DNA of 64,000 nt from a virus, in the IMG/VR virus record IMGVR_UViG_3300044825_001015, positions 40,845 through 104,844 of that record; one strand, given 5' to 3'. Below are positions 1 through 64,000 of this stretch, piece after piece. The notes below the pieces were generated by a model that had not been told where the DNA came from, did no database searches, and saw only the letters and a list, made by a program, of their open reading frames with translations. Position 1 is the stretch's first letter. Every line of letters begins with the position of its first letter. A program made the position numbers and the translations under genes.

Positions 1-1521
1 GTAGCATCAGAAACTGATGGTGGATACACTATGCCAGTAGATTCCGCACGGTACGCAGCACAGATTCCAGGTGCTGATGTTAAAGATATAATCGCTCCAA
101 GTTTAAAGACAGTAACAGACTATAATCTAGCATTACAGGAACTTGATAAATTAAATGTAGCGCCAGATGTAGATCTAAGCCAAGTAGATGGTATGACCCA
201 GGAAACATTGTCTAATGTAACCAGCATCCTTCAAGAAATTTTAGCGCTACCAGATGACATTGTAAAAAGTATAGATGTTAACGCCGTATCAGCAATGGGA
301 GATCTTTCCAGATTTGAAGTTAATTGGAAGAAAGTAGATTCATTCCAAGATATAGAAAAGCAACTAGGAATGGCAGACAACTTCTCTGACACATTTAATA
401 AATTTGGAATAAATTACTCAGAGTTTGCAGCACTTCCAAATATTGTTAAGTACATGATTATGTACTATGTTGAACTTTTAATGAAAATTAATGCTCAAAT
501 TACAGCATTAGCAGGAACTGCAGCAACTGAGGGTCCAGAGGCTGGAAATAGAGCAATTGAAGGATTAAGAACCCAAGCCGCAACTATTATGGATACTGTA
601 AAGGGAATTATTTCTTCTGCTCAAGGATCTGGATATACTCCAAGCACTACTACTAGTCCTCCAAGCACTACTTCTGGTGGAGATGGCGGGTCTGGAGGAG
701 GAGGAAAAGATAAGAATCCATATGAAGATCTTATCAAGCAACAAAATAAACTTATAGATGGAATAAGAAGAGAAAGAGAAGAGAGGCAAAGAGTTTTAAG
801 ACTTCAAGAAGAATCTCTTAATTTTATGCTGAAGCAGCAAGGTCTGCAAAATCAAATTGCCCGTGCTAGGGCGGAGGGCAACCTTGCAGAAGCAGCATTA
901 TTACAGGCACAAAAAGATATAGATGCACAGCAGAGAGAGCGCGAACTTGAAGAAGAGAGAAGGCAGCAAGCAGAAGATCGTGAAATCCGCAAGAGAGAGC
1001 AAATTATTGAAATTCTTGAAAAGGGAGGAAAGTTTGCTGAAAAACTTGCTGCTGCAATAAAGAGACTTGATGGTGCTATCCCATATAGCCTTTTAGATGG
1101 TCGCGGAGGTAAGGGTAAAGGCAAGGGTAAGGGTAAAGCATTTGGAGGAATGATTTCTGGTCCAGGAGGCCCAAGAGATGACCTTATACCTGTAATGCTT
1201 TCAAACGGAGAATTTGTTGTTCAGGCTTCTGCCGTAGATAAGTATGGCGTTGGATTTATGCAAATGATTAATAATAAGCAACTTGATGGATTTGCTGGCG
1301 GAGGCTACTCATCAAGATACCCAGGAATGGTTGCTAAGATGGCTATTGGTGGTCAAGTAATGAGAGCGTCTGGAAGTGCATTGTTAGCAAACAATAATAC
1401 AGAGTATAATATAGAAGTAAATGTTGCTGGAACAAATGCTTCCCCAGATGATATTGCAACAGAAGTTATTAGAGCCATTGAAAGAAGACAAAGAATGAAG
1501 GGGACGATGATCAGAATATGA
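1..1521 (+). CDS. tape measure protein, C-terminal part (5' truncated by window)
   Basis: The reading frame is open to base 1, so the gene begins upstream and the first ATG at 31 is internal. The tape measure protein sets tail length and is threaded in the tail lumen. Visible are a helical stretch, a Ser/Thr/Gly-rich linker, a long charged coiled coil (roughly 725-1080 nt), a Gly/Lys repeat and then a C-terminal block with GGPRDDLIPVMLSNGEFVV followed by a Gly-rich turn. That block is typical of tape measure C-termini in actinophages. The stop overlaps the next start (ATGA), as expected for a tail operon. The call rests on this motif and on position; confidence is good. Confidence 0.8.
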   Translation, partial: VASETDGGYTMPVDSARYAAQIPGADVKDIIAPSLKTVTDYNLALQELDKLNVAPDVDLSQVDGMTQETLSNVTSILQEILALPDDIVKSIDVNAVSAMGDLSRFEVNWKKVDSFQDIEKQLGMADNFSDTFNKFGINYSEFAALPNIVKYMIMYYVELLMKINAQITALAGTAATEGPEAGNRAIEGLRTQAATIMDTVKGIISSAQGSGYTPSTTTSPPSTTSGGDGGSGGGGKDKNPYEDLIKQQNKLIDGIRREREERQRVLRLQEESLNFMLKQQGLQNQIARARAEGNLAEAALLQAQKDIDAQQRERELEEERRQQAEDREIRKREQIIEILEKGGKFAEKLAAAIKRLDGAIPYSLLDGRGGKGKGKGKGKAFGGMISGPGGPRDDLIPVMLSNGEFVVQASAVDKYGVGFMQMINNKQLDGFAGGGYSSRYPGMVAKMAIGGQVMRASGSALLANNNTEYNIEVNVAGTNASPDDIATEVIRAIERRQRMKGTMIRI

Positions 1522-1991
1522 CCTTCTCAACACCAAGCGTTATAAAACTTTCTGTAGTTGGAGGAAATGCTACAGAATTTGATAATTTAAATTCAGGCGG
1601 CGCCCTCACATTGTCTGATCATTCTAGATCCCCATTGTCCGTATCCTATGATGTTTTGAGCAAGTCTGACAGAATGGCAGATGGAACATTGAAGAGATAT
1701 GTTGTCGCTAGAAAGAAAATAATTCAATGTCAATGGTCTATGCTTCCAACAATCAGAAGCCAGGTTGCAGATGGAAATGCTGATGCAAGAGACATGAAAG
1801 AGTTTTATGAGTCTAATTTATATAGGCCCATGAGTATGACTTTATACTATAATAGAAATACTGCAGAGCGATCTGGCGGGGCGTATGCAGAAACACTATC
1901 AGTCTATTGGAACAATTTCACATTTGATGTAGTAAAAAGATATAAGAACTTTGACTACTGGAATGTAACAGCAGAATTTTTGGAGATATAA
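1518..1991 (+). CDS. minor tail protein, distal-tail-like (157 aa)
   Basis: This 157-aa protein is coupled to the tape measure gene by an ATGA overlap, and its stop abuts the next gene (TAATG). No catalytic motif is visible. The beta-rich sequence, the size and the position directly after the tape measure fit a distal tail adaptor or first minor tail protein. This is inferred from gene order; no specific family was recognised. Confidence 0.5.
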   Translation: MTFSTPSVIKLSVVGGNATEFDNLNSGGALTLSDHSRSPLSVSYDVLSKSDRMADGTLKRYVVARKKIIQCQWSMLPTIRSQVADGNADARDMKEFYESNLYRPMSMTLYYNRNTAERSGGAYAETLSVYWNNFTFDVVKRYKNFDYWNVTAEFLEI

Positions 1992-4900
1992 TGCTAGGCA
2001 ATACTACAGTCAGAAACTCAATTAATGGGTCTGATGTTGTTGAAGCGAAGCCAAAAATTATTGCTGAATGGAATATGAATTCCATTGCAAGCCCATTTAT
2101 TCATGGTACTGAAACTCATCCAATATCTTTTACCCCGCTAACTCTTCAAAAGGGGGCGGCAGCGCCAAACATTACAAGTATTACTGAAACTTCAAACTTT
2201 GATAGAACTTTCTATAGTCCAGTTTTTAATGATAATACATCTCAATTAATTATTGCTTCTTCAAGTTCTACTTCTGCTCTAGTGTCTGGATATGCTATGG
2301 CTAATGGAACAGCATCTTTAATTTTAAAAAACAAGATACCAATTTCTAATGGCGATAGTATTCAAGTTTCTGGAGTAGGTCAACTTTTCGACGGCTCATA
2401 TGTAGTTGCATCACAACTAGGTGGAGTCCTTTTATCTTACGTTACAAATAATTCATCAAGTAATGTAAGCCTTACATCATCTCCAATACAAGGTAGAGTA
2501 TCTGCCAATATTTCAGAATATTATGTAGACTTTACAGTATCTACGTTTGCTAGCAGAGCAGCAAAAATATTTTTTAAATTGAAGTCTGACTATCAATTTC
2601 AATCACAAAGTTCTCAATTATTTTTAGAAGAATTTAATGTGACTCTTAGGGCGGTAGGTCTGAAAGATGGAGTCCCTGTATATACACAATCAATAACAAA
2701 GAATTACACAGTCAATTCAACTTCATGGACAGATGCATATATATCATTTGCAAATCCAGATAGCCAGGTAGATGTTGTTAGAGTTTATATCTCTATGGAA
2801 GTTTCAAATGATTATCGTGCCGCGTTGATAGTGGATCAGATATTTGGAGCGAACGTATCAGACTTTGAAGTGTATACAGAAGATAGAACCCCACTCTCAG
2901 AAGTTTTTGATGTTTATAGGCCAGGAGAAGTACTGCTAGATGCTGGGCCAAAAAATGTAGAAATAAACTCTACATTGACATATCCACAACAATGCACACC
3001 AACTCAGATGGCGCACAAGTATGCTATTGGTGATTTATATCAAAAGGTGCAGCGCAGCATAACCCCATTCGCTGGCAATCCATATAGTTACTATGTTTCT
3101 GCAACTGGGTGGGGTAGCAAAAGAATCTGGTGCATATACGATAAAGAAATTTCTGTAAATAAATTAGTAATAAAAGTCAATGCAATTGCAGCAAAGCCAG
3201 CGGTGGACTCTTTTGTAATAAAAATATTAGTAAATAAGCAATGGGAAACTATTCAAACAACTTCTATGGCATTTACTAATAATGGATTATTAACCCTCTA
3301 TTATAACGGTACTTCATGGAGTACAACACCATGGTCACTAGTTCCAACAATATCTGAAGCGACAGGACAAATAGATAAAAGAAGAATCATACAGGGCGTA
3401 GCGTTTGAATGCATTAATCAATCATACACTATAGAAAATAGTCCACTAAACAAGCCCGACGCTTTGCAAACATTAGAGTTGATAGAAATATCACCAAGAC
3501 TAGAACTTGATTTATCTAAGTTTGTTTCAGGACTTTCAGTAAATAAAGAGTTAGATAGTTCTGATATTCCGCTACCTCTAGGATCTATTACATCAAATAC
3601 TGCTACTATAGATTTTTCAAATATTCCAATAATTATCTCAAGTTCAGACATGAACACCGCAGAAGTTAATGATGTTGTTCCTATTAGCAATTATGCATCT
3701 ACATCTCCATTAAAAAATCTTTTAGTTAAGGGTGTCAAACTAAAAGGATCTTTTGACATTAATACTGGTGTAACATCTGGAACACAGAGTATTGTAAATG
3801 TACCATCCTTTATCATGTATGTAGAAAGATGGAAAGAGACAACAGACATTGTTTCTGCTGAATGCTATGATTCTGTTAAAAGATTACAAAATATAAAATC
3901 TAGACCTTTATATCTAAAAGATAAATCCATCAATGAAATAATATATAGCATACTTGACTCAGTAGGATTTGGAGACTACTACTTTGACGAACTAAGTAAA
4001 TTAAAGATAGTAAAGTATGAAAATGATCAATCTTCAATATCTGCTTCTACAACTTTAAATCAAAATATCGAATACTTCTGGGCAGTAGATGAAGATTCTA
4101 TTACAGATACCCTTAATGATTTATTAAAACCTTATCAAGTTTCCATATATACAGATGAGTATGGAGCATTAAGGTTCTTATCTCTGTATGAAATAAATAC
4201 AAAAGCAAATTCTGTTGCAGAATCAGATGTTTTATATATTCAAGATCTAAATCAAGTTCCACAGGGTGGAACTGTAAGAAGAAGCAATTTAATGTCCCTA
4301 GAGTTTGAAGAGATAGAAAGACCAGAGAAAGTAACTATTAAATATAAAAGACCTATGCCAAGCCTTTCTGACTATAGGCAGGCTAAAGACAGGCCGTATG
4401 CATCTATGACTGAGAGTGCCACAGATATTGTTTGGGAACCAGAGCAGCAGGCACAAGTACTCTCATTCTTTGAAATAGCAAGTCCAGGAATATTAACAGA
4501 AACACAGAATAGAATACCTTTCGACATTAATAGTGTTTCTAGAATAAATCGTGCGATAGAAAATTCTGGGTATTTATTGATTGATCAGGAAATAGTTAAG
4601 TATGATGGATTAGAGTATATATTTACATTTACTAATTCTACTGGAACATCTCAGTCAAGAACTGAAGTTATTAGAAATAGTGCAGATATAAATAGAGTTA
4701 TTTCAGAAATTTATCAATTAAATGAAGTTTCAAATATAACATGGAGTCCTTCAGGATACATGGTAAATGTAGAAAGAGGCTGCTTTGGCACAGAGCCAGC
4801 AAAGCATATTGTTTTATCTAATGGAAGTAGAAGCGGGTGGCTTGGTAGAGAATTCAATGCAGCATATAAACAAGTATCAAGTATAGATGAGGCAGACGGA

Positions 4901-5821
4901 ACATTTGGTGCTTCTAACGGTAATATTTCTATTAAGTGTGAAAAAGAAAGCGGAGGAATTTTAATATACCCATCTATTAATAATTTAGTAGGTAATAAGA
5001 GAAGATTCTTTGCAAGGTATGTATTAAATAATGTTCCTTCTGGGAAAACGGGATATTTAGGTTCTGTTGTCGGATTAAAAATAATTTCTAACCAGATACT
5101 TGATGGACTATTTGTATGGACTGGAGTTACAAATAAAAATAAGCAAACAACAATTACAATATCAATTGTTCAGGTTGTTAATGGAAATGTAAAAGTTATT
5201 TCAGAACCGAAAGACTTTGAGTTTACTGAAGATCTTTTCTCTGAAAATGAAGCACTTGAGATTTATATGGAATTTAATGATCCAATGAATAGGCTAAAAG
5301 TATTTATAGGATCAACATCACTATTTGAAGTAGTTAGATCAAAGGATAAAGAGAATGATCCTGGTAAGAGAAAGGTCGCATTTAAAACTTTAACAATACC
5401 GATCTCTTCAATTAATAAGGATGGCTTCTTTGGCTTTGCTGCCTTACAAAAGGGTCGTGGAACATTAGATGCTTTAGCGTTTACGGCTAGTTCTGATCCA
5501 AGAAATCTTAATAATATATCAATAAATTCATTAGATGGTGATTACTACGCTTCATCAAGTACCACTCCAGCATACTACGCAAATGCAAATACATTATTAA
5601 ATCAAATGGTTTACAACCAGTTCGTGCCTGGATTTAGCACATTCCAAGATTCGTTTGTATTTACTGGAGCGCCAGTAGCCAGAGGGATTAAGATATTCGA
5701 CGTAGAATATCAGGACTATCCAGTAATAGCATCACCAGAAGTTGAATTTTTGGGCTACTCATATAATATAGATGCTATCAGAGGATCTACTCCAATAACT
5801 GGTACGGAGGCAAATAAATAA
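1991..5821 (+). CDS. large minor tail / tail-hub protein (1276 aa)
   Basis: A very long structural protein, rich in Asn, Ser, Ile and beta-prone segments, encoded between the small minor tail gene and the tail amidase and coupled to both by TAATG overlaps. The central part (around residues 600-800) resembles the hub-type minor tail proteins of actinophages, with a segment around WKETTDIVSAECYDSVKR. Its C-terminal third is lectin-like in composition (alternating strands, EIYMEFNDPMNRLKVF). No enzymatic motif is seen. It probably forms the tail tip and the base for the fibres. Confidence 0.6.
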   Translation: MLGNTTVRNSINGSDVVEAKPKIIAEWNMNSIASPFIHGTETHPISFTPLTLQKGAAAPNITSITETSNFDRTFYSPVFNDNTSQLIIASSSSTSALVSGYAMANGTASLILKNKIPISNGDSIQVSGVGQLFDGSYVVASQLGGVLLSYVTNNSSSNVSLTSSPIQGRVSANISEYYVDFTVSTFASRAAKIFFKLKSDYQFQSQSSQLFLEEFNVTLRAVGLKDGVPVYTQSITKNYTVNSTSWTDAYISFANPDSQVDVVRVYISMEVSNDYRAALIVDQIFGANVSDFEVYTEDRTPLSEVFDVYRPGEVLLDAGPKNVEINSTLTYPQQCTPTQMAHKYAIGDLYQKVQRSITPFAGNPYSYYVSATGWGSKRIWCIYDKEISVNKLVIKVNAIAAKPAVDSFVIKILVNKQWETIQTTSMAFTNNGLLTLYYNGTSWSTTPWSLVPTISEATGQIDKRRIIQGVAFECINQSYTIENSPLNKPDALQTLELIEISPRLELDLSKFVSGLSVNKELDSSDIPLPLGSITSNTATIDFSNIPIIISSSDMNTAEVNDVVPISNYASTSPLKNLLVKGVKLKGSFDINTGVTSGTQSIVNVPSFIMYVERWKETTDIVSAECYDSVKRLQNIKSRPLYLKDKSINEIIYSILDSVGFGDYYFDELSKLKIVKYENDQSSISASTTLNQNIEYFWAVDEDSITDTLNDLLKPYQVSIYTDEYGALRFLSLYEINTKANSVAESDVLYIQDLNQVPQGGTVRRSNLMSLEFEEIERPEKVTIKYKRPMPSLSDYRQAKDRPYASMTESATDIVWEPEQQAQVLSFFEIASPGILTETQNRIPFDINSVSRINRAIENSGYLLIDQEIVKYDGLEYIFTFTNSTGTSQSRTEVIRNSADINRVISEIYQLNEVSNITWSPSGYMVNVERGCFGTEPAKHIVLSNGSRSGWLGREFNAAYKQVSSIDEADGTFGASNGNISIKCEKESGGILIYPSINNLVGNKRRFFARYVLNNVPSGKTGYLGSVVGLKIISNQILDGLFVWTGVTNKNKQTTITISIVQVVNGNVKVISEPKDFEFTEDLFSENEALEIYMEFNDPMNRLKVFIGSTSLFEVVRSKDKENDPGKRKVAFKTLTIPISSINKDGFFGFAALQKGRGTLDALAFTASSDPRNLNNISINSLDGDYYASSSTTPAYYANANTLLNQMVYNQFVPGFSTFQDSFVFTGAPVARGIKIFDVEYQDYPVIASPEVEFLGYSYNIDAIRGSTPITGTEANK

Positions 5822-7089
5822 TGGGAAATACTAATCCAAATGCACAGGAAGTAAGAGATGCACTTAGAGACTATAAAGTAGACTTTCAAACAATAGGTCC
5901 ATGGGATACTGTAGGAAGTGCCTGGAATAATACAGGTGGAGGTCTATATGGATGTATCATGCATCATACTGGGGCTGGAGTTCAGGGATATAAAGGGGCA
6001 CCCTCTCTTACATGGATGAGAAATCCAGTAATTGATGGACAGCCGCTTGGAAAGCCTGCATGTAATATTTTGGTAGGGCGCGGTAAAGGAGATACATATT
6101 TAATTTCAGCGCTAGCAGTTCTTCATTCTGGCCTAGGCGGACCTTGGCCTGCTATTGGAATTAATTCTGCAGGATATGGGGCAGAGTCCAGAACCTTTGG
6201 GGTAGAAATAGAAGGTTCTACGGCATATGCAAATATTCCAGAAAGTCGTCCGTACTTTACTGAATATCAAGAAGAGAATTCTGCAAGAATAGCAGCAGCA
6301 CTTTGGGATCTTTGCGGCTGGCCTGCAGATGGCTCCCGTATTGTCACACATGCTGACTGGACAGATTCTGGTAAATATTTAGGAACAAATAATTACGGAC
6401 CATATCTAGGAAGAAAGCCTGATACTAGAAGGTCTACACACTCTGGTAAATACTGGAGAAAGATGGCTGCAAAATATTTAGATCCATCTAAGGCAGGATC
6501 TGAACCATCTGGAAATACACAAAATGACGGCGGCAAAAAGGGATCAGACAATAAAACAGATGATAATGTTGTAGATTTAGCAAGACAGGTAAAGCCAAAT
6601 GCAGTTGCAAAATCTGTTGTAGCAGGCACTCCTCAAAGAGCCAGGTTTGCATTGATGAATATGGCTAATGAATCTATATATCTATCTGAAGGAGAAACAT
6701 CAGTACTTTCTGGAAGCGGCGAGGGGATACTTTGGGTTAAGGCAAGGACATTAATAGATGGAGAATCCTACGAAGTATCAAGAAAAATTTCAGACAAGTC
6801 TGCAAATGGAGATGTTACGATAGAAACTAATTGGATTCAAAATGATACATCTGCGGAAGCAGCCCTATCCCTCATAACAGACTCTTTTGATTTTAAATTT
6901 AAGTCTGTGACAGTACAGATTTTTGGCAATCCATTGATTCAATTAGGAGATTTGGTAAAACTTACATACAAGACTGGGAAGATATCATTTGATGACTCAA
7001 AATACTATATAGTAACAAAGGTATCCCAGTCTTTTGATATAGGTCTGTCAACAACCGTGTCACTCAGCCCTGTGAATAAATTCTCTTAA
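5821..7089 (+). CDS. tail-associated N-acetylmuramoyl-L-alanine amidase (Amidase_2/PGRP)
   Basis: Residues 40-220 form an Amidase_2/PGRP domain that would cut the amide bond between MurNAc and the peptide stem. Visible features are MHHTG (His48/49, zinc ligand), LHSG (His102), the GVEIEG strand, VTHADW (His177) and the downstream GRKPDTR loop, in the usual order. Residues 250-422 form a separate beta-rich domain like those of minor tail proteins, so the enzyme is probably mounted on the tail tip and opens the wall during infection. Its location inside the tail operon supports this over a free endolysin. Final host lysis could still use it. Confidence 0.85.
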   Translation: MGNTNPNAQEVRDALRDYKVDFQTIGPWDTVGSAWNNTGGGLYGCIMHHTGAGVQGYKGAPSLTWMRNPVIDGQPLGKPACNILVGRGKGDTYLISALAVLHSGLGGPWPAIGINSAGYGAESRTFGVEIEGSTAYANIPESRPYFTEYQEENSARIAAALWDLCGWPADGSRIVTHADWTDSGKYLGTNNYGPYLGRKPDTRRSTHSGKYWRKMAAKYLDPSKAGSEPSGNTQNDGGKKGSDNKTDDNVVDLARQVKPNAVAKSVVAGTPQRARFALMNMANESIYLSEGETSVLSGSGEGILWVKARTLIDGESYEVSRKISDKSANGDVTIETNWIQNDTSAEAALSLITDSFDFKFKSVTVQIFGNPLIQLGDLVKLTYKTGKISFDDSKYYIVTKVSQSFDIGLSTTVSLSPVNKFS

Positions 7090-7090
7090 A

Positions 7091-7099
7091 TGATATAAT
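7091..7099 (+). promoter_or_regulatory. extended -10 promoter element TGATATAAT
   Basis: TGATATAAT fits TGn-TATAAT, directly after the amidase stop and 15 nt before the next ATG. No convincing -35 is visible. The same word recurs at other operon boundaries in the left arm (14001, 24785, 34731, 43546). Confidence 0.45.
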
Positions 7100-7114
7100 T
7101 TTAATAGGTGACCT

Positions 7115-7573
7115 ATGAATAAAAAAAAGCCAGATCCAAAGCCAGGTGTGTTTAAAAGACAAATTCTGAGATCTGCTAATGCATATACAGATGATAGAAT
7201 TGATGAAGTTCTGAGGCGTATTGAGTTATCAGAAGATACTGAGCCAGGTGACGGCGATGATGATAAAGATCCTAATAAGCCAAAACCACCAGGAGGTGGC
7301 GGAGGCGGTGGTGGACTAGGGGTAATTTTCCCACCAGAAACCCCTACCCCATGGGTAATACCAAGACCTCCAGTTAGAGAAGTTTCTGAAGTTGGTAAGG
7401 TTACTTCAATAAAATTCCAAGAAGGTGCTAGTCAGTTTACATATGACACAACTAAAACCTATGGAACTATGTACTTATCATCGGACGGATCTCTTGCAGC
7501 AAATGTAACAATAGAAATAGATGGGGAAGGCGAGATTGAAGATTACGAGGTACAGGTGACTAAAGTTGAGTAG
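7115..7573 (+). CDS. small tail-associated protein with Pro/Gly linker (152 aa)
   Basis: The N-terminal ~45 residues are basic then acidic. They are followed by a proline- and glycine-rich linker (PPGGGGGGGG) and a compact beta-rich C-terminal domain. It sits between amidase and fibre genes and overlaps the TTG start of the next gene. The linker plus small domain suggests a tail-tip connector or an assembly aid. No family was recognised. Confidence 0.5.
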   Translation: MNKKKPDPKPGVFKRQILRSANAYTDDRIDEVLRRIELSEDTEPGDGDDDKDPNKPKPPGGGGGGGGLGVIFPPETPTPWVIPRPPVREVSEVGKVTSIKFQEGASQFTYDTTKTYGTMYLSSDGSLAANVTIEIDGEGEIEDYEVQVTKVE

Positions 7574-8492
7574 CGGAAGGTATATATTAAGCATTGACAA
7601 TCAGATAATTTCTGAGTCATATAATGCTATTACAGATGAAGGACTTAATTTAATTAGATCATATCTAGCAAACCCTACATCTAATTGGGCAGGCGCTATC
7701 AGCGTGGGTGCTATGAATAGCACACAGTCAGCATCAACTAATACCTCCATGGACTTTGAATTAGCAAGGGTTCCAGTATTACTTAGATCTGTAGAAAATA
7801 ATGAAATTGTAATAAAGGGGGTGCTAGACTCAGATTTTTCTGGAAAGATATTTGAATTAGGCTTATACCCAGAAGTATTTAATATAGTTTCAAGCGGCTT
7901 TGATGATAAATTAATTTTAAATTTTGATGAACTATGGTTAAATACTTCAGATAATTTACAAATCAATTCTTCTAATTTTAGTTTAGATAGCAGGGCAGGA
8001 GAAAATAATCTAAAGATAGGAACCGCAGCGTTAGATATATACACTAACATAGGATTAAATATATCTGGCTACACGAACTTTGATGTAACATCTTTAATGT
8101 ATAACGTTACTGCTACTGGAACAAATAGATCATTTAGAGTAACGTTTATAGACAATCAGTTACCTACTCCTGGAACTAAATATGCAGACTTCATGCTAAA
8201 CTGCGCCTCCGTTGGCTATAAAAAGATAAATAAGTTGATCGGTGATTTTGTAGAAACTGGAAACTTTAATTCAGAAATCATAAAAATTAACATAACAGCA
8301 TCTTCATATGCAAATACTGCTAGAGTTGAACTGGATGCATTTAGAATAAATGACGCAGATGAAACTAATCCAGATTTCGCGTTAGTTAGTAGATCATTAA
8401 TAGGTACACAAAATGGATCTTCAGCATCAGATTATGTATACAAGCCAGGTGGTGTTGAAGTAGATATTGAATATAGGGTGCAGTTACTCTAA
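7566..8492 (+). CDS. minor tail protein (308 aa)
   Basis: It starts with TTG at 7566, overlapping the previous stop (TTGAGTAG). It begins SSGRYILSIDNQIISES and continues as a beta-rich protein with a jelly-roll-like segment near residues 120-270, then ends with a strand (VEVDIEYRVQLL) at a TAATG junction with the fibre gene. Such proteins in the fibre block usually form receptor-binding or baseplate-peripheral parts. The function is inferred from context only. Confidence 0.55.
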   Translation: MSSGRYILSIDNQIISESYNAITDEGLNLIRSYLANPTSNWAGAISVGAMNSTQSASTNTSMDFELARVPVLLRSVENNEIVIKGVLDSDFSGKIFELGLYPEVFNIVSSGFDDKLILNFDELWLNTSDNLQINSSNFSLDSRAGENNLKIGTAALDIYTNIGLNISGYTNFDVTSLMYNVTATGTNRSFRVTFIDNQLPTPGTKYADFMLNCASVGYKKINKLIGDFVETGNFNSEIIKINITASSYANTARVELDAFRINDADETNPDFALVSRSLIGTQNGSSASDYVYKPGGVEVDIEYRVQLL

Positions 8493-11461
8493 TGAAAAAA
8501 GTAATACAAGTACAAGACTTACAGCCAGGTACAAAATATCTTATTCGTGCCCGTGCAAAAAATCAGTATGATTTTTTTTCTGAGTGGTCACAAACATACG
8601 AATTAAATGTTGTCAAAGATAACGTAAAGCCCTCCAAGCCAGCGAAACCAACTATACAGATTGCTGGTCCTCAAAAGGTTATTGTGTCTCATGATAACAC
8701 TAAGCAGGGAGGCGGCAACCTAGAATTTGATGTAACTGCATATAAAGTTTATACAAATACTACTGCCTCAAATACTGGCGGCACTCTAATACATACAATG
8801 TCTGCAACCAGGCCAGGAAGCGGAATTAACTCTTTTGCCACAATCAATGTAAATGCTCCATTATCAGGAGGGTCTGCACAAACCCTTTACTTTTATGTCA
8901 CAGCAGTAGATAGTGGGGGAAATGAGTCTGATCCATCAGATGCTACAACAGGAACCGCTATAACTTACTTTGACTCTGCTTATATTTCTGAACTTACTGC
9001 AGATAAAATTAGAACAGGAACATTGCAGGCTAATCAATCTATTAGCGTGGGCACACTTTCACCTATCATAATTAAGTCAAATGAAACCAGTCCTCGCGGT
9101 CAAATATACATAGGAACTACAGTAAATCCAACTGGTGCAGTAGGTAGTGGATACAAAGATCCATCTACTGCATTTTATGTAGATTCTACAGGAAAGTTTT
9201 CTCTTAAAGATAAACTATATTGGGACGGAAATACTTTAACGATAGATGGATATTTCCAAATAGGTGATGAAGAAACAACTATTAGCGGTAATCAGATTCG
9301 TACTGGTAATCTAATATCAACTAACTATGTTTCTAATGTATCTGGGCAGCCACAGGCAAAGTCTACTGAATATACTACAGAGGGAACGTGGATTGATTTA
9401 GACGATGGAGAGATATACAGTAAAAACTTTTATCTAACTAGTGCTGGTGACGCAGTATTTAGAGGAAACATTTTTGGGTCTAGAGGTATATTTAATGGAG
9501 AACTTCCTGTATCTAAAATACCAGGATTACAGAATCCAGAAGGTGCAAGAGTTCCTACTGTTATTGTAGAATCAACAAATACCGACGATGGATATTTAGT
9601 ATTCTTTAAAAATACTGGAACTGATTCTGGAGCAGAATTCTATGTTAAGCAAGGCGACGGTACAAATTGGAGAAGAGGCTCATTAGCGCATTTAGATGAT
9701 GTTGCTGGCGGCTTCCTTAGGCTTGGAGCATATCCATCATCTACTGGAATCACCCCAGGAAGAATAAGAATCTTTGCTGAAAGTGCTGGAACTAAGCAAG
9801 GAGAAATTTACCTAGATGCAAGAAGAACTTTTGCTCAGAAAATATTTCTTACTCAGCCATCTACAACAGGAGACTGGGCAACCGACCCAGTAACCAATTT
9901 TTGGAAAGATCCTGATGGAGTTTCTAATGGTCAGGATTTTTTTAAGGTAGGCTCTACTACTGGGTCTGCTATTACTGTAAAGAAAACATCAACAGGAGCA
10001 AATAAGGTAGTCATAAAAGACTACGAAATAGAAGGCGTTTCAGAAGTTGTTGATAATTCAAAAATTACAGTTAATACTGTAGAAATAGGTAAAGGTGTTG
10101 GAGGATCTGGAAAGCATGGCATAAAAATAGATAGTAATAATTATTGGTATGACCCTGCACCACTATCTTCGTCCGATATTGTTTTTAGAGCGGGAGGTTC
10201 TGGTAATGATTCCTTAATAGTTAGAAAAAATGGATCAGTAGAATTTGAAGGAACTACCAATCCGACTGGCGGAGAAATTAAAGGTCTGCTAGTAATCAAA
10301 AATGTCTCTGATCAAACTACATTTTCTATAGGTAAAAATGTATTAACTGGGGGAAGGGACGGAATTCTATTAAATAGTAATAATTACTGGACTTTATCAC
10401 AAACTGGACTAACTGCTAATTTTAGAGTAGGTGGGGCATCAAGATTCCTTGAATGGACTGGATCAGCATTAAATATATCTACAGATTCTATTTTTATTAG
10501 CGGAGATCCTGCAGCAACACAAGCATTTGCTAGTAGTACTGCTACTTCTGCTGCAAATAACGCAGTAGCAACCTTCTCGCTTGTAGATAAGTGGAACGGA
10601 AGTATTTCTGGTGTAAATATTCAAGCATCTGGAATAATTCAAAGCATATACCAGGGAGTTGCTAAAACATATGGAAGTGCAACAAATGGGTGGATATTAG
10701 ACAATAGCGGCTCTCTTCCTAGATTTGATATAGGAACTTCTAATTTTTATCTTAGATGGACTGGTCTTGGACTAAGCATAAAAGGAACTATAGATTCTGG
10801 AACATCAATCCCAGGAGGAGCATTCCAAGATGGTGGAGGGGCAGGATCTGGTCTGCAACTTGGCTCTAATAGAGTAGTTATTACAGATGGCTATGGTGGA
10901 GGAATAGTTTCATTTACTGATGGCGCAGTTCCAACACCAGGACAACTAGGTACTATTCAAGCAGTATCACCAGACACCAATTCAAAATTCTCTGGTCTAG
11001 AAGGCGGAAGAGGAATTCTACTTGGAAATATAGCCTATCCATTTATAGAAATTGGAAAAAATCCTTCTCAAGAAAATAAAATATTACTTCTTACAGCAGC
11101 AAGCGTAGGTCTAGAAATTAGACCAACACATTTTATTTTAAGGGGAGGTTCATCTTCAAGAATTAGAGGAATACCATCCACTAGTAGCCAGCCATCAGGT
11201 AAAAAAGTTTTATATGGAGATGAAAATGAAACTTTAGAGTGGGGTCCTGCTCCAACTGGTGGTGGAGGAACTACATATCAGGCTGGTGCAGGCATAGAAA
11301 TTGATACATCAACAAATCCAGATAGTATAGTAAATACTGGATATAGGATGTTTGGAAATACCTCTGGTTCTGGAGGTAGAATATCTAATAATAATAGAAT
11401 ATATTTTTCGGTACAACCAACTAACGGAATGCAAGACGGCGACCTTTTGGTAGAATTTTAA
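8492..11461 (+). CDS. tail fibre / central tail-tip protein with N-terminal fibronectin III domain (989 aa)
   Basis: Residues 1-150 look like a fibronectin type III domain (LQPGTKYLIRARAKNQ, then YFYVTAVDSGGNESDPSD). Next comes ISELTADKIRTGTLQAN, a segment typical of phage fibre proteins in which the fibre shaft begins. The remainder is a long series of short Gly/Ser/Thr-rich beta repeats, as in trimeric fibres. It probably contacts the host surface. The gene stands between two other fibre-like genes. Confidence 0.7.
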   Translation: MKKVIQVQDLQPGTKYLIRARAKNQYDFFSEWSQTYELNVVKDNVKPSKPAKPTIQIAGPQKVIVSHDNTKQGGGNLEFDVTAYKVYTNTTASNTGGTLIHTMSATRPGSGINSFATINVNAPLSGGSAQTLYFYVTAVDSGGNESDPSDATTGTAITYFDSAYISELTADKIRTGTLQANQSISVGTLSPIIIKSNETSPRGQIYIGTTVNPTGAVGSGYKDPSTAFYVDSTGKFSLKDKLYWDGNTLTIDGYFQIGDEETTISGNQIRTGNLISTNYVSNVSGQPQAKSTEYTTEGTWIDLDDGEIYSKNFYLTSAGDAVFRGNIFGSRGIFNGELPVSKIPGLQNPEGARVPTVIVESTNTDDGYLVFFKNTGTDSGAEFYVKQGDGTNWRRGSLAHLDDVAGGFLRLGAYPSSTGITPGRIRIFAESAGTKQGEIYLDARRTFAQKIFLTQPSTTGDWATDPVTNFWKDPDGVSNGQDFFKVGSTTGSAITVKKTSTGANKVVIKDYEIEGVSEVVDNSKITVNTVEIGKGVGGSGKHGIKIDSNNYWYDPAPLSSSDIVFRAGGSGNDSLIVRKNGSVEFEGTTNPTGGEIKGLLVIKNVSDQTTFSIGKNVLTGGRDGILLNSNNYWTLSQTGLTANFRVGGASRFLEWTGSALNISTDSIFISGDPAATQAFASSTATSAANNAVATFSLVDKWNGSISGVNIQASGIIQSIYQGVAKTYGSATNGWILDNSGSLPRFDIGTSNFYLRWTGLGLSIKGTIDSGTSIPGGAFQDGGGAGSGLQLGSNRVVITDGYGGGIVSFTDGAVPTPGQLGTIQAVSPDTNSKFSGLEGGRGILLGNIAYPFIEIGKNPSQENKILLLTAASVGLEIRPTHFILRGGSSSRIRGIPSTSSQPSGKKVLYGDENETLEWGPAPTGGGGTTYQAGAGIEIDTSTNPDSIVNTGYRMFGNTSGSGGRISNNNRIYFSVQPTNGMQDGDLLVEF

Positions 11462-11462
11462 T

Positions 11463-13997
11463 ATGACAGTAAAAGCATTTAGATCAGCCTGGACATTAGT
11501 TAAAAATATAAAATCATTTAGATCTGGCATTGGATGGACAGATATTAAAAACATACGCGCATGGCGCGACCCCAATGGGGATAATATTGGATTCTGGGAT
11601 CTAGTTTATCCAGATTTACCAATATCTTCTGTAACTCCATTCGTATCTGGTACTGGGGAACCAGGAACTACATTTTCTCTATCCAATAATCAGCCATGGG
11701 TTAATGATGGGTATGTTAGAGTTCAAAATACTACTTACCAATGGGCTAGGTCAACAACATCTGGAGGCCCATATACCAATGTTTCTGGTGCTACTTCATC
11801 AACATACAATATTCAATCATCAGACTTAAATAATTATTTTATATGTAGAATTACAGGAACTAATGCAAAAGGCTCTACAACAGTTAATTCTTCACAAAGT
11901 TTACTAGTTAGTGATCCAAATTACACCTTTAACTTTTTACAGGAATTTGGAGTCAATGCTAACGCAATGATTATATTTGACAAAACAAATAATGTCTTCC
12001 CAGACACCGATATATTAATTATATCAGGAAGAGTACTCGCTTATTTCTTTGGGGACTACAAGCATTTTGATTTATGGTATAGATCAGATGCGACTACATT
12101 TAGACTTTATCATAGGATGTATAGAAATGATAGAACAACTAGGCCATCAACACCAGATATAGAATATGAAATAGTATTTACTAATGGTAGTAGAGTAGTA
12201 GATATATTTGTAATTAATCCAATAGCAACACAATACATATTAGATGATGTAGCATACCTAAAAGATTTTTTCCAGCAATTTAAAAGTTATAATATAGCGA
12301 ATTACGCAGCGGGAAGAAGATTTAGGGTTACTATGGATAGCACTACTGGAATATTTCAGGATTTCGCCTCGCCGTCAACAACAAGTCCTTCATTTACTGA
12401 TGGATGGATATATATTTCTTCTGGTAATGATAGTACTACTGGTACTATTACTTTTAGTTCATTACAAAATTTTCCATCCCCGTTGTCACCAGCACAGACG
12501 TTTGTTGGTCCCTACTTTTCATTTAATAAGTCAAATATGTTTTTCCCAAGATCGGTTACTATTAATAATGTATCCTATTCTAGTACGACTCAAGCAAGCG
12601 TATCTTGGTCGTATGGCACTTCAAGTCCATTAAACGGAACTTCATATACTATAGAAGTTTTGAATTCATCACAAACATCTGTTTTATCTACTCAGAATAC
12701 TACTTTAACTTCAGCAACAGTATCTGGACTTACAGTTGGAACATCATATGTAATTAGAGTTACCCCTAATTCAAGATCAGATTTTTTTGGTCAATATGGA
12801 TTTCCTACTGTGTCAAATTATTTACATGCTACTGTTCCTGGTGCCCCAACTGGAGTAACGGGTACTTCTGGAAATACTCAGGTAGCATTAAGTTGGACAG
12901 CGCCAACCTCTAATGGTGGATCTAACATTACTGGATATAAAATAAGATATTCTACAAATGGTGGTGTTAGTTGGCTTCCAGCAACACCAATTTCTACTGG
13001 AAGCACAACAACTTCATTTACTGTAACTGGACTAACTAATGGGACTTCATATATATTTCAGGTACTTGCTACCAATGCAATTGGAGATGGGGCATGGTCT
13101 TCATCCAGTTCATCAGTCACTCCGCAAGCAGTTGCTAGTAGAATTGGAGTAACGGTTTCCCCTGCTAGTGTACAAACTTTAAGTCAGACTGCTACATTTA
13201 CTGCACAATTACAGGATAATGCAACTCCGCCTAATAATGTTTCTATAAGTGGTAGAAGTATAACTTTTACATTAAATCCAGCCGCTGGAGGAAGTATTAA
13301 TACAACATCTGGGACAACAGATGCTAATGGCAGGGCGCAAGTTACATTTACTTCTGGATCACTAGGAGGAACTGCAACTGTTACTGCCACATCTACTGGA
13401 TTAACTCAAGGTTCAGCAGATTTAACAGTAACCCTTAGAGATGCATTAAATCCAACAATAACTGGAACTAGCACTACTAAAGGGGTCTCATTTTCAAATA
13501 CGAATCGTGACGCTGCATGGACATATTCTAATTGGATTGGACCTACAGTTGGAACGCTAGAATCTGGGGACTCGTATAATAATGCACAGTTCGATATATT
13601 AGTTCCAAGAGTAAAAAATCAAAATCCAAGTCTGACTGTAAATAGAACTGTCGGAAGTGGAGGAAACGCAGAAACAACAGATACTACATTTAATGCTAAT
13701 AGAAGCGTATCTATACAACTAATTTCATCAAGATCTGGGTATGCTTCTGGATTTAGTAATAGCGCTACCGCTACTGCTGGAGTTAGCATAGATGCTACTA
13801 GATCATATCAATGGCAACAATTTACTAATGGAACATGGAACACAAGTTTTGGAACAGCATTTTCAGGAATGCAAACCTTCAGATTGTCGTGGAGTAATAG
13901 AACCTTTACTTCTAGACAAATTAGATGTAGGGTAACTACTACATTTAGTGATGGCACTTCTGATATATCATTCAGCAATGAGCCAACTATTCCATAA
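11463..13997 (+). CDS. tail fibre with fibronectin III and bacterial Ig-like domains (844 aa)
   Basis: Modular surface protein. A short N-terminal segment is followed by an Ig-like or FN3 region, a unique domain (residues ~160-350), two FN3 domains (around 360-550; TVPGAPTGVTGTSGNTQ and YIFQVLATNAIGDGAW) and a Big_1-like domain (around 560-650, TDANGRAQVTFTSG). The C-terminal domain resembles none of these. FN3 and Big domains on phage fibres are thought to bind surface glycans. It is the last gene of the tail block and is followed by a promoter-like -10. Confidence 0.7.
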   Translation: MTVKAFRSAWTLVKNIKSFRSGIGWTDIKNIRAWRDPNGDNIGFWDLVYPDLPISSVTPFVSGTGEPGTTFSLSNNQPWVNDGYVRVQNTTYQWARSTTSGGPYTNVSGATSSTYNIQSSDLNNYFICRITGTNAKGSTTVNSSQSLLVSDPNYTFNFLQEFGVNANAMIIFDKTNNVFPDTDILIISGRVLAYFFGDYKHFDLWYRSDATTFRLYHRMYRNDRTTRPSTPDIEYEIVFTNGSRVVDIFVINPIATQYILDDVAYLKDFFQQFKSYNIANYAAGRRFRVTMDSTTGIFQDFASPSTTSPSFTDGWIYISSGNDSTTGTITFSSLQNFPSPLSPAQTFVGPYFSFNKSNMFFPRSVTINNVSYSSTTQASVSWSYGTSSPLNGTSYTIEVLNSSQTSVLSTQNTTLTSATVSGLTVGTSYVIRVTPNSRSDFFGQYGFPTVSNYLHATVPGAPTGVTGTSGNTQVALSWTAPTSNGGSNITGYKIRYSTNGGVSWLPATPISTGSTTTSFTVTGLTNGTSYIFQVLATNAIGDGAWSSSSSSVTPQAVASRIGVTVSPASVQTLSQTATFTAQLQDNATPPNNVSISGRSITFTLNPAAGGSINTTSGTTDANGRAQVTFTSGSLGGTATVTATSTGLTQGSADLTVTLRDALNPTITGTSTTKGVSFSNTNRDAAWTYSNWIGPTVGTLESGDSYNNAQFDILVPRVKNQNPSLTVNRTVGSGGNAETTDTTFNANRSVSIQLISSRSGYASGFSNSATATAGVSIDATRSYQWQQFTNGTWNTSFGTAFSGMQTFRLSWSNRTFTSRQIRCRVTTTFSDGTSDISFSNEPTIP

Positions 13998-14006
13998 TGA
14001 TATAAT
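13998..14006 (+). promoter_or_regulatory. extended -10 promoter element TGATATAAT before gene block at 14023
   Basis: TGATATAAT overlaps the fibre stop codon (TAATGATATAAT) and is followed 9 nt later by a strong Shine-Dalgarno AAGGAGG ahead of the ATG at 14023. It probably marks a new transcription unit for the small genes downstream of the tail operon. A -35 is not obvious. Confidence 0.5.
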
Positions 14007-14022
14007 ATAAAAGGAGGTAAAA

Positions 14023-14244
14023 ATGGAAGCATATCAAGTATTGACAAATGAAGAAAAAGCAACTTCTATTAGATCTAAGATAAAAAGTCTTCAGTACCAA
14101 AAGTACAGTTTTGAATTAGATTTAATTGCAGAAAACGCTATTAGCGAGCCAAATCAAACATCTATTTCTGAAATTCAAAAACAAATAGATAATTTAAATG
14201 ATCGTCAGGCTGCTCTTCAATCTGAATTAGATAGCATATCTTAA
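14023..14244 (+). CDS. small coiled-coil protein (73 aa)
   Basis: The start is fixed by AAGGAGG 8 nt upstream. The protein is almost entirely helical with heptad-like spacing (SEIQKQIDNLNDRQAALQ), so a coiled coil is likely. It opens the unit that begins at the promoter element at 13998. The function is unknown. Confidence 0.6.
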   Translation: MEAYQVLTNEEKATSIRSKIKSLQYQKYSFELDLIAENAISEPNQTSISEIQKQIDNLNDRQAALQSELDSIS

Positions 14245-14245
14245 T

Positions 14246-14701
14246 ATGGAAAGCATAGTAGTTGATACAGATATAGAATTAGGAGAGTGGCCTCAAGAAT
14301 TTTCTGGCGCTTGGATGTATATCTACTACGATTTTCCTACTACAGATACAGTAATGTGCCTGTTTTTTGATTCAGATTTTGAAGAAGGAACTGTCATAGA
14401 AGGATATAGACCAACTATACAAATTCCATCAGCATATGTATCCTGGAAAGAAGATGGGGTATGCAGAGATATATTTGTACATCCAGATTTTAGAAGGCTT
14501 GGCGTAGGGTCAAAACTCTGCGCCTATGCTCGTTCTTATTTATTAAAAGAAGATAAAGTATTCAATGCTCCAGAAACAATGTCTGCTGCTGCTGACGGAA
14601 TGTATGAAAAAATTTCAGAGGTATATGGAGAGCCTTATCACACTCCAAATGTAGTTTCACATCCAATACCGTATGGCTATTGGGGAGGATATTTAGTATA
14701 A
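14246..14701 (+). CDS. GNAT-family N-acetyltransferase (151 aa)
   Basis: The acetyl-CoA binding motif A is clear: IFVHPDFRRLGVGSKLCAYA (residues 77-96), with the R-R-L-G-V-G-S-K pyrophosphate loop at 83-90. The upstream strands match the GNAT fold, and the length is normal for a single-domain enzyme. The substrate cannot be told. It lies right after fibre genes, so it could modify phage structural proteins, a host protein or a small molecule. Confidence 0.75.
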   Translation: MESIVVDTDIELGEWPQEFSGAWMYIYYDFPTTDTVMCLFFDSDFEEGTVIEGYRPTIQIPSAYVSWKEDGVCRDIFVHPDFRRLGVGSKLCAYARSYLLKEDKVFNAPETMSAAADGMYEKISEVYGEPYHTPNVVSHPIPYGYWGGYLV

Positions 14702-14726
14702 TGTACTTACTATTGAAAGGATTTTT

Positions 14727-14900
14727 ATGTCAAACACATTAGAGTTAGTAGTGCAAGAACTTCAAAATAGAATTGGTCAGATTACATCAAACTATGAACT
14801 TCAGATGGCTATGCTAAAGGCTCAAGCCACAGATGAGATTCAAAAGCGTGACGCACAGATTCAAGAACTTCAAGAGGGCAAGCCAAAGGAAACTAAGTGA
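14727..14900 (+). CDS. small coiled-coil protein (57 aa)
   Basis: The ATG at 14727 follows GAAAGGATTTTT. The short helical protein starts MSNTLELVVQELQNRIGQ and ends in a charged coil (IQELQEGKPKETK). Its stop overlaps the GTG start of the next gene (GTGA). Position and composition suggest a small structural accessory or chaperone; this is inference. Confidence 0.55.
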   Translation: MSNTLELVVQELQNRIGQITSNYELQMAMLKAQATDEIQKRDAQIQELQEGKPKETK

Positions 14901-15292
14901 GTGCAATCAATGAAGCATATGCAAGAATAGATTTTGCATATCTTAGATCATTGGAAGAAAAAATAGCAGCGCTAGATAGTAAAGTTGCTGATCTAGATAA
15001 GCAAGTTGATAATCTAGATGGAGAAGATAATAGTTTTTCAAATAAAAGATTTGTTACTAAAAGAATATCTTTAAATGCAAAAACTAATTCTGGTAAAGTT
15101 ACTTTTAGCCCAGCGTTTGCTTCCGTTCCAGTAGTTGTATTCTCTGCCCAAGATGATTCTGGTGTTTCTAGATCAATAACTATTACTGAAATTACTAAGG
15201 ATTATGTTAAGTTTTCTGTAAAAGTTGTATCTGGAACATCTAAGACTGGTAAATATTCAATTCATATGATGGCGTTGGGTAGAAGTAAGTAG
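14897..15292 (+). CDS. H-type-lectin-like minor structural protein (131 aa)
   Basis: The GTG start overlaps the preceding stop. The N-terminus is a coiled coil (about residues 10-40, EEKIAALDSKVADLDKQVDN). The C-terminal ~85 residues form a beta-rich domain (VTFSPAFASVPVVVFSAQDD) whose strand pattern resembles the small lectin domains at phage fibre tips. It is probably a trimeric fibre-tip or decoration protein. The lectin fold is an inference. Confidence 0.5.
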   Translation: MSAINEAYARIDFAYLRSLEEKIAALDSKVADLDKQVDNLDGEDNSFSNKRFVTKRISLNAKTNSGKVTFSPAFASVPVVVFSAQDDSGVSRSITITEITKDYVKFSVKVVSGTSKTGKYSIHMMALGRSK

Positions 15293-15552
15293 TGCCATAC
15301 AAGCCAATAAATAATTGGTCTGGAAGAAAAACAAAAATACAAGATGGATATGTTTTAGTCTGGATTCCAGAGCATCCAAAATGTTTTGGTGGCGGGTGGT
15401 ATTATGAACATCGACTAGTCATGGAAAAAAAGTATTCTAGAATACTAAAAGATTGGGAAACAGTACATCATATAAATGGTGACAAAGAATATAACGAGGA
15501 GTATAATCTTTTCGTATGTACTCGCGCCCAACATATGAAGGCGCATAAATAG
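15292..15552 (+). CDS. HNH endonuclease-like protein (86 aa)
   Basis: GTG start in a TAGTG overlap. It has the HNH_3-type layout: YYEHRLVMEK (His40), TVHHINGDK (His59/60, Asn62) and a final segment with Asn72, His81 and His85. It is short and lacks a DNA-binding extension. It is probably a free-standing homing-type nuclease inserted between structural and accessory genes. Confidence 0.7.
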   Translation: MPYKPINNWSGRKTKIQDGYVLVWIPEHPKCFGGGWYYEHRLVMEKKYSRILKDWETVHHINGDKEYNEEYNLFVCTRAQHMKAHK

Positions 15553-15563
15553 ATAGGAATTTT

Positions 15564-16319
15564 ATGAATAACGATTTAAAGTGGATGATGGTTTCAGACG
15601 TTCACTTTCCTAGGCACGACCCGCGTAAGGTAGAACTATTTCTTAAAGTAATGAAATGGTTTAAGCCAGATGCAGTAGACTTGCTTGGAGATATTGACGA
15701 TGCAGATTCCACAAGTCGTTGGGCGGCTGATAAGCCGTTAGAAATGTCAATTTCATTAGAAGATGGAGGGGTTCGTGAAACAAGACAGTTCCTCAAGGAC
15801 ATTAGAAAGATCGTACCCAATGCTGATTGTCATTTTCACGATGGGAATCATGGCTGGACTCGCCACGGCGAATACCTTGCTAAAAAAGCGCCACAATTCC
15901 TTGAATTAGTAACCGCAGATACATTATATGATTATTCAAATGCTGGGTTTGAGTGGCACAATTGGAATGAACCTCCAGTAAAAAGATTTGGAGACATGTA
16001 TGGTCATCATGGAGAATCTATCTCTAAGCACGCTGGAGAATCAGTTCGTAATGACGTAAACAATTGGGGCGTTTCTCTAGTGCGAGGACATTCTCACAGA
16101 ATGGGTGCATACTTCCAGACATATAATCTTTCTGGTCAAGAGTTGCGTGGCTATGAAATTGGGCATCTTTGTGATGAAGATCAGATGGACTACTCTATCC
16201 AAAAGAACTGGCAGGCAGGATTTGCTGTAGCCCATGTCGTAAATGATTATCCTCACATGCAACTAATTCAGATTCATGATTATACCTGTGTTGTAGATGG
16301 AAAGGTATTTACAGCATGA
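15564..16319 (+). CDS. calcineurin-like metallophosphoesterase (251 aa)
   Basis: All metallophosphatase motifs are present in order: SDVH (Asp12, His14), LGDIDD (Asp43), DGNHGW (Asn95, His96), YGHHG (His148/149) and RGHSH (His176, His178). It would use a dinuclear metal centre to cut phosphoester bonds. Possible substrates are nucleic acid ends or cyclic nucleotides, and the sequence does not decide. It overlaps the next small gene by ATGA. Confidence 0.8.
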   Translation: MNNDLKWMMVSDVHFPRHDPRKVELFLKVMKWFKPDAVDLLGDIDDADSTSRWAADKPLEMSISLEDGGVRETRQFLKDIRKIVPNADCHFHDGNHGWTRHGEYLAKKAPQFLELVTADTLYDYSNAGFEWHNWNEPPVKRFGDMYGHHGESISKHAGESVRNDVNNWGVSLVRGHSHRMGAYFQTYNLSGQELRGYEIGHLCDEDQMDYSIQKNWQAGFAVAHVVNDYPHMQLIQIHDYTCVVDGKVFTA

Positions 16320-16486
16320 ATCACAAAAAATGTGGCGGAAGTGTATTTATTGATAGAGTTTTTAGTCATGAATTAAGACTAGATTTATTCTGCCTCAGAT
16401 GTGGTAATAGATGGTTTATTAAACGAAACAAAGGTGCTTTTGGAAGATGGTTAAGCGAAATAGAATTAAAAAAGGCTCTTCCCTAA
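16316..16486 (+). CDS. small zinc-ribbon-like protein (56 aa)
   Basis: The ATG overlaps the phosphoesterase stop. The protein has Cys6, then LFCLRCGNRWF with Cys30/Cys33, then a basic helix. This resembles a degenerate zinc ribbon with few ligands. It overlaps the start of the next gene by about 40 nt in another frame. It could be a nucleic-acid-binding accessory; the function is unknown. Confidence 0.55.
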   Translation: MNHKKCGGSVFIDRVFSHELRLDLFCLRCGNRWFIKRNKGAFGRWLSEIELKKALP

Positions 16487-16962
16487 GATACTTTTTTTTA
16501 AATGGTCAACATCATAAATGTTTAAGAATTAGTAGATCTGAAGATATCCTAGTTGCTTGGAATTACCCAGATGGTAAAAGAGTTACATATATTTGGTCTG
16601 TTGCTAAAAAAGATATAGGTCGTGCATTTACTGTTAAAATGGTATCAAATATATTCCAAAGAGACAGATTAATAATTCACGACTATATAAAAAATGGTAA
16701 GATAAAAAGACCAGCACAGACCTATTCTCTAGATGGAGAGAAAAGGCCAGGTAAGTTTTTATTTAGTGAAGATGATTTAAGAGATTTACATTCTTATTTA
16801 TTGACTGTCCATAGGGGAAGGCCCAGAAAAGATGGACAAATAACTCAGTCTAAGGTAATGTCTAGGGCAGAACTAGAAGCACTAATGAGAGAAGATACTG
16901 TTTTATATACAAAAGACTCTGCTGGAGAATTTGTTCCAGTATGGAAGCAACCAGATTGGTGA
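16447..16962 (+). CDS. basic protein, probably DNA-binding (171 aa)
   Basis: Strongly basic. A beta-rich N-terminal half includes YPDGKRVTYIWSVAKKDIGR. The C-terminal half has an RGRPRKDG stretch, reminiscent of an AT-hook, followed by a helix with KVMSRAELEALMRED. It lies just ahead of the replication genes. A DNA-binding or regulatory role is inferred; no family was named with confidence. Confidence 0.5.
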   Translation: MVKRNRIKKGSSLRYFFLNGQHHKCLRISRSEDILVAWNYPDGKRVTYIWSVAKKDIGRAFTVKMVSNIFQRDRLIIHDYIKNGKIKRPAQTYSLDGEKRPGKFLFSEDDLRDLHSYLLTVHRGRPRKDGQITQSKVMSRAELEALMREDTVLYTKDSAGEFVPVWKQPDW

Positions 16963-16964
16963 TT

Positions 16965-17198
16965 ATGGGTAAAAAGAAAAAGCAAGAAGATAAAATATTA
17001 GATCAAGATGGAATCCTTAGTGAGTGTGCAACATCGTTAGATACAGCATTTACTTATGCTGTTGAGCATAGGGATGTTGAGGCTATGCTGGCAGTATCAG
17101 ATAGATGGCTAAGACTTTATGCTATGCTATCCCAATTAGAAGAAGATCAAAAAGAACAATTAAAGTTAGGATTTATTGATGACAACTCACAATCATGA
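16965..17198 (+). CDS. hypothetical protein (77 aa)
   Basis: The start ATG at 16965 (MGKKKKQEDK) is preferred over the upstream in-frame ATG at 16941 because it follows the previous stop by 2 nt. The protein is acidic and helical after a Lys-rich N-terminus. It overlaps the next gene by 20 nt. No known family was recognised; it lies in the run-up to the helicase. Confidence 0.55.
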   Translation: MGKKKKQEDKILDQDGILSECATSLDTAFTYAVEHRDVEAMLAVSDRWLRLYAMLSQLEEDQKEQLKLGFIDDNSQS

Positions 17199-17397
17199 AT
17201 CGACTAATGTCAGAGTAGAGTTACAGTTTGTAAGAAATCTTGGTAACTATGAAAGTTTAAGAGTGTCTATTGGAGTAGAAGACTATGTTCGTCAAGGAGA
17301 AACTGTTGACGCAGCAACCGATAGGGTGTATGATTTCGTAGAAGGAAAAATTGTAGAAAAGGTTTCAGATATTGAGAAGGAGTTAAAGAATGGCTAA
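17179..17397 (+). CDS. hypothetical protein (72 aa)
   Basis: Starts MTTHNHESTNVRVELQFVRN and continues with alternating strands and a C-terminal helix (DFVEGKIVEKVSDIEKEL). The compact alpha/beta pattern resembles small conserved phage proteins encoded beside replication genes. It overlaps the next gene by 8 nt. No function can be assigned. Confidence 0.55.
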   Translation: MTTHNHESTNVRVELQFVRNLGNYESLRVSIGVEDYVRQGETVDAATDRVYDFVEGKIVEKVSDIEKELKNG

Positions 17398-17713
17398 GGC
17401 TGATACCAAACAGCCATACGCACTTCTAAGCCTTTATGAAAAATTGTATACTGAAAAGTACAACAAAAGTGCCCGACTTAATAAGTTCAAAGAAAAGTGG
17501 GCTATGCAAGACGTTATTGAATCAGTCGGCTATGACAGGGCGAGAGAACTGCTTGAGTATTATTTTCGCGTTACTAAGCAGGGGCATCCGATTCAATGGT
17601 TCTTCTATAATTTCGACAGACTAGACGAAATGCTTCTTCAATCAGAAGAAGATGCAATAAGGCGCAGGAAAATGCGCGAGGCTACTAAGAAGATGGTGGA
17701 GGAAAGACTATGA
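17390..17713 (+). CDS. possible helicase-loader-like protein (107 aa)
   Basis: Helical, basic protein (MAKADTKQPYALLSLYEKLY, with C-terminal RRRKMREATKKMVEERL) translationally coupled to the DnaB-like helicase by an ATGA overlap. Several phages encode a small helicase-loading protein in this place. No AAA+ motifs are present, so a T7- or lambda-type assignment is not possible. The role is inferred from coupling alone. Confidence 0.4.
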   Translation: MAKADTKQPYALLSLYEKLYTEKYNKSARLNKFKEKWAMQDVIESVGYDRARELLEYYFRVTKQGHPIQWFFYNFDRLDEMLLQSEEDAIRRRKMREATKKMVEERL

Positions 17714-18936
17714 ACACAGAAGCAGCAGTTATTACTTCAGTATGCAAGAATAAAGATATCTCCACCATTCTTGCTGATAATGTAGATGAGATCTTCCAAT
17801 CACATAGAGATGTGTGGGAAGGTCTAAAGTCGTATTACTATAAGTTCAAGTCTGTTCCAGAAGTTAATGTACTTCAAGAAAAGTTTAGGGATTTTGAGCC
17901 AGTAAACGTTACTGCTGAAACTGGATACTATGTTGATCAGTTAAAGAATGAATATCTTTCTTCTAGAATGAGAAATCTTCTCATGAAGAGTGGTGCATCT
18001 CTTAAGGATAATGCAGCATCAAGAGTTCTTTCAGATATGCAATCAGAAATTGCATCACTATCTAGGCTTACAAATAATGTTCGTGACGTAGACCTTACGG
18101 ATTATGAACTTGCAGAAAAGCATCTTATTGCTGTTAAAGAGCGCTCAGATGTTATGGGTGGAAGCCCAGGAATTAAAAGCGGATTTACCGCACTAGACTT
18201 AGCCTATCCTACAGGTATGGCACCAGGACACCTAATCGTCGCTATTGGCTGGCCTGGAAGGGGAAAGACATGGATGACCTCCTACCTTGCTTGCAAGGCT
18301 TGGGAGCAGGGCTTCAAGCCAATGATTGTATCTCTAGAGATGAGTCCTGAGAACATGCGTGACCGTATTTACACAATGCTTGGTAGCGGTATGTTTAGGG
18401 CTTCTGATTTTTCACGCGGCAATATTAATATTGATGACTTCCATCATTGGGCTAAGAAGCGCTTTGATGATAAAAATGGATTTATTCTAGTATCAAACGA
18501 GGGAACAAATGAAGTTACTCCACAGACAGTACAAGGTAAGATCGATCAGCATCGCCCCGACCTTGTTATCCTTGATTATCACCAGTTGTTTAATGACACT
18601 AAGCGATCTAATTCTGAAGTTGAGCGGAACCGAAACATATCGCGGGAATTCAAACTACTAGCAGTTCGTAATAACATTCCAGTAATTGATATTACTGCAG
18701 CCACAATGGATGACGTATCAGATCAAGATGCTCCACCATTACTATCACAGGTAGCATGGTCAAAGGCTATTGAATATGATGCTGATATGGCTATGGCTGT
18801 ACATCGTCATCCAGATACCAATATTATTGAGGTTGTCTCACGAAAGAATAGGCATGGTACAGATTTTGCCTTCTACCTTGATTGGGACATTGACCGAGGT
18901 ATTGTTAAAGAGATTTACGATGATATACCAGTCTGA
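17710..18936 (+). CDS. dnaB: DnaB-like replicative helicase (408 aa)
   Basis: RecA-fold helicase of the DnaB/gp4 type that would unwind DNA at the phage fork. The Walker A motif GWPGRGKTWMTS lies near residues 179-190. Downstream are FKPMIVSLEMSPENMRDR (the H1a-like glutamate) and the Walker B strand RPDLVILDYHQLF. The N-terminal ~140 residues are the partner-binding domain, shorter than in bacterial DnaB. It lies upstream of primase, SSB and polymerase, which together form the replisome. A promoter-like TATAAT follows its stop. Confidence 0.88.
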   Translation: MNTEAAVITSVCKNKDISTILADNVDEIFQSHRDVWEGLKSYYYKFKSVPEVNVLQEKFRDFEPVNVTAETGYYVDQLKNEYLSSRMRNLLMKSGASLKDNAASRVLSDMQSEIASLSRLTNNVRDVDLTDYELAEKHLIAVKERSDVMGGSPGIKSGFTALDLAYPTGMAPGHLIVAIGWPGRGKTWMTSYLACKAWEQGFKPMIVSLEMSPENMRDRIYTMLGSGMFRASDFSRGNINIDDFHHWAKKRFDDKNGFILVSNEGTNEVTPQTVQGKIDQHRPDLVILDYHQLFNDTKRSNSEVERNRNISREFKLLAVRNNIPVIDITAATMDDVSDQDAPPLLSQVAWSKAIEYDADMAMAVHRHPDTNIIEVVSRKNRHGTDFAFYLDWDIDRGIVKEIYDDIPV

Positions 18937-18944
18937 TGTATAAT
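18936..18944 (+). promoter_or_regulatory. -10-like TATAAT after helicase gene
   Basis: TATAAT at 18939-18944, preceded by TG, stands 9 nt before the ATG at 18954. There is no Shine-Dalgarno between them, so the following gene could be read from a very short leader. The evidence is moderate. Confidence 0.35.
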
Positions 18945-18953
18945 TGACTTATA

Positions 18954-19232
18954 ATGAATAAAAAACTGAAGAGTTTCGGAATGCAGGGACAGATTAATGA
19001 TGATGCTGCTATTCCAAGGTTAAGATCTCAATATGAAGCATTAATAGAATCAGACATGAGAGAGCAAGGATACGTCCCGATACTTGACCTAGAAACTCAG
19101 TTTTCTTTATCATATGTTGAAGAAAAAGACTTGTATGAATTTGATCTAATAGTGTATGGTATATATGTGGGAAAGAAAAAGTCTCACATGTATGAAGGTT
19201 TCTCAGGACAAACATTAGTCCCTAAAAAATAA
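18954..19232 (+). CDS. hypothetical protein between helicase and primase (92 aa)
   Basis: Begins MNKKLKSFGMQGQINDD and has a strand-rich second half with YEFDLIVYGIYVGKKK. There is no Shine-Dalgarno, and a TATAAT stands 9 nt upstream. It lies wholly within the replisome cluster, so an accessory role in replication is likely. No family was recognised. Confidence 0.55.
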   Translation: MNKKLKSFGMQGQINDDAAIPRLRSQYEALIESDMREQGYVPILDLETQFSLSYVEEKDLYEFDLIVYGIYVGKKKSHMYEGFSGQTLVPKK

Positions 19233-19240
19233 GGAAATAA

Positions 19241-20200
19241 ATGCTATTGGAAACTTACAGTCCCTCGCATATGCGAGCCATAGTAAGGCAACTTGGCCTA
19301 CATGTTGTAAGTGAAACCTCTAATGACTTTTTATGTCTATGCCCATTTCATGGAAATAGGCATACACCATCATTCTCAGTAAGTCATCAAAAGGGTTTAT
19401 ACCTCTGCTTTAATCCATCATGCGGTGCTAGTGGAACTATTGTAGAGTTGGTAAAGAATATGACTAAGAGAAATGAATATGAGGCTCTTAGATTTATTCT
19501 TTCTGCCCAAGTAGAAGCCGCAGCGCACTTTGAGGATGAGTTAGCAGAGATACTTGATGATAAGCCTGAATACACCGACTTTGACCAGAATGTCTTAGAT
19601 CGCCTATATTCTCAAATGAATGATAGGGCAAGAGAATACCTTAATGGACGAGGTATTGATGATGAGTCCATTGATCATTTTAAACTAGGATACTCTGCTA
19701 GCCAGGACATGGTTATTGTTCCAGTACATTCACCAGATGGAATTCCTGTGGGTCTTGTAGGAAGATCAATAGAAGGCAAATCCTTTAAGAACAGTACTGG
19801 ATTGCCAAGAAATAAAACTATGTTTAATATCCATCGTGCTAAGAGAATGGGTGGATCAGTAATAATTGTGGAGTCTTCTTTCGATGCAATTAGAGTTCAT
19901 CAGTCTGGGTATCCAAATGTTGTGGCTACACTAGGAGGATTCATGTCAAAAATCAATATGCAGAATCTGAATAGGAACTTTACTAAAATAATAATTATGA
20001 CTGACGCTGATCAGGCTGGAAGAGAACTTGGTAAAAATATAGCAGAGACTTTAAAGAATAAAGAAATCTTGTGGGCACACTATTCAAATGATATTCTATA
20101 TCCACATGACGCAAAAGATGTAGGGGACATGACAGAAGAAGAGATTAGAATTTGCATAGAAAATTCCCTTGCCGATTACGAATACAGAATGGTACAATAG
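19241..20200 (+). CDS. dnaG: DnaG-like DNA primase (319 aa)
   Basis: The N-terminal CHC2-type zinc ribbon is clear: LCPFHGNRHTPSF, then LYLCFNPSCGASGTIVELV (residues ~27-66). The Toprim core follows: GSVIIVESSFDAIRVHQ (catalytic Glu) and KIIIMTDADQAGRELG (DxD). Both are needed for RNA primer synthesis. It is about half the length of bacterial DnaG because the C-terminal helicase-binding domain is missing or unrecognisable. It would work with the helicase encoded upstream. Confidence 0.88.
   Translation: MLLETYSPSHMRAIVRQLGLHVVSETSNDFLCLCPFHGNRHTPSFSVSHQKGLYLCFNPSCGASGTIVELVKNMTKRNEYEALRFILSAQVEAAAHFEDELAEILDDKPEYTDFDQNVLDRLYSQMNDRAREYLNGRGIDDESIDHFKLGYSASQDMVIVPVHSPDGIPVGLVGRSIEGKSFKNSTGLPRNKTMFNIHRAKRMGGSVIIVESSFDAIRVHQSGYPNVVATLGGFMSKINMQNLNRNFTKIIIMTDADQAGRELGKNIAETLKNKEILWAHYSNDILYPHDAKDVGDMTEEEIRICIENSLADYEYRMVQ
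20169..20198 (+). promoter_or_regulatory. candidate promoter before SSB gene
   Basis: TTGCCG (20169-20174), an 18-bp spacer and TACAAT (20193-20198) with the upstream TGG form an extended -10. It lies at the very end of the primase gene and 46 nt before the SSB-like ATG, which has the Shine-Dalgarno TTAGGAGA. A dedicated promoter for an abundantly needed SSB would make sense; this is inferred. Confidence 0.4.
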
Positions 20201-20244
20201 ATATACAGGGCATCCTATAGCCCAATACACTTAGGAGATATATT

Positions 20245-20910
20245 ATGGGATTAGTAAAAGGTCTTAAGGCCATGAACCAAACAATTGATCGCCCCGCTGC
20301 TTCTTCAGACGGCCCTCGCGGTCGCTGGCTAAAGTTGAACGATGGTCAGAGTGTTAAGATTAAATTTCTTCAGGAACTAGATCCTGATTCACCAAATTAC
20401 AATGATAAGGCTGGACTAGCATTTATTGCTGTTGAGCATACCAACCCATCCGATTACCGTCGCAAGGCTCTTTGTAGCATTGAAGATCAGGGTCGTTGCT
20501 TTGGATGCGAAATGCATCGTCGTGACCCCAAGGCTGGATGGAAGGGCCGTAGCCGACTCTACTGCAACATTCTTGTAAATGATGGTAATGAAGATCCATA
20601 CGTTGCAATTTTCTCTCAGGGTACTGGACCAAAGTCAGCAACGCCTGAGATTATTCAATATGCTGGAGAGACTGGAAGCATTACTTCCAACACCTGGCGA
20701 TTGAAGCGCACAGGTGAGCGCACAGATACAAACTACAGCATTATTCCTCTACCTACTGATTCAGATCCAGTAGATATTGATGAACTAGAACTGTTCGATC
20801 TTGAGAAGTTGGCAGTTCGTGATGTTCCTTACGATGAGCAAGAATCCTTCTACACAGGTGTTTCTGGTGGAGAAGAGAGCGGTTCATCATCATCAAATGT
20901 TGAATGGTAA
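20245..20910 (+). CDS. gp32-like single-stranded DNA-binding protein (221 aa)
   Basis: It has the hallmarks of T4 gp32-type SSBs. The N-terminal region is basic, and an OB-like core carries a Cys/His zinc site (RRKALCSIEDQGRCFGCEMH). A long acidic, Ser-rich C-terminal tail ends in SNVEW, the kind of acidic-aromatic tip that recruits partners. It would coat single-stranded DNA at the fork. It lies between primase and polymerase. GC is higher than in the flanking genes, as expected for a highly expressed gene. Confidence 0.75.
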   Translation: MGLVKGLKAMNQTIDRPAASSDGPRGRWLKLNDGQSVKIKFLQELDPDSPNYNDKAGLAFIAVEHTNPSDYRRKALCSIEDQGRCFGCEMHRRDPKAGWKGRSRLYCNILVNDGNEDPYVAIFSQGTGPKSATPEIIQYAGETGSITSNTWRLKRTGERTDTNYSIIPLPTDSDPVDIDELELFDLEKLAVRDVPYDEQESFYTGVSGGEESGSSSSNVEW

Positions 20911-20926
20911 ATAGAAGATATGCTAC

Positions 20927-20954
20927 GCTAGGGCGGTAGAAATACCGCCCTAGC
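20927..20954 (+). terminator. 12-bp GC-rich hairpin with GAAA loop between SSB and polymerase genes
   Basis: GCTAGGGCGGTA pairs perfectly with TACCGCCCTAGC around a GAAA tetraloop. No U-run follows, so it is not a textbook intrinsic terminator. It ends 17 nt before the GTG start of the polymerase and just upstream of TAGGAGA. It may partly stop transcription after the SSB, stabilise the SSB mRNA 3' end or damp translation of the polymerase. Confidence 0.7.
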
Positions 20955-20971
20955 AGCATTATAGGAGACAA

Positions 20972-23900
20972 GTGACTGATTTAGTACATCTACATGTTCA
21001 TAGCCATTACAGTCTAATGGATGGCCTTTCCTCACCAGCAGAATTACTCGCTGCAGCAAAGGATCTTGGACAGACGGCTCTCGCTGTGACAGATCATGGC
21101 ACACTATCTTCCCACCGCGATATGCAGAAATCAGCACGCGAGGCGGGACTAAAGCCAATCCTAGGTGTAGAGGCTTATATCTCAGAGACAGACAGATTCG
21201 ACAAGCGAGATATTAAGAGTCGTGACGATAATACTCAGGTATTCAATCATATTATCCTTCTGGCTAAGGACCAGGCTGGTCTTCAGAATCTTCAGAAGTT
21301 ATCTGAGTTAGCGTGGAATGAAGGATTCTACCGCAAGCCGCGCATCGACTTTGAAGTCTTGAGTGATTATGGTGATGGCCTTATTGTCCTGTCGGGATGC
21401 CTTAATGGGCTTATTTCTAAGGCTATCCAGCGAGGCGATGAGGCCAAGGCCCGTGATATGCTTAGATTCTTTAAGAATCGATTCAATGATGACTTCTACA
21501 TGGAAGTTCAGCCACATAATCCTCCAGAGATTAATCATGCTCTTCTTAATCTGGCTGACGAGTTTAAGATCAAACCAGTAACTACTTCAGACTGCCATTT
21601 TGCGCGGGAAGATCAAAGAGCCGTAGAAGAAGCCCTACTTATCCTTTCTACTAAGCCTAATATGAATAAGGATGCATCTTACGCATCTGGCAAGCAGATC
21701 AAGGATGTATTCGAACGTCTTAACCACCTGTATCCAGAGCGCCCGATTTCCTTTGAGGGGTGGGACTTGTTCATCCAGAGTCGCCTAGATATCGACACAT
21801 GGTATAAGAAGTCTGGGATTGATCGTACCGATATCTACGAAAGCACGCTGGAGATTGCAGATAAGATCGGGGAATACGAATATTACGAAAACCTATCCCT
21901 GCTCCCACAGCCTAAGAAAGATCCTAATGTTCAGTTAGCAGAGATGTGTGGGTATGAACTTAGAGCAAAGGGGCTGGAGGCTGAAGAATACATTAATAGA
22001 CTTAATGAAGAATTAGAGGTAATTAAGGACAAGGACTTTGCCTCCTACTTCTTAGTTGTTGCAGATATGATTCAGTATGCTAAGAAGAACAATATTTTAG
22101 TGGGTCCAGGACGAGGATCAGCAGCAGGATCACTAGTATGCTACTTGCTTGGAATCACAGAAGTAGATCCTATTGAGTATGATTTACTGTTCTTCCGATT
22201 TATTAACCCAGAACGAAACGATTTCCCAGATATTGATACAGACTTTATGGATCGCCGTCGTAACGAGGTTAAGGAATACCTACGCAAAAAATTTAAAAAC
22301 GTTGCTAGTATTTCTACCTTCCAATATTTTAAGGACAAGGGTGTCGTTCGTGATGCTTCTCGCGTATTTGCAGTACCACTAGGAGATGTAAACAAGGCTC
22401 TAAAGGGTATTGAGACTTGGGAAGATTTTGAATCAAATCCAAATACTAGATGGTTCCGCGATAAGTATCCAGAAGTTACAGATTTGGCTAGCAAACTTCG
22501 TGGAAGAATTCGCGCAGTTGGAGTTCATGCTGCAGGAGTGGTTGTTGCAAAGGAGCCTATTTCTAAGTACGCTCCTATGGAAACTAGAAGTGACACTAAC
22601 GACAAGGTAAGTGGTCGCGTTCCAGTAGTTGCATATGACATGGAGCAAGCAGCGGATATTGGATTGATTAAACTAGACGCCCTTGGCCTTAAAACTCTTT
22701 CAGTAGTTAAAGACACTCTAGACATTATCAAGGATAGGACTGGTAAAGATATTGACTTGCATTCAATATCTTTAGATGATGAATTAGTTTATCAAGACCT
22801 ATCTAATGGTTTTACCAAGGGTGTGTTCCAGGCAGAGGCAACTCCGTATACTAATTTGCTAATTAAGATGGGTGTAGAAAGATTTGAGGATTTAGTAGCC
22901 TCTAATGCACTTGTTCGCCCTGGCGCTATGAATACTGTAGGCGCTGCATATATCGCTCGTAAGCAGGGTAGAGAGCAAATTAAATATGTTCATGAGATAA
23001 TGCGTCCTTTCACAGAACGAACATATGGTGTTATCATATATCAGGAGCAAGTTATGCAGGCTTGTGTTTACCTAGGTGGTATGACATGGGCAGAAGCAGA
23101 TAAGGTCCGAAAAATTATTGGTAAGAAAAAGGATGCAAAAGAGTTTGAACAGTTCAGAGAAAAATTTGTTTCTGGCGCTACAAAGCACATTAGCCAAGAG
23201 GCGGCAGAACATCTTTGGCACGATTTTGAGGCCCATGCTGGATATTCCTTTAACCGCTCTCACGCCGTTGCGTACTCCATGCTCTCTTATTGGACGGCTT
23301 GGCTCAAACATTATTACCCACTTGAATTCATTTTCGCAATACTCAAAAATGAGGGAGACAAGGATGCGAGAACAGAATACTTACTGGAGGCTAAAAGGCT
23401 AGGTCTTAAAGTGCTTCTCCCACATGTTAATGAATCTGACATAGATTTTAGTTTACAGGGAGATAGCATTAGATTTGGCTTGGCAGATATTAAATTTATT
23501 TCAGAGTCTATTAGTAATAAGTTAATTGCAGCAAGGCCATTTAAGAATTACGAACAACTATTAGAGTTCTCTAAGGCAAAGGGTAGCGGAGTAAATAGTC
23601 GTGCTATCTCAGCATTAAATGCAATCGGAGCAGCAGCATTTGACGATAACCCAAGAAGTGGTAATGAATCTGAAAATTACTATGAGTATTTAAACATACC
23701 AAAGTTTGACGTAAAGGGTCTTACTCCTTTTATCAAGAGTCAGGTGTCCCCGCTTGAAGATTTTACAGAAGATGGGTGCTATATCCTGATGGCTATGGTT
23801 AAGTCAATTAAGAAGGGAAATGGATGGTCCAGAGTAGAGTTAGTAGACGATACAGGAGCAATTGGTATTTTCCACACAGAAAATACTCAAATAGAAACAG

Positions 23901-24247
23901 GGAACATGTATTTCTTCCTAGTTGGAGACAATCGAATTCATCGATATGTTACCATAGAAGATGTAGTTGAAAGAAAGGCAGACCCATTCGTAGAGTTTTT
24001 ATACATGGAAGATACACTCGCTGGTGATGGCGAGAAGTATATTGTTGATTTTACAAACTACAAGACTAAGGCTGGGAAAATGATGGCCCACGTTATAGTT
24101 GCCAATGGTCAAAAAGAAATGCAGAGGCTTATTGTTTTCCCCAAATTATATCCAGTTGCGTTAGGTAAAATGAAGGCTGGAACAATTGTAGACCTTAATA
24201 TTGGAAAAATGGAAGATGGAACACTAACAGTAAGGAGTGTAGGATGA
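20972..24247 (+). CDS. dnaE: C-family DNA polymerase III alpha subunit (DnaE-like, 1091 aa)
   Basis: The GTG start follows TAGGAGA. The N-terminal PHP domain has HLHVHSHYSLMDGL (residues 6-19) and VTDHGTLSS. The polymerase core has VGPGRGSAAGSLVCYLLG (residues ~378-395) and the catalytic FPDIDTDF (residues ~418-425), then the fingers region (QEQVMQACVYLGG) and a C-terminal OB-like part. It is slightly shorter than cellular DnaE (about 1150-1180 aa). It would be the phage replicase; phages more often carry A- or B-family enzymes. Confidence 0.93.
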   Translation: MTDLVHLHVHSHYSLMDGLSSPAELLAAAKDLGQTALAVTDHGTLSSHRDMQKSAREAGLKPILGVEAYISETDRFDKRDIKSRDDNTQVFNHIILLAKDQAGLQNLQKLSELAWNEGFYRKPRIDFEVLSDYGDGLIVLSGCLNGLISKAIQRGDEAKARDMLRFFKNRFNDDFYMEVQPHNPPEINHALLNLADEFKIKPVTTSDCHFAREDQRAVEEALLILSTKPNMNKDASYASGKQIKDVFERLNHLYPERPISFEGWDLFIQSRLDIDTWYKKSGIDRTDIYESTLEIADKIGEYEYYENLSLLPQPKKDPNVQLAEMCGYELRAKGLEAEEYINRLNEELEVIKDKDFASYFLVVADMIQYAKKNNILVGPGRGSAAGSLVCYLLGITEVDPIEYDLLFFRFINPERNDFPDIDTDFMDRRRNEVKEYLRKKFKNVASISTFQYFKDKGVVRDASRVFAVPLGDVNKALKGIETWEDFESNPNTRWFRDKYPEVTDLASKLRGRIRAVGVHAAGVVVAKEPISKYAPMETRSDTNDKVSGRVPVVAYDMEQAADIGLIKLDALGLKTLSVVKDTLDIIKDRTGKDIDLHSISLDDELVYQDLSNGFTKGVFQAEATPYTNLLIKMGVERFEDLVASNALVRPGAMNTVGAAYIARKQGREQIKYVHEIMRPFTERTYGVIIYQEQVMQACVYLGGMTWAEADKVRKIIGKKKDAKEFEQFREKFVSGATKHISQEAAEHLWHDFEAHAGYSFNRSHAVAYSMLSYWTAWLKHYYPLEFIFAILKNEGDKDARTEYLLEAKRLGLKVLLPHVNESDIDFSLQGDSIRFGLADIKFISESISNKLIAARPFKNYEQLLEFSKAKGSGVNSRAISALNAIGAAAFDDNPRSGNESENYYEYLNIPKFDVKGLTPFIKSQVSPLEDFTEDGCYILMAMVKSIKKGNGWSRVELVDDTGAIGIFHTENTQIETGNMYFFLVGDNRIHRYVTIEDVVERKADPFVEFLYMEDTLAGDGEKYIVDFTNYKTKAGKMMAHVIVANGQKEMQRLIVFPKLYPVALGKMKAGTIVDLNIGKMEDGTLTVRSVG

Positions 24248-24456
24248 CACCAGATCAAATTGTAGAAATGAACTTAGGAAAAATTCTTACTGCTATTATG
24301 AAGCAGTACGATAGATTAATAATTGATCCTAAGTTTATGATTGAAGAAGATGAAGTACTTTATAAATTAGTTATAGACTTTAATGATGAGACACAAATGT
24401 TTGAGTTGAGTATTACAGAAGATATTTTAGAGGACGATGAAGATGCATCTGGATGA
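24244..24456 (+). CDS. hypothetical acidic protein (70 aa)
   Basis: ATGA overlap with the polymerase stop. Small helical-then-strand protein with an acidic end (ITEDILEDDEDASG). It overlaps the MazG-like gene by about 20 nt. No family was recognised; it is probably co-translated with the polymerase. Confidence 0.5.
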   Translation: MTPDQIVEMNLGKILTAIMKQYDRLIIDPKFMIEEDEVLYKLVIDFNDETQMFELSITEDILEDDEDASG

Positions 24457-24784
24457 CTTAGCAAATAGCCTTAATGAAACAGCAGTAGAAAAAGGATTTT
24501 GGACCCCATTAAGTCGTATGGAGTCAGAGGACGATTTTATCTTTTATGCAAAGCAACTTGCTATGATTCATTCTGAAGTTACTGAAGCATTAGAGGCATT
24601 GCGAAAAGATCAAGGTGATCAGAAATTTGTTGAAGAACTTGCAGACATTATTATTCGCGTTTTAGATCTATGGGCAGGAATGAATAAAATGAGAGTCAAG
24701 GAACTACCATCAATTCATAATACCCTTAGAGACAAGGCTTTATTAAATAAAGGAAGAGAAAAACTGCACGGCGTCCGTGGATGA
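24437..24784 (+). CDS. MazG-like nucleotide pyrophosphohydrolase (115 aa)
   Basis: An all-alpha protein with the metal-binding pattern of the MazG/dUTPase-2 superfamily: HSEVTEALEALRKD followed by KFVEELADIIIRVLD (the E-x3-E ... E-x2-D arrangement). It would hydrolyse a (d)NTP to the monophosphate, for pool sanitation or to affect host (p)ppGpp. The ATGs at 24437 and 24443 are both possible starts. It is placed between polymerase and recA. Confidence 0.7.
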   Translation: MKMHLDDLANSLNETAVEKGFWTPLSRMESEDDFIFYAKQLAMIHSEVTEALEALRKDQGDQKFVEELADIIIRVLDLWAGMNKMRVKELPSIHNTLRDKALLNKGREKLHGVRG

Positions 24785-24790
24785 TATAAT
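24782..24790 (+). promoter_or_regulatory. extended -10 promoter element TGATATAAT before recA unit
   Basis: TGATATAAT overlaps the MazG-like stop codon (TGA) and lies 9 nt before the ATG at 24800. It belongs to the recurrent TGn-TATAAT set of the left arm. Confidence 0.45.
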
Positions 24791-24799
24791 AGATATATA

Positions 24800-25081
24800 A
24801 TGGAAGGCTATGTCCTGACAGGTGTAGAAGAAGAATACCTTCTTGTAATAAAGTCGGAAGACTATGAAACTATACTCTATCTTATTGACAGAATAGCCGC
24901 TAGCAGACGAAAAGAATTTAAAGAGTTTGCCCTAGAATTAGAAAAGAGTTTAAATGATGATGGTCGCAGAAGAAATTCTAGCGAAATTAGATCCAAAGAC
25001 AAGACAAAGAATTCAAATAGCAACAGAGGTAGACGTACAAAAACAGCCTACCCCAAGCATCGGTCTAAACCAGGCTCTTAA
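24800..25081 (+). CDS. hypothetical protein overlapping recA (93 aa)
   Basis: The first ~52 residues (MEGYVLTGVEEEYLLVIKSE) look like an ordinary small phage protein. The C-terminal ~40 are Lys/Arg/Ser-rich and overlap the recA reading frame by about 128 nt in another frame, so their composition is dictated by recA codons. Either this gene runs deep into recA, or the frame is joined to recA by frameshifting. Confidence that the whole length is translated is modest. Confidence 0.4.
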   Translation: MEGYVLTGVEEEYLLVIKSEDYETILYLIDRIAASRRKEFKEFALELEKSLNDDGRRRNSSEIRSKDKTKNSNSNRGRRTKTAYPKHRSKPGS

Positions 25082-25952
25082 GGGTGGCCTTGGGTATGGT
25101 CGCCAAGTTCTAGTTTGGGGAAATAAAAGTGCTGGCAAGTCCTCCTTTTGCCTACAAATGATAGGTATGGCTCAAAAAGAGGGAAAAACATGCGCCTGGA
25201 TTGATTCAGAATCTTCTTATTCAGCAGAGTGGGCCTCCAGTCTTGGAGTAGATTCATCTAACGTTATTTATTCACCAGCAAAGACTATTAATGATATGGT
25301 GGATGTTGGAACAGGGTTGATGGAGGCTGGAGTAGACATTATTGTTGTAGACTCTATCTCAGCCCTACTCCCAGCCATCTACTTTGATAAAGACGGTGAC
25401 GAACTAAAACAACTGCAAGATACAAAGCAAATTGGTGCAGAGGCTAAGGATATGACACATGCTGTTAAGATGTTGAACTATGCTAACAAAAATACTTTGC
25501 TAGTGCTTATTAGTCAGCAGAGGAATCAATTTGGAAGTATGCACGCATCTCATATCCCAACAGGAGGCATGGCTGTTAAGTTCTTTTCTAGTACAGTAAT
25601 TAAACTATGGTCTTCAGAAGCAGAAGCAAATCAGATTAAGGATGATGTTCAAGTTGGGGACAAGTTAATTCAGCAAAAGGTTGGTCGCCCAGTAAATTGG
25701 ATTATTGATTATAATAAACTTGGACCGCCAAATCTTTCTGGTCAATATGACTTTTACTATCAAGGATCTCATGTTGGTGTAGATAGAGTGGCAGAAGTTT
25801 TAGACGTAGCAGAAATGATGGGCAAGGTGGAGCGAGGAGGAGCCTGGTATACAGTACTTGGGGAGAGGCTTCAAGGTAGAGCAAAGGCTGTCCAGTATCT
25901 TAGAGAAAATCCTGAAGTGGTAGATACCTTGGAGTCAATGATTTATGGCTGA
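24954..25952 (+). CDS. recA: RecA-like recombinase (332 aa)
   Basis: The N-terminus shows three consecutive ATGs; the first fits best with GAG five bases upstream. Walker A is VWGNKSAGKSSFC (around residue 54), followed by CAWIDSESSYSAEWASSLGVD (residue span around 80-100, broken by family-typical strands), Walker B DIIVVDSISALLP and the glutamine switch LVLISQQRNQFG. This is the full RecA core. It would form filaments on single-stranded DNA for recombination-dependent replication and repair. The following genes supply nucleases and a resolvase. Confidence 0.88.
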   Translation: MMMVAEEILAKLDPKTRQRIQIATEVDVQKQPTPSIGLNQALKGGLGYGRQVLVWGNKSAGKSSFCLQMIGMAQKEGKTCAWIDSESSYSAEWASSLGVDSSNVIYSPAKTINDMVDVGTGLMEAGVDIIVVDSISALLPAIYFDKDGDELKQLQDTKQIGAEAKDMTHAVKMLNYANKNTLLVLISQQRNQFGSMHASHIPTGGMAVKFFSSTVIKLWSSEAEANQIKDDVQVGDKLIQQKVGRPVNWIIDYNKLGPPNLSGQYDFYYQGSHVGVDRVAEVLDVAEMMGKVERGGAWYTVLGERLQGRAKAVQYLRENPEVVDTLESMIYG

Positions 25953-26124
25953 GTCCCTAGAAGATTTCCTTGGCATTAATAAAAAATCTAAGTCTATACA
26001 TGCAAGCGGTTCTTTATCATGTCAGGAATGTGATGAAATCGTATCAGAAGGATACATAGATGAAGAAACTATGATACTTACTTATCAATGTTCACGCGGT
26101 CATGATTCTAGGGTCAAGTTGTAA
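25945..26124 (+). CDS. small zinc-finger-like protein (59 aa)
   Basis: Overlaps the recA stop by 8 nt and ends in TAATG with the next gene. It has SLSCQECDEIV and YQCSRGHDSR, giving a C-x2-C ... C-x3-H arrangement that could bind zinc. It is embedded in the recombination operon, so a DNA-related accessory role is likely but not shown. Confidence 0.55.
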   Translation: MAESLEDFLGINKKSKSIHASGSLSCQECDEIVSEGYIDEETMILTYQCSRGHDSRVKL

Positions 26125-26435
26125 TGTCTGAAGCAAATGAAGTAAAAAGAGATAACGCAAGGGCTCAAAAAAATTCTGGTCGTGGTCAGTATCAGAAGGG
26201 TGATGCAAAGTGGTATAACTTTGTAGTAGATTACAAAGAAACTGCAAAGTCTGTCTCTGTAAATAAAGATATGTGGGCAAAAATATGTACTGATACATTT
26301 CGTGTAGATAGAAATATGCATCCACTTCTTAAATTAATAATTGGTGAGGGGTCTTCAAAGGTACGCCTTGCAATAGTAGAGTGGGAAGTTTTAGAAGAAT
26401 TGGTAGAGGCTTATGAACGTGATAGAAACAGTTAG
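26124..26435 (+). CDS. PD-(D/E)XK nuclease-like, Hjc-type resolvase-like protein (103 aa)
   Basis: Size and pattern resemble phage Hjc-like nucleases: a basic glycine-rich N-terminus (NSGRGQYQKGDAKW), Asp27, then the strand FVVDYKETAKSVSV with Asp36-x-Lys38 as the D...(D/E)xK site. Conserved-looking lysine and tryptophan residues follow (KDMWAKIC). It lies between recA and a Cas4-like nuclease. The fold is inferred from these motifs and may be wrong. Confidence 0.5.
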   Translation: MSEANEVKRDNARAQKNSGRGQYQKGDAKWYNFVVDYKETAKSVSVNKDMWAKICTDTFRVDRNMHPLLKLIIGEGSSKVRLAIVEWEVLEELVEAYERDRNS

Positions 26436-26730
26436 TGAGATTACAGAGTTTAATGAACTCTCAGAGTATATGCAGGACCCAGACTTAGATCAGGCCATGG
26501 AGTTAATCATCAAGTTGATTGCCAAGCCAGATGTTCCAGCAGCAAAGGCTCCAGAGATTATTACCCGCCTTCAGGCTATCGCTGCCAAGTTAGCAATCAT
26601 GTCTAGGTACTACACGACCTTTGAGAAGGGGCCAGAAGCCTCTAAGAAAAAGAACGTATACTACACAACAGCAGAAGCAATTAATAAGTTAGTAGATGCG
26701 CTCAAATACAATGCGAGGTTTGGCCTGTGA
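26413..26730 (+). CDS. hypothetical helical protein (105 aa)
   Basis: All-helical protein (MNVIETVSEITEFNELSEYM), overlapping the previous gene by 23 nt and the next by an ATG/GTG-type junction at 26727. It has no motif that I recognise. Conserved phages with Cas4-like genes often have a small helical partner upstream, so it may assist the nuclease; this is conjecture. Confidence 0.5.
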   Translation: MNVIETVSEITEFNELSEYMQDPDLDQAMELIIKLIAKPDVPAAKAPEIITRLQAIAAKLAIMSRYYTTFEKGPEASKKKNVYYTTAEAINKLVDALKYNARFGL

Positions 26731-27512
26731 GTAAGAACGTAGTTAAAAGTTTAAAGTTTAAAAAGGTAGATGGATTCGACTATGCTGAATTCTCTAAACT
26801 TATTGATGATGCATATAACAAGCGTCGTCGCGGTAAGCGTGACATGCAGAAAAAAACTTTTAGTCCTAGTACAGTAGGATATGGTCATGGTAATTGTCCT
26901 CGCTACTGGTTTATCGCTTTTAACGGAGAGGAATTTGACGAGAAATTTGATGCTACTGCCATAGCAAATATGTTAAATGGCACATATGCACATGAACGCT
27001 TACAAAAAATTATAGAAGAAACTGGAGTTCTTAAGGAAACTGAGCGTGAGATTGTATCAGAAGATCCACCGATTAGAGGCTTTGCTGATGTTGTGCTGGA
27101 CTGGAATGATACAGAAATCATTGGCGAAATAAAGACTACTAAGGAAGAGCAATTTATCCATAGACAGTCATCTATGAAGCCCTCGTCAAACCATCTTCTA
27201 CAGATACTAACTTATATGAAGGTGGAGGGTGCGTCAGAAGGATTCTTGTTGTATGAGAATAAGAATACTCAAGAGATCTGTATCATCCCTGTTAGCATGA
27301 ATAAGAGAAATGAAAAAATAATAGACGAAGTATTTGAATGGATGCGTGAAGTCTATTCTATGTATATCGCTAATATTGTTCCATCAAGAGGGTTCGCCAA
27401 AACATCCTATGCTTGTGCTAATTGTCCAGTAAAAAAGCATTGCTGGGCAGCAAAAAATAACAAGTATGGTGATGGCGTAGACGCAATAAAGGTGTTGGTT
27501 CCTCCAAAATGA
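26727..27512 (+). CDS. Cas4/RecB-like exonuclease with Fe-S cluster cysteines (261 aa)
   Basis: GTG start. It has the PD-(D/E)XK core GFADVVLDW (Asp121) and EIIGEIKTTK (Glu134, Lys136), the upstream His89, and four cysteines positioned as in Cas4 and AddB-type nucleases: Cys57 (GNCPRYW) plus CANCPVKKHC (Cys230, 233, 239). Such enzymes resect DNA ends. No CRISPR array or other cas gene is in the window, so it is best read as a phage recombination nuclease working with RecA. Confidence 0.75.
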   Translation: MSKNVVKSLKFKKVDGFDYAEFSKLIDDAYNKRRRGKRDMQKKTFSPSTVGYGHGNCPRYWFIAFNGEEFDEKFDATAIANMLNGTYAHERLQKIIEETGVLKETEREIVSEDPPIRGFADVVLDWNDTEIIGEIKTTKEEQFIHRQSSMKPSSNHLLQILTYMKVEGASEGFLLYENKNTQEICIIPVSMNKRNEKIIDEVFEWMREVYSMYIANIVPSRGFAKTSYACANCPVKKHCWAAKNNKYGDGVDAIKVLVPPK

Positions 27513-27793
27513 TTTGTGCAAATGACGGATGCGTTAACGAATTTATAAAAACTACACACAATCAAAAATACTGCTCTGATGAATGTTGCAGAATTGCTAC
27601 AAATAAAAAAATCAGGGAAAAGTATTATGAAGAAAAAAATAGACTTGCTGGTAAAAAAAGACAATGCTCAAATCGTGGCTGTAAAAACCAATTAAGCAGA
27701 TACAATGAAAACAAGATATGCAACGAGTGTGTTGCTAAAGAAGAAGCAAAAAATAAAAATGAACTATTAAGGATATTCAATGTCGATTGCTAA
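27509..27793 (+). CDS. double zinc-finger-like protein (94 aa)
   Basis: ATGA overlap with the nuclease gene. Two cysteine clusters: CANDGC...YCSDECC near the N-terminus and CSNRGCKNQL...CNEC near the C-terminus, separated by a basic helix. This resembles short nucleic-acid-binding zinc fingers. It overlaps the RuvC-like gene by 14 nt. The function is unknown. Confidence 0.6.
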   Translation: MICANDGCVNEFIKTTHNQKYCSDECCRIATNKKIREKYYEEKNRLAGKKRQCSNRGCKNQLSRYNENKICNECVAKEEAKNKNELLRIFNVDC

Positions 27794-28340
27794 ATTGGCT
27801 AAGTCTAACGATACGCGGGTACTTGGGATAGATGCAAGCACAAGATCAGTAGCGTTCTGCCTTTTCGATAATAAAGTTCCTATAAAGTGGGGAGAGGTAT
27901 TTTTTGAAGGCGGTGATGTTTATGAGCGTATACTTGATGCAAAGAAAAAGGTTAGATCAATATCTAAAGCATTCCCGTCTGACTTTGTGGCAATTGAAGC
28001 AGCAGTAATGGTTCGTAGTGCTAATACTGGTTTAAAGATGGCATATATTTTTGGTGCTATAATGGGTGAGTTAGTAGACGATGGCAGAAAGGTTGTTGAA
28101 GTACACCCAATAACTTGGCAGTCATTTATAGGAAATAAAAATTTTACTAAGGATCAAAAGGCTGCTGTAAAAAAGTCTTTCCCAGGTAAAACTGAAAACT
28201 GGTATAAAAATAAAATTAGAGAAATTAGAAAGCAAAAAACTATAGACTTCTGTAAAGAACTTGGCGTGTTTGTAGAAAGCGATAATGTGGCAGACGCCTG
28301 CGGAATCGGCTGGTACGCTGCTAATAACATGGTGAGATAA
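27780..28340 (+). CDS. ruvC: RuvC-like Holliday junction resolvase (186 aa)
   Basis: The RNase H-fold catalytic acids are in place: VLGIDASTRS (Asp18), FVAIEAAVM (Glu73) and DNVADACGIG (Asp172). A conserved His/Gln segment, VEVHPITWQSF, precedes a basic loop region. The length is close to bacterial RuvC. It would resolve four-way junctions made by RecA-driven recombination before packaging. Confidence 0.82.
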   Translation: MSIAKLAKSNDTRVLGIDASTRSVAFCLFDNKVPIKWGEVFFEGGDVYERILDAKKKVRSISKAFPSDFVAIEAAVMVRSANTGLKMAYIFGAIMGELVDDGRKVVEVHPITWQSFIGNKNFTKDQKAAVKKSFPGKTENWYKNKIREIRKQKTIDFCKELGVFVESDNVADACGIGWYAANNMVR

Positions 28341-28502
28341 ATGAAATTATATGAAGATATAAATTGGTTAAAAAAAAGATATGTGGTAGAGAAAAAGACA
28401 ACTCTGCAAATGGCTAAAGAGGCAGGATGCTCTCATATGACTATTCAAAGGGCACTAGAAAAATATGGACTTATTAAAAATCAAAGAAAGTGGACTAAGT
28501 GA
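28341..28502 (+). CDS. small helix-turn-helix protein (53 aa)
   Basis: Short protein with a clear HTH: TTLQMAKEAGCSHMTIQRAL (residues ~21-40), the pattern of Hin/HTH-38-type domains. It may be a regulator or a fragment of a homing or invertase-type protein. The ATG directly follows the ruvC stop, and its end overlaps the GTG start of the glycosyltransferase. Confidence 0.6.
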   Translation: MKLYEDINWLKKRYVVEKKTTLQMAKEAGCSHMTIQRALEKYGLIKNQRKWTK

Positions 28503-29278
28503 TTCCTAAAAAAATTTGGCAGACTTATAGAACAGAATATTCTGAACTGCCTGATTACGCAAAAGAGGCAGCCGAGACTTGGATAAATAAAAATCCAGAA
28601 TGGGAATATAACTATTTATCAGACTCAGATGTTCTAGATTTTGTTAAAGATAACTTTGGAAATAAATGGTTAAGTATTTTTAATTCATGTCCAGTTGGAG
28701 TTATGAAAGCAGATATATGGAGAATAATGACTCTATATGTGAACGGTGGAATATACACGGACCTTGATACAATATGCCATGTTCCCATCGATACTTGGAT
28801 TAAAAATATTCCTAATAAAAGAGTTATTTTAAATGCGGAGCATGAAATTCATATTCAACAATGGACATTCCTGTCAGAAGATAGCCATCCTCTTTTTTCT
28901 TATATGTTAGAAAATATAGAAGAGGCTTTTCATGATCCAGATTATTCAAACCCACATTTTGTCCATGCAATGACTGGTCCAGGAATATTTACTAGATCTG
29001 TTCTAGAGTTCCTTGATATGTGGGAACCTTCAGATCATGTAAATGGAGATATTTATATGGGAGATGAATATGCAAAGTTTAATATACATAAGGTAAATTT
29101 TATTGAAGATGTTGATAAAATTAATAATTTACCATCATCTATAGAAAATGAAATTTTTATTGTTCCATCTCATAGATTTTTTCACAATGAAGTATCTTCA
29201 CATTTATATGGAAGTCAGTCATGGAGTGACGGTCAGTACGCACAATGGATACTTGAAAGAGAGAAATATGCAAACTAA
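28499..29278 (+). CDS. glycosyltransferase with DXD motif, GT32/OCH1-like (259 aa)
   Basis: GTG start in a GTGA overlap. Begins IPKKIWQTYRTEYSELP, the typical entry of GT32 'capsular/OCH1' enzymes. SCPVGVMKADIWRIMTLYVN and GGIYTDLDTIC (Asp88-x-Asp90) form the sugar-nucleotide/metal site. It would transfer a sugar to an acceptor, possibly a phage protein, DNA base or wall polymer. It is coupled to an FkbM-type methyltransferase, which suggests a modified glycan. Confidence 0.8.
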   Translation: MIPKKIWQTYRTEYSELPDYAKEAAETWINKNPEWEYNYLSDSDVLDFVKDNFGNKWLSIFNSCPVGVMKADIWRIMTLYVNGGIYTDLDTICHVPIDTWIKNIPNKRVILNAEHEIHIQQWTFLSEDSHPLFSYMLENIEEAFHDPDYSNPHFVHAMTGPGIFTRSVLEFLDMWEPSDHVNGDIYMGDEYAKFNIHKVNFIEDVDKINNLPSSIENEIFIVPSHRFFHNEVSSHLYGSQSWSDGQYAQWILEREKYAN

Positions 29279-30017
29279 AACTATTTATGATAATAGACTT
29301 GGTAATTTAATTTTCCCAGATTATGATCACACAATATCTGGATTAATTACACAGTATGGAACATGGGAGCCAACTGAGCAAGCATGGATAGAAAATAATG
29401 TTTTTAACAATAGCATAGTTTATAATTTAGGTGCTAATATTGGGTATCATTCTTTCGTAGCATCAAAAGTACAAGGTGGTACTGGTAGGGTTATAGCAGT
29501 AGAGCCATCAAAAGATCTATGCGATTTGATAAAACTAAATTGTAAAAATTTAAATATAAATAATATCGAAACATTTAATTGTGCAGTAACGGATAAAGAT
29601 GGTCAGGATTTAATATATTACTCAGAAAATAATTGTGGAGATAACAGAGTATCCAATAAAAATGCTGGGAATAAGAGTGAGATAATTAACTGTCTTACTA
29701 TTAATAAACTTATCGAAAAGGTCGGTGATTATCCAGATATTATTATTATGGATATACAGGGCTGGGAAACTAATGTTATAAATCAATTAGGAGAGCCAGA
29801 GAGAAGTATTAAGATTCTATTCGAATTTACCCCAAGTTTTATAATTCAAATGGGTTGGGACATAGAAGATGAAATTTATAAAATAGAAAACTCTGGCTGG
29901 GAAATTAAAGATATTCTAGGAAATCCTATAACACTATCTGATGTGTATAGAAATTATTTAATAGATAGAACTCCTGAAAACTTTTTTGTTAACTTATCTG
30001 CTGAATGGAATAAATAA
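29268..30017 (+). CDS. FkbM-family SAM-dependent methyltransferase (249 aa)
   Basis: The start at 29268 overlaps the glycosyltransferase end by 11 nt; a longer in-frame ORF upstream is only shadow. The SAM-binding motif VYNLGANIGYHSFVA is at residues 51-65, GRVIAVEPSKD at 73-83, and IIIMDIQGWETNVI later. The family O-methylates sugars and other natural-product hydroxyls. Together with the preceding glycosyltransferase it points to synthesis of a methylated sugar. The acceptor is unknown. Confidence 0.75.
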   Translation: MQTKTIYDNRLGNLIFPDYDHTISGLITQYGTWEPTEQAWIENNVFNNSIVYNLGANIGYHSFVASKVQGGTGRVIAVEPSKDLCDLIKLNCKNLNINNIETFNCAVTDKDGQDLIYYSENNCGDNRVSNKNAGNKSEIINCLTINKLIEKVGDYPDIIIMDIQGWETNVINQLGEPERSIKILFEFTPSFIIQMGWDIEDEIYKIENSGWEIKDILGNPITLSDVYRNYLIDRTPENFFVNLSAEWNK

Positions 30018-31058
30018 ATGAAATTATATAAAAACTCAACTCTATGCTTCGATGATATTTTACTAGTACCACAATATTCTGATGTAGCAAGTAGGAAAGA
30101 AGTAGATATTTCTGCACATATAGGAGGCGGCGGAAAGGGAATCTCAATGAGCATACCAGTCATAGCCGCACCAATGGATACTGTATGTGACGGTAAAATG
30201 GCCTACGCAATCAGAAAACTAGGCGGCTTTGGCATTATGCATAGGTACATGTCAATAGATGAGATGAGAGAAGAACTCACCTTTATTAGATCTACTGACC
30301 CAGTTTCTTTAGGTGTTGCAGTAGGCGCTAAAGGAGATTACCTAGAGAGGGCTTTTGCTGCTGTCTCAAATGGTGCCCACCTTATTCTTGTCGATACTGC
30401 TAATGGTCATAGCGAGTATGCAATAAATGCTGTTAAGGAAGTTCGTCGTAATATTGGAAATAAAGTTCATATAATGGCTGGTAATGTTTCAACATATGAT
30501 GGATTTATGAGACTTAATGATGCTGGCGCAGATTCAATTAGAGTAGGAATTGGTGGAGGATCTGTATGCACAACTAGAATAGTTAGTGGTCATGGAATGC
30601 CAACACTAGCATCTATCTTAGACATAAGATCAAGGTTAACTTATGGCGATGGCGCTTCTATAGTTGCAGATGGCGGTATCAGAAATAGCGGAGATGCAGT
30701 AAAGGCTCTGGCAGCAGGAGCAGATGTAGTCATGCTTGGAAGTTACCTTGCTGGAACAGATGAATCTCCTGGAGAGGTATATAGATCTGAAGGTAAGAAG
30801 TTTAAAATCTTTAGAGGCATGGCTAGTGCTGAAGCACAAATTAGTGCAAAAGGAACTGTATCTGTAGCAGAAGGAGTAGAAACTACAGTACCTTACAAGG
30901 GTTCCTTAGAAAAAATACTTGAAGAATTTAAAGGTGGCATAGGTAGCGGATTATCATATACTGGTGCCCACAATCTCAAGGAATTGCATGAAGATTCTAT
31001 GTTTATTAAAGTAAGTCAGGCAAGCCTTAGTGAAAGTAGGCCACATGCAGCACATTGA
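30018..31058 (+). CDS. guaB: IMP dehydrogenase / GMP reductase family enzyme (346 aa)
   Basis: TIM-barrel purine enzyme: TLCFDDILLVPQYSD at the N-terminus, PVIAAPMDTV, the active-site loop GIGGGSVCTTR (Cys184), SIVADGGIRNSGD and VPYKGSLEK. There is no CBS pair. The C-terminal SLSESRPHA (about 337-344) resembles the IMPDH ESHPH segment. The flap after FRGMAS is very short and lacks the RYFQ of cellular IMPDH, looking more like GMP reductase. It would steer guanine nucleotide supply for replication; the direction of the reaction is not certain. Confidence 0.75.
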   Translation: MKLYKNSTLCFDDILLVPQYSDVASRKEVDISAHIGGGGKGISMSIPVIAAPMDTVCDGKMAYAIRKLGGFGIMHRYMSIDEMREELTFIRSTDPVSLGVAVGAKGDYLERAFAAVSNGAHLILVDTANGHSEYAINAVKEVRRNIGNKVHIMAGNVSTYDGFMRLNDAGADSIRVGIGGGSVCTTRIVSGHGMPTLASILDIRSRLTYGDGASIVADGGIRNSGDAVKALAAGADVVMLGSYLAGTDESPGEVYRSEGKKFKIFRGMASAEAQISAKGTVSVAEGVETTVPYKGSLEKILEEFKGGIGSGLSYTGAHNLKELHEDSMFIKVSQASLSESRPHAAH

Positions 31059-31374
31059 TCCATCAGATACGCTAAGGACTACAAATCCCGACGCCAAGTT
31101 TCACCCAATAAATAAAACAGAAATGGCTATACTGGATGTTTGTAATGAAGTTGCAGATTTGTTAATTAGAAAAAATAGAGCCTACGGTAATTCAGCATTA
31201 GATCCAGTTAGAATATTTTCAAATGCAGATGAAAAAGAGCAATTAAGGGTAAGAATTGATGATAAACTTAGCAGATTTGCTCGCGGCGGTGATTATCCTG
31301 GAGATAATGACATTGACGACTTAATAGGTTATCTGGTATTATTAAAGGTAGCGAATAGCGGTAATTGGAGATAG
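31045..31374 (+). CDS. Nmad1/DUF1599-like protein (109 aa)
   Basis: The start at 31045 (MQHIDPSDTL) is chosen over 31030, inside the guaB end. It has the DUF1599 (nucleotide-modification-associated domain 1) pattern: KNRAYGNSALDPVRIFS, then RIDDKLSRFARG and DDLIGYLVLL. The family occurs in phages near nucleotide or base-modification enzymes. Here it follows the IMPDH/GMPR gene, so a role in nucleotide metabolism is plausible but its reaction is unknown. Confidence 0.65.
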   Translation: MQHIDPSDTLRTTNPDAKFHPINKTEMAILDVCNEVADLLIRKNRAYGNSALDPVRIFSNADEKEQLRVRIDDKLSRFARGGDYPGDNDIDDLIGYLVLLKVANSGNWR

Positions 31375-31375
31375 G

Positions 31376-31549
31376 ATGCCTTTATACACTTACTACTGTA
31401 ATGTTTGCGACATTGATGTAGAAATAATTTCTAAAATAGAAAGTAGAGATGAGCAGCGTTGTCAAGATTGTGGATATAAACTTATTAGGAATCTAGATAG
31501 ACCAGGAATGGTTTGGAGTCCTACTCGCAATGGTGGATACTCTCTCTAG
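31376..31549 (+). CDS. small FmdB-like zinc-ribbon protein (57 aa)
   Basis: The ATG is 1 nt after the previous stop. MPLYTYYCNVCDIDVE then RCQDCGYKL gives a two-CxxC zinc ribbon of the FmdB type, followed by a Pro/Trp-containing tail (PGMVWSPTRNGGYSL). Such proteins are common near terminase genes. The function is unknown. Confidence 0.65.
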   Translation: MPLYTYYCNVCDIDVEIISKIESRDEQRCQDCGYKLIRNLDRPGMVWSPTRNGGYSL

Positions 31550-31557
31550 GAGGAATA

Positions 31558-31857
31558 ATGCCTCGTAAGAAAAAAGAATATGAATATGTTCCATATAGCA
31601 TGAATCCAGATATTCATGTTTACTATGAACTACAATTCCTTAAAGATGTAATTAAGCCAGGTGACAGAATAACCTTTAAGGGAGTTCGCGGTGAGTTTAC
31701 ATTCGTACATATGGCACATAACTCTCAACTAGATGTAACGTGGATTGACTGTAGGAATCCAGTAACTGGTGAATATAGGTCATTCTATGTAGATAGGCTA
31801 AAGGGATTAGTAAGAGCAAAGAAGAGCAGAAGGAAGAAGCAACTTGTCAGAGATTGA
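31558..31857 (+). CDS. small basic protein, DUF7246-like (99 aa)
   Basis: The start is fixed by AGGAGG 6 nt upstream. Begins MPRKKKEYEYVPYSM. A small beta-barrel-like core (PGDRITFKGVRGEFTFVHMA) is followed by a basic tail (RAKKSRRKK). It is like small phage proteins encoded just before terminase. It overlaps the TTG start of the next gene. The DUF assignment is from memory of its pattern and is not firm. Confidence 0.55.
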   Translation: MPRKKKEYEYVPYSMNPDIHVYYELQFLKDVIKPGDRITFKGVRGEFTFVHMAHNSQLDVTWIDCRNPVTGEYRSFYVDRLKGLVRAKKSRRKKQLVRD

Positions 31858-32359
31858 GTTAACTAGTTCGTTTGATCAAATGAACTTAGTTGTAGAAGAA
31901 TTACTAAAAGGTAAAAATCCAACAGACATTGCTAAGTTCCTTGGAATTAAAAGATCTCAGGTTCTAGAACATATTGATACCTGGCGTGAATTAGTATCTG
32001 GAGATAGCAGAATCAGAGAAAGGGCCAAGGAAGCCTTGGCTGGTGCAGACCAGCATTATTCAATGATTATTCAGCGTGCATGGGAAACAGTAGATCAAGC
32101 AGATGCAAATCAGCAGTATAATACTAAAGCCTCCGCATTGAAGATGATTGCAGATGTTGAGCAAAAGAGAATTGACATGCTTCAAAAGGCTGGCCTTTTA
32201 GAAAATAATGAAATGTCTGCCCAACTTTTAGAAACTGAGCGTAAGCAAGAAATTCTTATGAATATTTTAAAGGAAGTAACATCTGACTGTAATCATTGTA
32301 AAGTAGAAGTTGCTAGAAGATTATCAGAAGTTACTGGCAAGGTAGAGCCAATTGATTGA
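31844..32359 (+). CDS. terS: putative terminase small subunit (171 aa)
   Basis: TTG start. A helix-turn-helix near the N-terminus (NPTDIAKFLGIKRSQVLEHI) is followed by a long helical segment and a C-terminal region with cysteines (SDCNHCKVE). It overlaps the large terminase start by 8 nt. The HTH plus oligomerising helices and the position fit a DNA-recognition small subunit. Direct similarity was not checked. Confidence 0.65.
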   Translation: MSEIELTSSFDQMNLVVEELLKGKNPTDIAKFLGIKRSQVLEHIDTWRELVSGDSRIRERAKEALAGADQHYSMIIQRAWETVDQADANQQYNTKASALKMIADVEQKRIDMLQKAGLLENNEMSAQLLETERKQEILMNILKEVTSDCNHCKVEVARRLSEVTGKVEPID

Positions 32360-34142
32360 TTTTAGTGACTTTATAGATGCACTTGACGGTGACCAATTTG
32401 AAGAGGTCCCAGCAGATATAGAGGAATTTGTCACTAATAATGACTACTTAGATTTACCCCCTCTTTCTGAATATCAATATCAATCTATTAGGGCAATGAC
32501 CCAAATTTATAAAAAGGATACTCTAGTAAAATGGCTAGGCGAGGAAGAGGGAATTAAGAGATGGAATCAGACATGCAAGGAAGTTATTCTTCAGATAGGG
32601 AAGGGCGGGGGGAAGGACTTTATCTCTACTATCGGGTGTGCCTATGTTGTCCACCTATTGTTGTGCCTAAAGGACCCTGCTAAGTATTATGGAAAGCCGC
32701 CAGGAGATTCAATTGACATTATTAACATTGCTATCAACGCTGTTCAAGCAAATAGGGTATTCTTTAAAGGATTCAAGCGCATCATTGAAAAGTCGGCTTG
32801 GTTCCAGGGAAGGTACATCCCAAAGGCTAACAGTATTGAATTTGATAAAGAAATAACAGTACACTCAGGACATTCAGAGGCAGAGTCCTGGGAGGGGTAC
32901 AATGTTATGTTGGCTATCCTTGACGAAATCTCAGGCTTTGAATTAGAAAATACTACAGGTCGTCAGAGTCCAAAAACTTCTGCTGCAATATATAAAATGT
33001 ATAGAGCGTCTGTTAACTCTCGCTTCCCAGATTTTGGTAAGGTCATTATGCTCTCCTTCCCCAGATTTAAGAATGACTTTATCCAGCAAAAATATAATGA
33101 TGCTGTGGCAGAAAAAGAGACTATAATAAAATCACACAGTTTTAAAATAGATCCAGACCTTCCTGATGGTCACGATGGAAATGAATTCACCATTGAGTGG
33201 GAGGAGGATCATATAGTATCCTACGCCCTACCCTACATCTTTGCGCTTAAAAGGCCCACATGGGAATTTAATCCGACTAGGAAAATACAAGACTTTACAA
33301 TTGCATTCTATGACGATCCATTAGACTCTCTAATGAGATTTGCCTGTATGCCTCCAGAGGCCACAGACGCATTCTTTAAGTCACGCGAAAAAATTGAAAA
33401 AGCATTTAGTAATCCTAAATTTGCTGTAGATTTTAGCGGAAGATTTGCAGAATGGTTTAAGCCAGAAGAAGGCCGTCAGTATTTCTTACACGTTGACTTA
33501 GCCCAAAAGCATGACAATTGTGCTGTTGCAATGGCACACATTGAGGGATGGGTACAGATGAAGATCGCTGGCACGATGACAGAGGCGGCTCCTAGAGTTG
33601 TAGTAGACGCCGTAAGATATTGGCAACCAACATCTACCACTAGCGTAGATTTATCAGAAGTAAAAGATTACATTATTGAATTGCGTGAGCGCGGGTTTAA
33701 TTTGGGAGTGGTCACGTTTGACCGCTGGAATTCTCATGATATGATGCAACAATTGAAGCATTATGGAATTAATACAGAGTTATTGTCTGTCGCAAAAAAG
33801 CACTATGAGGACATGGCCCTTTTAGTAACTGAAGAAAGAGTATACGGGCCAGAGATAAAACTTCTTATTGATGAATTATTACAGTTGAGAATTATCCGTG
33901 ATAAGGTAGACCACCCAAGAAAGGGAAGTAAGGACTTAGCAGACGCAGTTTGTGGCTCCATATATAATGCTATATCAAGATCCAGAAGAGACAATATGCA
34001 GGAAATAGAAATTTATTCCTACGATATGATTGCACAAGATAGCGAGGAAGAGATAAAATTAAGGATGGGACGACAAAGAAATAAAGATTTAATCATCCCT
34101 CCTGCTCTACAAAATGCTATTGACAGCATGGAAATAATTTAA
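32352..34142 (+). CDS. terL: terminase large subunit (596 aa)
   Basis: Packaging motor. The ATPase domain has the Walker A-like QIGKGGGKDFIST (residues ~81-93) and Walker B MLAILDEISGF (~185-195). The nuclease domain starts with FLHVDLAQKHDNCA (~377-390), with further acidic residues at VVTFDRWNS and KDLADAV. The TTG start overlaps the small subunit. Its length is typical. A leading strand of tRNA genes begins 16 nt after its stop. Confidence 0.9.
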   Translation: MIDFSDFIDALDGDQFEEVPADIEEFVTNNDYLDLPPLSEYQYQSIRAMTQIYKKDTLVKWLGEEEGIKRWNQTCKEVILQIGKGGGKDFISTIGCAYVVHLLLCLKDPAKYYGKPPGDSIDIINIAINAVQANRVFFKGFKRIIEKSAWFQGRYIPKANSIEFDKEITVHSGHSEAESWEGYNVMLAILDEISGFELENTTGRQSPKTSAAIYKMYRASVNSRFPDFGKVIMLSFPRFKNDFIQQKYNDAVAEKETIIKSHSFKIDPDLPDGHDGNEFTIEWEEDHIVSYALPYIFALKRPTWEFNPTRKIQDFTIAFYDDPLDSLMRFACMPPEATDAFFKSREKIEKAFSNPKFAVDFSGRFAEWFKPEEGRQYFLHVDLAQKHDNCAVAMAHIEGWVQMKIAGTMTEAAPRVVVDAVRYWQPTSTTSVDLSEVKDYIIELRERGFNLGVVTFDRWNSHDMMQQLKHYGINTELLSVAKKHYEDMALLVTEERVYGPEIKLLIDELLQLRIIRDKVDHPRKGSKDLADAVCGSIYNAISRSRRDNMQEIEIYSYDMIAQDSEEEIKLRMGRQRNKDLIIPPALQNAIDSMEII

Positions 34143-34158
34143 TATAGTAATACTATAC

Positions 34159-34232
34159 GGGGCGGTGGCGCAGTCGGTGAGCGCAGTACTCTTATAAGGT
34201 AAAGGTCGTGGGTTCAAGTCCCACCCGCCCTA
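34159..34232 (+). tRNA. tRNA-Ile (anticodon TAT)
   Basis: Cloverleaf: the 5' acceptor strand GGGGCGG pairs with 3' CCGCCCT; the D arm is GCGC/GCGC; the anticodon loop is CTTATAA with TAT; the T arm is GTGGG-TTCAAGT-CCCAC. It reads ATA, a codon rare in GC-rich hosts but frequent in this AT-rich arm. A TAT anticodon avoids the usual lysidine-modified CAT tRNA. Confidence 0.9.
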
Positions 34233-34367
34233 CGGTTACAGATGGCAATATCTTAGGATGGTGTAGTTACATACAAATATCCCGTTATAGCGAGTCTGCC
34301 GTTGAGTGCGTTGAATTCGTTTCTAGCGTCTTTCGTGCAAAAGGATTCGTAGCCATCTGTAATCCTA
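34233..34367 (+). other. 135-nt inter-tRNA spacer bounded by an 11-bp inverted repeat
   Basis: TTACAGATGGC at 34236-34246 is matched by GCCATCTGTAA at 34352-34362, so the whole spacer could be looped out between tRNA-Ile and tRNA-Pro. One frame across it is open and protein-like (for example ISRYSESAVECVEFVSSVF) but lacks a convincing start. No third cloverleaf could be built. Confidence 0.5.
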
Positions 34368-34441
34368 CGGGATGTGGCGCAGTTTGGTAGCGCACCTGTT
34401 TTGGGAACAGGGGGCCGAAGGTTCAAATCCTTTCATCCCGA
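34368..34441 (+). tRNA. tRNA-Pro (anticodon TGG)
   Basis: Acceptor CGGGATG/CATCCCG; D arm with AGTTTGGTAGC; anticodon stem CCTGT/ACAGG around TTTGGGA with TGG; T arm GAAGG-TTCAAAT-CCTTT. The discriminator A is followed by CATGG, so the next gene starts 2 nt after the tRNA. It reads CCA. Confidence 0.92.
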
Positions 34442-34442
34442 C

Positions 34443-34730
34443 ATGGAAATTTTATTTGTAATTACAGCAGGCACCTTGCTTGCAGAAGGATTTGCTTTTG
34501 TGCTTTTAATGAAGCATATAAAGCAAATTCGTTCTGAGTTTAATATGTATCAGAAGAACCAAAACGATGCAGATATAATTTCCGAAACTATAGATATGTA
34601 CCAGGAAAAAATTATAGAACTTGAAGAAAAAAATAATAAGTTATCAATAGAAAATAAACTTCTTCAAGAAAAACTATCTAAAATAAATAAGCAAATGAAG
34701 CAGATCAGCGATCATTTTAAAACAAACTGA
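34443..34730 (+). CDS. membrane-anchored coiled-coil protein (95 aa)
   Basis: The ATG at 34443 is immediately behind tRNA-Pro; the longer in-frame ORF runs inside the tRNA. The N-terminal ~24 residues form one transmembrane helix (FVITAGTLLAEGFAFVLLM). The rest is a long coiled coil (IIELEEKNNKLSIENKLLQ). The layout is that of Rz-like or small spanin-like proteins, but no lipobox partner is adjacent. The function is unknown. Confidence 0.6.
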   Translation: MEILFVITAGTLLAEGFAFVLLMKHIKQIRSEFNMYQKNQNDADIISETIDMYQEKIIELEEKNNKLSIENKLLQEKLSKINKQMKQISDHFKTN

Positions 34731-34736
34731 TATAAT
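34728..34736 (+). promoter_or_regulatory. extended -10 element TGATATAAT giving a leaderless start
   Basis: TGATATAAT overlaps the previous stop. The TATAAT hexamer ends 6 nt before the ATG at 34743, the spacing of actinobacterial leaderless promoters. There is no Shine-Dalgarno in the interval. Confidence 0.55.
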
Positions 34737-34742
34737 TAATGT

Positions 34743-34979
34743 ATGGGAGACTCAATGGAAACTGAAGTTCAGGGAAAGGAAAGAGTTCTTACCAGAAGCG
34801 ACAGGTGCGATGCTCCAAAGTGTCCAGCCCAAGCGTGGGTTATTGCTAAGTTTGTAACTGGAGAATTGTATTTCTGTGGGCACCACTTTGACAAGTATGA
34901 AGTCAGTATCATTCGTGATGCATATGACATTGTAGATGAAAGAGAATTTATCAATGCTAAATCAGAATCTTCTGCTTAG
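34743..34979 (+). CDS. DUF7455-like zinc-binding protein (78 aa)
   Basis: Contains SDRCDAPKCPAQAWVIAKF, then GELYFCGHHFDKYE. This C-x4-C ... C-x-H-H layout is that of the small DUF7455-type zinc proteins found throughout Actinobacteria and their phages. The start sits 6 nt after a TATAAT, consistent with a leaderless transcript. The role is unknown; the family suggests an actinobacterial host. Confidence 0.7.
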   Translation: MGDSMETEVQGKERVLTRSDRCDAPKCPAQAWVIAKFVTGELYFCGHHFDKYEVSIIRDAYDIVDEREFINAKSESSA

Positions 34980-35463
34980 TAAGAAAGATAAAATAAAACT
35001 TGTTAGAGAGCGTGACGGATTTACATGCGCTATCTGCCTAAAAGATTTTAAAGCAAATTCTGATGTAACGTTAGATCATTGGATTCCCAAATCAGCGGGT
35101 GGATCTGAGGATATATCTAATCTAAGACTTGCACATAAAAAATGTAATGCATGGAAAAGCGATAGGATACCTAATGAAGATGGAACAATTCCTCCACGCC
35201 CTCCAAGATCTAATTTTCAGGATAGAAAGCGGAGAAAGCAGGAGATACTAGAAAACCTTTGCACAGATTGTTATGACGGAAGGCTTTTGCTGCAGGGGGA
35301 GACATGCCCATATTGTGGATCTCCAGCGGGTCCAGAAGACTGGCCCCATTGGGCAAGGCGTCCAGCAAACAAGTGTGATCATACTCCGCCAGAATGGTGT
35401 TGGGCATGTTCTATAGGAATAGTTGACCGAAAGCCAGTATTTTTGGTACTATTAGAGGGATAG
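34954..35463 (+). CDS. HNH endonuclease with extra zinc ribbon (169 aa)
   Basis: HNH core: TCAICLKDF, VTLDHWIPKSAGGSEDISNL and LAHKKCNAWKS, with paired CxxC framing the His-Asn-His residues. A second cysteine pair set follows (CTDCYDG...CPYCG), and a C-terminal segment carries further Cys/His. The start at 34954 is chosen from MLNQNLLLS; 34936 is also open. It is followed directly by tRNA-Gln. It may be a homing-type nuclease or a packaging-associated HNH. Confidence 0.75.
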   Translation: MLNQNLLLSKKDKIKLVRERDGFTCAICLKDFKANSDVTLDHWIPKSAGGSEDISNLRLAHKKCNAWKSDRIPNEDGTIPPRPPRSNFQDRKRRKQEILENLCTDCYDGRLLLQGETCPYCGSPAGPEDWPHWARRPANKCDHTPPEWCWACSIGIVDRKPVFLVLLEG

Positions 35464-35467
35464 GTAA

Positions 35468-35538
35468 TCCCCATTGGTGTAATGGCAGCACAAATGACTT
35501 TGGATCATTTAGTCGTAGTTCGAATCTATGATGGGGAG
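35468..35538 (+). tRNA. tRNA-Gln (anticodon TTG)
   Basis: Acceptor TCCCCAT/ATGGGGA; D arm GGTGTAATGGCAGC; anticodon stem AATGA/TCATT with loop CTTTGGA (TTG); T arm CGTAG-TTCGAAT-CTATG; discriminator G. It reads CAA. It starts 4 nt after the HNH stop. Confidence 0.92.
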
Positions 35539-35550
35539 CGGGAGGTAAAA

Positions 35551-35799
35551 ATGCCTTGGAAGATAGTAAGAAACTTTGGTGATTGCAATGGATATGCAGT
35601 AGTCAAAGAGGGGACTAGTGAGATTGAAGGTTGTCATTCTACTAGGTCCGCAGCAGAAGCACAGCAACGTGCGCTATATGCATCTGAAAATAAGTCAATT
35701 CATAATGATGATGAAGAGGATGATGAGCGCAGAGGTAAGCGCAGAAATGAATCCCACAAATTCTGGGATGGCGCATTTATTGAAAAGGGTTATAATTGA
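35551..35799 (+). CDS. small conserved phage protein (82 aa)
   Basis: The ATG at 35551 follows GGGAGGTAAAA; the longer open frame runs into tRNA-Gln and is discarded. MPWKIVRNFGDCNGYAVVK then GCHSTRSAAEAQQRALYASE is the pattern of a small domain found alone or fused to phage maturation proteases, here with a charged tail. The function is unknown. Confidence 0.6.
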   Translation: MPWKIVRNFGDCNGYAVVKEGTSEIEGCHSTRSAAEAQQRALYASENKSIHNDDEEDDERRGKRRNESHKFWDGAFIEKGYN

Positions 35800-35936
35800 C
35801 ACGCGATAAAGTAATTGAGAAACTTAAGAATAAGAGAATGGAGAATAACGCTATCTCTAGCGAAATCTCCTCATACATTGCAGGATGGAATGGTGCAATC
35901 GACTATGCCATTCAGCAACTAAAGAAGAAAGATTAA
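35796..35936 (+). CDS. small helical protein (46 aa)
   Basis: TTG start (TTGACACGCGAT) overlapping the previous stop. Helical and charged, with YIAGWNGAIDYAIQQLKKKD at the end. It is short but codon use and tight packing between two genes support it. No function can be given. Confidence 0.5.
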   Translation: MTRDKVIEKLKNKRMENNAISSEISSYIAGWNGAIDYAIQQLKKKD

Positions 35937-35938
35937 TT

Positions 35939-36352
35939 ATGAAGAAGATTATTATTGCTACTGCAATTTCTGCTGTAGCGCTAGTTGGATGTACTTCACA
36001 GTCAGCACAACCAGCACCTACTGTAACTATTACAAAGGCTGCACCAGCACCATCACTAGATGATCCAGAGGTAATCCCACAACCAGCCATGGGTAATGAG
36101 GAACTGTACCTTATTGGTCTTAAGTCGATGGATAATCCGCTTATCAATATTGCTACAGACGAGCAACTTCTTGATATGGGCTACTCCGTATGCGAGGCTC
36201 TTGAATCTGGGTTCACAGTAGAGGATATTATTCAGTATATGGCTACAGAGATGGCAAGAGAGGGTCTTACTTCTGATTACCAGTCAGAGGCAGTAGGATA
36301 TATTATTGGGGCTGCAGATACCGCTCTGTGCCCAGGATCTAGTACATTCTAG
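35939..36352 (+). CDS. DUF732-like secreted lipoprotein (137 aa)
   Basis: The signal peptide MKKIIIATAISAVALVGC ends in the lipobox LVGC, so Cys18 would be lipidated. A Pro/Ala-rich linker follows, then a domain with TDEQLLDMGYSVCEALESG and DTALCPG, the two-cysteine pattern of DUF732 from mycobacteria and relatives. It is likely exported and anchored to the host membrane during infection, perhaps for superinfection exclusion. The start at 35939 is just after the previous stop. Confidence 0.75.
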   Translation: MKKIIIATAISAVALVGCTSQSAQPAPTVTITKAAPAPSLDDPEVIPQPAMGNEELYLIGLKSMDNPLINIATDEQLLDMGYSVCEALESGFTVEDIIQYMATEMAREGLTSDYQSEAVGYIIGAADTALCPGSSTF

Positions 36353-36360
36353 ATCCAAAC

Positions 36361-36431
36361 GCGGCTGTGGTGTAGAGGTAACACATCTGCCTTCCAAGCA
36401 GTTATCGCCAGTTCGATTCTGGTCAGCCGCT
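36361..36431 (+). tRNA. tRNA-Gly (anticodon TCC)
   Basis: Acceptor GCGGCTG/CAGCCGC; D arm GGTGTAGAGGTAACAC; anticodon stem TCTGC/GCAGT around CTTCCAA (TCC); T arm CCAG-TTCGATT-CTGG. It reads GGA, abundant in the AT-rich arm. Confidence 0.93.
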
Positions 36432-36433
36432 CT

Positions 36434-37105
36434 ATGAGTGATTTAAAGTATTCTGTTGTTGAATATGATACATACTTAACATATGCTATATGGACGCCAG
36501 AAAGAGAAGATTCTGATTTTATAATAGGATATGGAACAGAAGTATCAGTAATTTATCCAATAGTAGAATATATTTATCCTAACGATTATCCAAATAATTC
36601 TGGGTGGAATAGATTATTAAAATCCAAAATTTTTAAAAACCAAAGAGGAGAGTATTCTGGTCAAGGATGTGATGAATCAGGAACAATGCCATTATTTAAT
36701 TTACATTATTCTTTACCAGTAATATTTAGAGCGTTTTCACACAAAGACTACAAGGCGCTATTTACAATTCTCATGGCACTAGCATTAGTAGATAGTAAAA
36801 ATAGATTTGGGACAGAGGGAGTGTCGTCTTTTGAACTATCACCAGAGATGCTTAATTTCTTAGAAAGAACTGATAAATTCTGGGGTAGCAGAAGCGCAGA
36901 AATACACATGAAGGCCGAACTTCTTGAAGAATATGATTCTGACAATTGGGAAGTAAAACTTCCTAAAAACAAAATATTAGACATTGAAAAAAATGTAGTA
37001 TTGCAATCTAAGGCAGAATTCAAGCGCAGAATATTTTACAAAAAATATAGCAATAGAGTAAACTTAAGTAATTGTGAGCAGTTAGAAATAGACTGGCCCC
37101 AGTAA
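36434..37105 (+). CDS. hypothetical protein (223 aa)
   Basis: Begins 2 nt after tRNA-Gly and ends inside tRNA-Arg: the stop TAA is part of the D-arm region of that tRNA. Mixed alpha/beta with aromatic-rich N-terminus (YSVVEYDTYLTYAIWTPERE) and a central helix block (FTILMALALVDSKNRFG). No motif was recognised. Confidence 0.6.
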   Translation: MSDLKYSVVEYDTYLTYAIWTPEREDSDFIIGYGTEVSVIYPIVEYIYPNDYPNNSGWNRLLKSKIFKNQRGEYSGQGCDESGTMPLFNLHYSLPVIFRAFSHKDYKALFTILMALALVDSKNRFGTEGVSSFELSPEMLNFLERTDKFWGSRSAEIHMKAELLEEYDSDNWEVKLPKNKILDIEKNVVLQSKAEFKRRIFYKKYSNRVNLSNCEQLEIDWPQ

Positions 37106-37168
37106 CTCAGAGGATAGAGTGTCGGACTTCTAATCCGTTGGTCGCAGGTTCGAATCCTGCCTGGGGCG
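37096..37168 (+). tRNA. tRNA-Arg (anticodon TCT)
   Basis: Acceptor GCCCCAG/CTGGGGC; D arm with CTCAGAGGATAGAG; anticodon stem CGGA/TCCG with loop CTTCTAA (TCT); T arm GCAGG-TTCGAAT-CCTGC. It reads AGA, the dominant arginine codon here. Its 5' end overlaps the end of the upstream gene by 10 nt. Confidence 0.93.
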
Positions 37169-37169
37169 C

Positions 37170-37682
37170 GTGGAAAAAATATATCATAAATTTCATATAT
37201 CTGACTATCTTAATATAAAAAGTGATTTGATAGAAAAGATACACCTCTCTGAGTCAAAAAAGGACTTTGAGAATATATCAAGGACAGACTGGGATATTAA
37301 AAACGATGACCTTGATAGAGACTGGGCTAAGTGCTTTTTAGATAATTTTTATAAAAAAATAAAGTACACATATAACCAAATTGGATTTAAAAAAATAGAA
37401 ATACAAAATATCTGGTTCCAAGAGTACGATTACCAGTCGAGTTTTGAGTGGCATAACCATCCAGGAGCAGACTTTGCAAGCGTATTCTTTTTGAATTTTT
37501 CAAAAAATAATCCTGGAACAGAATTCATGGTAAATGATAAAATATTAAGAGCAGAAGTAGAGGAAGGAGATATAATTATATTTCCAGCAACTATAATGCA
37601 TAGATCTCCACCAAATTTATCTGATGATAAAAGAATTATTATAGCCTTTAATGTAAAAGTAAATGAAAAAAATATGTCATAA
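37170..37682 (+). CDS. 2OG-Fe(II) oxygenase-like protein (170 aa)
   Basis: GTG start 1 nt after tRNA-Arg. The double-stranded beta-helix core shows SFEWHNHPGADFASVFFLN (His95, His97), GDIIIFPATIMHRSPP (His144) and then KRIIIAFNVKV (Lys/Arg for the 2-oxoglutarate carboxylate). These fit an iron- and 2-oxoglutarate-dependent hydroxylase, although the first ligand pair is H-x-H rather than H-x-D. It is one of five such proteins in the window. The substrate is unknown. Confidence 0.65.
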   Translation: MEKIYHKFHISDYLNIKSDLIEKIHLSESKKDFENISRTDWDIKNDDLDRDWAKCFLDNFYKKIKYTYNQIGFKKIEIQNIWFQEYDYQSSFEWHNHPGADFASVFFLNFSKNNPGTEFMVNDKILRAEVEEGDIIIFPATIMHRSPPNLSDDKRIIIAFNVKVNEKNMS

Positions 37683-37779
37683 TTGTAAAAATGAAAAGGA
37701 TCTAATAGAATTCCTTTTAAAGTCAGGGCAACGAGTTGGCGCTAGAGGAATTTGTTTAGATTGCTTCAATGCCAGATAG
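37663..37779 (+). CDS. tiny zinc-finger protein (38 aa)
   Basis: MKKICHNCKNEKDLIEF with a second pair ICLDCFNAR gives C-x2-C ... C-x2-C. The ATG overlaps the end of the oxygenase gene, and its stop TAG lies inside the 5' strand of tRNA-Tyr. It is like small HNH-derived or ribbon fragments seen near tRNA clusters. Confidence 0.55.
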   Translation: MKKICHNCKNEKDLIEFLLKSGQRVGARGICLDCFNAR

Positions 37780-37850
37780 TCCCCAAGGTGGGGAAGCGGT
37801 CTGTAAAACCGTCGCCATCGGCATGGTTGGTTCGATTCCAACATCTGGCA
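37771..37850 (+). tRNA. tRNA-Tyr (anticodon GTA)
   Basis: Acceptor GCCAGAT/ATCTGGC; anticodon stem GCGGT/ACCGT around CTGTAAA (GTA); a long variable arm as in bacterial type II tRNA-Tyr; T arm GTTGG-TTCGATT-CCAAC; discriminator A. Confidence 0.93.
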
Positions 37851-37854
37851 CTTG

Positions 37855-37926
37855 TGGCGTGTGGCGCAATGGCAGCGCAATCGGCTGTTAACCGATGGGT
37901 TGTAGGTTCGAATCCTACCACGCCAG
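37855..37926 (+). tRNA. tRNA-Asn (anticodon GTT)
   Basis: Acceptor TGGCGTG/CACGCCA; D arm GGCGCAATGGCAGCGC; anticodon stem ATCGG/CCGAT around CTGTTAA (GTT); T arm GTAGG-TTCGAAT-CCTAC; discriminator G. Only 4 nt separate it from tRNA-Tyr. Confidence 0.93.
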
Positions 37927-37927
37927 C

Positions 37928-38914
37928 GTGAAGAGTATATTTGTTTCTGTAGTTTCTTTTAATGAACCTTTTTTAAAAGAGACTATTTTAAGTGCAATAA
38001 AAAAATCTAGTAAGCCAGAAAGAATATACTTTGGTGTTGTAGAACAACGTACTGACTCAAACTTTGCAGACCTAAAAGAAATAAAAAATGTAAAGCATAT
38101 TTCTATGCAAGTAGGAGGCCCACTTGGAGTAGGCATTCCAAGAAAACTAAGCATGGAACTTCTAGATAATCAAGATTACTGTCTAATCATAGATTCTCAT
38201 ATGATTTTTAATGACAACTGGGACGAAAATATAATCAGAAGAATAAAGCACATAAGTAAAATTTATTCTGAAAAAGTTATTATATCTCAGCATTTACCAG
38301 TATTAGATGTAGATGATAATAATTTAGTTTTATATCCAGAAAAGAAAAAAGACACACCATGTTATTTAAAATTTGATGGAATATTTATTGATGACATTCC
38401 AATACCAAATGGTCATGAATTTTATCAGCAGTACGCACTCACATGCCACTATTTGTTTTCACTTTCAAAATCCTTCAAGGAAGTAGTGTTTGATCCACGA
38501 ATATTTTATTTCGCAGAAGAGTCATCCTTAGCGATGAGATTTATAACTAGAGGATATAAAATATTTTCTACGAGATATTTCCCTATGTTTCATCTACAAA
38601 AAACAAATGGTAAAAAAATTAAAAGTTGGCAGACATTAAATGGAACATCAAGGCTTCAAGACGATATTGAAATAGTTTATAGTATATTTTCGGGCAAGGA
38701 AATAGGTGTATGGGGGGCACCGTCAAAATGTAGGTTAGATGATTTTTTGGCGGAATCTAGGCTAGACATATCATATTATATGTCTGGGGTAGACCATGAT
38801 TTAGATATAAATAAGCAAATAAGAAGTAAGATAGTAGACATGTTTGATAATGGTAATGATTTTTATGAAAACCTATATCAAAATTTTATTCCAGCAATAA
38901 GGAGTCCTAAATGA
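37928..38914 (+). CDS. GlcNAc-transferase-like glycosyltransferase, GT60-type (328 aa)
   Basis: The GTG start at 37928 is 1 nt after tRNA-Asn; the longer frame lies in the tRNA. The N-terminus IFVSVVSFNEPFLKETILSA, then ERIYFGVVEQRTDS and YCLIIDSHMIFNDNWDE (DSH/DxD-like) match the GlcNAc-transferase (GT60) layout, with a C-terminal PMFHLQ segment. It is coupled to a carbamoyltransferase by an ATGA overlap. It probably adds a sugar that is then carbamoylated; the acceptor is unknown. Confidence 0.75.
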   Translation: MKSIFVSVVSFNEPFLKETILSAIKKSSKPERIYFGVVEQRTDSNFADLKEIKNVKHISMQVGGPLGVGIPRKLSMELLDNQDYCLIIDSHMIFNDNWDENIIRRIKHISKIYSEKVIISQHLPVLDVDDNNLVLYPEKKKDTPCYLKFDGIFIDDIPIPNGHEFYQQYALTCHYLFSLSKSFKEVVFDPRIFYFAEESSLAMRFITRGYKIFSTRYFPMFHLQKTNGKKIKSWQTLNGTSRLQDDIEIVYSIFSGKEIGVWGAPSKCRLDDFLAESRLDISYYMSGVDHDLDINKQIRSKIVDMFDNGNDFYENLYQNFIPAIRSPK

Positions 38915-40590
38915 AGGTTTTAGGGTTGTCTCCGTTTCATGATGCTGGCGCAGTCCTAGTAGAAGACGGGTTTGTAAAAAAATATTTTAAAGAAGAAAGA
39001 CTTAATAGAATAAAAAGAAGTTCCTGTCCAGAATTATCTATAGAGAAATGTTTAGAGGGCGTAGAAGAAGTTGAATTATTTTCATACTCTGCAGCGACAC
39101 ACAGATTATCATTCGCAAAAAGAGATGAAGATTTATCTTATAAGTTTCTACATTGGCAAGATGCCGTTAAAAAGCATTCAAAATTAATAGATTCAATAGA
39201 TTTATCTAGAATGCATCATCTCCAGCACGCATCCACTTCATTTTATAATAGCGGGTTTAGTGATGCTGCTGTCATAGTTGTCGATGGTAGAGGCTCTAAC
39301 TTTGGAACTATAGTAGAAACAGAAACAATATTTTATGCAGAGTATCCAGATATTTTTACTCCTGTATATAAAGCATATGAAAAAACATTTAGATTTAATA
39401 AAGAAGATGTAGATCGGGAAAGAAAAAGGCTTCCAGATTGTGAAATAAAAGTATCTTCTAATTTAGGAATAACTCACCTATACTGCACGGCAACACATTT
39501 GATTAATGAATCATTCTTAGAAAATGGAAAGACTATGGGCCTTTCCGCGTATGGAGATGCTAGCATTAATTACGAGCCGCTACTCTTGGAGGGAGAAGCC
39601 CTAGTAGATCCAGGCAAATTTATTATTTTTGAAACTCCAGAATTAGCAGAATCACCGCTTGAAGTTATTTATCATAAAGACTATGTAGGTAAACAAAATA
39701 TTGTAACTAAAGAAAACTATCATATTTATGCTAATTATGCTTTACATGTTCAAAAAGAAACAGAACGTGCATTAGAAATATTAGTAAATAAGGCAATAGA
39801 AAAAACTGGTAGTAAAAACATATGTTTGGCAGGAGGCTATGGACTTAATATAGTTAATAATTTAAAGTTGCTTCAAAAGTTTCCTGGGGTAAAGTTTTAT
39901 TTCGATCCAATGTCTGATGACGGAGGTACTTCAATCGGTGGAGCAATGATTGCTTATAGATCTGTAACTAAGGATCGTGAACCGAAACCTATTAAAAATA
40001 ATTTTATACATGGGATAGATCATGATATAAGTAATATAAAGGGTACCAGCGTTTCAGAAAAAGATATTGCTAAAATAATTTATTCTGGAAATATAGTAGC
40101 AATGTATTACGGTCTAGCGGAGGCTGGACCAAGGGCACTAGGAAATAGATCCATCTTGTTTGATCCTAGAATAAAAAATGGAAAAGATATAATTAATGTA
40201 GTAAAAAAAAGAGAGTGGTATAGGCCATTTGCTGCCTCTATGCTAGAGGAAGATGCCACTAGGTACTTTGACTACATTGATAATATTGGTTATGAATACA
40301 TGCTAGTTAATGCAATAGCAAAGCCAGATACTAAAGACATAATCCCCTCCGTTATTCATGAAGATGGATCATGTAGAATACATATAGTAAAAGATACTAG
40401 CCACCCACTATTTAAATTACTTACAAGTTTTAAAGAAATAACTGGCATCGGAGTTCTTCTTAATACAAGTTTCAACCTTGCTGGAGAGCCACTTATTGAA
40501 ACTCCACAGGAAGCAATCGGCACCTGGAAGATTTCAGATATAGATTGTTTATGGTTTCCAAAGATACAAACTGCTCTAATAAAAACATGA
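38911..40590 (+). CDS. carbamoyltransferase, NodU/CmcH family (559 aa)
   Basis: Two-domain enzyme that transfers a carbamoyl group from carbamoyl phosphate to a hydroxyl, as in nodulation factors and antibiotics. The N-terminal Kae1-like part shows LGLSPFHDAGAVLVEDG, FKEERLNRIKRSS and MHHLQHASTSFYNSGFSDAA with the metal-binding His residues. The C-terminal part shows YGLAEAGPRALGNRSIL, REWYRPFAASML and LNTSFNLAGEPLIETPQEA. The full length is present. It follows a glycosyltransferase, so a carbamoylated sugar is the likely product. Confidence 0.85.
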   Translation: MKVLGLSPFHDAGAVLVEDGFVKKYFKEERLNRIKRSSCPELSIEKCLEGVEEVELFSYSAATHRLSFAKRDEDLSYKFLHWQDAVKKHSKLIDSIDLSRMHHLQHASTSFYNSGFSDAAVIVVDGRGSNFGTIVETETIFYAEYPDIFTPVYKAYEKTFRFNKEDVDRERKRLPDCEIKVSSNLGITHLYCTATHLINESFLENGKTMGLSAYGDASINYEPLLLEGEALVDPGKFIIFETPELAESPLEVIYHKDYVGKQNIVTKENYHIYANYALHVQKETERALEILVNKAIEKTGSKNICLAGGYGLNIVNNLKLLQKFPGVKFYFDPMSDDGGTSIGGAMIAYRSVTKDREPKPIKNNFIHGIDHDISNIKGTSVSEKDIAKIIYSGNIVAMYYGLAEAGPRALGNRSILFDPRIKNGKDIINVVKKREWYRPFAASMLEEDATRYFDYIDNIGYEYMLVNAIAKPDTKDIIPSVIHEDGSCRIHIVKDTSHPLFKLLTSFKEITGIGVLLNTSFNLAGEPLIETPQEAIGTWKISDIDCLWFPKIQTALIKT

Positions 40591-40594
40591 TTGC

Positions 40595-40603
40595 TGGTAT
40601 AAT
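40595..40603 (+). promoter_or_regulatory. extended -10 element giving a leaderless start at 40610
   Basis: TGG-TATAAT (hexamer 40598-40603) ends 6 nt before ATG 40610, with no Shine-Dalgarno between. Same geometry as at 34731-34743. Confidence 0.55.
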
Positions 40604-40609
40604 TGTAAT

Positions 40610-40975
40610 ATGGAACTCTATGATGAATTAACAGAAGAAGAAAAAGCATATCATGATGCAATGGTTTCTATTGCAGAAAGATTTGGCCCGTTTGACCAGG
40701 GAACATCAAGTATTTGGGTTGGATATGAAGGCCCAGAAGACAATGAAGATGCTCAAATTGGTGTTAAGTGTGCTAATTGCTCCCTGCATATTGAGAGAGA
40801 AGACGGTCAATTAGGATGTGCTATCCTTTCTTATCTAGTTCATCCAGAAGCAAAGTGCCGCTTGGCAGCAATTCCAGATGGCTATGTAAATGCATCAATG
40901 GATGATGAAGATGATGATCCAAATGACGACGATGATATGATGGGCAAATTCTGGGGCGGATCTTTTCTTAAATGA
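40610..40975 (+). CDS. acidic small protein with two cysteine pairs (121 aa)
   Basis: Helical start (MELYDELTEEEKAYHDAMVS), a middle part with VKCANCSLHI and GQLGC, and an Asp-rich linker before a Trp/Gly tail (GKFWGGSFLK). A similar FWGG/FWDG-type tail is seen in the small protein at 35551. It probably starts from a leaderless transcript. The function is unknown. Confidence 0.55.
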   Translation: MELYDELTEEEKAYHDAMVSIAERFGPFDQGTSSIWVGYEGPEDNEDAQIGVKCANCSLHIEREDGQLGCAILSYLVHPEAKCRLAAIPDGYVNASMDDEDDDPNDDDDMMGKFWGGSFLK

Positions 40976-41097
40976 ATAATGTAATTACCACGGAGACAAT
41001 CCGTGGCGGAGGTGGCGGAATAAAGAATCCAGACCACTCAGATGGTAAAATAAAAATAGGTAAATCTCCGCTTAAAGTTCGTCGCGGGAAGAAGTAG
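40972..41097 (+). CDS. small glycine-rich basic protein (41 aa)
   Basis: ATGA overlap. MNNVITTETIRGGGGGIKN, then a Lys/Arg-rich end (KSPLKVRRGKK). The short length makes the call tentative, but coupling and the basic tail argue for a real product. Confidence 0.45.
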   Translation: MNNVITTETIRGGGGGIKNPDHSDGKIKIGKSPLKVRRGKK

Positions 41098-41201
41098 TGT
41101 TCACTTTTTATTGCTTAGTTAAACACAATGGTAACTACTACCTCAGACCTTACATTACTTTGTATAATAATATGATTGAAATTGTAAATTATCCAAAATC
41201 G

Positions 41202-41230
41202 TTGACCATATCGTAATATTCCGGTATAAT
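41202..41230 (+). promoter_or_regulatory. consensus sigma70-type promoter before the secreted lysozyme gene
   Basis: TTGACC (41202-41207), a 17-bp spacer and TATAAT (41225-41230). The spacer contains TCGTAATATT, the same word that recurs in the right-arm repeats. A 32-nt leader with AAGGAGGTC follows. The surrounding stretch, 41098-41262, has no gene. Confidence 0.75.
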
Positions 41231-41262
41231 AGAATTCATGTTGCCGCCACAAGGAGGTCAAT

Positions 41263-41877
41263 ATGACGACAATAAACCGATTTGGTGCTGCATTAGTATC
41301 AACAGTAACAGTATTATCAATGCTACTAATCTCTCCAAACCTGGCGTATGCTAAGTCTACGCCTTTGGCGGAAGGTACGGGTAACTTTGCCACCGCTGAT
41401 ACATTAGAAAGAAGGGCAATAACAGATAGAAACTGGACTTTGCCATCTAACTGTAATGATAAGCAGGCAAAGATACTATTTAAGGCGGGTTTTAATAGAC
41501 CTGGAATGCTAAGAGGAGCCTGGGCAATTACCTGGCGTGAATCTAAGCACCAGAATCTTTCCGAAAGCAGTCCTTGGTATTCAGGTGCGTTGGGTACTTG
41601 GCAAATTCAAACAAGTGCCTGGTCAGGAAAATCCTGGTGGTCTAGGGATAATATGCTAGACAAAGATAAGCAATCAGAAATTGTAAGAAAGCATTTCCTT
41701 AATGATGGTATGCATAATTGGGGATATGACTATTCATTTAAAAATGACTCATGGCATGAAGATGCAGGAATGTATTATTCACTATGGGGTTCTGGACTAA
41801 CGTATTCATGGGTAATCGCACCATTCAATACTGGATGGTCGTTGTTCCCAAAGAAATGTACACCTGAAAAGATTTAA
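41263..41877 (+). CDS. secreted lysozyme/transglycosylase-like protein (204 aa)
   Basis: A signal peptide (hydrophobic core ALVSTVTVLSMLLI, cleavage after AYA near residue 29) is followed by a lysozyme-like domain: AWAITWRESKHQNLSES (probable catalytic Glu in WRESKH) and YSGALGTWQIQTSAW, as in SLT/resuscitation-factor-type folds. It would cleave wall glycan after export. It is transcribed from its own consensus promoter and is distant from the tail amidase, so it may be the lysis enzyme or a wall-remodelling factor. Confidence 0.75.
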   Translation: MTTINRFGAALVSTVTVLSMLLISPNLAYAKSTPLAEGTGNFATADTLERRAITDRNWTLPSNCNDKQAKILFKAGFNRPGMLRGAWAITWRESKHQNLSESSPWYSGALGTWQIQTSAWSGKSWWSRDNMLDKDKQSEIVRKHFLNDGMHNWGYDYSFKNDSWHEDAGMYYSLWGSGLTYSWVIAPFNTGWSLFPKKCTPEKI

Positions 41878-41893
41878 ATGATAGAATTATATT

Positions 41894-41926
41894 CTAGGCG
41901 CAAATAAAATTGCGGCAACAGCCTAG
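41894..41926 (+). terminator. nested hairpin between lysozyme gene and tRNA-Thr
   Basis: CTAGGC pairs with GCCTAG, and an inner CGCAA-ataaaa-TTGCG stem can form. It lies 17 nt after the lysozyme stop and 4 nt before tRNA-Thr. It could be an inefficient terminator or a processing structure; there is no U-run. Confidence 0.4.
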
Positions 41927-41930
41927 GATC

Positions 41931-42003
41931 GCCACAGTAACTCAGTTGGTAGAGTACCCGCCTTGTAAGCGGAAAGTCATCGGTTCGAATCCGATCTGTG
42001 GCT
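41931..42003 (+). tRNA. tRNA-Thr (anticodon TGT)
   Basis: Acceptor GCCACAG/CTGTGGC; D arm CTCAGTTGGTAGAG; anticodon stem CCGC/GCGG around CTTGTAA (TGT); T arm ATCGG-TTCGAAT-CCGAT. It reads ACA. The next gene begins 1 nt after it. Confidence 0.93.
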
Positions 42004-42004
42004 C

Positions 42005-42322
42005 ATGGACTATAGTAATGAAGAAATAGAACACTTCATGAACTATTTAGAAGATGAAGGCGTTCTTGAATGGGTAGGTATGAGTGACGATGGAGAAAGA
42101 ACGTTCGTCTTTAATTTTGAAAAGATGTACTTTGTTTTCCCAGAACTATATCATGCGATGATGGAAGAATTAAATAAAGAGTTGTTAAATCTTTACGACC
42201 TAGGGTTAGTTACTATAGAATACGATACAAATCTGCAGGCAAAATTTAGAATAACAGATGCTGGTAAAAAATATTTAGAAGAAAATGGTGTTCCAATACC
42301 AGAAGATTGGGAAGACGAGTGA
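42005..42322 (+). CDS. hypothetical, winged-helix-like protein (105 aa)
   Basis: Acidic N-terminal helix (MDYSNEEIEHFMNYLEDEG), then a pattern resembling a winged helix with a C-terminal FRITDAGKKYLEENG typical of wHTH 'wing' ends. It could be a small DNA-binding or protein-binding factor. Its stop overlaps the GTG start of the next gene. Confidence 0.5.
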   Translation: MDYSNEEIEHFMNYLEDEGVLEWVGMSDDGERTFVFNFEKMYFVFPELYHAMMEELNKELLNLYDLGLVTIEYDTNLQAKFRITDAGKKYLEENGVPIPEDWEDE

Positions 42323-43023
42323 GAAAAGTACTAACAAAGGAATACATCGAAAACCTTGGCTATGAGGTAGAAGAAATAAGTTATAGAATCTTTTTAGTAA
42401 AAAATTTTCTTACTGATGCAGAATCAAATAAATTAGTTAAAATAGGTAGACAGTCTAGTGATGAAGAATGGTCCTTTCATTACATGAATGGTGTCAGAGA
42501 GATGGCGCTATCAAAGTTCGGTAGAACAGATTTAGATAACTTAGTTGCAGAAGGACTATACGAAATAACTCATAATTGGATAGATAAGACCCTTCCAATT
42601 AAAGATGATAATTTAAGAATAAGCCTAGACAAGAGATGCCAAAGATTGTTTGACTTTGTAGATGATCTGCAATTCAAAGGATGCGGAACTATTCAGAGAC
42701 AATATGATGGTGTTCCACTAAAAGATCATGTTGACAATCATACAGATCCATCACTAGAATATGCAGTAGTTTTTTATCTGAATGACGACTATACTAATGG
42801 TGAAGTGTTTTTTGTAAATCAAGAAATACAGATGCGTCCTCCAAAAAATTCTCTTTTAATATTTCCAACATCAGAAGAATGGAGACATGGGGTAAATGCC
42901 CCAGGGCCAGGGCCACATAGATATGTGATCCCAGGATTTGTTGAGGTAAGAGATTTCTGGAAAAAGCATGAAGAGAATGGGTATAATTTAGAGGTAACGT
43001 TGAGCGAACTTAAAGGAGATTAA
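42319..43023 (+). CDS. 2OG-Fe(II) prolyl-hydroxylase-like oxygenase (234 aa)
   Basis: The GTG start at 42319 overlaps the previous stop (GTGA). The jelly-roll core has LKDHVDNHTDP (His137, Asp139), YAVVFYLNDDYTNGEVFF, LLIFPTSEEWRHGV (His190) and HRYVIPGF (Arg201), i.e. the complete H-x-D...H...R set of prolyl-4-hydroxylase-type enzymes. Substrate could be a protein, a nucleic acid or a small molecule. Four related proteins are in the same arm. Confidence 0.8.
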   Translation: MRKVLTKEYIENLGYEVEEISYRIFLVKNFLTDAESNKLVKIGRQSSDEEWSFHYMNGVREMALSKFGRTDLDNLVAEGLYEITHNWIDKTLPIKDDNLRISLDKRCQRLFDFVDDLQFKGCGTIQRQYDGVPLKDHVDNHTDPSLEYAVVFYLNDDYTNGEVFFVNQEIQMRPPKNSLLIFPTSEEWRHGVNAPGPGPHRYVIPGFVEVRDFWKKHEENGYNLEVTLSELKGD

Positions 43024-43025
43024 TT

Positions 43026-43550
43026 ATGTCTAAGAATGTAATTGATTACTACAAGGAGTGGGAGACAGATCAGATTAAGGCTGATCTAGACACCCGTCGC
43101 CTTCCATTTATTGTAGGGTTTGAGAATCTTTCTGGAGATTTTAATAAGGCTACTGGAGTTCGTAATGCAAATGCATTCATGGCTAAGGAATGCTGGATTA
43201 TTGGAAATAAGAAGTGGGATAAGCGTGGTGCCGTTGGAACACAGCACTATAATCATTTGAAGTATGCACCTAATCTAGATAATATTTATCTACATGAGCA
43301 TCAGGTTCGTGGTGCTAGATGGGTGGCTATCGATAATGTTCCAGGCGCTATTCCAATTACTTCATATGAGTGGAAACCAGATACATTTATGATATTTGGT
43401 GAGGAGCAAAGAGGACTCAGCCCCATGGCACTTGGTATGGCAGATGACATTGTTTATATTCCACAACTAGGAAGTGTTAGAAGTCTAAACGTGGGTACTG
43501 CTAGCGGCATAGTTATGTATGACTATGTGAGCAAACTAGGCATGATATAA
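43026..43550 (+). CDS. SpoU/TrmH-type RNA 2'-O-methyltransferase (174 aa)
   Basis: SPOUT-class knot methylase. ENLSGDFNKATGVRNANAF is motif 1 (conserved Asn), DTFMIFGEEQRGLSP motif 2 and VYIPQLGSVRSLNVGTASG motif 3, which together form the SAM-binding trefoil knot. The length is that of a minimal TrmL/TrmH. Given the nearby tRNA genes it probably methylates a tRNA ribose, perhaps in the anticodon loop or at G18. ATG with AAAGGAG upstream. Confidence 0.8.
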   Translation: MSKNVIDYYKEWETDQIKADLDTRRLPFIVGFENLSGDFNKATGVRNANAFMAKECWIIGNKKWDKRGAVGTQHYNHLKYAPNLDNIYLHEHQVRGARWVAIDNVPGAIPITSYEWKPDTFMIFGEEQRGLSPMALGMADDIVYIPQLGSVRSLNVGTASGIVMYDYVSKLGMI

Positions 43551-43551
43551 T
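43543..43551 (+). promoter_or_regulatory. extended -10 element TGATATAAT before gene at 43583
   Basis: TGATATAAT lies at the end of the methyltransferase gene, overlapping its last codons, and 31 nt before an ATG with AAAGGATAAAA. It belongs to the recurrent left-arm set. Confidence 0.45.
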
Positions 43552-43582
43552 TATATTTAAGAGAACAAAGAAAAGGATAAAA

Positions 43583-43918
43583 ATGGATAACAATATTAAT
43601 AAGTCTGTATGGTCTGGTGTATTTTTCCCAGCAGACGAACCTGAGCAAGTTAGTTTACCAGCAGAAGAGCCTCAAAACGCCCCTCTTGATACAGCAGATG
43701 TTGTAGAAACCAATTTTGAAGTAGAGCGTCAAGACATTTCTGAGGATACTTCAGTAACTAATGAAGTTGAAGACACCCCTGCTATTGAAACTGTAGATGA
43801 AGTTGAAGAGCAGATAGTAGAATTGTCAGATGTTGAATCAGAACCTGTTCAGCAAACAGCGGCTACTGAAGATGTTGCAGTTGAAAATGTAGAAGTTTCA
43901 GAAACAGTTTCTGAGTAA
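43583..43918 (+). CDS. highly acidic, probably disordered protein (111 aa)
   Basis: The N-terminus NKSVWSGVFFPADEPEQ is followed by an uninterrupted Glu/Asp/Val/Thr-rich tract. There are no cysteines and almost no basic residues after residue 10. Such acidic proteins can mimic DNA and block host DNA-binding enzymes. This is only a suggestion based on charge. Confidence 0.55.
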   Translation: MDNNINKSVWSGVFFPADEPEQVSLPAEEPQNAPLDTADVVETNFEVERQDISEDTSVTNEVEDTPAIETVDEVEEQIVELSDVESEPVQQTAATEDVAVENVEVSETVSE

Positions 43919-43933
43919 TTTTACGGAGAAATA

Positions 43934-44326
43934 ATGAGAGTTTTAGTAAGTGGCAGCCGTAATTGGGTTGACTACAATGAAATCATGCGTAAGATGACAG
44001 TCACACTTGATGAGTGGGTTTCAACAAATCCATCAGATAGGAAGATTACATTTGTGCATACAGCATCTTCTCCTGCTGAAAATATGATTACTGAATATAT
44101 TGGCAAGGTAGAAAAATTAATTAAGCAAAAGGGTTACACTATATCAGAGCAATTGTTTAAGCCAAAGCGCGGTGAGCAATGGCAGGGAAGACTATCTATT
44201 GATGATATTTCAAAGATGGAAGTAGACAAGGCAATAATGTTCATCAGAGACTCTTGCAAAAAGACACAGAATATTGCTAATATTACTAGTGCAATGGGTA
44301 TTCCTACGGATATTGTGAAAGGGTGA
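43934..44326 (+). CDS. SLOG-family (YspA/DUF2493-like) protein (130 aa)
   Basis: Starts MRVLVSGSRNWVDYNEIM, the nucleotide-binding SG-S-R-x-W motif of the YspA/DUF2493 branch of the SLOG superfamily. It continues with a Rossmann-like pattern (ITFVHTASSPAENMITEYIG). SLOG proteins bind or cleave nucleotide-derived ligands and are seen in phages and defence systems. It precedes a dCMP-type deaminase, which suggests a link to nucleotides. Confidence 0.65.
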   Translation: MRVLVSGSRNWVDYNEIMRKMTVTLDEWVSTNPSDRKITFVHTASSPAENMITEYIGKVEKLIKQKGYTISEQLFKPKRGEQWQGRLSIDDISKMEVDKAIMFIRDSCKKTQNIANITSAMGIPTDIVKG

Positions 44327-44380
44327 TGATGATGCCAAAAGGAGATCTTTTCTCGTCTATCGCGTCGTGACCAGAACTAC

Positions 44381-44701
44381 TTGGACTTGGCGCTAAACGT
44401 AGCGCAGTCGTCGGAATGTAGAATGAAGCACGGTGCAGTAATTGTAAAGGGTGGAAGAGTGATTAGCGTAGGTATTAATAAGAATAGAAACCATCCTACC
44501 GTTGTTTCATCAGAACATATCAAGACGCATTGCTCTGTACATGCAGAAATCGATGCATTGCGTAAGGTAAAGAATCCTAAGGGGGCTACGATTTATGTAG
44601 CCCGTGTAAATAAGCGAGGACAGGATAGACTTTCCCGCCCCTGTGATCGCTGCCACAAGGCAATTAACGAGGCGGGAATCAGGAAAGTAGTTTATACATG
44701 A
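44381..44701 (+). CDS. dCMP/CMP-type deaminase (106 aa from TTG; true start unclear)
   Basis: Zinc-dependent deaminase: CSVHAEIDALRKV (His-Ala-Glu) and SRPCDRCHKAI (P-C-x2-C), the standard cytidine/deoxycytidylate deaminase set. It would make dUMP for thymidylate supply. The only in-frame near-canonical start is TTG 44381, yet clearly family-like sequence (SRRDQNY before LDLALNVAQ) extends upstream in frame to a stop at 44330-44332. An ATG run at 44326 is in another frame. A non-standard start or a frameshift is possible. Confidence 0.75.
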   Translation: MDLALNVAQSSECRMKHGAVIVKGGRVISVGINKNRNHPTVVSSEHIKTHCSVHAEIDALRKVKNPKGATIYVARVNKRGQDRLSRPCDRCHKAINEAGIRKVVYT

Positions 44702-44847
44702 GCGATATTAGAAATATAGAAGCACTTCTAGATGGTATTAAAGAAGAACTGTCAAGAATACGGATTGTTCTTGAACAGGATGCGTACAAGAAATCAATGA
44801 TTCTACAGAAGGCAAAAGATGAAAACAATAACACTAAACTATTCTGA
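44698..44847 (+). CDS. small coiled-coil protein (49 aa)
   Basis: ATGAGC at 44698 overlaps the deaminase stop. Helical, with the heptad-like stretch IEALLDGIKEELSRIRIVLE. Its end overlaps the next gene by 29 nt. No function was recognised. Confidence 0.5.
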   Translation: MSDIRNIEALLDGIKEELSRIRIVLEQDAYKKSMILQKAKDENNNTKLF

Positions 44848-45052
44848 GGCACACGATTTTGTCGCCAAGAATTCACATCGTGGATATTTCTGGAACGGAT
44901 GGGATATTCATCGGTGGGTTCCCAATGCATCTGGATATATGTCTAAGGACGGGGAATTCAGAAATGATAGGTGGGGCATGAAGTTTACCTTCCCCGTGTC
45001 TCACGATGGAACTTGGAAGGTTAAGGTTCCTGATAATGTCCAATATAATTGA
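44819..45052 (+). CDS. hypothetical aromatic-rich prot. (77 aa)
   Basis: Begins MKTITLNYSEAHDFVAKNSH and has many Trp residues (GYFWNGWDIHRWVPN), suggesting a compact beta fold. It overlaps the WhiB-like gene start. No family was recognised. Confidence 0.5.
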   Translation: MKTITLNYSEAHDFVAKNSHRGYFWNGWDIHRWVPNASGYMSKDGEFRNDRWGMKFTFPVSHDGTWKVKVPDNVQYN

Positions 45053-45371
45053 GCAATTAGGTTTAGATCCAGAAAATGTAAAATGGTATCAACTTTCCGC
45101 ATGTGTTGGAATGGACATAAACTTATTTTACGATGATTATGAAACAGATAAGCACATTGCATCACAAGTAGATGAGGTATGCCTTCATTGTCCAGTTGTA
45201 AAACAATGCTATAATGAAGGTACCTCTAACAAAGAGCGTGGCGTATGGGGTGGCGTCTACTTAGATTTAGGAAGAGTAGATAAAGAGCATAACTCCCATA
45301 AAACTCAGGAAGTGTGGAAGAACTTAAAGAGAATACATGGATCAGGTATTTTACACAAAAGAGATGGCTAA
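45036..45371 (+). CDS. WhiB-like Fe-S transcription factor (111 aa)
   Basis: The start at 45036 (MSNIIEQLGL) is chosen over the longer frame. Four cysteines (SACVGMD, then VCLHCPVVKQC) in the C...C-x2-C-x5-C order would ligate a 4Fe-4S cluster, and the family turn GVWGGV follows. A basic tail may bind DNA. WhiB proteins are confined to Actinobacteria and their phages. The phage protein may redirect host sigma-factor usage. A second, shorter one lies in the right arm. Confidence 0.85.
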   Translation: MSNIIEQLGLDPENVKWYQLSACVGMDINLFYDDYETDKHIASQVDEVCLHCPVVKQCYNEGTSNKERGVWGGVYLDLGRVDKEHNSHKTQEVWKNLKRIHGSGILHKRDG

Positions 45372-45585
45372 TGCCATAAGGCAAATCAAGCCACCGTTCA
45401 AAGGCATAATTATAGACATTAGAAAAAGACCAAATTATATTGCTTTAGTTATTCATGAAAACAATATTATGGAATTTTCGGAGTCTAAGCGTATGCAAAT
45501 AATGGATTATCTACTTCAGATGCGTGCCATGGTACAGAACTTTGGCGTAAGATGCGAAATAGAAGGCATAAAGTATGACAAGTAG
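45337..45585 (+). CDS. hypothetical protein (82 aa)
   Basis: Alpha/beta protein starting MDQVFYTKEMANAIRQIKPP with a hydrophobic strand (FKGIIIDIRKRPNYIALVIH). It overlaps the WhiB-like gene by 35 nt and the following gene by 11. No function. Confidence 0.5.
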   Translation: MDQVFYTKEMANAIRQIKPPFKGIIIDIRKRPNYIALVIHENNIMEFSESKRMQIMDYLLQMRAMVQNFGVRCEIEGIKYDK

Positions 45586-45772
45586 GTCAATACATCACTT
45601 TATAGTTTATATTCCACATGAAGAATGTTATGGAATGACAAAATCTATGGGAGCATTTGCAAGTTTAGTTAAATACAATAAGGGCGGGATGGACTATGAA
45701 GTATTCATCCTTAATGAAGAACTTATATTTTTAGAAGATATTTCAATAGGATTAGAGGAAGAAGAGTTTTAA
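45575..45772 (+). CDS. hypothetical protein (65 aa)
   Basis: Strand-rich start (SIHHFIVYIPHEECYGMTK) and an acidic end (IGLEEEEF). It overlaps both neighbours, ending in TAATG. Nothing recognisable. Confidence 0.5.
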   Translation: MTSRSIHHFIVYIPHEECYGMTKSMGAFASLVKYNKGGMDYEVFILNEELIFLEDISIGLEEEEF

Positions 45773-46002
45773 TGGTTTGTTATTCATGTAGCCATCCAAA
45801 GAACGAGTTGACCCCTAAGAAGTCAACTCTACTACCAGGCGTGAATTTGCTACTTTGTAAAAAGTGTATAGAATTAAGGTACGAGCCTAGATGGATTATT
45901 ATTCTCGCGGGAAGAAAGTTCGGGGCTACTTCTGTAAGGGATTATGTTGTAAAACATAGGTATGTTGGAAAAGAAATCTCTGCTAGCGAACTTATCGTGT
46001 AA
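45772..46002 (+). CDS. small zinc-ribbon protein (76 aa)
   Basis: MVCYSCSHPKNEL and LLLCKKCIELRYEPRW give two C-x2-C pairs. It is followed by a basic C-terminal half (GRKFGATSVRDYVVKHR). This resembles conserved actinophage zinc ribbons with a probable nucleic-acid role. Confidence 0.6.
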   Translation: MVCYSCSHPKNELTPKKSTLLPGVNLLLCKKCIELRYEPRWIIILAGRKFGATSVRDYVVKHRYVGKEISASELIV

Positions 46003-46240
46003 TAATCTATGCTCAGAAATTACTTCTGAAATAAACCATATAGTTCAAAAAATCCGAAGCGGTTCAGCAAATAATAATGATATAGGTCTGTGTAATAAAC
46101 TTGTTACATATTTATCTAATCTATTAGATAACTCCAAGAGTATAGATAGTACAGATAGATGGATTGCCAGAGAAACAATAGACATGTGTGAGTTTATTAA
46201 GACAAAGTATGATAGTAACTATATGAATGATAAAATATAG
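45962..46240 (+). CDS. hypothetical helical protein (92 aa)
   Basis: Overlaps the zinc-ribbon gene by 41 nt. Helical with two Cys near the start and acidic/polar surface (SEITSEINHIVQKIRSGS). No family was recognised. Confidence 0.45.
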   Translation: MLEKKSLLANLSCNNLCSEITSEINHIVQKIRSGSANNNDIGLCNKLVTYLSNLLDNSKSIDSTDRWIARETIDMCEFIKTKYDSNYMNDKI

Positions 46241-46249
46241 ATATCATAC

Positions 46250-46576
46250 TTGTCTGGGGTGAAATCATTGGTAATTACTGACGCCATAATAATTGCTATT
46301 ATTGGTTTAATTGGTGCTGTTTTTACTGGTGGTGCCGCCAAACTATTTGATTATAGACTGAATAAAATCAAGCATGAGTTTGAGAAAAATGCACATATCA
46401 AGTCTATGGAGATTGAAGAATTAAAGATTCTTAAATTGGAACTAGAAAATAGAAAAGAAGAGATCAGAAAACTTGAAGAAGATCTAGATATGTGGAAGAA
46501 TAAGTACTATGAAATGCTTGAGCATCTAATAGAATTAAGGGCTAAGTTAAAGATAGGCGATACTGAGGAAAACTAA
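46250..46576 (+). CDS. membrane-anchored coiled-coil protein (108 aa)
   Basis: TTG 46250 or GTG 46259 are possible starts. One transmembrane helix near the N-terminus (AIIIAIIGLIGAVFTGGAA) precedes a long charged coiled coil (EELKILKLELENRKEEIRKL). The layout is similar to the protein at 34443. It could belong to a lysis or membrane-organising function. Confidence 0.55.
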   Translation: MSGVKSLVITDAIIIAIIGLIGAVFTGGAAKLFDYRLNKIKHEFEKNAHIKSMEIEELKILKLELENRKEEIRKLEEDLDMWKNKYYEMLEHLIELRAKLKIGDTEEN

Positions 46577-47109
46577 TGACCTGTATAGTTGCATTAACTG
46601 ATGGTAAAAAAGTATACATGGGCGGCGATTCAGCAGCCGTAGAAGTAGACTCAAATTTTGTGTCATCTAGAATAGAGCCAAAGGTGTTTGTCACAGGAGA
46701 CTACATCATCGGATATTCTGGATCATTTAGATTTGGCAAAGTAGTAGAATACTCATGTGAATTGCCAAGACCAGAGTATAGAGATATCCATAAGTTTATG
46801 AATACTAAGTTTGTTAATGCCATTAGAGAAGCAGTTGAAGAAAACAAACTTGATAACTCAGAAGATAAAGATGCGGCGGAACTATTAATTGGATTACACG
46901 GTCACATTTTTGAATTAAATAGTGATTGGCATGTCGGGGAAGATAGTAATAGTTATAATGCAATAGGCTCAGGCTCATCGTTTGCCCTTGGATCTTTATT
47001 TTCTACTAGACGAATAAAAGATCCATATGCTAGAATAAAGATGGCATTGAATGCTTCTGAAGCATACTCGCCATACGTTCGTTCCCCATTTACTATACTG
47101 GAGAATTAA
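46576..47109 (+). CDS. Ntn-hydrolase, 20S proteasome beta / HslV-like protein (177 aa)
   Basis: MTCIVALTDGKKVYMGGDSAA is the N-terminal signature of HslV/proteasome-type hydrolases: after removal of Met1, Thr2 would be the nucleophile. Asp18 and a lysine in IEPKVF complete the expected site, and GSGSSFALGSL resembles the S1-pocket/Gly-rich loop. Proteasome-type proteins of this size self-assemble into rings. No ATPase partner is in the window. It could degrade host or phage proteins with host unfoldases, or be a different Ntn amidase. Confidence 0.7.
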   Translation: MTCIVALTDGKKVYMGGDSAAVEVDSNFVSSRIEPKVFVTGDYIIGYSGSFRFGKVVEYSCELPRPEYRDIHKFMNTKFVNAIREAVEENKLDNSEDKDAAELLIGLHGHIFELNSDWHVGEDSNSYNAIGSGSSFALGSLFSTRRIKDPYARIKMALNASEAYSPYVRSPFTILEN

Positions 47110-47300
47110 TGCTAGATGCTAGAGGTCTTCCGACCCCAGAGTGCCCTAGTTGTGGAAGTTGGTTGCTTAAAGTAACCCTTAATTTTGATGAAGAATATAA
47201 TATAGTTTCATATTTACTTGACGGAGAGTGTGCCATGTGCGGCACACTTCTTACTGTACCTACTCCATTAGACCATCCAGACCATGAGGAGATGCTGTGA
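47109..47300 (+). CDS. small zinc-ribbon protein (63 aa)
   Basis: PECPSCGSWLLKVTL and GECAMCGTLLTVP supply two C-x2-C pairs in a ribbon. TAATG coupling with the proteasome-like gene, and its end overlaps the HAD gene GTG. The function is unknown; co-translation suggests a link to one neighbour. Confidence 0.6.
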   Translation: MLDARGLPTPECPSCGSWLLKVTLNFDEEYNIVSYLLDGECAMCGTLLTVPTPLDHPDHEEML

Positions 47301-47752
47301 AAACCGCAGTAATATTCGATATGGACGGCACGCTTGCAGATGTATCGTCTATTCGTCATCATCTAACTAAATATGATGAGGGTAAGCGTAGGGTTATTAA
47401 GCATTTTAATAAATTTCATGCTGAATCAGTTAATGTTCCTCCACATAATCATGTAGTAAATGCTACCCAAGTCGCACATATGCTAGGACATGCGGTATTA
47501 GTTGTTACTGCAAGAAAGCATATGTGGAGAAATCAAACGGCATGGTGGCTAGCAATGCATAATGTTCCTAGTGATATGCTAATGATGCGCGGGGATGAAG
47601 ACAATCGTAAGGACTATGAGGTCAAGAAAGATATGCTTGACACTCTCCGTAAGGCATACGATATAATTCATGCATGGGATGATAATCCAAGTATTATCAA
47701 ACTATGGCAGGAAAATAATATTCCAACTACAGTAGTTCCAGGATGGGAGTGA
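47297..47752 (+). CDS. HAD-family phosphatase, PNKP-like (151 aa)
   Basis: GTG start. Motif I VIFDMDGTLAD (Asp8 nucleophile, Asp10), motif II LVVTARKHMWR (Thr) and motif IV HAWDDNPS (paired Asp) fit the HAD fold. The cap region and HMWRNQTAWWLAMHNVP resemble the 3'-phosphatase half of T4 polynucleotide kinase. It might heal 3'-phosphate ends or act on a small phosphate. No kinase domain is fused. Confidence 0.75.
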   Translation: MKTAVIFDMDGTLADVSSIRHHLTKYDEGKRRVIKHFNKFHAESVNVPPHNHVVNATQVAHMLGHAVLVVTARKHMWRNQTAWWLAMHNVPSDMLMMRGDEDNRKDYEVKKDMLDTLRKAYDIIHAWDDNPSIIKLWQENNIPTTVVPGWE

Positions 47753-47754
47753 CC

Positions 47755-47814
47755 ATGGACGGTATTGACGACTACTTTGAGATGAAGTTTCAGGATAAGT
47801 ACAATGACTACTAG
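47755..47814 (+). CDS. tiny acidic peptide (19 aa)
   Basis: MDGIDDYFEMKFQDKYNDY between the HAD gene (stop overlapping) and the next gene, which starts inside it. Very short; the only support is tight packing. Confidence 0.3.
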   Translation: MDGIDDYFEMKFQDKYNDY

Positions 47815-47926
47815 TTCTGAATATGAAAAGAAGGCCATGCATTTTGCTGAAATTGGCATGTATGCAGCAGCACAGGTATTTGCTACACTAGCATTGGCAG
47901 CGGCGACTAGAGAAAGTAATTCATGA
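47804..47926 (+). CDS. small Ala-rich helical protein (40 aa)
   Basis: MTTSSEYEKKAMHFAEIGMY followed by an Ala-rich helix. The ATG lies in the end of the tiny peptide gene, and its stop overlaps the next ATG. Such Ala-rich miniproteins occur widely in actinophages. The function is unknown. Confidence 0.5.
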   Translation: MTTSSEYEKKAMHFAEIGMYAAAQVFATLALAAATRESNS

Positions 47927-48168
47927 CACACGACCCTCTATGCAACTATATGCCTGATGTTGCCGTTGATTATGGAGTTTGGGATAAAGGATATTCATGC
48001 CGATGTGAAATTATTTCTATGGTTAGAGAAGATATAGCATATAAAATAATTCAGTATGCAAATGATACACATATTCCACATAGTCCTCAAACTGCATGTC
48101 AGAGATGCGATATAGTTGCTGCCTATAACTTCGCCGCTAAAATAGCATATGGAGAATATAATGCATAA
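47923..48168 (+). CDS. hypothetical Cys/His protein (81 aa)
   Basis: MTHDPLCNYMPDVAVDYGVW, then YSCRCEIISMVRE and TACQRCDIVAAYN. The three Cys groups could bind metal. This domain is common in actinophages as a stand-alone protein. It overlaps the oxygenase gene that follows by 8 nt. Confidence 0.55.
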   Translation: MTHDPLCNYMPDVAVDYGVWDKGYSCRCEIISMVREDIAYKIIQYANDTHIPHSPQTACQRCDIVAAYNFAAKIAYGEYNA

Positions 48169-48751
48169 TGGTCCCTTAAATAAGGGGCAAGAGGTTGCCC
48201 CTGGAATAGTTATACATGATAATATAATTCAAAATTCTAAAGAACTTATAGATTTAGCAAACATTGATCAAAATATTTGGCAAGATGCTTTAGTTTATAC
48301 TGATAGGTCATCAAAAGACAAAAGTTATAGGAGTGCTCAAACCGTAAATATACCATTTCACTATAGCATGAGAAATGAATGGTTTAATGTATATAAAATA
48401 ATTTGGGAGTATTCTCAAATGTACGCTGCCAAGCAGGGTTCTGAGTTTTATGTAATGGAAGATATAGAAGTTATTCATTATAAAAAGAATTCTGACTTTT
48501 TTAAAGAACATGTTGATAAAGGTAAAGAAAACACTAGAGAAGTATCTGCATTATTATATCTAAATGATGTAGAATTAGGTGGTGAGACTTACTTCAAAAA
48601 GTTTGATGTATCCATTAAACCAAAAGCAGGCAGGCTAGTGTTTTTCCCATCTAACTATGTATACATACATGAAGCCAAGCCTCCTATTAGTAATGATAAG
48701 TTTCTTATTGTAACTTGGCTAAAACTAAAAAAAGATTACATTGATAATTAA
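48161..48751 (+). CDS. 2OG-Fe(II) prolyl-hydroxylase-like oxygenase (196 aa)
   Basis: The start at 48161 (MHNGPLNKGQ) is chosen. The core has FFKEHVDKGKENT (His117, Asp119), VSALLYLNDVELGGETYFKK, a GRLVFFPSNYVYIHEAKP segment (His170) and then Lys180 in NDKFLIVTW. This is the full facial triad plus a basic 2OG-binding residue. Third of the five oxygenase-like genes. Substrate unknown. Confidence 0.78.
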   Translation: MHNGPLNKGQEVAPGIVIHDNIIQNSKELIDLANIDQNIWQDALVYTDRSSKDKSYRSAQTVNIPFHYSMRNEWFNVYKIIWEYSQMYAAKQGSEFYVMEDIEVIHYKKNSDFFKEHVDKGKENTREVSALLYLNDVELGGETYFKKFDVSIKPKAGRLVFFPSNYVYIHEAKPPISNDKFLIVTWLKLKKDYIDN

Positions 48752-48771
48752 TCTTTAGAATAGAGAGTAAT

Positions 48772-49251
48772 ATGCAAGTATTTTTACCAGAACCAGATTT
48801 TGATTACACAGCGCAGCAATTAGATACTAAGCGTTTAGTCAAGCAACTTCTAGAGGGTCGTCAGATTATGACAATTCTAGTAGGAGAATCTAAATCAAAT
48901 GCCTGGAAGAATCATCCAGCCGTAAGAATGTTTGACGGCTATCCCGTAGCCCTGTATACTTATCTTGCAGCCATTAGAAAAGAAATGGAGCGCAGGAATT
49001 ATAAATGGGAAAAGAATTGGTATGAGATTCAGCGTATGGTCAGCGAACGCATCACAGAGACTGGAATACCGTACTGGATGCTGGACGACAATGCATTTTA
49101 TCGTGTCATTGTTACCCACCGTGGTCGGCTATATGAAAAAGCCCCAGAACTTTACGGACAATATAGAACAGAATACGAAATGTACCAAGATTATGTATGC
49201 TGCCCAGGAAAATGCACATACTATTGGCCCACACATTTAGGAGAGAAATGA
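48772..49251 (+). CDS. pyrimidine-dimer DNA glycosylase-like protein (159 aa)
   Basis: MQVFLPEPDFDYTAQQLDTK, then RLVKQLLEGRQIMTIL and AWKNHPAVRMFDGYPVALYTY fit the Pyr_excise pattern: a helical protein with the paired D-x-x-R-L and W-x-N-H-P segments seen in T4 endonuclease V relatives and DUF-type homologues. It could excise UV photoproducts. The C-terminal Cys/Tyr-rich tail (VCCPGKCTYYWP) is not part of T4 DenV. Assignment is moderate. Confidence 0.6.
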   Translation: MQVFLPEPDFDYTAQQLDTKRLVKQLLEGRQIMTILVGESKSNAWKNHPAVRMFDGYPVALYTYLAAIRKEMERRNYKWEKNWYEIQRMVSERITETGIPYWMLDDNAFYRVIVTHRGRLYEKAPELYGQYRTEYEMYQDYVCCPGKCTYYWPTHLGEK

Positions 49252-49571
49252 CATATCTAACAGGAAATGTTAAGATCACAGAGGCTACAAAGTCTGAGCC
49301 TGTTTATTCTAGCAATAATATTAATATCACAGCATCCAATGCAAAGTCTGATGATAGACCATGGATGGCTTATTATGTAACTGCCGATGAATTCTTTGAG
49401 GTTCTGCGTATTGCATACGATGACACTTATGGCGGTGGATCAGATACCCCATGGCACCCAGAGGACATGTACGTTAATGTCTCTTGTGTCCTAGAGGTAG
49501 TTACAAATACTTTATCAAACATGGCAAAACTTAGGTCAGGTCGCCAGGTAAAAGGAATTAAGGAAGCATGA
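49248..49571 (+). CDS. hypothetical protein (107 aa)
   Basis: ATGA overlap with the glycosylase-like gene fixes the start at 49248. Polar N-terminus, then RPWMAYYVTADEFFEVLRIAY and a helical end. Nothing recognisable. Confidence 0.5.
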   Translation: MTYLTGNVKITEATKSEPVYSSNNINITASNAKSDDRPWMAYYVTADEFFEVLRIAYDDTYGGGSDTPWHPEDMYVNVSCVLEVVTNTLSNMAKLRSGRQVKGIKEA

Positions 49572-49753
49572 CAGAAGTTCAGCATGTAGCCAATGCTCTT
49601 ATGAAGTCATGGTTTCCTAAGAGCCATAGCGATCAGTCCTGGCTAACTAGTGAAGATGGTCAAAACTGGTATGACATAGCCATGCTAGATGCGGCGGTAG
49701 CAATAGATGCCTATTTAGATTGGCAGTTAAAGTACGGGGACGATCTTAAATAA
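49568..49753 (+). CDS. hypothetical helical protein (61 aa)
   Basis: ATGA overlap. MTEVQHVANALMKSWFPKSH with a helical, Ala-rich end (AMLDAAVAIDAYLDWQLK). Coupled to both neighbours. No function. Confidence 0.5.
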   Translation: MTEVQHVANALMKSWFPKSHSDQSWLTSEDGQNWYDIAMLDAAVAIDAYLDWQLKYGDDLK

Positions 49754-49950
49754 TGTACGTTAAATGCTGGCAATGCTCAGAAAGTATTGATACAATTTCA
49801 GTAGAGAAGCAAATCTACAGTAATGTAATCAATGATCTGCGCGGGATGCTTTGCAAGAGTTCTATAGGTGACTCCTGCGATCTTGATTGGCGGCATGAAG
49901 ATTGTAGAGTAATATCAGCACTTATTAAACACTATAAGGAAAAACTATGA
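49753..49950 (+). CDS. small cysteine-containing protein (65 aa)
   Basis: MYVKCWQCSESIDTIS, a later Cys in RGMLCKS, and Cys in DSCDLDWRHEDC. These could coordinate zinc. TAATG coupling on the left and ATGA on the right. Function unknown. Confidence 0.5.
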   Translation: MYVKCWQCSESIDTISVEKQIYSNVINDLRGMLCKSSIGDSCDLDWRHEDCRVISALIKHYKEKL

Positions 49951-50147
49951 AGGTAACTGATTTAGAAGATATTGTTAGTCGTGTAGCACTAGACTTCTTT
50001 CATTTTAAGAATCCTGGGTTCTCAGCAATTGATAACCCAAAGAGCGTTCAGACCGCTATTGACGACACCGCTTTTGTTATTAATAAGTTTATTGGATATT
50101 TTAATCAGATGGCAGAAGGAGAAGTAAATGGCAAGTCAGGAAAATGA
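49947..50147 (+). CDS. hypothetical helical protein (66 aa)
   Basis: Starts MKVTDLEDIVSRVALDFFHF. Mixed helix with aromatic residues; the next gene starts within its last 20 nt. No family was recognised. Confidence 0.5.
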   Translation: MKVTDLEDIVSRVALDFFHFKNPGFSAIDNPKSVQTAIDDTAFVINKFIGYFNQMAEGEVNGKSGK

Positions 50148-50304
50148 GGATCTTCTTAGGGATCTTAACATTGCAAGCCAGGATGTAAAGAAGGCAACCG
50201 CTGGAAAGTCTGGCGAGGGTGCTGAGAAGAAGTACGGTCAAGCCTACGCTGCTTGCGTTAAGGCAGGCATCAAGCCTCCCCTAAAGCGCAAGTACCGTCC
50301 ATGA
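50128..50304 (+). CDS. small basic helical protein (58 aa)
   Basis: MASQENEDLLRDLNIASQDV then a basic C-terminus (KAGIKPPLKRKYRP). GC is higher than in flanking genes. Ends by ATGA overlap with the following gene. Function unknown. Confidence 0.5.
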   Translation: MASQENEDLLRDLNIASQDVKKATAGKSGEGAEKKYGQAYAACVKAGIKPPLKRKYRP

Positions 50305-50528
50305 AAAGTCCTTGCACTAGCAATAAGCATTCTGAATATACATGCCTCATAAAATGGGGAGTAAGCAGTAAGAAGTTTAAGGTAGAAAAGTGGTGTAAAG
50401 AATGCATACAGCATCATTCCCATACACATATCGTACAGGAATATCTCGCCACGAATGAGCGCGAAAAAGAGAAACACACACCCAATAATGAGCCTAAGCC
50501 GCGACGCGGCAGAAAGAAGAAGACATGA
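50301..50528 (+). CDS. small Cys/His protein with AT-hook-like tail (75 aa)
   Basis: TCLIKWG and WCKECIQHHSHTH could bind zinc. The C-terminus KPRRGRKKKT is an AT-hook-like basic tail, so DNA binding is likely. It is coupled to the next gene by ATGA. Confidence 0.55.
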   Translation: MKSPCTSNKHSEYTCLIKWGVSSKKFKVEKWCKECIQHHSHTHIVQEYLATNEREKEKHTPNNEPKPRRGRKKKT

Positions 50529-50767
50529 GAAACTTTGGAATTGTGGTCGGAAGATGGACGGGTATTTGGGCATGGGTATGGTATGCAGACATTATGCATG
50601 AATCAGATGATGTGCCGTATATGTCGTTCAATGCCCTCTCAAAGAGAGGGGCATTGCGTAAGGCCAAAAGATATATCCGCCGCCTGACTTCCCCCATCGA
50701 AGAGAAGAATGCATATATTTACTACTACGATGAGAACCAATTTAAAACTGGTAAAATGGAAATATGA
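50525..50767 (+). CDS. hypothetical protein (80 aa)
   Basis: MRNFGIVVGRWTGIWAWVWY, then a basic helix with RGALRKAKRYIRRL. Looks like a small soluble alpha/beta protein. ATGA overlaps at both ends. Confidence 0.5.
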   Translation: MRNFGIVVGRWTGIWAWVWYADIMHESDDVPYMSFNALSKRGALRKAKRYIRRLTSPIEEKNAYIYYYDENQFKTGKMEI

Positions 50768-51339
50768 GCGTATTATATAAAGATAACTTCTTATCTCAGG
50801 AAGAGATTGATATCTTCCTAGAATTTTACGACTTCATTGATAAGAATGATATGTGGGAGTCTTCCACCATGGATTTTTGGGATGGAAGAACGTTTGAATT
50901 CTCATATTATATGAAGACATTCGGGGATAGAGATAAATTTAAGTTCTTTATGTCAATTCTCAAAAGAATGCAGCAGACAATAATGCATGAATTCGGCCTT
51001 ATAGATATTATTTATGCCGATACAATGCAAATTGTCAAATGGAAAGATGGTACTGAGCAGCCCCCCCACGCAGACAATGTAGAGCAAGATGGGACTCCCA
51101 ACGTAAGTCCATGGCGTCTATACTCAGGTATTATTTATCTCAATGATGACTATGAGGGTGGTCAGACTTATTTTCCGAACCTCAAGCAAGAGATAGAGCC
51201 TAAGGCTGGGAGACTTGGCATGTTCTATGCTGATTTAGAACACACCCACGGGGTGAAGAAAGTAGTTGGGGGAGAAAGAAAAACAATAATTACTTTCTGG
51301 AATCATGAGTTATTAAACAAGACACTAAGGTTAGGATAA
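50764..51339 (+). CDS. 2OG-Fe(II) prolyl-hydroxylase-like oxygenase (191 aa)
   Basis: VKWKDGTEQPPHADNVEQDG (His102, Asp104), SGIIYLNDDYEGGQTYFP, then RLGMFYADLEHTHGVKKV (His160 or His162) and ERKTIITFW (Arg/Lys for 2OG). This is the typical small P4H core with the N-terminal LYKDNFLSQEEID entry. Fourth of five. It has an ATGA overlap upstream; AAGGTTAGG-like bases separate it from a tiny gene. Confidence 0.8.
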   Translation: MSVLYKDNFLSQEEIDIFLEFYDFIDKNDMWESSTMDFWDGRTFEFSYYMKTFGDRDKFKFFMSILKRMQQTIMHEFGLIDIIYADTMQIVKWKDGTEQPPHADNVEQDGTPNVSPWRLYSGIIYLNDDYEGGQTYFPNLKQEIEPKAGRLGMFYADLEHTHGVKKVVGGERKTIITFWNHELLNKTLRLG

Positions 51340-51341
51340 TT

Positions 51342-51455
51342 ATGTTTAGTTTTGTAGGAGAGGCCGTCAATGGTGTTGTGGATAAGTTTGTCGATTGGCT
51401 AGTGCCACTTGATAACTTTGGTCCACTCACAGATGACGATGAAGTCTCTTGGTAA
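51342..51455 (+). CDS. tiny protein (37 aa)
   Basis: MFSFVGEAVNGVVDKFVDWL followed by an acidic tail (TDDDEVSW). Amphipathic helix. It lies 2 nt after the oxygenase stop and 1 nt before the next start, supporting translation. Might be membrane-active; unknown. Confidence 0.45.
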   Translation: MFSFVGEAVNGVVDKFVDWLVPLDNFGPLTDDDEVSW

Positions 51456-51456
51456 G

Positions 51457-51957
51457 ATGAGAAAATACTATGCCAGGGTAAAAGCACCAAGCGAGCATAT
51501 CTGTCAATTCTACAGCCTTCCTAGGCTGTCTAAATTAGACTGGGTGCCGTTTGAGGGCTTTACTGGTTTTCTCATCCCAGAGGAAATTTGGGGGAAAGAA
51601 AAGTTCCTGGCAGCAGTAAAAGAAAGATATCCACAATCACTAGCCATCATAATGAGGCTGGAACCAGGAACCGCCTATACATGGCATAAGGATGTAGATA
51701 GATCGTTCACGATCAATATGCTGATGCATCGAAATGGGCATAGCCATACTGTATTCGGAGAAAAGGAATCTGATTACACTAATTCAATTCATGAATTAGA
51801 TTATGAGCCAGGATATTTCTATCTATTCAATACCCAAGAATTGCATGAGGTATATAATTTAGATGAGTATAGATATTTATTTACCATGAAAATCGTAACT
51901 GAGGATTCTTATGAAGATGTACTCAGTTGGGCGGAGGCGAAAGGGTGGCTGTATTAA
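51457..51957 (+). CDS. cupin/2OG-Fe(II) aspartyl-hydroxylase-like protein (166 aa)
   Basis: The ATG at 51457 is 1 nt after the tiny gene; the longer frame overlaps it. The facial triad can be placed at GTAYTWHKDVDR (His77, Asp79) and NTQELHEVYN (His130), with Arg139 in DEYRYLF. The W-H-K-D and L-H-E-V-Y-N segments resemble aspartyl/asparaginyl beta-hydroxylase and related iron cupins. Fifth oxygenase-like gene, two genes from the fourth. Confidence 0.65.
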   Translation: MRKYYARVKAPSEHICQFYSLPRLSKLDWVPFEGFTGFLIPEEIWGKEKFLAAVKERYPQSLAIIMRLEPGTAYTWHKDVDRSFTINMLMHRNGHSHTVFGEKESDYTNSIHELDYEPGYFYLFNTQELHEVYNLDEYRYLFTMKIVTEDSYEDVLSWAEAKGWLY

Positions 51958-52082
51958 AGTGGGCATCTTTCCTTGTAGGACTATGGATTATATCCTATAC
52001 TATAACTACGATCATCTTGAGGATGAACAAGAAGCAATATAATATAACACACTACTATCCACAGAATGCGATAAATATATGA
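51945..52082 (+). CDS. small membrane protein (45 aa)
   Basis: GTG start within the end of the oxygenase gene. One transmembrane helix (WASFLVGLWIISYTITTIIL) followed by a short basic/polar tail (RMNKKQYNITH). Its stop overlaps the next ATG. First of four overlapping tiny membrane genes. Confidence 0.5.
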   Translation: MAVLKWASFLVGLWIISYTITTIILRMNKKQYNITHYYPQNAINI

Positions 52083-52228
52083 GCGACTTAGATAAGATGC
52101 TTCAGGAAATGGAAAGGCTTCTCAAGAGGTACAGAAGGCTTCTGAATATCTCTACGCCTATCCTTGTGGGTATCTTTGTGTCGCTATTTTTTGCAGCATA
52201 CATGGTCTATATCATAGGGATAAATTAA
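52079..52228 (+). CDS. small membrane protein (49 aa)
   Basis: MSDLDKMLQEMERLLKRYRR is an amphipathic basic helix. It is followed by a transmembrane helix (TPILVGIFVSLFFAAYMVYI). Coupled by ATGA on both sides. Holin-like in size and layout, but no lysis enzyme is next to it. Confidence 0.5.
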   Translation: MSDLDKMLQEMERLLKRYRRLLNISTPILVGIFVSLFFAAYMVYIIGIN

Positions 52229-52350
52229 TGAATCAGAATCCACATGGGGCAGTTGGAAGTGACTGTCTTACTACACTATTGGCGGGGGGATGCTTTATGA
52301 TTCTCCTCTTTACTACTATAGTAATTATACTAGGATGGCTCTTTACATGA
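52228..52350 (+). CDS. small membrane protein (40 aa)
   Basis: MNQNPHGAVGSDCLTTLLAG precedes a transmembrane helix (FMILLFTTIVIILGWLF). TAATG coupling on the left, ATGA on the right. Function unknown. Confidence 0.5.
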   Translation: MNQNPHGAVGSDCLTTLLAGGCFMILLFTTIVIILGWLFT

Positions 52351-52436
52351 GTACAAAAGAAACACTAATGATAGCAATCTATTCTTTGGCTATTGTCTAT
52401 TTGACAGCACGAATTGGCTATTTTTTGTCCACATAG
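52347..52436 (+). CDS. small membrane protein (29 aa)
   Basis: MSTKETLMIAIYSLAIVYLT plus a few residues; essentially a single transmembrane helix. It is the last rightward gene before the gene-free region. Confidence 0.45.
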   Translation: MSTKETLMIAIYSLAIVYLTARIGYFLST

Positions 52437-52850
52437 GGCTATATACATGTGGATAAGTTGTGTATAACTTCATACAAATTGTGAATAAAGATATACAACT
52501 ATTAAATTAATTGTGTAGGTGTAATGGGCCAAGATACACCCCCCATCGTAATGTCAAGAAAAATGGGGCATTTTTATAATATATTTACCAAATATGACCC
52601 CATATTATTTAATTATGCCAAATTCTGTAAAATTCCATGAAAAAATTAGCCCCTTCGTAATATGCCCAAAGATATCCACAATCTGTGGATAAAATGTGGG
52701 CGGGATATGTAATGTGTATCCTATATTTATCATATATAGTATATGTAAAGGATTAGATCCAATTACCCCCCTGTGGATAACTTGTGGAAAATATCCACAA
52801 ATTTCCATGATTTTTTTATGTCCGTCGTAATGTCTAATTAATTTTTTATA

Positions 52851-52866
52851 TCGGCGCTATCTCCGA
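52851..52866 (-). repeat. degenerate copy of the right-arm palindromic element
   Basis: TCGGCG-ctat-CTCCGA, preceded by CCGTCGTAATGTCTA and by TTCCATGATTTTTT, i.e. the same module order as the intact copies but with a changed palindrome and a longer spacer. It lies within the candidate origin. Confidence 0.5.
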
Positions 52867-52911
52867 AATTTCTAAAAATTTCCATGATTTTTTATAAGCC
52901 GTCGTAATATG

Positions 52912-52961
52912 CTTGACAAATTTTATTGTCGGTGCCGCCACCGAAATCGGTGGCTGTCAAG
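52912..52961 (-). repeat. palindromic regulatory element E1
   Basis: CTTGACA, 10 bp, TCGGTG-ccgc-CACCGA, 10 bp, TGTCAAG: both outer and inner arms intact. It is the only full copy without a leftward gene ahead of it; leftward transcription from here would run into the DnaA-box region. Its outer arm abuts the stop codon of the gene at 52962. Confidence 0.75.
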
Positions 52962-53210
52962 TCACAACATGAATGCAATCCAATTGTCAATCCAATCCTG
53001 CTGGGTCCAATTGTCAATATTGGCATATCGCTCTGGGGTGAACTGCTTGCGAATCTCCTCCGCCTCAGGGTACTTGGAAGGAATAGAGAATCCCCAAGGT
53101 GTGAAGTACCCATCCTCTGCGATAGCCTGCTTCACCTGGGCGGTGAAGTTGGGCTTATCAAACTCAAGGATACCCATGTCAATCGCTGCAACTGCTTCAT
53201 CAAATGTCAT
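52962..53210 (-). CDS. hypothetical protein (82 aa), leaderless start
   Basis: The ATG at 53210 is chosen because a -10 (TATAGT) ends exactly 6 nt before it; the ATG at 53216 would lie on the promoter itself. MTFDEAVAAIDMGILEFD, then KYPEAEEIRKQF and DNWTQQDWIDNW, a small helical protein. First gene of the right arm next to the origin. Function unknown. Confidence 0.6.
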   Translation of the reverse strand: MTFDEAVAAIDMGILEFDKPNFTAQVKQAIAEDGYFTPWGFSIPSKYPEAEEIRKQFTPERYANIDNWTQQDWIDNWIAFML

Positions 53211-53216
53211 ATCCAT

Positions 53217-53246
53217 ACTATACACCCGCCCTCTGACATTAGTCAA
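53217..53246 (-). promoter_or_regulatory. promoter of gene 53210 with TGTCAGA spacer block
   Basis: On the leftward strand TTGACT, an 18-bp spacer starting AATGTCAGAGG, then TATAGT; 6 nt to the ATG at 53210. Member of the TGTCNGNCC promoter family. Confidence 0.7.
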
Positions 53247-53253
53247 GAAAAGT

Positions 53254-53328
53254 GGTCTGGCTGCTAGGAATTTCAAGGCTCCTGCTTTAGTTAACGACTA
53301 GGGCGTCCCCTGATAGCCGCACCAGACC
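53254..53328 (-). ncRNA. tRNA-sized cloverleaf-like RNA (degenerate tRNA or new RNA)
   Basis: 75 nt closed by a perfect 7-bp stem GGTCTGG/CCAGACC with a following A, like an acceptor plus discriminator. Three hairpins fit inside: GGC/GCC with a GGGG-containing loop, TAGT/ACTA around GTTA, and AGGA/TCCT around TTGAAAT. There is no canonical TTCGA T-loop or T33, so it is not a functional standard tRNA. A consensus promoter stands 21 nt upstream. Confidence 0.45.
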
Positions 53329-53349
53329 TTCTACCTTACCTACTCCAAT

Positions 53350-53379
53350 ATTGTATCACTTCAACTTTTTGTACGTCAA
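53350..53379 (-). promoter_or_regulatory. consensus promoter for the cloverleaf-like RNA
   Basis: Leftward TTGACG (53379-53374), 18-bp spacer, TACAAT (53355-53350) with upstream TGA, i.e. extended -10. The -35 lies in the palindrome TCAAGCC-NN-GGCTTGA (53376-53391), which may be an operator. No start codon follows closely. Confidence 0.65.
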
Positions 53380-53396
53380 GCCCTGGCTTGATGGGT

Positions 53397-53753
53397 CTAC
53401 TCAGCCCCTCGCTGAACGAACGACGGAGCATATCGGCTTGTATAGTCTTCGATAGTTCCTCGGGCAGTTGTACCACCAGCCGCAAATCCACGACCAGGGT
53501 TGTAGTCGGGTACTTCTTCATAGTCATTCACCACCTCATGCATGATACGAGAGGCCATCTCACCAATCACGGGATCGCCAATGCCATAGCGCCAGTCAAT
53601 CTCGTTGAGCATGAACCATCCAATCGCAACCTTGTGCAACATAGCCGCAGGATATCCACCAGCAGTCTTTACTAGATTAGCAAACTGATATGGATTATAG
53701 AGCCTGTTATTTGCTGCCTCCACAAATGCTTTCGCTGCCTTTTCCTCTATCAT
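53397..53753 (-). CDS. hypothetical protein (118 aa)
   Basis: AAAGGATATC precedes ATGATAGAGG. MIEEKAAKAFVEAANNRLYN, GGYPAAMLHKVAIGWFMLNE, and a Gly/Arg-rich disordered tail (GRGFAAGGTTARG). GC content is visibly higher than in the left arm. It is the last gene of a long leftward operon from 56551. No family was recognised. Confidence 0.55.
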   Translation of the reverse strand: MIEEKAAKAFVEAANNRLYNPYQFANLVKTAGGYPAAMLHKVAIGWFMLNEIDWRYGIGDPVIGEMASRIMHEVVNDYEEVPDYNPGRGFAAGGTTARGTIEDYTSRYAPSFVQRGAE

Positions 53754-53779
53754 GATATCCTTTCGATGGGGAGTCTACA

Positions 53780-54142
53780 TTATACACGAACGAGCGGGTC
53801 TTTGCTAGTGGCAATGGAAGAAGGAGCCTTTACTCCCCCCTCGCATGTGCAGTACATCATGTGGTAATGACAATCAAAACATGTAACAAACTCTATAACG
53901 TATCCCTCTTTACTACGACCCTTGAGTTTCTTAGGCTTGCGAACAGCAGTCATAGGTGGAACATGTGGACGGATAACAGCAGGCTCTACCTCAGGTAGAC
54001 CATCGTCACGCTTTCCTGTACGTCCTTCTAGTTTCCCGCCCTCTTCTTGATAATCCTTCAGAGCAGTCATCATCTCAGCAGTAAAGCGACCACGCTCTCC
54101 TACTGTGAATCCCAGACTACGCAGATACTCACGCTTGTCCAT
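53780..54142 (-). CDS. Lsr2-type DNA-binding domain fused to a Cys/His segment (120 aa)
   Basis: Residues 3-31 (KREYLRSLGFTVGERGRFT, then AEMMTALKDYQ) match the C-terminal DNA-binding domain of Lsr2, including the R-G-R that enters the minor groove of AT-rich DNA. A basic linker (RKPKKLKGRSK) and CFDCHYHMMYCTCEGG follow. Lsr2 silences foreign AT-rich DNA in Actinobacteria. A phage DNA-binding part without the oligomerisation domain could compete with host Lsr2 or regulate its own genome. Confidence 0.6.
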   Translation of the reverse strand: MDKREYLRSLGFTVGERGRFTAEMMTALKDYQEEGGKLEGRTGKRDDGLPEVEPAVIRPHVPPMTAVRKPKKLKGRSKEGYVIEFVTCFDCHYHMMYCTCEGGVKAPSSIATSKDPLVRV

Positions 54143-54359
54143 TCCATACTCCGTTCTCTGTCATGATCTCTACTTGTACCTCTAGGTTGTATTCAGCCTG
54201 AGTATAGAATCTGAAAGCAACATCAACCATTCTAAGCAGGGCAGCATCATTCAACATAGCCGCCTCGTTCTCGTATGTCCTAAGATGGTCATGATCTTCT
54301 GAGTGTAGTTCCCACACATACCCGCCAGGACCACAGTCAATCTCTATAAACTTTAGCAT
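54129..54359 (-). CDS. hypothetical protein (76 aa)
   Basis: Overlaps the Lsr2-like gene by 14 nt and abuts the next at a shared ATG/TAA. MLKFIEIDCGPGGYVWELHS, then a helical stretch and strands (YNLEVQVEIMTENGVW). Acidic, like many right-arm proteins. Unknown. Confidence 0.5.
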   Translation of the reverse strand: MLKFIEIDCGPGGYVWELHSEDHDHLRTYENEAAMLNDAALLRMVDVAFRFYTQAEYNLEVQVEIMTENGVWNGQA

Positions 54360-54718
54360 TAGATATCCATCCTTAGTTGTCCATCGACCTGATTAGCCCA
54401 CTCCGCTTCCTCGCGCTCGTAGTCTGCCCACAACTCATCTGGCTCTGAGCAATCCCAGAAGAGCGCATCCCACAGACGCAACTCATCGCACATTGAGCGA
54501 CCTGTCACCACCGCACCGTTAGGCAACTCATACTTACGATCAAACACAGTCTCATCAGAAAACTCGTAGTCCCAGTTATCTTGCATGTCTGCCCAACCTA
54601 GGATGTATGGATCGGAGTCACGCTGTAACTCATCGAATATCTCCTGCACGCGCAACTGAATGTCATGCGGAATCGGCGGGTAGAAGTTAGCAGTAAGGTG
54701 CATGGTGATATCTGTCAT
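54359..54718 (-). CDS. hypothetical acidic protein (119 aa)
   Basis: MTDITMHLTANFYPPIPHDI, a Trp/Asp-rich middle (DNWDYEFSDETVFDRKY) and an acidic helix (DELWADYEREEAEWANQ). TAATG-type couplings on both sides. No family was recognised. Confidence 0.5.
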   Translation of the reverse strand: MTDITMHLTANFYPPIPHDIQLRVQEIFDELQRDSDPYILGWADMQDNWDYEFSDETVFDRKYELPNGAVVTGRSMCDELRLWDALFWDCSEPDELWADYEREEAEWANQVDGQLRMDI

Positions 54719-54897
54719 TAGTCCTCCACAGGATCGACACTAACGGAATCTTGGATATAGCCGCCCTCAACAAGAATGGCGTCGGAATGATTATACTTGC
54801 CATTCCAGAAGTTCGCAAGAACATCGTCAAGCGTGTCTGCCTCTACGAACAAGTCCCACCAGTCCTCGGTTTGATAACTAATCTTATACTTAGGCAT
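54718..54897 (-). CDS. small acidic protein (59 aa)
   Basis: The ATG at 54897 (MPKYKISYQTEDWWDLFVEA) is preferred to the long upstream extension, which reads through another gene. It has TLDDVLANFWNGKYN and ends acidic. It resembles the 43-aa protein at 55526 in its EADTLDDVL/DADDESEAI arrangement, so they may be distant paralogues. Confidence 0.55.
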   Translation of the reverse strand: MPKYKISYQTEDWWDLFVEADTLDDVLANFWNGKYNHSDAILVEGGYIQDSVSVDPVED

Positions 54898-55036
54898 AAG
54901 GAACCTCCAATGGAAGAACGAACCAGTCACCATCACCATGATTAGATCCATAGTCAATGGCTTCATCCCTAGAAACGAACGGTCCATGAAGAGTATGACC
55001 ATCGAAAGCATTACCAAATGCAACTATGTATTTCAC
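54890..55036 (-). CDS. small protein (48 aa)
   Basis: GTG start overlapping the previous stop (GTGA). MKYIVAFGNAFDGHTLHGPF, then SRDEAIDYGSNHGDGDWFVL. Strand-helix-strand pattern of a tiny fold seen in actinophage accessory genes. Overlaps the next gene by 8 nt. Confidence 0.55.
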   Translation of the reverse strand: MKYIVAFGNAFDGHTLHGPFVSRDEAIDYGSNHGDGDWFVLPLEVPYA

Positions 55037-55263
55037 AGTTCCTCCCCATTCTCATCCTGATAGATAATTCCATAGGAATCACCAAAGTCCTCATACACCC
55101 AATCTTCGATATACGCCAGCACTTCCTCTAGGGTAGGCTCATATGGCTCGGCATTATCATCACCACGGCTGCCATAATCGTTCATAGCCTGCAATGATTC
55201 TACAATCTGGACAACATCATAGGTAACAGTCTTGATAGCGTTGATACGTTCAGGAAGAGACAT
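55033..55263 (-). CDS. hypothetical acidic protein (76 aa)
   Basis: MSLPERINAIKTVTYDVVQI, an acidic loop (DDNAEPYEPTLEEVLAYIED) and a C-terminal strand-turn (GIIYQDENGEEL). Overlapping genes on both sides. Unknown. Confidence 0.5.
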   Translation of the reverse strand: MSLPERINAIKTVTYDVVQIVESLQAMNDYGSRGDDNAEPYEPTLEEVLAYIEDWVYEDFGDSYGIIYQDENGEEL

Positions 55264-55516
55264 TATTACCCACCATCCTACCCGACACCACTATCCCAGG
55301 AGCAGGCCAGGTATCGACAATGTATCCAAGAAGTCTAACTAGAGACTCATCAAGTGCTGCCGTGATAGGTGTATCATCATCTGGCGCTTCCCAGCGATCA
55401 GGTAGCCTATCGTCAGAAATAAAGATATTACCATCTGGGAAGTAGGCGGCGGTATCAGATTCTACCCCCCACCTCTGAGTATCTGTGTCATAGAATACAA
55501 CATAGTGCAACTGCAT
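55250..55516 (-). CDS. hypothetical protein (88 aa)
   Basis: MQLHYVVFYDTDTQRWGVES, then YFPDGNIFISDDRLPDRW and a helical end. AAGGAGTAATC precedes the ATG. Small beta-rich protein; unknown. Confidence 0.55.
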   Translation of the reverse strand: MQLHYVVFYDTDTQRWGVESDTAAYFPDGNIFISDDRLPDRWEAPDDDTPITAALDESLVRLLGYIVDTWPAPGIVVSGRMVGNNVSS

Positions 55517-55525
55517 GATTACTCC

Positions 55526-55657
55526 TTATCCTGCGTAGGGCTGGGTCCAGTCCCAGGCATACTCCTGGAGAATCTCTTCTACCCTAGCAATAGCCTCGCT
55601 CTCATCATCAGCGTCAATGATGAAACTAACATTCTGAACGTCTACTGAAATATCCAT
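55526..55657 (-). CDS. small acidic protein (43 aa)
   Basis: MDISVDVQNVSFIIDADDES, then EAIARVEEILQEYAWDW: strand-turn-helix. ATG follows GGAGGACTG and overlaps the stop of the upstream gene. Possible paralogue of the protein at 54718. Confidence 0.5.
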   Translation of the reverse strand: MDISVDVQNVSFIIDADDESEAIARVEEILQEYAWDWTQPYAG

Positions 55658-55863
55658 CAGTCCTCCATGAAGTTGTAGTAGTAGCGAGTATAGCCAATCG
55701 GCTCGGAAGAGTCAAGAGGGTCAAGGGTGGGATGGGAAGAATACTGCAACGTCCCCTTCACTCCATCACTCTTACGCTTGACAATACACAGATCATAGAA
55801 GAATCCTAGAACCTCATACTGCTCTAGCATCTGATCTTTGGTAAGCATATTACTGGCTAGCAT
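55657..55863 (-). CDS. hypothetical protein (68 aa)
   Basis: Start at 55863 or the internal ATG at 55848 (MLTKDQMLEQYEVLGFFYDL). Strands with CIVKRKSDGVKGTLQY and a Tyr-rich end (GYTRYYYNFMED). Unknown. Confidence 0.5.
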   Translation of the reverse strand: MLASNMLTKDQMLEQYEVLGFFYDLCIVKRKSDGVKGTLQYSSHPTLDPLDSSEPIGYTRYYYNFMED

Positions 55864-56168
55864 CAGTCCTCTGCCTCCTCATATGTCATGAGATACAAAC
55901 TCTGCTCTCTTACCACCCACACCAAACCCTCGCGGGTGTTGGTGTTGAGATATTCTAGTGCATCCTCATAGGTCCAGTCAATAGCATCCAGAATTTCATA
56001 GTGCCTATCATCATCTACCTCATCAGAGGATAGCCAATTCATATCAGCAATAAACTGATCCCACTCCAACTCAAATCCATAGTCGTGAGCCAATTCGATA
56101 ACTAGGCACATGAATTCTAGGTTTGATCTATGGCTACCGTCAATGTAGCAACCAGTCTCAGTCTTCAT
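55863..56168 (-). CDS. hypothetical acidic protein (101 aa)
   Basis: MKTETGCYIDGSHRSNLEFM, helical with EWDQFIADMNWLSSDEVDDD and a strand end. It shares 11 nt with the gene before it. Acidic net charge like its neighbours. Unknown. Confidence 0.5.
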   Translation of the reverse strand: MKTETGCYIDGSHRSNLEFMCLVIELAHDYGFELEWDQFIADMNWLSSDEVDDDRHYEILDAIDWTYEDALEYLNTNTREGLVWVVREQSLYLMTYEEAED

Positions 56169-56379
56169 CTGGGATTACATCCTCCACGGTGGGAACAATA
56201 GAAATGTTGTTCATGATCTCGTTATACAACTCAGGATCACGACCACTAGCAAGGTCGTCAGCCAACTGCTCCAACTCCTCGCGGGTCATGTCATCATATG
56301 CCTCATACTCATACTCAAAATCCATGAAATGACCAGTTCCCTCATAGATGAGTTCTACTGAGAATGTGATAGTAGCCAT
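56158..56379 (-). CDS. hypothetical acidic protein (73 aa)
   Basis: The ATG at 56379 (MATITFSVELIYEGTGHFMD) is 2 nt before the preceding stop region, and a longer frame upstream is shadow of that gene. An acidic helix with TREELEQLADDLASGRD follows. Unknown. Confidence 0.55.
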   Translation of the reverse strand: MATITFSVELIYEGTGHFMDFEYEYEAYDDMTREELEQLADDLASGRDPELYNEIMNNISIVPTVEDVIPDED

Positions 56380-56380
56380 T

Positions 56381-56551
56381 CTAACTCCAGTCGTCTGGGC
56401 GGAATCCGCCTGATGTAAGCCAATTATCCAATGCAAAGAAGGCATCTGTCAAGAAATCCATAGCCTCTTCTGCATCAACTTCCAAAGTTCCCCACTCCTC
56501 CCAACGTGCAAGCGCGACGCGGATAGAAGAAAGAGTTTCATTCGGGTCCAT
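56381..56551 (-). CDS. small helical protein, first gene of leftward operon (56 aa)
   Basis: AAAGGAGAGAAT precedes ATGGACCCG. MDPNETLSSIRVALARWEEW, then a helical stretch and a Trp-containing end. It heads the operon running from 56551 to 53397 under the promoter at 56576-56604. Confidence 0.6.
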   Translation of the reverse strand: MDPNETLSSIRVALARWEEWGTLEVDAEEAMDFLTDAFFALDNWLTSGGFRPDDWS

Positions 56552-56575
56552 ATTCTCTCCTTTCTAGGTATATCT

Positions 56576-56604
56576 AGTAAAGCCTATGCGAGAGTATATG
56601 TCAA
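56576..56604 (-). promoter_or_regulatory. promoter of the 56551-53397 operon
   Basis: Leftward TTGACA (56604-56599), 17-bp spacer, TTTACT (56581-56576), a 24-nt leader and a good Shine-Dalgarno. Its spacer does not carry the TGTCNGNCC block found in the other right-arm promoters. The palindromic element E2 lies about 45 bp upstream. Confidence 0.6.
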
Positions 56605-56648
56605 GCAGGTTTTCTGTGATTTCCGTGATTTTTTCGTAACCGTCGTAA

Positions 56649-56697
56649 TTGACATTAGGTAGATTCGGTGCTGCCACCGATTTGCGGATTTGTCAAG
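56649..56697 (-). repeat. palindromic regulatory element E2
   Basis: (A)TTGACA, 10 bp, TCGGTG-ctgc-CACCGA, 10 bp, TGTCAAG. The distal arm directly touches the 3' end of tRNA-Trp. Next comes CGTCGTAA and the A/T-rich TTCCGTGATTTTTT (rightward strand) towards the promoter at 56576. Confidence 0.8.
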
Positions 56698-56765
56698 CCC
56701 CACCCCAGAGAATCGAACTCTGCCCGACAGGTTTTGGAGGCCCGTCTGCGCCCAGCGCGGGTGGA
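56698..56765 (-). tRNA. tRNA-Trp-like gene (anticodon CCA) with shortened D arm
   Basis: Acceptor TCCACCC/GGGTGGG, discriminator G; anticodon loop CTCCAAA (CCA) on a stem with one C-A mismatch; variable TCGGG; T arm CAGAG-TTCGATT-CTCTG. The segment between acceptor and anticodon stem is only 14 nt (GCGC-TGG-GCGC-AGA), so the D loop is three bases and lacks GG. Total 68 nt. Either a degenerate or an unusually small tRNA. Confidence 0.6.
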
Positions 56766-56768
56766 TCG

Positions 56769-56816
56769 GAGCAGTTTATCCATTGTCCAATCTAGGATTC
56801 CCTCATGCTCAGGAGG
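56769..56816 (-). ncRNA. pseudoknot RNA motif, copy B (with inserted hairpin)
   Basis: Leftward strand: CCTC-CT-GAGCA-T-GAGG, then an insertion able to form ATCC..GGAT/ATTG..CAAT hairpin, then AAAC-TGCTC. GAGCA in the loop pairs with TGCTC. It ends 3 nt before the tRNA-Trp-like gene. Confidence 0.5.
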
Positions 56817-56843
56817 TTTTCGGCCCCATGCCTGCCGATGGCA

Positions 56844-56870
56844 GGGCAGTTTTACATCATGCCCAGGATG
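56844..56870 (-). ncRNA. pseudoknot RNA motif, copy A
   Basis: Leftward strand: CATC-CT-GGGCA-T-GATG-TAAAAC-TGCCC. Stem 1 CATC/GATG and stem 2 GGGCA/TGCCC form an H-type pseudoknot with an A-rich third loop. It begins 5 nt after the stop of the DUF932 gene. Confidence 0.65.
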
Positions 56871-56875
56871 TTTGA

Positions 56876-57874
56876 TTACGCGAAGGCGATTTCCTTGACC
56901 GCCTTCAGGATGCGACCCTTCTCCGCATTGGTGACAGGATCGAAACCGCTAGCGGCTGCTGCAACATTCTCAGCACCCCGCTCACCACGGCCCTTGCGGA
57001 ACCAGTCCAGACGCTCCGTGAGAGCATTGAACGCACCCCACGCGGTGCCTGCGATCATGTTAGTGGTGTCGGAAGAGTAAATCTCCTCCAGCAGATCGAC
57101 CTTAGTCTCCCACTTCTTGACAGCACCCTTGGCATCCTTGTCGGGACGCGGGTAGACAGCCTCAACAATGGCATCAAACTTAGCCTTGGTAATCTCCTTG
57201 GCAATAAGAGCCTGAGCCTCCTTATCGAAGGTGTCAAGGTACTGATTGGCGAGAGAAAGAGCCTCGCGTGCAGCCTGAACCTTACCACCCACGGTCTGCG
57301 TGTGGCGAATCTTGAAGGACTGCTTCACACCCTGAAGAGCCATGTTCAGAGTGTTCTGGCACACCACGCGAACGGGAGTGATGGAAGCCTGCACAGCAGT
57401 AGAACCATCATGCGAGGTGTGGACGAGAAGGTAGGACTTCACAACATCCGACACACCATTGGGGTCAAGGACAGTCTCACGCTCCAGCGCAAGCGAACCG
57501 AACACGACACGACCCTGGCGAATAGAGCCAGCAGTCTCCCAACGACCACCGTCAAGGAGGGCGTCACCAAAGTTGAAAAGATCCTCGTTCTGAAGAACGT
57601 GGTAGCGCTCACCAACGGTAGCAAGAACGTCAGTACCCTGGTCGAATGGGTTGTCACGAAGGACCATGTAGGAAGGCGTGATCACATTGTACGCCTTGGG
57701 GTAAGGAACGGCCTCCAGGCGAACGTTCCAGTTGGACAGGTAAGCCGCATCCAGCATCTCCTGGGTGGACTTCTCCTCAAAGAACACGGTCCCAAGACCA
57801 TGCCAAGCGGGTTCGCGGAAAGAAGCAAAAGACTGCTTCTCGCCATCCCGACTAACCTCTACTGCGTGTGGCAT
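56876..57874 (-). CDS. DUF932 phage/plasmid-type protein (332 aa)
   Basis: The ATG at 57874 (MPHAVEVSRDGEKQSFASF) is preferred: AAGGAG stands 6 nt ahead of it, whereas it touches the ATG at 57880. Family landmarks are REPAWHGLGTVF, YMVLRDNPFDQG, VGERYHVLQNEDLF, LLVHTSHDGSTAVQASIT and RVVCQNTLNMAL, characteristic of the DUF932/TIGR03299 proteins found on phages and plasmids. The biochemical role of the family is unknown; it has been connected with mobile elements. It is the most GC-rich, strongly translated-looking gene of the arm. Confidence 0.82.
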   Translation of the reverse strand: MPHAVEVSRDGEKQSFASFREPAWHGLGTVFFEEKSTQEMLDAAYLSNWNVRLEAVPYPKAYNVITPSYMVLRDNPFDQGTDVLATVGERYHVLQNEDLFNFGDALLDGGRWETAGSIRQGRVVFGSLALERETVLDPNGVSDVVKSYLLVHTSHDGSTAVQASITPVRVVCQNTLNMALQGVKQSFKIRHTQTVGGKVQAAREALSLANQYLDTFDKEAQALIAKEITKAKFDAIVEAVYPRPDKDAKGAVKKWETKVDLLEEIYSSDTTNMIAGTAWGAFNALTERLDWFRKGRGERGAENVAAAASGFDPVTNAEKGRILKAVKEIAFA

Positions 57875-57908
57875 ATTCATCTCCTTAGTTGATCGAACTT
57901 ATGGAACT

Positions 57909-57937
57909 ACTATACACCTGGGGACTGACACTCGCAA
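57909..57937 (-). promoter_or_regulatory. promoter of the DUF932 gene
   Basis: Leftward TTGCGA (57937-57932), 17-bp spacer beginning GTGTCAGTCCCC, TATAGT (57914-57909), then a 34-nt leader with AAGGAG. TGTCNGNCC promoter family. Confidence 0.75.
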
Positions 57938-57980
57938 GACTTTTTCTAAAAAATCCGTGAAAAATATTCTCTCGTCGTAA

Positions 57981-58013
57981 TTGACTTTACTAGGATTTCG
58001 GGGCAGGCACCGA
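57981..58013 (-). repeat. palindromic regulatory element E3 (one arm)
   Basis: TTGACT, 11 bp, TCGGGG-cagg-CACCGA (rightward strand). The distal TGTCAAG arm is absent; pseudoknot copy C starts 7 bp further on. CGTCGTAA and an A/T-rich tract lead to the DUF932 promoter. Confidence 0.65.
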
Positions 58014-58019
58014 AAATAT

Positions 58020-58046
58020 GAGCAGTTTTTCGTCATGCTCAGGACG
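58020..58046 (-). ncRNA. pseudoknot RNA motif, copy C
   Basis: Leftward strand: CGTC-CT-GAGCA-T-GACG-AAAAAC-TGCTC. Both helices are preserved by paired changes relative to copies A and D (GAGCA/TGCTC instead of GGGCA/TGCCC). It lies downstream of tRNA-Glu. The stretch 58047-58147 between them shows no gene. Confidence 0.65.
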
Positions 58047-58147
58047 CCATTAATGGTTGCAATGCTGGGGAATATAGGCGCTATTGGAAGTCCATGAGTC
58101 CCTAGGTTGACTTTCTCTTCCCTCACCCTATGTTGCCATACTCTGCG

Positions 58148-58220
58148 TACCCCCAACGGGATTCGAACCCGTGCTACCGCCTTGAAAGGGCGGCGTCCTT
58201 GGCCTCTAGACGATGGGGGC
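58148..58220 (-). tRNA. tRNA-Glu (anticodon TTC)
   Basis: Acceptor GCCCCCA/TGGGGGT; D arm TCGTCTAGAGGCCAAGGAC; anticodon stem GCCGC.. with loop CTTTCAA (TTC); T arm CACGGG-TTCGAAT-CCCGT; discriminator A. It reads GAA/GAG. 8 nt behind the gene ending at 58229. Confidence 0.92.
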
Positions 58221-58228
58221 TATCTGGT

Positions 58229-58654
58229 CTAACTCTCAGACCAGTCAATCTCCATGCGATCCTCTGAGAAGTCTGCCTCTACATCAGCAGAGTAGTAGTG
58301 CGACTCAAGGCTAGCACTCAGATCATTCTCAAGATTATCCATGTCGTAGTTCAGAGGAACACTAACGGTCCCGCTGAATGTGACGGTCACAGTAACATCG
58401 TAGTCCTTGCTGATGCTAAGACCAAAGATATCGACAAGGCTCTGAGAAATCTCCTCGTCAATGTAGTCATACTGCTCCTTGACGTACTGCTCAAGGTTGT
58501 CGATCATCATCTGACGATCATGTGCCCTGGCCTGCCAGAAATCACGATCAGCAGTCATACTAGCAAGGGCGTTGTTCAGTTGATCAATCTTAGTCTCCAA
58601 CTCCTGCATGGTGGGCGGGAATGGATGAATGTCAGTCATGCTAGGGTCAATCAT
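58229..58654 (-). CDS. coiled-coil protein (141 aa)
   Basis: GGAGGTGTAAC before ATG. Pro-rich start (MTDIHPFPPTMQELETKIDQ), a coiled coil (residues ~15-70), and a beta-rich C-terminal part (YDVTVTVTFSGTVSVPLNYD) with an acidic end. No family was recognised. It shares an operon with the gene at 58656. Confidence 0.6.
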   Translation of the reverse strand: MIDPSMTDIHPFPPTMQELETKIDQLNNALASMTADRDFWQARAHDRQMMIDNLEQYVKEQYDYIDEEISQSLVDIFGLSISKDYDVTVTVTFSGTVSVPLNYDMDNLENDLSASLESHYYSADVEADFSEDRMEIDWSES

Positions 58655-58655
58655 G

Positions 58656-59045
58656 TTACACCTCCATCAATGTCTTAGCGTACTTATTGATGAACTCGTT
58701 CAGGGAGAACGTGACAATGATATCAGTCAGCACTCCTGACTTCCAATCATAGTCATACAGAGTTACGGTCTTAAATGCAAAGTCAAAGACAGGAACCTTA
58801 TGCTCGTTGTCTGCAAGGTAGTTCACAGTAACACCCCAGCCAAGATCACCCTGCCATGCATCACCAACCAACTGCGAGATGATAATACGATTTGCATAAG
58901 CCTGATCGTCAATGCGTCCAGCATCCTGCACATGGTCAAGAGCATTAGCAAACCTAGCAAGCATACCCTCGCCAGCCCAATGTCCGTAGATGAAGATGGT
59001 GTTGCCATCGACCTGTCGAAGTCCGAAATTAGCGCGGTCGCCCAT
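58656..59045 (-). CDS. conserved MGDRANF-type protein (129 aa)
   Basis: The ATG at 59045 follows GAAAGGCACTACC; the longer frame would run through tRNA-Leu. MGDRANFGLRQVDGNTIFIY, GHWAGEGMLARFANALDHV and ANRIIISQLVGD resemble a small domain that recurs in phages and in some bacteria. No function is established to my knowledge. Transcribed from the promoter at 59075-59104. Confidence 0.65.
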   Translation of the reverse strand: MGDRANFGLRQVDGNTIFIYGHWAGEGMLARFANALDHVQDAGRIDDQAYANRIIISQLVGDAWQGDLGWGVTVNYLADNEHKVPVFDFAFKTVTLYDYDWKSGVLTDIIVTFSLNEFINKYAKTLMEV

Positions 59046-59074
59046 GGTAGTGCCTTTCTGTAGTAGGTAGGGAA

Positions 59075-59104
59075 ACTCTATCATGTAGGTCTGACAGTTG
59101 TCAA
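59075..59104 (-). promoter_or_regulatory. promoter of the 59045-58229 operon and tRNA-Glu
   Basis: Leftward TTGACA (59104-59099), 18-bp spacer ACTGTCAGACC..., TAGAGT (59080-59075), then a 29-nt leader. The -35 begins 1 nt after the tRNA-Leu 3' end. TGTCNGNCC family. Confidence 0.75.
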
Positions 59105-59105
59105 G

Positions 59106-59188
59106 TGCCCCAAGCGGGAGTCGAACCCGCACTCCGTTATGGAACTTGATTTTGAGTCAAGCGTGTCTGCCAATTCCACCATCGGGGC
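59106..59188 (-). tRNA. tRNA-Leu (anticodon CAA)
   Basis: Acceptor GCCCCGA/TTGGGGC; D arm GGTGGAATTGGCAGAC; anticodon stem CTTGA/TCAAG around CTCAAAA (CAA); long variable arm; T arm GCGGG-TTCGACT-CCCGC; discriminator A. It reads TTG. The pseudoknot copy D ends 4 nt upstream. Confidence 0.93.
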
Positions 59189-59192
59189 GTGT

Positions 59193-59222
59193 GGGCAGTT
59201 TTAGCGAACATGCCCAGGTTCG
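59193..59222 (-). ncRNA. pseudoknot RNA motif, copy D
   Basis: Leftward strand: CGAAC-CT-GGGCA-T-GTTCG-CTAAAAC-TGCCC. Stem 1 has 5 bp here. Located between the stop of the 53-aa gene (59233) and tRNA-Leu. Confidence 0.65.
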
Positions 59223-59232
59223 TCCCAACTAA

Positions 59233-59394
59233 TCAGCGACCAGCGGGGATGCCATGCTTCAGAGTCTCCAACGCGGGGGTGGAGTCAATGAACTTGCCAT
59301 TCTGACGAGTGACAATACGAGTCTGGACACCATAACGGGTGTTCCAAGTCTCAAGGTAGGTGAACTTAGGGGTCTTGCTCTTCTTGCTTGCCAT
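59233..59394 (-). CDS. small basic protein (53 aa)
   Basis: GGAGAAAAC before the ATG at 59394; the upstream in-frame ATG at 59430 overlaps the neighbour. MASKKSKTPKFTYLETWNTR, then a strand-rich part. Basic N-terminus. Unknown. Confidence 0.55.
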   Translation of the reverse strand: MASKKSKTPKFTYLETWNTRYGVQTRIVTRQNGKFIDSTPALETLKHGIPAGR

Positions 59395-59407
59395 GTTTTC
59401 TCCTTTA

Positions 59408-59608
59408 CTAGTAAACGGGTAGTGCATCAACTACGGCAACAATCTTACCATTTGCCGCTCTTGCAATCAAGTCTGCGCGGGACTGATTATGAATCGTGAT
59501 ATCAAAATGCGTATCATCATAGATATCAAATTCCACGCCATGCTTGATTGCTTCAAATACCCCCGCGCCCGTGGATGAGCGGGAGGGAGTACGGATAGTA
59601 GCAATCAT
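59408..59608 (-). CDS. hypothetical protein (66 aa)
   Basis: AGAGGGTAAC before ATG. MIATIRTPSRSSTGAGVFEA, then IKHGVEFDIYDDTHFDITIH and a hydrophobic strand end. First gene of the operon that leads to tRNA-Leu. Unknown. Confidence 0.55.
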   Translation of the reverse strand: MIATIRTPSRSSTGAGVFEAIKHGVEFDIYDDTHFDITIHNQSRADLIARAANGKIVAVVDALPVY

Positions 59609-59634
59609 GTTACCCTCTTTTCTGTTGTAGTACT

Positions 59635-59663
59635 ACTATAGCCTAGGGGTCAGACACTCACAA
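59635..59663 (-). promoter_or_regulatory. promoter of the 59608-59106 operon (includes tRNA-Leu)
   Basis: Leftward TTGTGA (59663-59658), 17-bp spacer GTGTCTGACCCC..., TATAGT (59640-59635), 26-nt leader. TGTCNGNCC family; nearly identical to the DUF932 promoter. Confidence 0.78.
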
Positions 59664-59707
59664 GAAAAAATTTCTATGATTTCTGTGATTTTTCTTAAAA
59701 CTCGTAA

Positions 59708-59757
59708 TTGACATATGTGAGAATCGGTGCTGGCACCGCCCTGACAGATTTGTCAAG
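59708..59757 (-). repeat. palindromic regulatory element E4
   Basis: TTGACA, 10 bp, TCGGTG-ctgg-CACCGC, 11 bp, TGTCAAG. Followed leftward by ATTACGAG and AAAAATCACAGAAATC before the promoter at 59635. Confidence 0.78.
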
Positions 59758-59767
59758 GAGATACGCT

Positions 59768-59887
59768 CTAGTATTCCTGACTTTCTACTTGGTCAAGGAT
59801 ATCGCAGTATAGCGAACCTAGAATGTATCCTTCATTCATCAAGTCCCGCAGGCACATGAGTACCTGATCCCAATCAGCACGCGGCAT
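59768..59887 (-). CDS. small acidic protein (39 aa)
   Basis: MPRADWDQVLMCLRDLMNEG, then YILGSLYCDILDQVESQEY. ATG 59887; a GTG extension at 59902 is possible. Helical. It sits directly behind the WhiB-like gene. Confidence 0.5.
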   Translation of the reverse strand: MPRADWDQVLMCLRDLMNEGYILGSLYCDILDQVESQEY

Positions 59888-59901
59888 CTCTACCTTTACC
59901 A

Positions 59902-60111
59902 CTACACACCCGCCAATCTCTTACGCTCTACACCCGTCATGCCACCATAGACATGAGGCTCGAAATCCTCGTTGCGAATCGCAAATGCGAGGCAATCCTG
60001 CACAACGCTGCACGTTGCACAAATCGACTTAGCCTTTTCGATGCGCGAGGCAACACCTGAGAGAAACAGGTTGCTATCCGCATCCTTGCACGCTGCCCTA
60101 TCCTGCCACAT
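59902..60111 (-). CDS. WhiB-like Fe-S protein, short form (69 aa)
   Basis: The ATG at 60111 (MWQDRAACKDADSNLFLSG) has AGAAGGA ahead; a GTG at 60132 would extend it by 7 residues. Four cysteines (RAACKD, then ICATCSVVQDC) in the WhiB order, and the turn VYGGMTGVER, here G-G-M-T-G-V-E-R typical of WhiB. It lacks the long basic tail of the left-arm copy. Such phage WhiBs can dominate host WhiB regulators. Confidence 0.85.
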   Translation of the reverse strand: MWQDRAACKDADSNLFLSGVASRIEKAKSICATCSVVQDCLAFAIRNEDFEPHVYGGMTGVERKRLAGV

Positions 60112-60244
60112 TCTGATCCTTCTTCCACTCACGCGCTTCCTTGCGCTTGATTAGTCTAGTCTGCATCTTTCGCGGTGCTGACGGGCAGCAGCCGTAGTAG
60201 CAATTCATCCGATGCTTGCCGACATTACGGCGGGATCGAATCAA
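60098..60244 (-). CDS. small basic protein with paired cysteines (48 aa)
   Basis: TTG start with GGAGGTG ahead, overlapping the previous stop (TTGA). RSRRNVGKHRMNCYYGCCPS, then a basic end (RLIKRKEAREWKKDQ). The Cys cluster C-x3-C-C may bind metal. It overlaps the WhiB start by 14 nt. Confidence 0.55.
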   Translation of the reverse strand: MIRSRRNVGKHRMNCYYGCCPSAPRKMQTRLIKRKEAREWKKDQNVAG

Positions 60245-60387
60245 AAAGGCACCTCCTCATAGCGCACCCCATCGACAATCAGAGTGCCGTCATCCAGATA
60301 CATGCACCGCGCATAGTCGAATGCATGGTCGCCCAGCATGTAGTAGTTATCCAGCCAAGCCTTCTCAAACTCCACCGTGGTCATCAT
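60241..60387 (-). CDS. small protein (48 aa)
   Basis: MMTTVEFEKAWLDNYYMLGD, then ARCMYLDDGTLIVDG and a strand. The upstream GGAGGTGGTAGC fixes the start. ATGA coupling. Unknown. Confidence 0.55.
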   Translation of the reverse strand: MMTTVEFEKAWLDNYYMLGDHAFDYARCMYLDDGTLIVDGVRYEEVPF

Positions 60388-60515
60388 GCTACCACCTCCA
60401 CAATCTCAACAGTCTGACGGGGCGATGCCCAAAAGTCTCGGATAGTCTCAGCACCCTCGCGGGTGGCGACCGTGGAAAAGAACTGCCCATCTACGAATAC
60501 CTTGTATGTTGTCAT
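60384..60515 (-). CDS. small protein (43 aa), possibly leaderless
   Basis: MTTYKVFVDGQFFSTVATRE, then GAETIRDFWASPRQ. A -10-like TAAGGT ends 6 nt before ATG, downstream of GTGTCAGACCCC, so it may also be started from its own leaderless transcript inside the operon. Confidence 0.55.
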   Translation of the reverse strand: MTTYKVFVDGQFFSTVATREGAETIRDFWASPRQTVEIVEVVA

Positions 60516-60616
60516 GGCTTCACCTTATCAGAGGGGTCTGACACCCAAGGGTTGGGGTCAAGGTCAAGGGTGGCCTCCAAGCGGAGGAAGTTCTCATACA
60601 GTTCTTCTAGGTTCAT
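60512..60616 (-). CDS. small acidic protein (34 aa), possibly leaderless
   Basis: MNLEELYENFLRLEATLDLD, then DPNPWVSDPSDKVKP. TAAGGT ends 6 nt before ATG, behind CTGTCAGACC. Short, but its end (including GTGTCAGACCCC) doubles as the promoter of the next gene. Confidence 0.45.
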   Translation of the reverse strand: MNLEELYENFLRLEATLDLDPNPWVSDPSDKVKP

Positions 60617-60801
60617 GCGTATACCTTATCATCTAGGTCTGACAGGCAATCACAGTCATATGAAACCTTGAGGTAGTCCTCAAAGGCTTCCACGGTCATG
60701 ATGCCCTTGTATTCATGGCACAGTCCGCACCACTTGGCATCCAGGGAAATCTCGTTATCGCAAAAGCAGCAAACGAGGTGGGAATGGAGAGTGTTGTTCA
60801 T
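60613..60801 (-). CDS. small zinc-ribbon protein (62 aa)
   Basis: LVCCFCDNEISLDAKWCGLC holds C-x2-C ... C-x2-C, then a helix and a Cys-containing end (SYDCDCLSDLDDKVYA). GAAAGGCTAGAA before ATG. First gene of the operon down to the WhiB-like gene. Unknown. Confidence 0.6.
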   Translation of the reverse strand: MNNTLHSHLVCCFCDNEISLDAKWCGLCHEYKGIMTVEAFEDYLKVSYDCDCLSDLDDKVYA

Positions 60802-60913
60802 TTCTAGCCTTTCTTTCTATGCCCTAAGGCTATCATGAGGGACTGACATTCACCGAATCCAAAATATATACAAATCGGACAACATTTCTGTGATGTATTT
60901 CACTTCGTCGTAA

Positions 60914-60964
60914 CTTGACAAATTCAAATTTCGGTGGCGGCCCCGAATTTCACTTGTTGTCAAG
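60914..60964 (-). repeat. palindromic regulatory element E5
   Basis: CTTGACA, 10 bp, TCGGTG-gcgg-CCCCGA, 11 bp, TGTCAAG. The distal part overlaps the last codons of the gene ending at 60950. Leftward it is followed by TTACGACG and by CCGATTTGTATATATTTTGG, a tract shared with E7. Confidence 0.75.
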
Positions 60965-61087
60965 TACCTTGTATATGACATAGATCACGGCGACTACGGG
61001 AAGTACGAGGCATGACATTCCCAGCACTAACATAGCGGTACTAAAAATGTCAAGCGCCTGCGAGTCTACAATATTATGCTCTGCCAT
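60950..61087 (-). CDS. small membrane protein (45 aa)
   Basis: MAEHNIVDSQALDIFSTAML followed by one transmembrane helix (LVLPVVAVIYVIYKVL). Starts by overlap with the tiny gene upstream; its last codons are inside element E5. Confidence 0.5.
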   Translation of the reverse strand: MAEHNIVDSQALDIFSTAMLVLGMSCLVLPVVAVIYVIYKVLDNK

Positions 61088-61088
61088 T

Positions 61089-61148
61089 TCACACCCCCAC
61101 AAAGTCGCGCAGCATCTCCCGAAAGTTCTCTAGCGTGATATCGTTCAT
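61089..61148 (-). CDS. tiny peptide (19 aa)
   Basis: MNDITLENFREMLRDFVGV between two genes, overlapping the upstream stop (ATGA). Very short; tentative. Confidence 0.3.
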   Translation of the reverse strand: MNDITLENFREMLRDFVGV

Positions 61149-61690
61149 GCTGCACCCCCTCGCACGATAATCCAGATGAGAGCCTGCGCGGTGCGCGGTG
61201 TGATATCAAACTCCGCAGCGACAGTAGTGACAGCCTCAGAAAGTTCGCGGTATTGCGTCTTATTGGGCGAGTCAGTATCCATGCCAGCGGCTCGCATCAT
61301 CCATACGTCAATGACAACCGCGTCAGTATCGCCAGCGATAGCGCGAGCGAAAGCGTTAGTCTTTAGTCCGTTCAACGCATCAAATCCCGCGACCATGGAA
61401 GCCTGAGCCATGCGGAGATTATTGCCCAAGCCCTTAGGGGTCTGACCAAGCGAGAACGCGATAGCCTTAGCGACGTTAGTGGACCAACGCTCACGCGGCG
61501 AGAATGCTGCGACGATGGATGCGCCTACCTCTAGGGTAGTGTCAAGGTTACGGGCGACTTCCTCTGCAACCTCCTCCGCATCACGGTACCAGACGGATGC
61601 TTGCTCCATCTGCGCGAGGGTGGCGGTCATGATAATGGAACGGAAGGTGTCAGTAGCGGTAGGGGCGAGAGTATCTGTCATCGTTGTCAT
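61145..61690 (-). CDS. DUF7178-like, HhH-DNA-glycosylase-like protein (181 aa), leaderless
   Basis: The ATG lies 6 nt after the -10 TAGGAT. Helical protein with VGASIVAAFSPRERWSTNV, GLKTNAFARAIAGDTDAVVI and DVWMMRAAGMDTD. The order resembles the helix-hairpin-helix/GPD DNA glycosylase fold (S-P-R-x-x-W-x-x-N, then K-x-x-A-F and D-x-W). Widely spread in actinophages without a proven activity. GC-rich. Confidence 0.65.
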   Translation of the reverse strand: MTTMTDTLAPTATDTFRSIIMTATLAQMEQASVWYRDAEEVAEEVARNLDTTLEVGASIVAAFSPRERWSTNVAKAIAFSLGQTPKGLGNNLRMAQASMVAGFDALNGLKTNAFARAIAGDTDAVVIDVWMMRAAGMDTDSPNKTQYRELSEAVTTVAAEFDITPRTAQALIWIIVRGGAA

Positions 61691-61696
61691 GGAATG

Positions 61697-61725
61697 ATCC
61701 TAGCACTAGGGTCCGACATTGGGAA
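61697..61725 (-). promoter_or_regulatory. leaderless promoter of gene 61690
   Basis: Leftward TTCCCA (61725-61720), 17-bp spacer ATGTCGGACCC..., TAGGAT (61702-61697), then 6 nt to ATG. TGTCNGNCC family; it shares TTCCCA with the promoter at 61886. Confidence 0.7.
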
Positions 61726-61732
61726 GGGGTAA

Positions 61733-61879
61733 TTAGTCATTTTCGGTAACGAAACGGTTACGATGCTTAGGCTTGCGAGAATACTTAGCCTTATTCCGAT
61801 GGGGCGCGGCAATATTAGAGCGGCGCAACTCCAAGGTACGCTGAATCTCATCACGGGTACGCTTACGATTCTTGATCAT
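61733..61879 (-). CDS. small highly basic protein (48 aa), leaderless
   Basis: MIKNRKRTRDEIQRTLELRR, then HRNKAKYSRKPKHRNRFV. Extremely Arg/Lys-rich, so nucleic-acid binding is likely. The ATG lies 6 nt after TAGTAT. Confidence 0.6.
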   Translation of the reverse strand: MIKNRKRTRDEIQRTLELRRSNIAAPHRNKAKYSRKPKHRNRFVTEND

Positions 61880-61885
61880 GGGAAA

Positions 61886-61914
61886 ATACTAGCACACCCC
61901 TCCGACAATGGGAA
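61886..61914 (-). promoter_or_regulatory. leaderless promoter of gene 61879
   Basis: Leftward TTCCCA (61914-61909), 17-bp spacer TTGTCGGAGGGG..., TAGTAT (61891-61886), 6 nt to ATG. Element E6 lies about 30 bp upstream. Confidence 0.72.
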
Positions 61915-61946
61915 GAAATCTCAGGAAAAATATTTTCGTGTCGTAA

Positions 61947-61996
61947 CTTGACAAACTTGGATATCGGTGGCGGCACCGAATTTAGGATTTGTCAAG
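61947..61996 (-). repeat. palindromic regulatory element E6 (most symmetric copy)
   Basis: CTTGACA, 10 bp, TCGGTG-gcgg-CACCGA, 10 bp, TGTCAAG, with perfect outer and inner arms. It contains the stop codon of the upstream gene (61982-61984). Leftward: TTACGACACG and an A/T-rich tract before the promoter at 61886. Confidence 0.82.
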
Positions 61997-62185
61997 TCTA
62001 TTTCTAATAGAGTTAGCAAGAATCTCTAGCGAGTATTCTATATCCTCTAGAATTTCAAAGTCTGCTGGATTCTCTGCAGATGCCCACATGCGCTTGCAAC
62101 GTGTGAGCAATTCTTGAATGTCATTCCATTGCATTGTGAGATTTATATCGAATGGACGACGCTCTATCACCTTGACGTTACTCAC
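61982..62185 (-). CDS. hypothetical helical protein (67 aa)
   Basis: The GTG at 62185 overlaps the stop of the preceding gene; a longer frame beyond is shadow. SNVKVIERRPFDINLTMQWN, then helical (DIEYSLEILANSIRNRLDKS). Its 3' end codes through the element E6. Confidence 0.5.
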   Translation of the reverse strand: MSNVKVIERRPFDINLTMQWNDIQELLTRCKRMWASAENPADFEILEDIEYSLEILANSIRNRLDKS

Positions 62186-62351
62186 CGATCCACCTCGCAA
62201 CTGCCGCGCAGAAATCTTCAAACGTTGTCTCCTTATCGAATCCAAACGTGAAGCAGTCTACCTCGTTGTTTCCATTGTCATAGACATTGACAGTATGCGA
62301 ACCGTTCCATACATACGTCCATCCTGAGCGGGAGTCATGAAGTTCTAGCAT
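62178..62351 (-). CDS. small protein (57 aa)
   Basis: MLELHDSRSGWTYVWNGSHT, then DCFTFGFDKETTFEDFCAA. The ATG overlaps the stop upstream (TAATG), and its end overlaps the GTG of the next gene. Typical tiny right-arm fold. Unknown. Confidence 0.55.
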   Translation of the reverse strand: MLELHDSRSGWTYVWNGSHTVNVYDNGNNEVDCFTFGFDKETTFEDFCAAVARWIGE

Positions 62352-62623
62352 TACTCCACCGCCCGAAAGTTCTCCATGAACTGTGCAAAGTAGATCAGCG
62401 GAACGTACGGGTACACCTCATGCGAGTAGAGTGCGGCAAACTCTGGCAGAGGCTCAGTAACCCACTCATCATTCTTGAAGAATGCCAGTTCGACAGAATG
62501 CGGGAAGCGTGCGTATGCTCCATCTCCGATTGCAATGGATACCTCATCGGCCATGGGGTGAGCGATCTTGGCCCTGGCGTTGATGTAGTGCCTATCACCA
62601 TATGTTTCAGCGCGGGTAATCAT
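62351..62623 (-). CDS. hypothetical protein (90 aa)
   Basis: MITRAETYGDRHYINARAKI, AIGDGAYARFPHSVELAFFK and EFAALYSHEVYPYVPLIYFA. Mixed alpha/beta. TAATG couplings at both ends. Unknown. Confidence 0.55.
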   Translation of the reverse strand: MITRAETYGDRHYINARAKIAHPMADEVSIAIGDGAYARFPHSVELAFFKNDEWVTEPLPEFAALYSHEVYPYVPLIYFAQFMENFRAVE

Positions 62624-62718
62624 TAGAAGCCTTCCTCTATTCCACCAACGATTGCCATAGCAGTAAGGATACCGCTAATAATGACGAATGACAAGACATG
62701 CTGTGCGAATGTTCTCAT
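62623..62718 (-). CDS. tiny membrane protein (31 aa)
   Basis: MRTFAQHVLSFVIISGILTA, one transmembrane helix with a short acidic end (GGIEEGF). GAGGGAGGAATC ahead of ATG is a strong Shine-Dalgarno, which supports this short gene. Confidence 0.55.
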   Translation of the reverse strand: MRTFAQHVLSFVIISGILTAMAIVGGIEEGF

Positions 62719-62807
62719 GATTCCTCCCTCTCGCATGTGCATGATCCAAAGTTACCACGGGCGTCTGACAGTAGAAGCCTGCCACACTTAGCGCATGTGC
62801 GGAACAC
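62715..62807 (-). CDS. tiny zinc-ribbon protein (30 aa)
   Basis: GTG start (TAGTG overlap). FRTCAKCGRLLLSDARGN, then SCTCEREES: C-x2-C ... C-x-C. TGTCAGAC occurs within its coding region (62751-62758), so this may also serve as a promoter spacer, but no clean -10 lies at leaderless distance. Confidence 0.5.
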   Translation of the reverse strand: MFRTCAKCGRLLLSDARGNFGSCTCEREES

Positions 62808-63088
62808 TAGAATTCCAATCCCATCGAAGCCAGTCCTGTGATCAGTTGGGCCTGGATCACAGGGTCATTCTTGTCCTCAGGCTTGAGCCACTTTACCATG
62901 GCAGACCCACGGGACTGCATGGTATTACCCTGCGTGTCGGTTACGAGGAACCAGTCATCCTCTAGCGGTTCGATGATGAACCACCGAGTATGGAGCATCC
63001 CCTTAGCGTTCTCTCCAAGGATACCCTCCACAAATGGTGGGCACTCTCGCATGGGAGTGGTGACGATACGATCTACTGATTCGATCAT
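62807..63088 (-). CDS. hypothetical protein (93 aa)
   Basis: The ATG at 63088 overlaps the stop of the gene upstream (ATGA), so the longer frame is discarded. MIESVDRIVTTPMRECPPFV, then a beta-rich middle (RWFIIEPLEDDWFLVTDTQG) and a helical end. Unknown. Confidence 0.55.
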   Translation of the reverse strand: MIESVDRIVTTPMRECPPFVEGILGENAKGMLHTRWFIIEPLEDDWFLVTDTQGNTMQSRGSAMVKWLKPEDKNDPVIQAQLITGLASMGLEF

Positions 63089-63207
63089 GGCCTGACCGCC
63101 TTTCCATTGACGAGGACCCATTCCCCGCAGCCATAGCAAATCCAACGAGGGGCGGCGGTACCAAGACGGATGCTGCCCTTGCAGTTCTCACACGGTGTCT
63201 TTCTCAT
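63085..63207 (-). CDS. small zinc-ribbon protein (40 aa), leaderless
   Basis: TPCENCKGSIRLGTAAPRW then ICYGCGEWVLVNG: two C-x2-C pairs. The ATG lies 7 nt after the -10 TAGAGT. First gene of the 63207-61982 operon. Confidence 0.65.
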   Translation of the reverse strand: MRKTPCENCKGSIRLGTAAPRWICYGCGEWVLVNGKAVRP

Positions 63208-63214
63208 GTCTCCG

Positions 63215-63244
63215 ACTCTACACTAGGGGGCCGACAATAGTCAA
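63215..63244 (-). promoter_or_regulatory. leaderless promoter of the 63207-61982 operon
   Basis: Leftward TTGACT (63244-63239), 18-bp spacer ATTGTCGGCCCCC..., TAGAGT (63220-63215), then 7 nt to ATG. Upstream are the ATTTGTATGCATTTTGG tract, element E7 and, farther, an SOS-box-like palindrome. Confidence 0.72.
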
Positions 63245-63312
63245 ATCCAAAATGCATACAAATCGGACATTTTCAAAGTTTTTTTTCTGGGAAAAAATCC
63301 AAGGTTTCGTAA

Positions 63313-63345
63313 CTTGACATTTTATGATTTCGGTGGCGGCACCGA
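63313..63345 (-). repeat. palindromic regulatory element E7 (one outer arm)
   Basis: CTTGACA, 10 bp, TCGGTG-gcgg-CACCGA. The distal TGTCAAG arm is lost (GTGACAG lies 12 bp too far). A partial further module, CCGTCGTAAGACTTTTTTAT, follows at 63381. The non-coding stretch 63208-63454 contains these elements and the SOS box. Confidence 0.72.
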
Positions 63346-63422
63346 AAAATTCCATGAAATTTCTGTGACAGTAGTAATACCGTCGTAAGACTTTTTTATA
63401 TCTAATTATTCGGTCACAGGTG

Positions 63423-63440
63423 TTCGAACTGTTGTTCGAA
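63423..63440. promoter_or_regulatory. LexA/SOS-box-like palindrome
   Basis: TTCGAAC-TGTT-GTTCGAA: matches the Gram-positive/actinobacterial LexA site CGAAC-N4-GTTCG and is a perfect 7+7 palindrome. It lies about 215 bp upstream of the 63207 gene and just beyond the end of the gene at 63455. It may connect part of the right arm to DNA damage. Confidence 0.55.
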
Positions 63441-63446
63441 CCCTGC

Positions 63447-63471
63447 CGCTTAGGTTAGGCTGACCTAAGCG
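63447..63471 (-). terminator. 9-bp hairpin overlapping the end of gene 63455
   Basis: CGCTTAGGT and ACCTAAGCG pair around a 7-nt loop; the stop codon lies in the loop/stem. No U-run follows. It could end or process the leftward transcript from beyond 63834. Confidence 0.5.
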
Positions 63472-63625
63472 CACGCGCCAGACGGATTAGGTCACGGTAG
63501 TATTCTACTCGCGCCGCATCCTGTCGGGATACCGCGTCCTGCCCGATACGGGCGACCAATGCGCGGCGTTCACGTTGCGCCATAGTCTGACGCGGCGGGA
63601 TGCCACGGTAGGGATAGGCGTTCAC
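63455..63625 (-). CDS. small basic protein (56 aa)
   Basis: GTG start in a GTGA overlap. MNAYPYRGIPPRQTMAQRER, then a helical basic stretch ending in ARALRSA. GC-rich. Unknown; probably nucleic-acid-binding by charge. Confidence 0.55.
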   Translation of the reverse strand: MNAYPYRGIPPRQTMAQRERRALVARIGQDAVSRQDAARVEYYRDLIRLARALRSA

Positions 63626-63834
63626 CTACGCCCCCTAGCACTCTTAGCGTACTCCAAGACTCTCATCTCAGAGCCACAGTCGCAGATAGCGCGACCAGCG
63701 CGAGACCCACGACCATTCACGCGGTCCCAGACCACGTTGGTTACGACATGACCAACGCGCATGAACGCGCCGTCCCTAGTGGTACACGCCCCATCGAAGG
63801 ACGAGACTGCATACCAATTTCTCTTGCTATTCAT
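63622..63834 (-). CDS. hypothetical basic protein (70 aa)
   Basis: GCAGGAGGTGTCCGC before ATG. MNSKRNWYAVSSFDGACTTR, then a strand-rich basic middle and ICDCGSEMRVLEYAKSARGR. Isolated C-x-C. Overlaps the gene on each side. Unknown. Confidence 0.55.
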   Translation of the reverse strand: MNSKRNWYAVSSFDGACTTRDGAFMRVGHVVTNVVWDRVNGRGSRAGRAICDCGSEMRVLEYAKSARGRR

Positions 63835-64000
63835 GCGGACACCTCCTGCAGCACGCGACGCTTGGACTCTACGGCGAAGCGACCTGTGAGGCTACGGTTC
63901 GCGTAGCGAAGGTAGGTCATGGCCTCGCCATGGGTAATCCAACGAGTGACGGGCACACGCCCATAGATCGAAGCGTGATCCAAGCGGACTACGCGGTATC
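63831..64000 (-). CDS. hypothetical protein, C-terminal part (runs off window)
   Basis: The frame is open from base 64000 to the TGA at 63831, reading RVVRLDHASIYGRVPVTRW, then ITHGEAMTYLRYANRSLTGR and a basic end. The start lies outside the window. ATGA overlap with the next gene. GC-rich, like the end of the right arm. Unknown. Confidence 0.55.
   Translation of the reverse strand, partial: YRVVRLDHASIYGRVPVTRWITHGEAMTYLRYANRSLTGRFAVESKRRVLQEVSA

Follow-up and report, generated by a model that had tools for sequence, protein, structure and literature searches.

The window, the whole 64,000-nt stretch of viral DNA that was analysed, carries four copies of a compact H-type pseudoknot (hereafter, the knot), which we write in the order stem 1, loop 1, stem 2, loop 2, stem 1′, loop 3, stem 2′. 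The copy at 56844..56870 (minus strand; CATC-CT-GGGCA-T-GATG-TAAAAC-TGCCC) starts 5 nt past the stop codon of the DUF932 gene (56876..57880, minus strand), and one extra A-T pair is possible in its stem 1, at 56871. The same gene lies upstream of the copy at 56769..56816 (minus strand; CCTC-CT-GAGCA-T-GAGG-...AAAC-TGCTC), which is located 3 nt before tRNA-Trp (56697..56765, minus strand). The 27-nt loop 3 of this copy contains a weak hairpin (-2.6 kcal/mol), and a second convincing copy with a loop 3 of such length was not found in 2.26 Mb. A third copy (58020..58046, minus strand; CGTC-CT-GAGCA-T-GACG-AAAAAC-TGCTC) is placed between the putative promoter region of the DUF932 gene and tRNA-Glu (58147..58220, minus strand), which lies approximately 100 nt upstream of the copy. 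Last, the copy at 59193..59222 (minus strand; CGAAC-CT-GGGCA-T-GTTCG-CTAAAAC-TGCCC) begins 10 nt past the stop of a small ORF (MASKKSKTPKFTYLE...; 59233..59394, minus strand) and ends 4 nt before tRNA-Leu (59105..59188, minus strand).

An earlier note had described these four copies, their strand and their neighbours, and all were recovered as described. It had also considered that the same words might occur at random in the genome. In the whole 104,844-base record the core CTGRGCATG..AACTGCYC occurs four times, on the minus strand only, and the reversed pattern 0 times; for CTGRGCATG alone, the chance expectation is approximately 1. The core is thus confined to the four copies, and chance origin was rejected, as the reversed-pattern and reversed-sequence controls were zero or near zero.

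A covarying pseudoknot family in bacterial viruses

An exact scan of IMG/VR with the pattern CCTGRGCATGN(4-12)AAACTGCYC retrieved the same H-type pseudoknot in at least 120 contigs, which disposes of the possibility, raised in the earlier note, that no further copies exist. The stem 1 CATC/GATG, which accounts for 6 of the approximately 135 copies in the first sample, was alone found in 79 IMG/VR contigs, so by rough extrapolation near-consensus copies would number some 1,500–2,000 in total; a version with the stem broken (CATC..CTAC) was found in 0 contigs. Carriers include phages of Actinobacteria, Bacillota, Cyanobacteria, Alphaproteobacteria and Bacteroidota, a Microviridae genome, the crAss-like phages cr7_1 and cr124_1, an Autographiviridae phage with its own single-subunit RNA polymerase, and bacterial MAGs; the named phage hosts include Mycobacterium, Arthrobacter, Cellulosimicrobium, Paracoccus, Lentibacter, Synechococcus, Nostoc, Lactobacillus and gut Bacillota. 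Cultured carriers include Arthrobacter phage Molivia, Mycobacterium phage Labelle, which has M. smegmatis as laboratory host, and Paracoccus phage ParMal1. Knot-like variants were seen in one Vibrio phage, one Pasteurella phage and one gammaproteobacterial symbiont genome, and BLAST matches in Erwinia and Aeromonas proved not to be knots. A consensus query gave 0 matches among 5,426 E. coli genomes and 0 among 72,556 plasmids. No Rfam 15 family overlaps the knot at the gathering score, with E-value mode yielding sub-threshold overlaps only, and we found no earlier description in openly accessible journals.

Each scan of the fold left one part of the knot free, so that the pairing or letters of that part were unconstrained, and the search patterns used skew the retrieved copies towards near-consensus forms. 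Among the 135 unique viral copies listed with stem 1 free except for its closing C-G pair, stem-1 pairs 2 and 3 were formed in 135/135 each, with all four Watson–Crick types occurring, pair 4 was formed in 118/135 and pair 5 at chance level. Mismatches were also allowed at the R/Y position of stem 2, yet in the same 135 copies listed this pair was A-T in 122, G-C in 13 and mismatched in 0. With stem 2 left free, 152 of 159 copies were fully paired, in many pair combinations. Pair counting over 86 distinct sequences gave a covariation score of 0.472; shuffling lowered it to 0.112, and sliding the partners to 0.111 or less. The knot therefore has the two interleaved, covarying helices of an H-type pseudoknot, and the selected, covarying fold proposed in the earlier note is strongly supported by the stem-free scans and pair counting.

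The constant parts named in that note hold in part. Loop 1 was CU in 91/92 copies when loops 1 and 2 were left free, so CT is constant for the family. The loop-2 T is not: U, C or A was seen, with a single instance of G in Lactobacillus phage phiAQ113. Nor is AAAAC, the family constant of loop 3 being AAAC, which ended the loop in 79/79 copies when loop 3 was left free. The consensus architecture thus combines a 3–4-bp stem 1 with a 5-bp stem 2, whose 5′ strand is rich in purines (RRRYA); loop 1 is CU, loop 2 is a single base, almost never G, and loop 3 ends in AAAC. Conservation of stem 2 as pairing alone is countered by GTGCA/TGCAC, which is Watson–Crick paired with a pyrimidine in the 5′ strand and was found in 0 contigs; the purine strand itself seems to matter. 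Together with the near-invariant CU and AAAC, this strand suggests major-groove and minor-groove triples like those of other compact pseudoknots, in which loops 1 and 3 may take part. The knot is a strongly conserved small RNA fold common to viruses of many bacterial kinds.

Placement at stop codons and tRNAs

Contexts of the copies were called with simple ORF and tRNA detection. The distance from a stop codon to the C that closes stem 1 is 7–14 nt in 53 of the 141 copies listed (random, 2.4%) and in 80/230 of a second, largely separate set (random, 2.7%; p ~1e-64), which makes about 35% across the two sets. The distance has a sharp lower limit near 8 nt, placing stem 1 approximately 5 nt from the stop. 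Spacings of 8–13 nt are all common and occur in all three frames, and the stop is mostly TAA. A readthrough or frameshift signal was rejected because the spacing keeps no fixed frame relation to an extended ORF, of which there is no sign. For 26 of the 53 stop-adjacent copies listed, no next start follows within 150 nt, which indicates that the knot goes with the upstream gene.

A tRNA was found at most 20 nt downstream of 22/230 copies (0.27 expected) and upstream of 1. The knot is present at 34/126 ORF–tRNA junctions but at only 3/88 tRNA–tRNA junctions (p 2e-6, odds ratio ~10), and the majority of copies are not close to any tRNA. These counts do not support the suggestion in the earlier note that the knot directs tRNA processing, and rule this out as its main role. 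Placement at stops and tRNAs argues instead for a knot associated with the 3′ ends of coding units and not with tRNA maturation.

Behind the knot the sequence is G-poor and without a U-run. That the knot acts on transcription, either by put-like antitermination or by inducing a pause, is very improbable. Knots often stand at the start of untranslated stretches, as such an element might, but several copies lie at 3′ ends, not one near a promoter, no U-run follows, and the knot is used in compact gene junctions and by the Autographiviridae phage; its presence in a phage with its own RNA polymerase argues against a role specific to the host polymerase.

Among the genes that recur upstream of the knot are Hsp20, DUF932 and single-stranded DNA-binding (SSB) genes; DUF932 accounts for 11 of 110 upstream ORFs, that of the window included. 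At Hsp20 loci, the stop is separated from the knot by a TATAAT-like box, and the knot there resembles part of a 5′ leader. In crAss-like phages the knot is followed by the coding part of a permuted tmRNA and so is not at an ORF–tRNA junction, and some copies are directly 5′ of the DUF2800 RNA. In small bacterial peptide genes, the neighbours of which show no clear common function, the stop may fall inside the knot, and some of these copies are followed by a terminator-like hairpin.

The recurrence of SSB genes as neighbours, the Molivia SSB included, and the G-poor stretch behind the knot would suit an operator for a phage RNA-binding protein. The precedent is T4 gp32, the ssDNA-binding protein, which binds the gene 32 pseudoknot and then coats the leader (PMC3014915). 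We consider an operator unlikely: Hsp20, DUF932 and many unrelated genes equal SSBs in frequency, most copies lie 3′ of a gene rather than in the 5′ leader of an SSB gene under their control, tRNAs stand behind some, and the carriers are too diverse for a single phage protein to be the binder.

Positions directly 5′ of tRNAs, tmRNA pieces and the DUF2800 RNA, as well as the leader-like position behind Hsp20 genes, would also be expected if the knot were a viral RNA that resists 5′-to-3′ exonuclease, such that RNase J halts at the knot and the downstream mRNA, tRNA, tmRNA or ncRNA survives. E. coli is not known to have RNase J, and the lack of matches in its genomes agrees with the proposal. 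The proposal nevertheless has little probability, because it fits poorly with knots before a new promoter region (the window copy at 58020), because tRNA–tRNA junctions seldom have a knot and because the knot-like copies in the Vibrio phage, the Pasteurella phage and the gammaproteobacterial symbiont weaken any dependence on RNase J, an enzyme that is not expected in the hosts of these phages or in the symbiont.

In four cultured phages with DUF932 homologues, namely Streptomyces phages Jay2Jay, Coruscant and Kenrey and Rhodococcus phage Dorin, a strong plain hairpin 3–9 nt past the stop takes the place of the knot. In Kenrey and Dorin the next gene begins soon after the hairpin, which is therefore internal to a gene run. 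Substitution of the knot by a plain hairpin after DUF932 is suggested but not proved by these loci, as four phages were sampled and hairpins are not rare (about 3/8) behind other CDSs of the Streptomyces and Rhodococcus phage loci. The median GC content is 39% for the 120 viral knot loci listed versus 49–58% for the hairpin loci, and a compact knot may be how a firm structure is achieved where the genome is AT-rich.

A possible 3′ boundary of phage coding units

We propose, with a probability of roughly 45%, that the knot is a compact 3′-boundary structure of phage coding units that stabilizes the upstream mRNA. Of the three roles put forward in the earlier note, protection of ends fits best. 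The knot would lie just clear of a ribosome that has halted on the stop codon, a position that would let it stay folded during translation of the gene. Just downstream of the knot, the message would end through termination or be cut, either by RNase P where a tRNA follows or by a different endonuclease within the G-poor stretch. The upstream mRNA would then keep a knotted 3′ end with a short tail, on which 3′-to-5′ exonucleases would be slowed, above all at a tRNA severed by RNase P, where the tail would be 3–13 nt long. This proposal is weakened by the letters of the loops and stem 2, which are far more conserved than structure alone requires. The leader-like Hsp20 copies, the copies before tmRNA and the DUF2800 RNA, and those overlapping the stops of peptide genes also need explaining; a general block to RNA-degrading machines from either side would account for more of these exceptions.

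The letters themselves raise another explanation, in which the knot passes for the end of a tRNA acceptor stem and becomes a substrate of tRNA enzymes, either RNase P, which would cut in loop 1 between CU and GRG, or the CCA-adding enzyme, which would cap a trimmed ACC end. The natural knot reads C-U, G-R-G...C-Y-C and then A (72%), C (49%) and C or U. It thus has a nearly invariant U at −1, the G1-C72 pair in most copies and A73 in 72%, as an RNase P substrate would; ACC follows in 15% of viral copies versus 1.7% in the background (almost ninefold), ACCA in 6.8% versus 0.5%, and G is nearly excluded. RNase P is near-universal among bacteria, and a precedent exists: Kosek et al. found that E. 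coli RNase P RNA cleaves an artificial H-type pseudoknot within loop 1, best when position −1 is U and the discriminator base is A, and regard RNase P cutting of pseudoknots in vivo as an open question (PMC12710915). The artificial knot needs a 3′ RCC and is uncut without it (PMC12710915), whereas the full RCC, although enriched, is found in only approximately 15% of viral copies. Furthermore, with a tRNA 3–4 nt further on, a second RNase P site in the knot would be redundant, and the plain hairpins that replace it are without the acceptor-like letters. Handling as an acceptor mimic is therefore improbable.

In a broader sense, one 27-nt, protein-free knot could serve as a general end-guard of viral RNA in unrelated bacterial viruses, playing for them the part that xrRNAs and tRNA-like 3′ ends play for RNA viruses of eukaryotes, and possibly also as a natural pseudoknot substrate of RNase P; we hold this wider proposal only tentatively and would not bet on it at even odds. 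The unrelated viruses are tailed phages of several phyla, Microviridae and crAss-like phages. The short fold, its near-absolute loop conservation, its spread over many phyla and the lack of an Rfam family suggest that a piece of basic phage RNA biology has been overlooked. The knot would predict where phage messages end and offer a compact, portable stabilizer for AT-rich genomes. With it, two questions become testable. One is whether RNA folds that withstand exonucleases occur in bacterial viruses, and the other is whether pseudoknots are RNase P substrates in vivo, for which the knot family is a natural place to look.

Comparison with known systems

The T4/T2 gene 32 mRNA pseudoknot is likewise a compact H-type fold in phage mRNA followed by an unstructured stretch, but it lies 5′ of one gene and binds the product of that gene (PMC3014915), whereas the knot is mostly 3′ of many unrelated genes. 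The artificial biotin-aptamer pseudoknot pPK, the best variant of which has U9 and A33, shares a loop 1 ending in C-N before the cut and a stem 2 that starts with G-A-G and has 3′ C-U-C (PMC12710915). It differs from the knot in the rest of stem 2 and in loop 3, and in its need for the 3′ RCC that most natural knots lack.

The nearest Rfam family, GP20-b RNA (RF03003), has a 5′-half stem that matches stem 2, a UAAAA loop and letters able to form stem 1. The best score against it, 26.2 bits, comes from the phiAQ113 knot; this is below the gathering threshold of 36.2 bits and does not make the knot a member. The GP20-b model also includes another hairpin, its displayed alignment contains no pseudoknot, other knot copies do not match it, and it has no match in the window.

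Luteovirus frameshift pseudoknots have a 2-nt loop 1 starting with C, one extruded nucleotide between the stems and an A-rich loop 3. The knot resembles them in all three features and in its recoding-like spacing, but its stop distances fall in every frame, with no evidence of an extended reading frame. In plant viruses, an upstream pseudoknot domain and a tRNA-like 3′ end have a stabilizing 3′ role. Sequence and hosts are unrelated, and in the phage a real tRNA follows; what the two have in common is the order ORF stop, pseudoknot, tRNA and, on our proposal, a stabilizing role at the 3′ end.

Leader-like structures and promoter-like elements

Among the retrieved sequence loci (L-numbers), the compact H-type pseudoknot, or knot, recurs behind Hsp20 genes. 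In L014, L020, L060, L097, L107, L119 and others, a TATAAT-like box directly follows the Hsp20 stop codon and is succeeded by one or two hairpins, the knot and then varied genes, including those for SNase, an FmdB-like protein and a kinase. Box, hairpins and knot behind Hsp20 look like a recurrent structured leader.

A promoter-like cassette was also observed three times upstream of genes on the minus strand of the window (56643-56653, 57975-57985 and 59702-59712). Its order is a CGGTGCC-type hairpin, GTCAATTACGA and a TATAGTA-like box; GTCAATTACGA with at most one mismatch occurs five times, against 0.87 expected.

Bacterial peptide genes, successive knots and a spacer-like copy

Metagenome-assembled genomes (MAGs) from several phyla carry a family of peptide genes of about 20-25 aa with the pattern ...[RK][FYW]M[LIV]...VAHCxxG[CH]..., in which the same pseudoknot lies at or overlaps the stop codon (L129, L141, L144-L146, L152-L154, L163, L168, L175, L183, L188, L196, L205, L210, L237 and others). 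The C terminus is often SWA*, produced by the knot at or over the stop, and comparison of the family with NCBIfam gave no match. Separately, L186 and L189 hold successive knots, tandem or degenerate, for example GTCCTGGGTAAGAC...AAACTACC adjoining a full copy.

In L182 (Saprospira grandis), a knot match falls within an apparent CRISPR spacer with the adjoining repeat ...GCAGGCGAAGCAGCATTGAAAC; L232 seems to be arranged similarly. Judged from this spacer-like location in L182, the conserved phage knot appears to be targeted by a host.

Relation to known RNA families

On the minus strand of L020 (6408-6482) and L241 (1539-1616), Rfam RF04354 (Plastid-ycf2 5′UTR) matches tRNA genes read in reverse complement, a sign that this Rfam model is itself an antisense tRNA. 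ARAGORN called permuted (two-piece) tmRNA in L252 and L262, from the crAss-like phages cr7_1 and cr124_1, where the knot lies in the tmRNA intervening segment, a few nucleotides 5′ of the coding piece. In L251 the knot (1500-1526) sits directly 5′ of DUF2800 RNA, matched there as RF02960, and in L257 the knot (1711-1737) is placed directly 5′ of similar letters.
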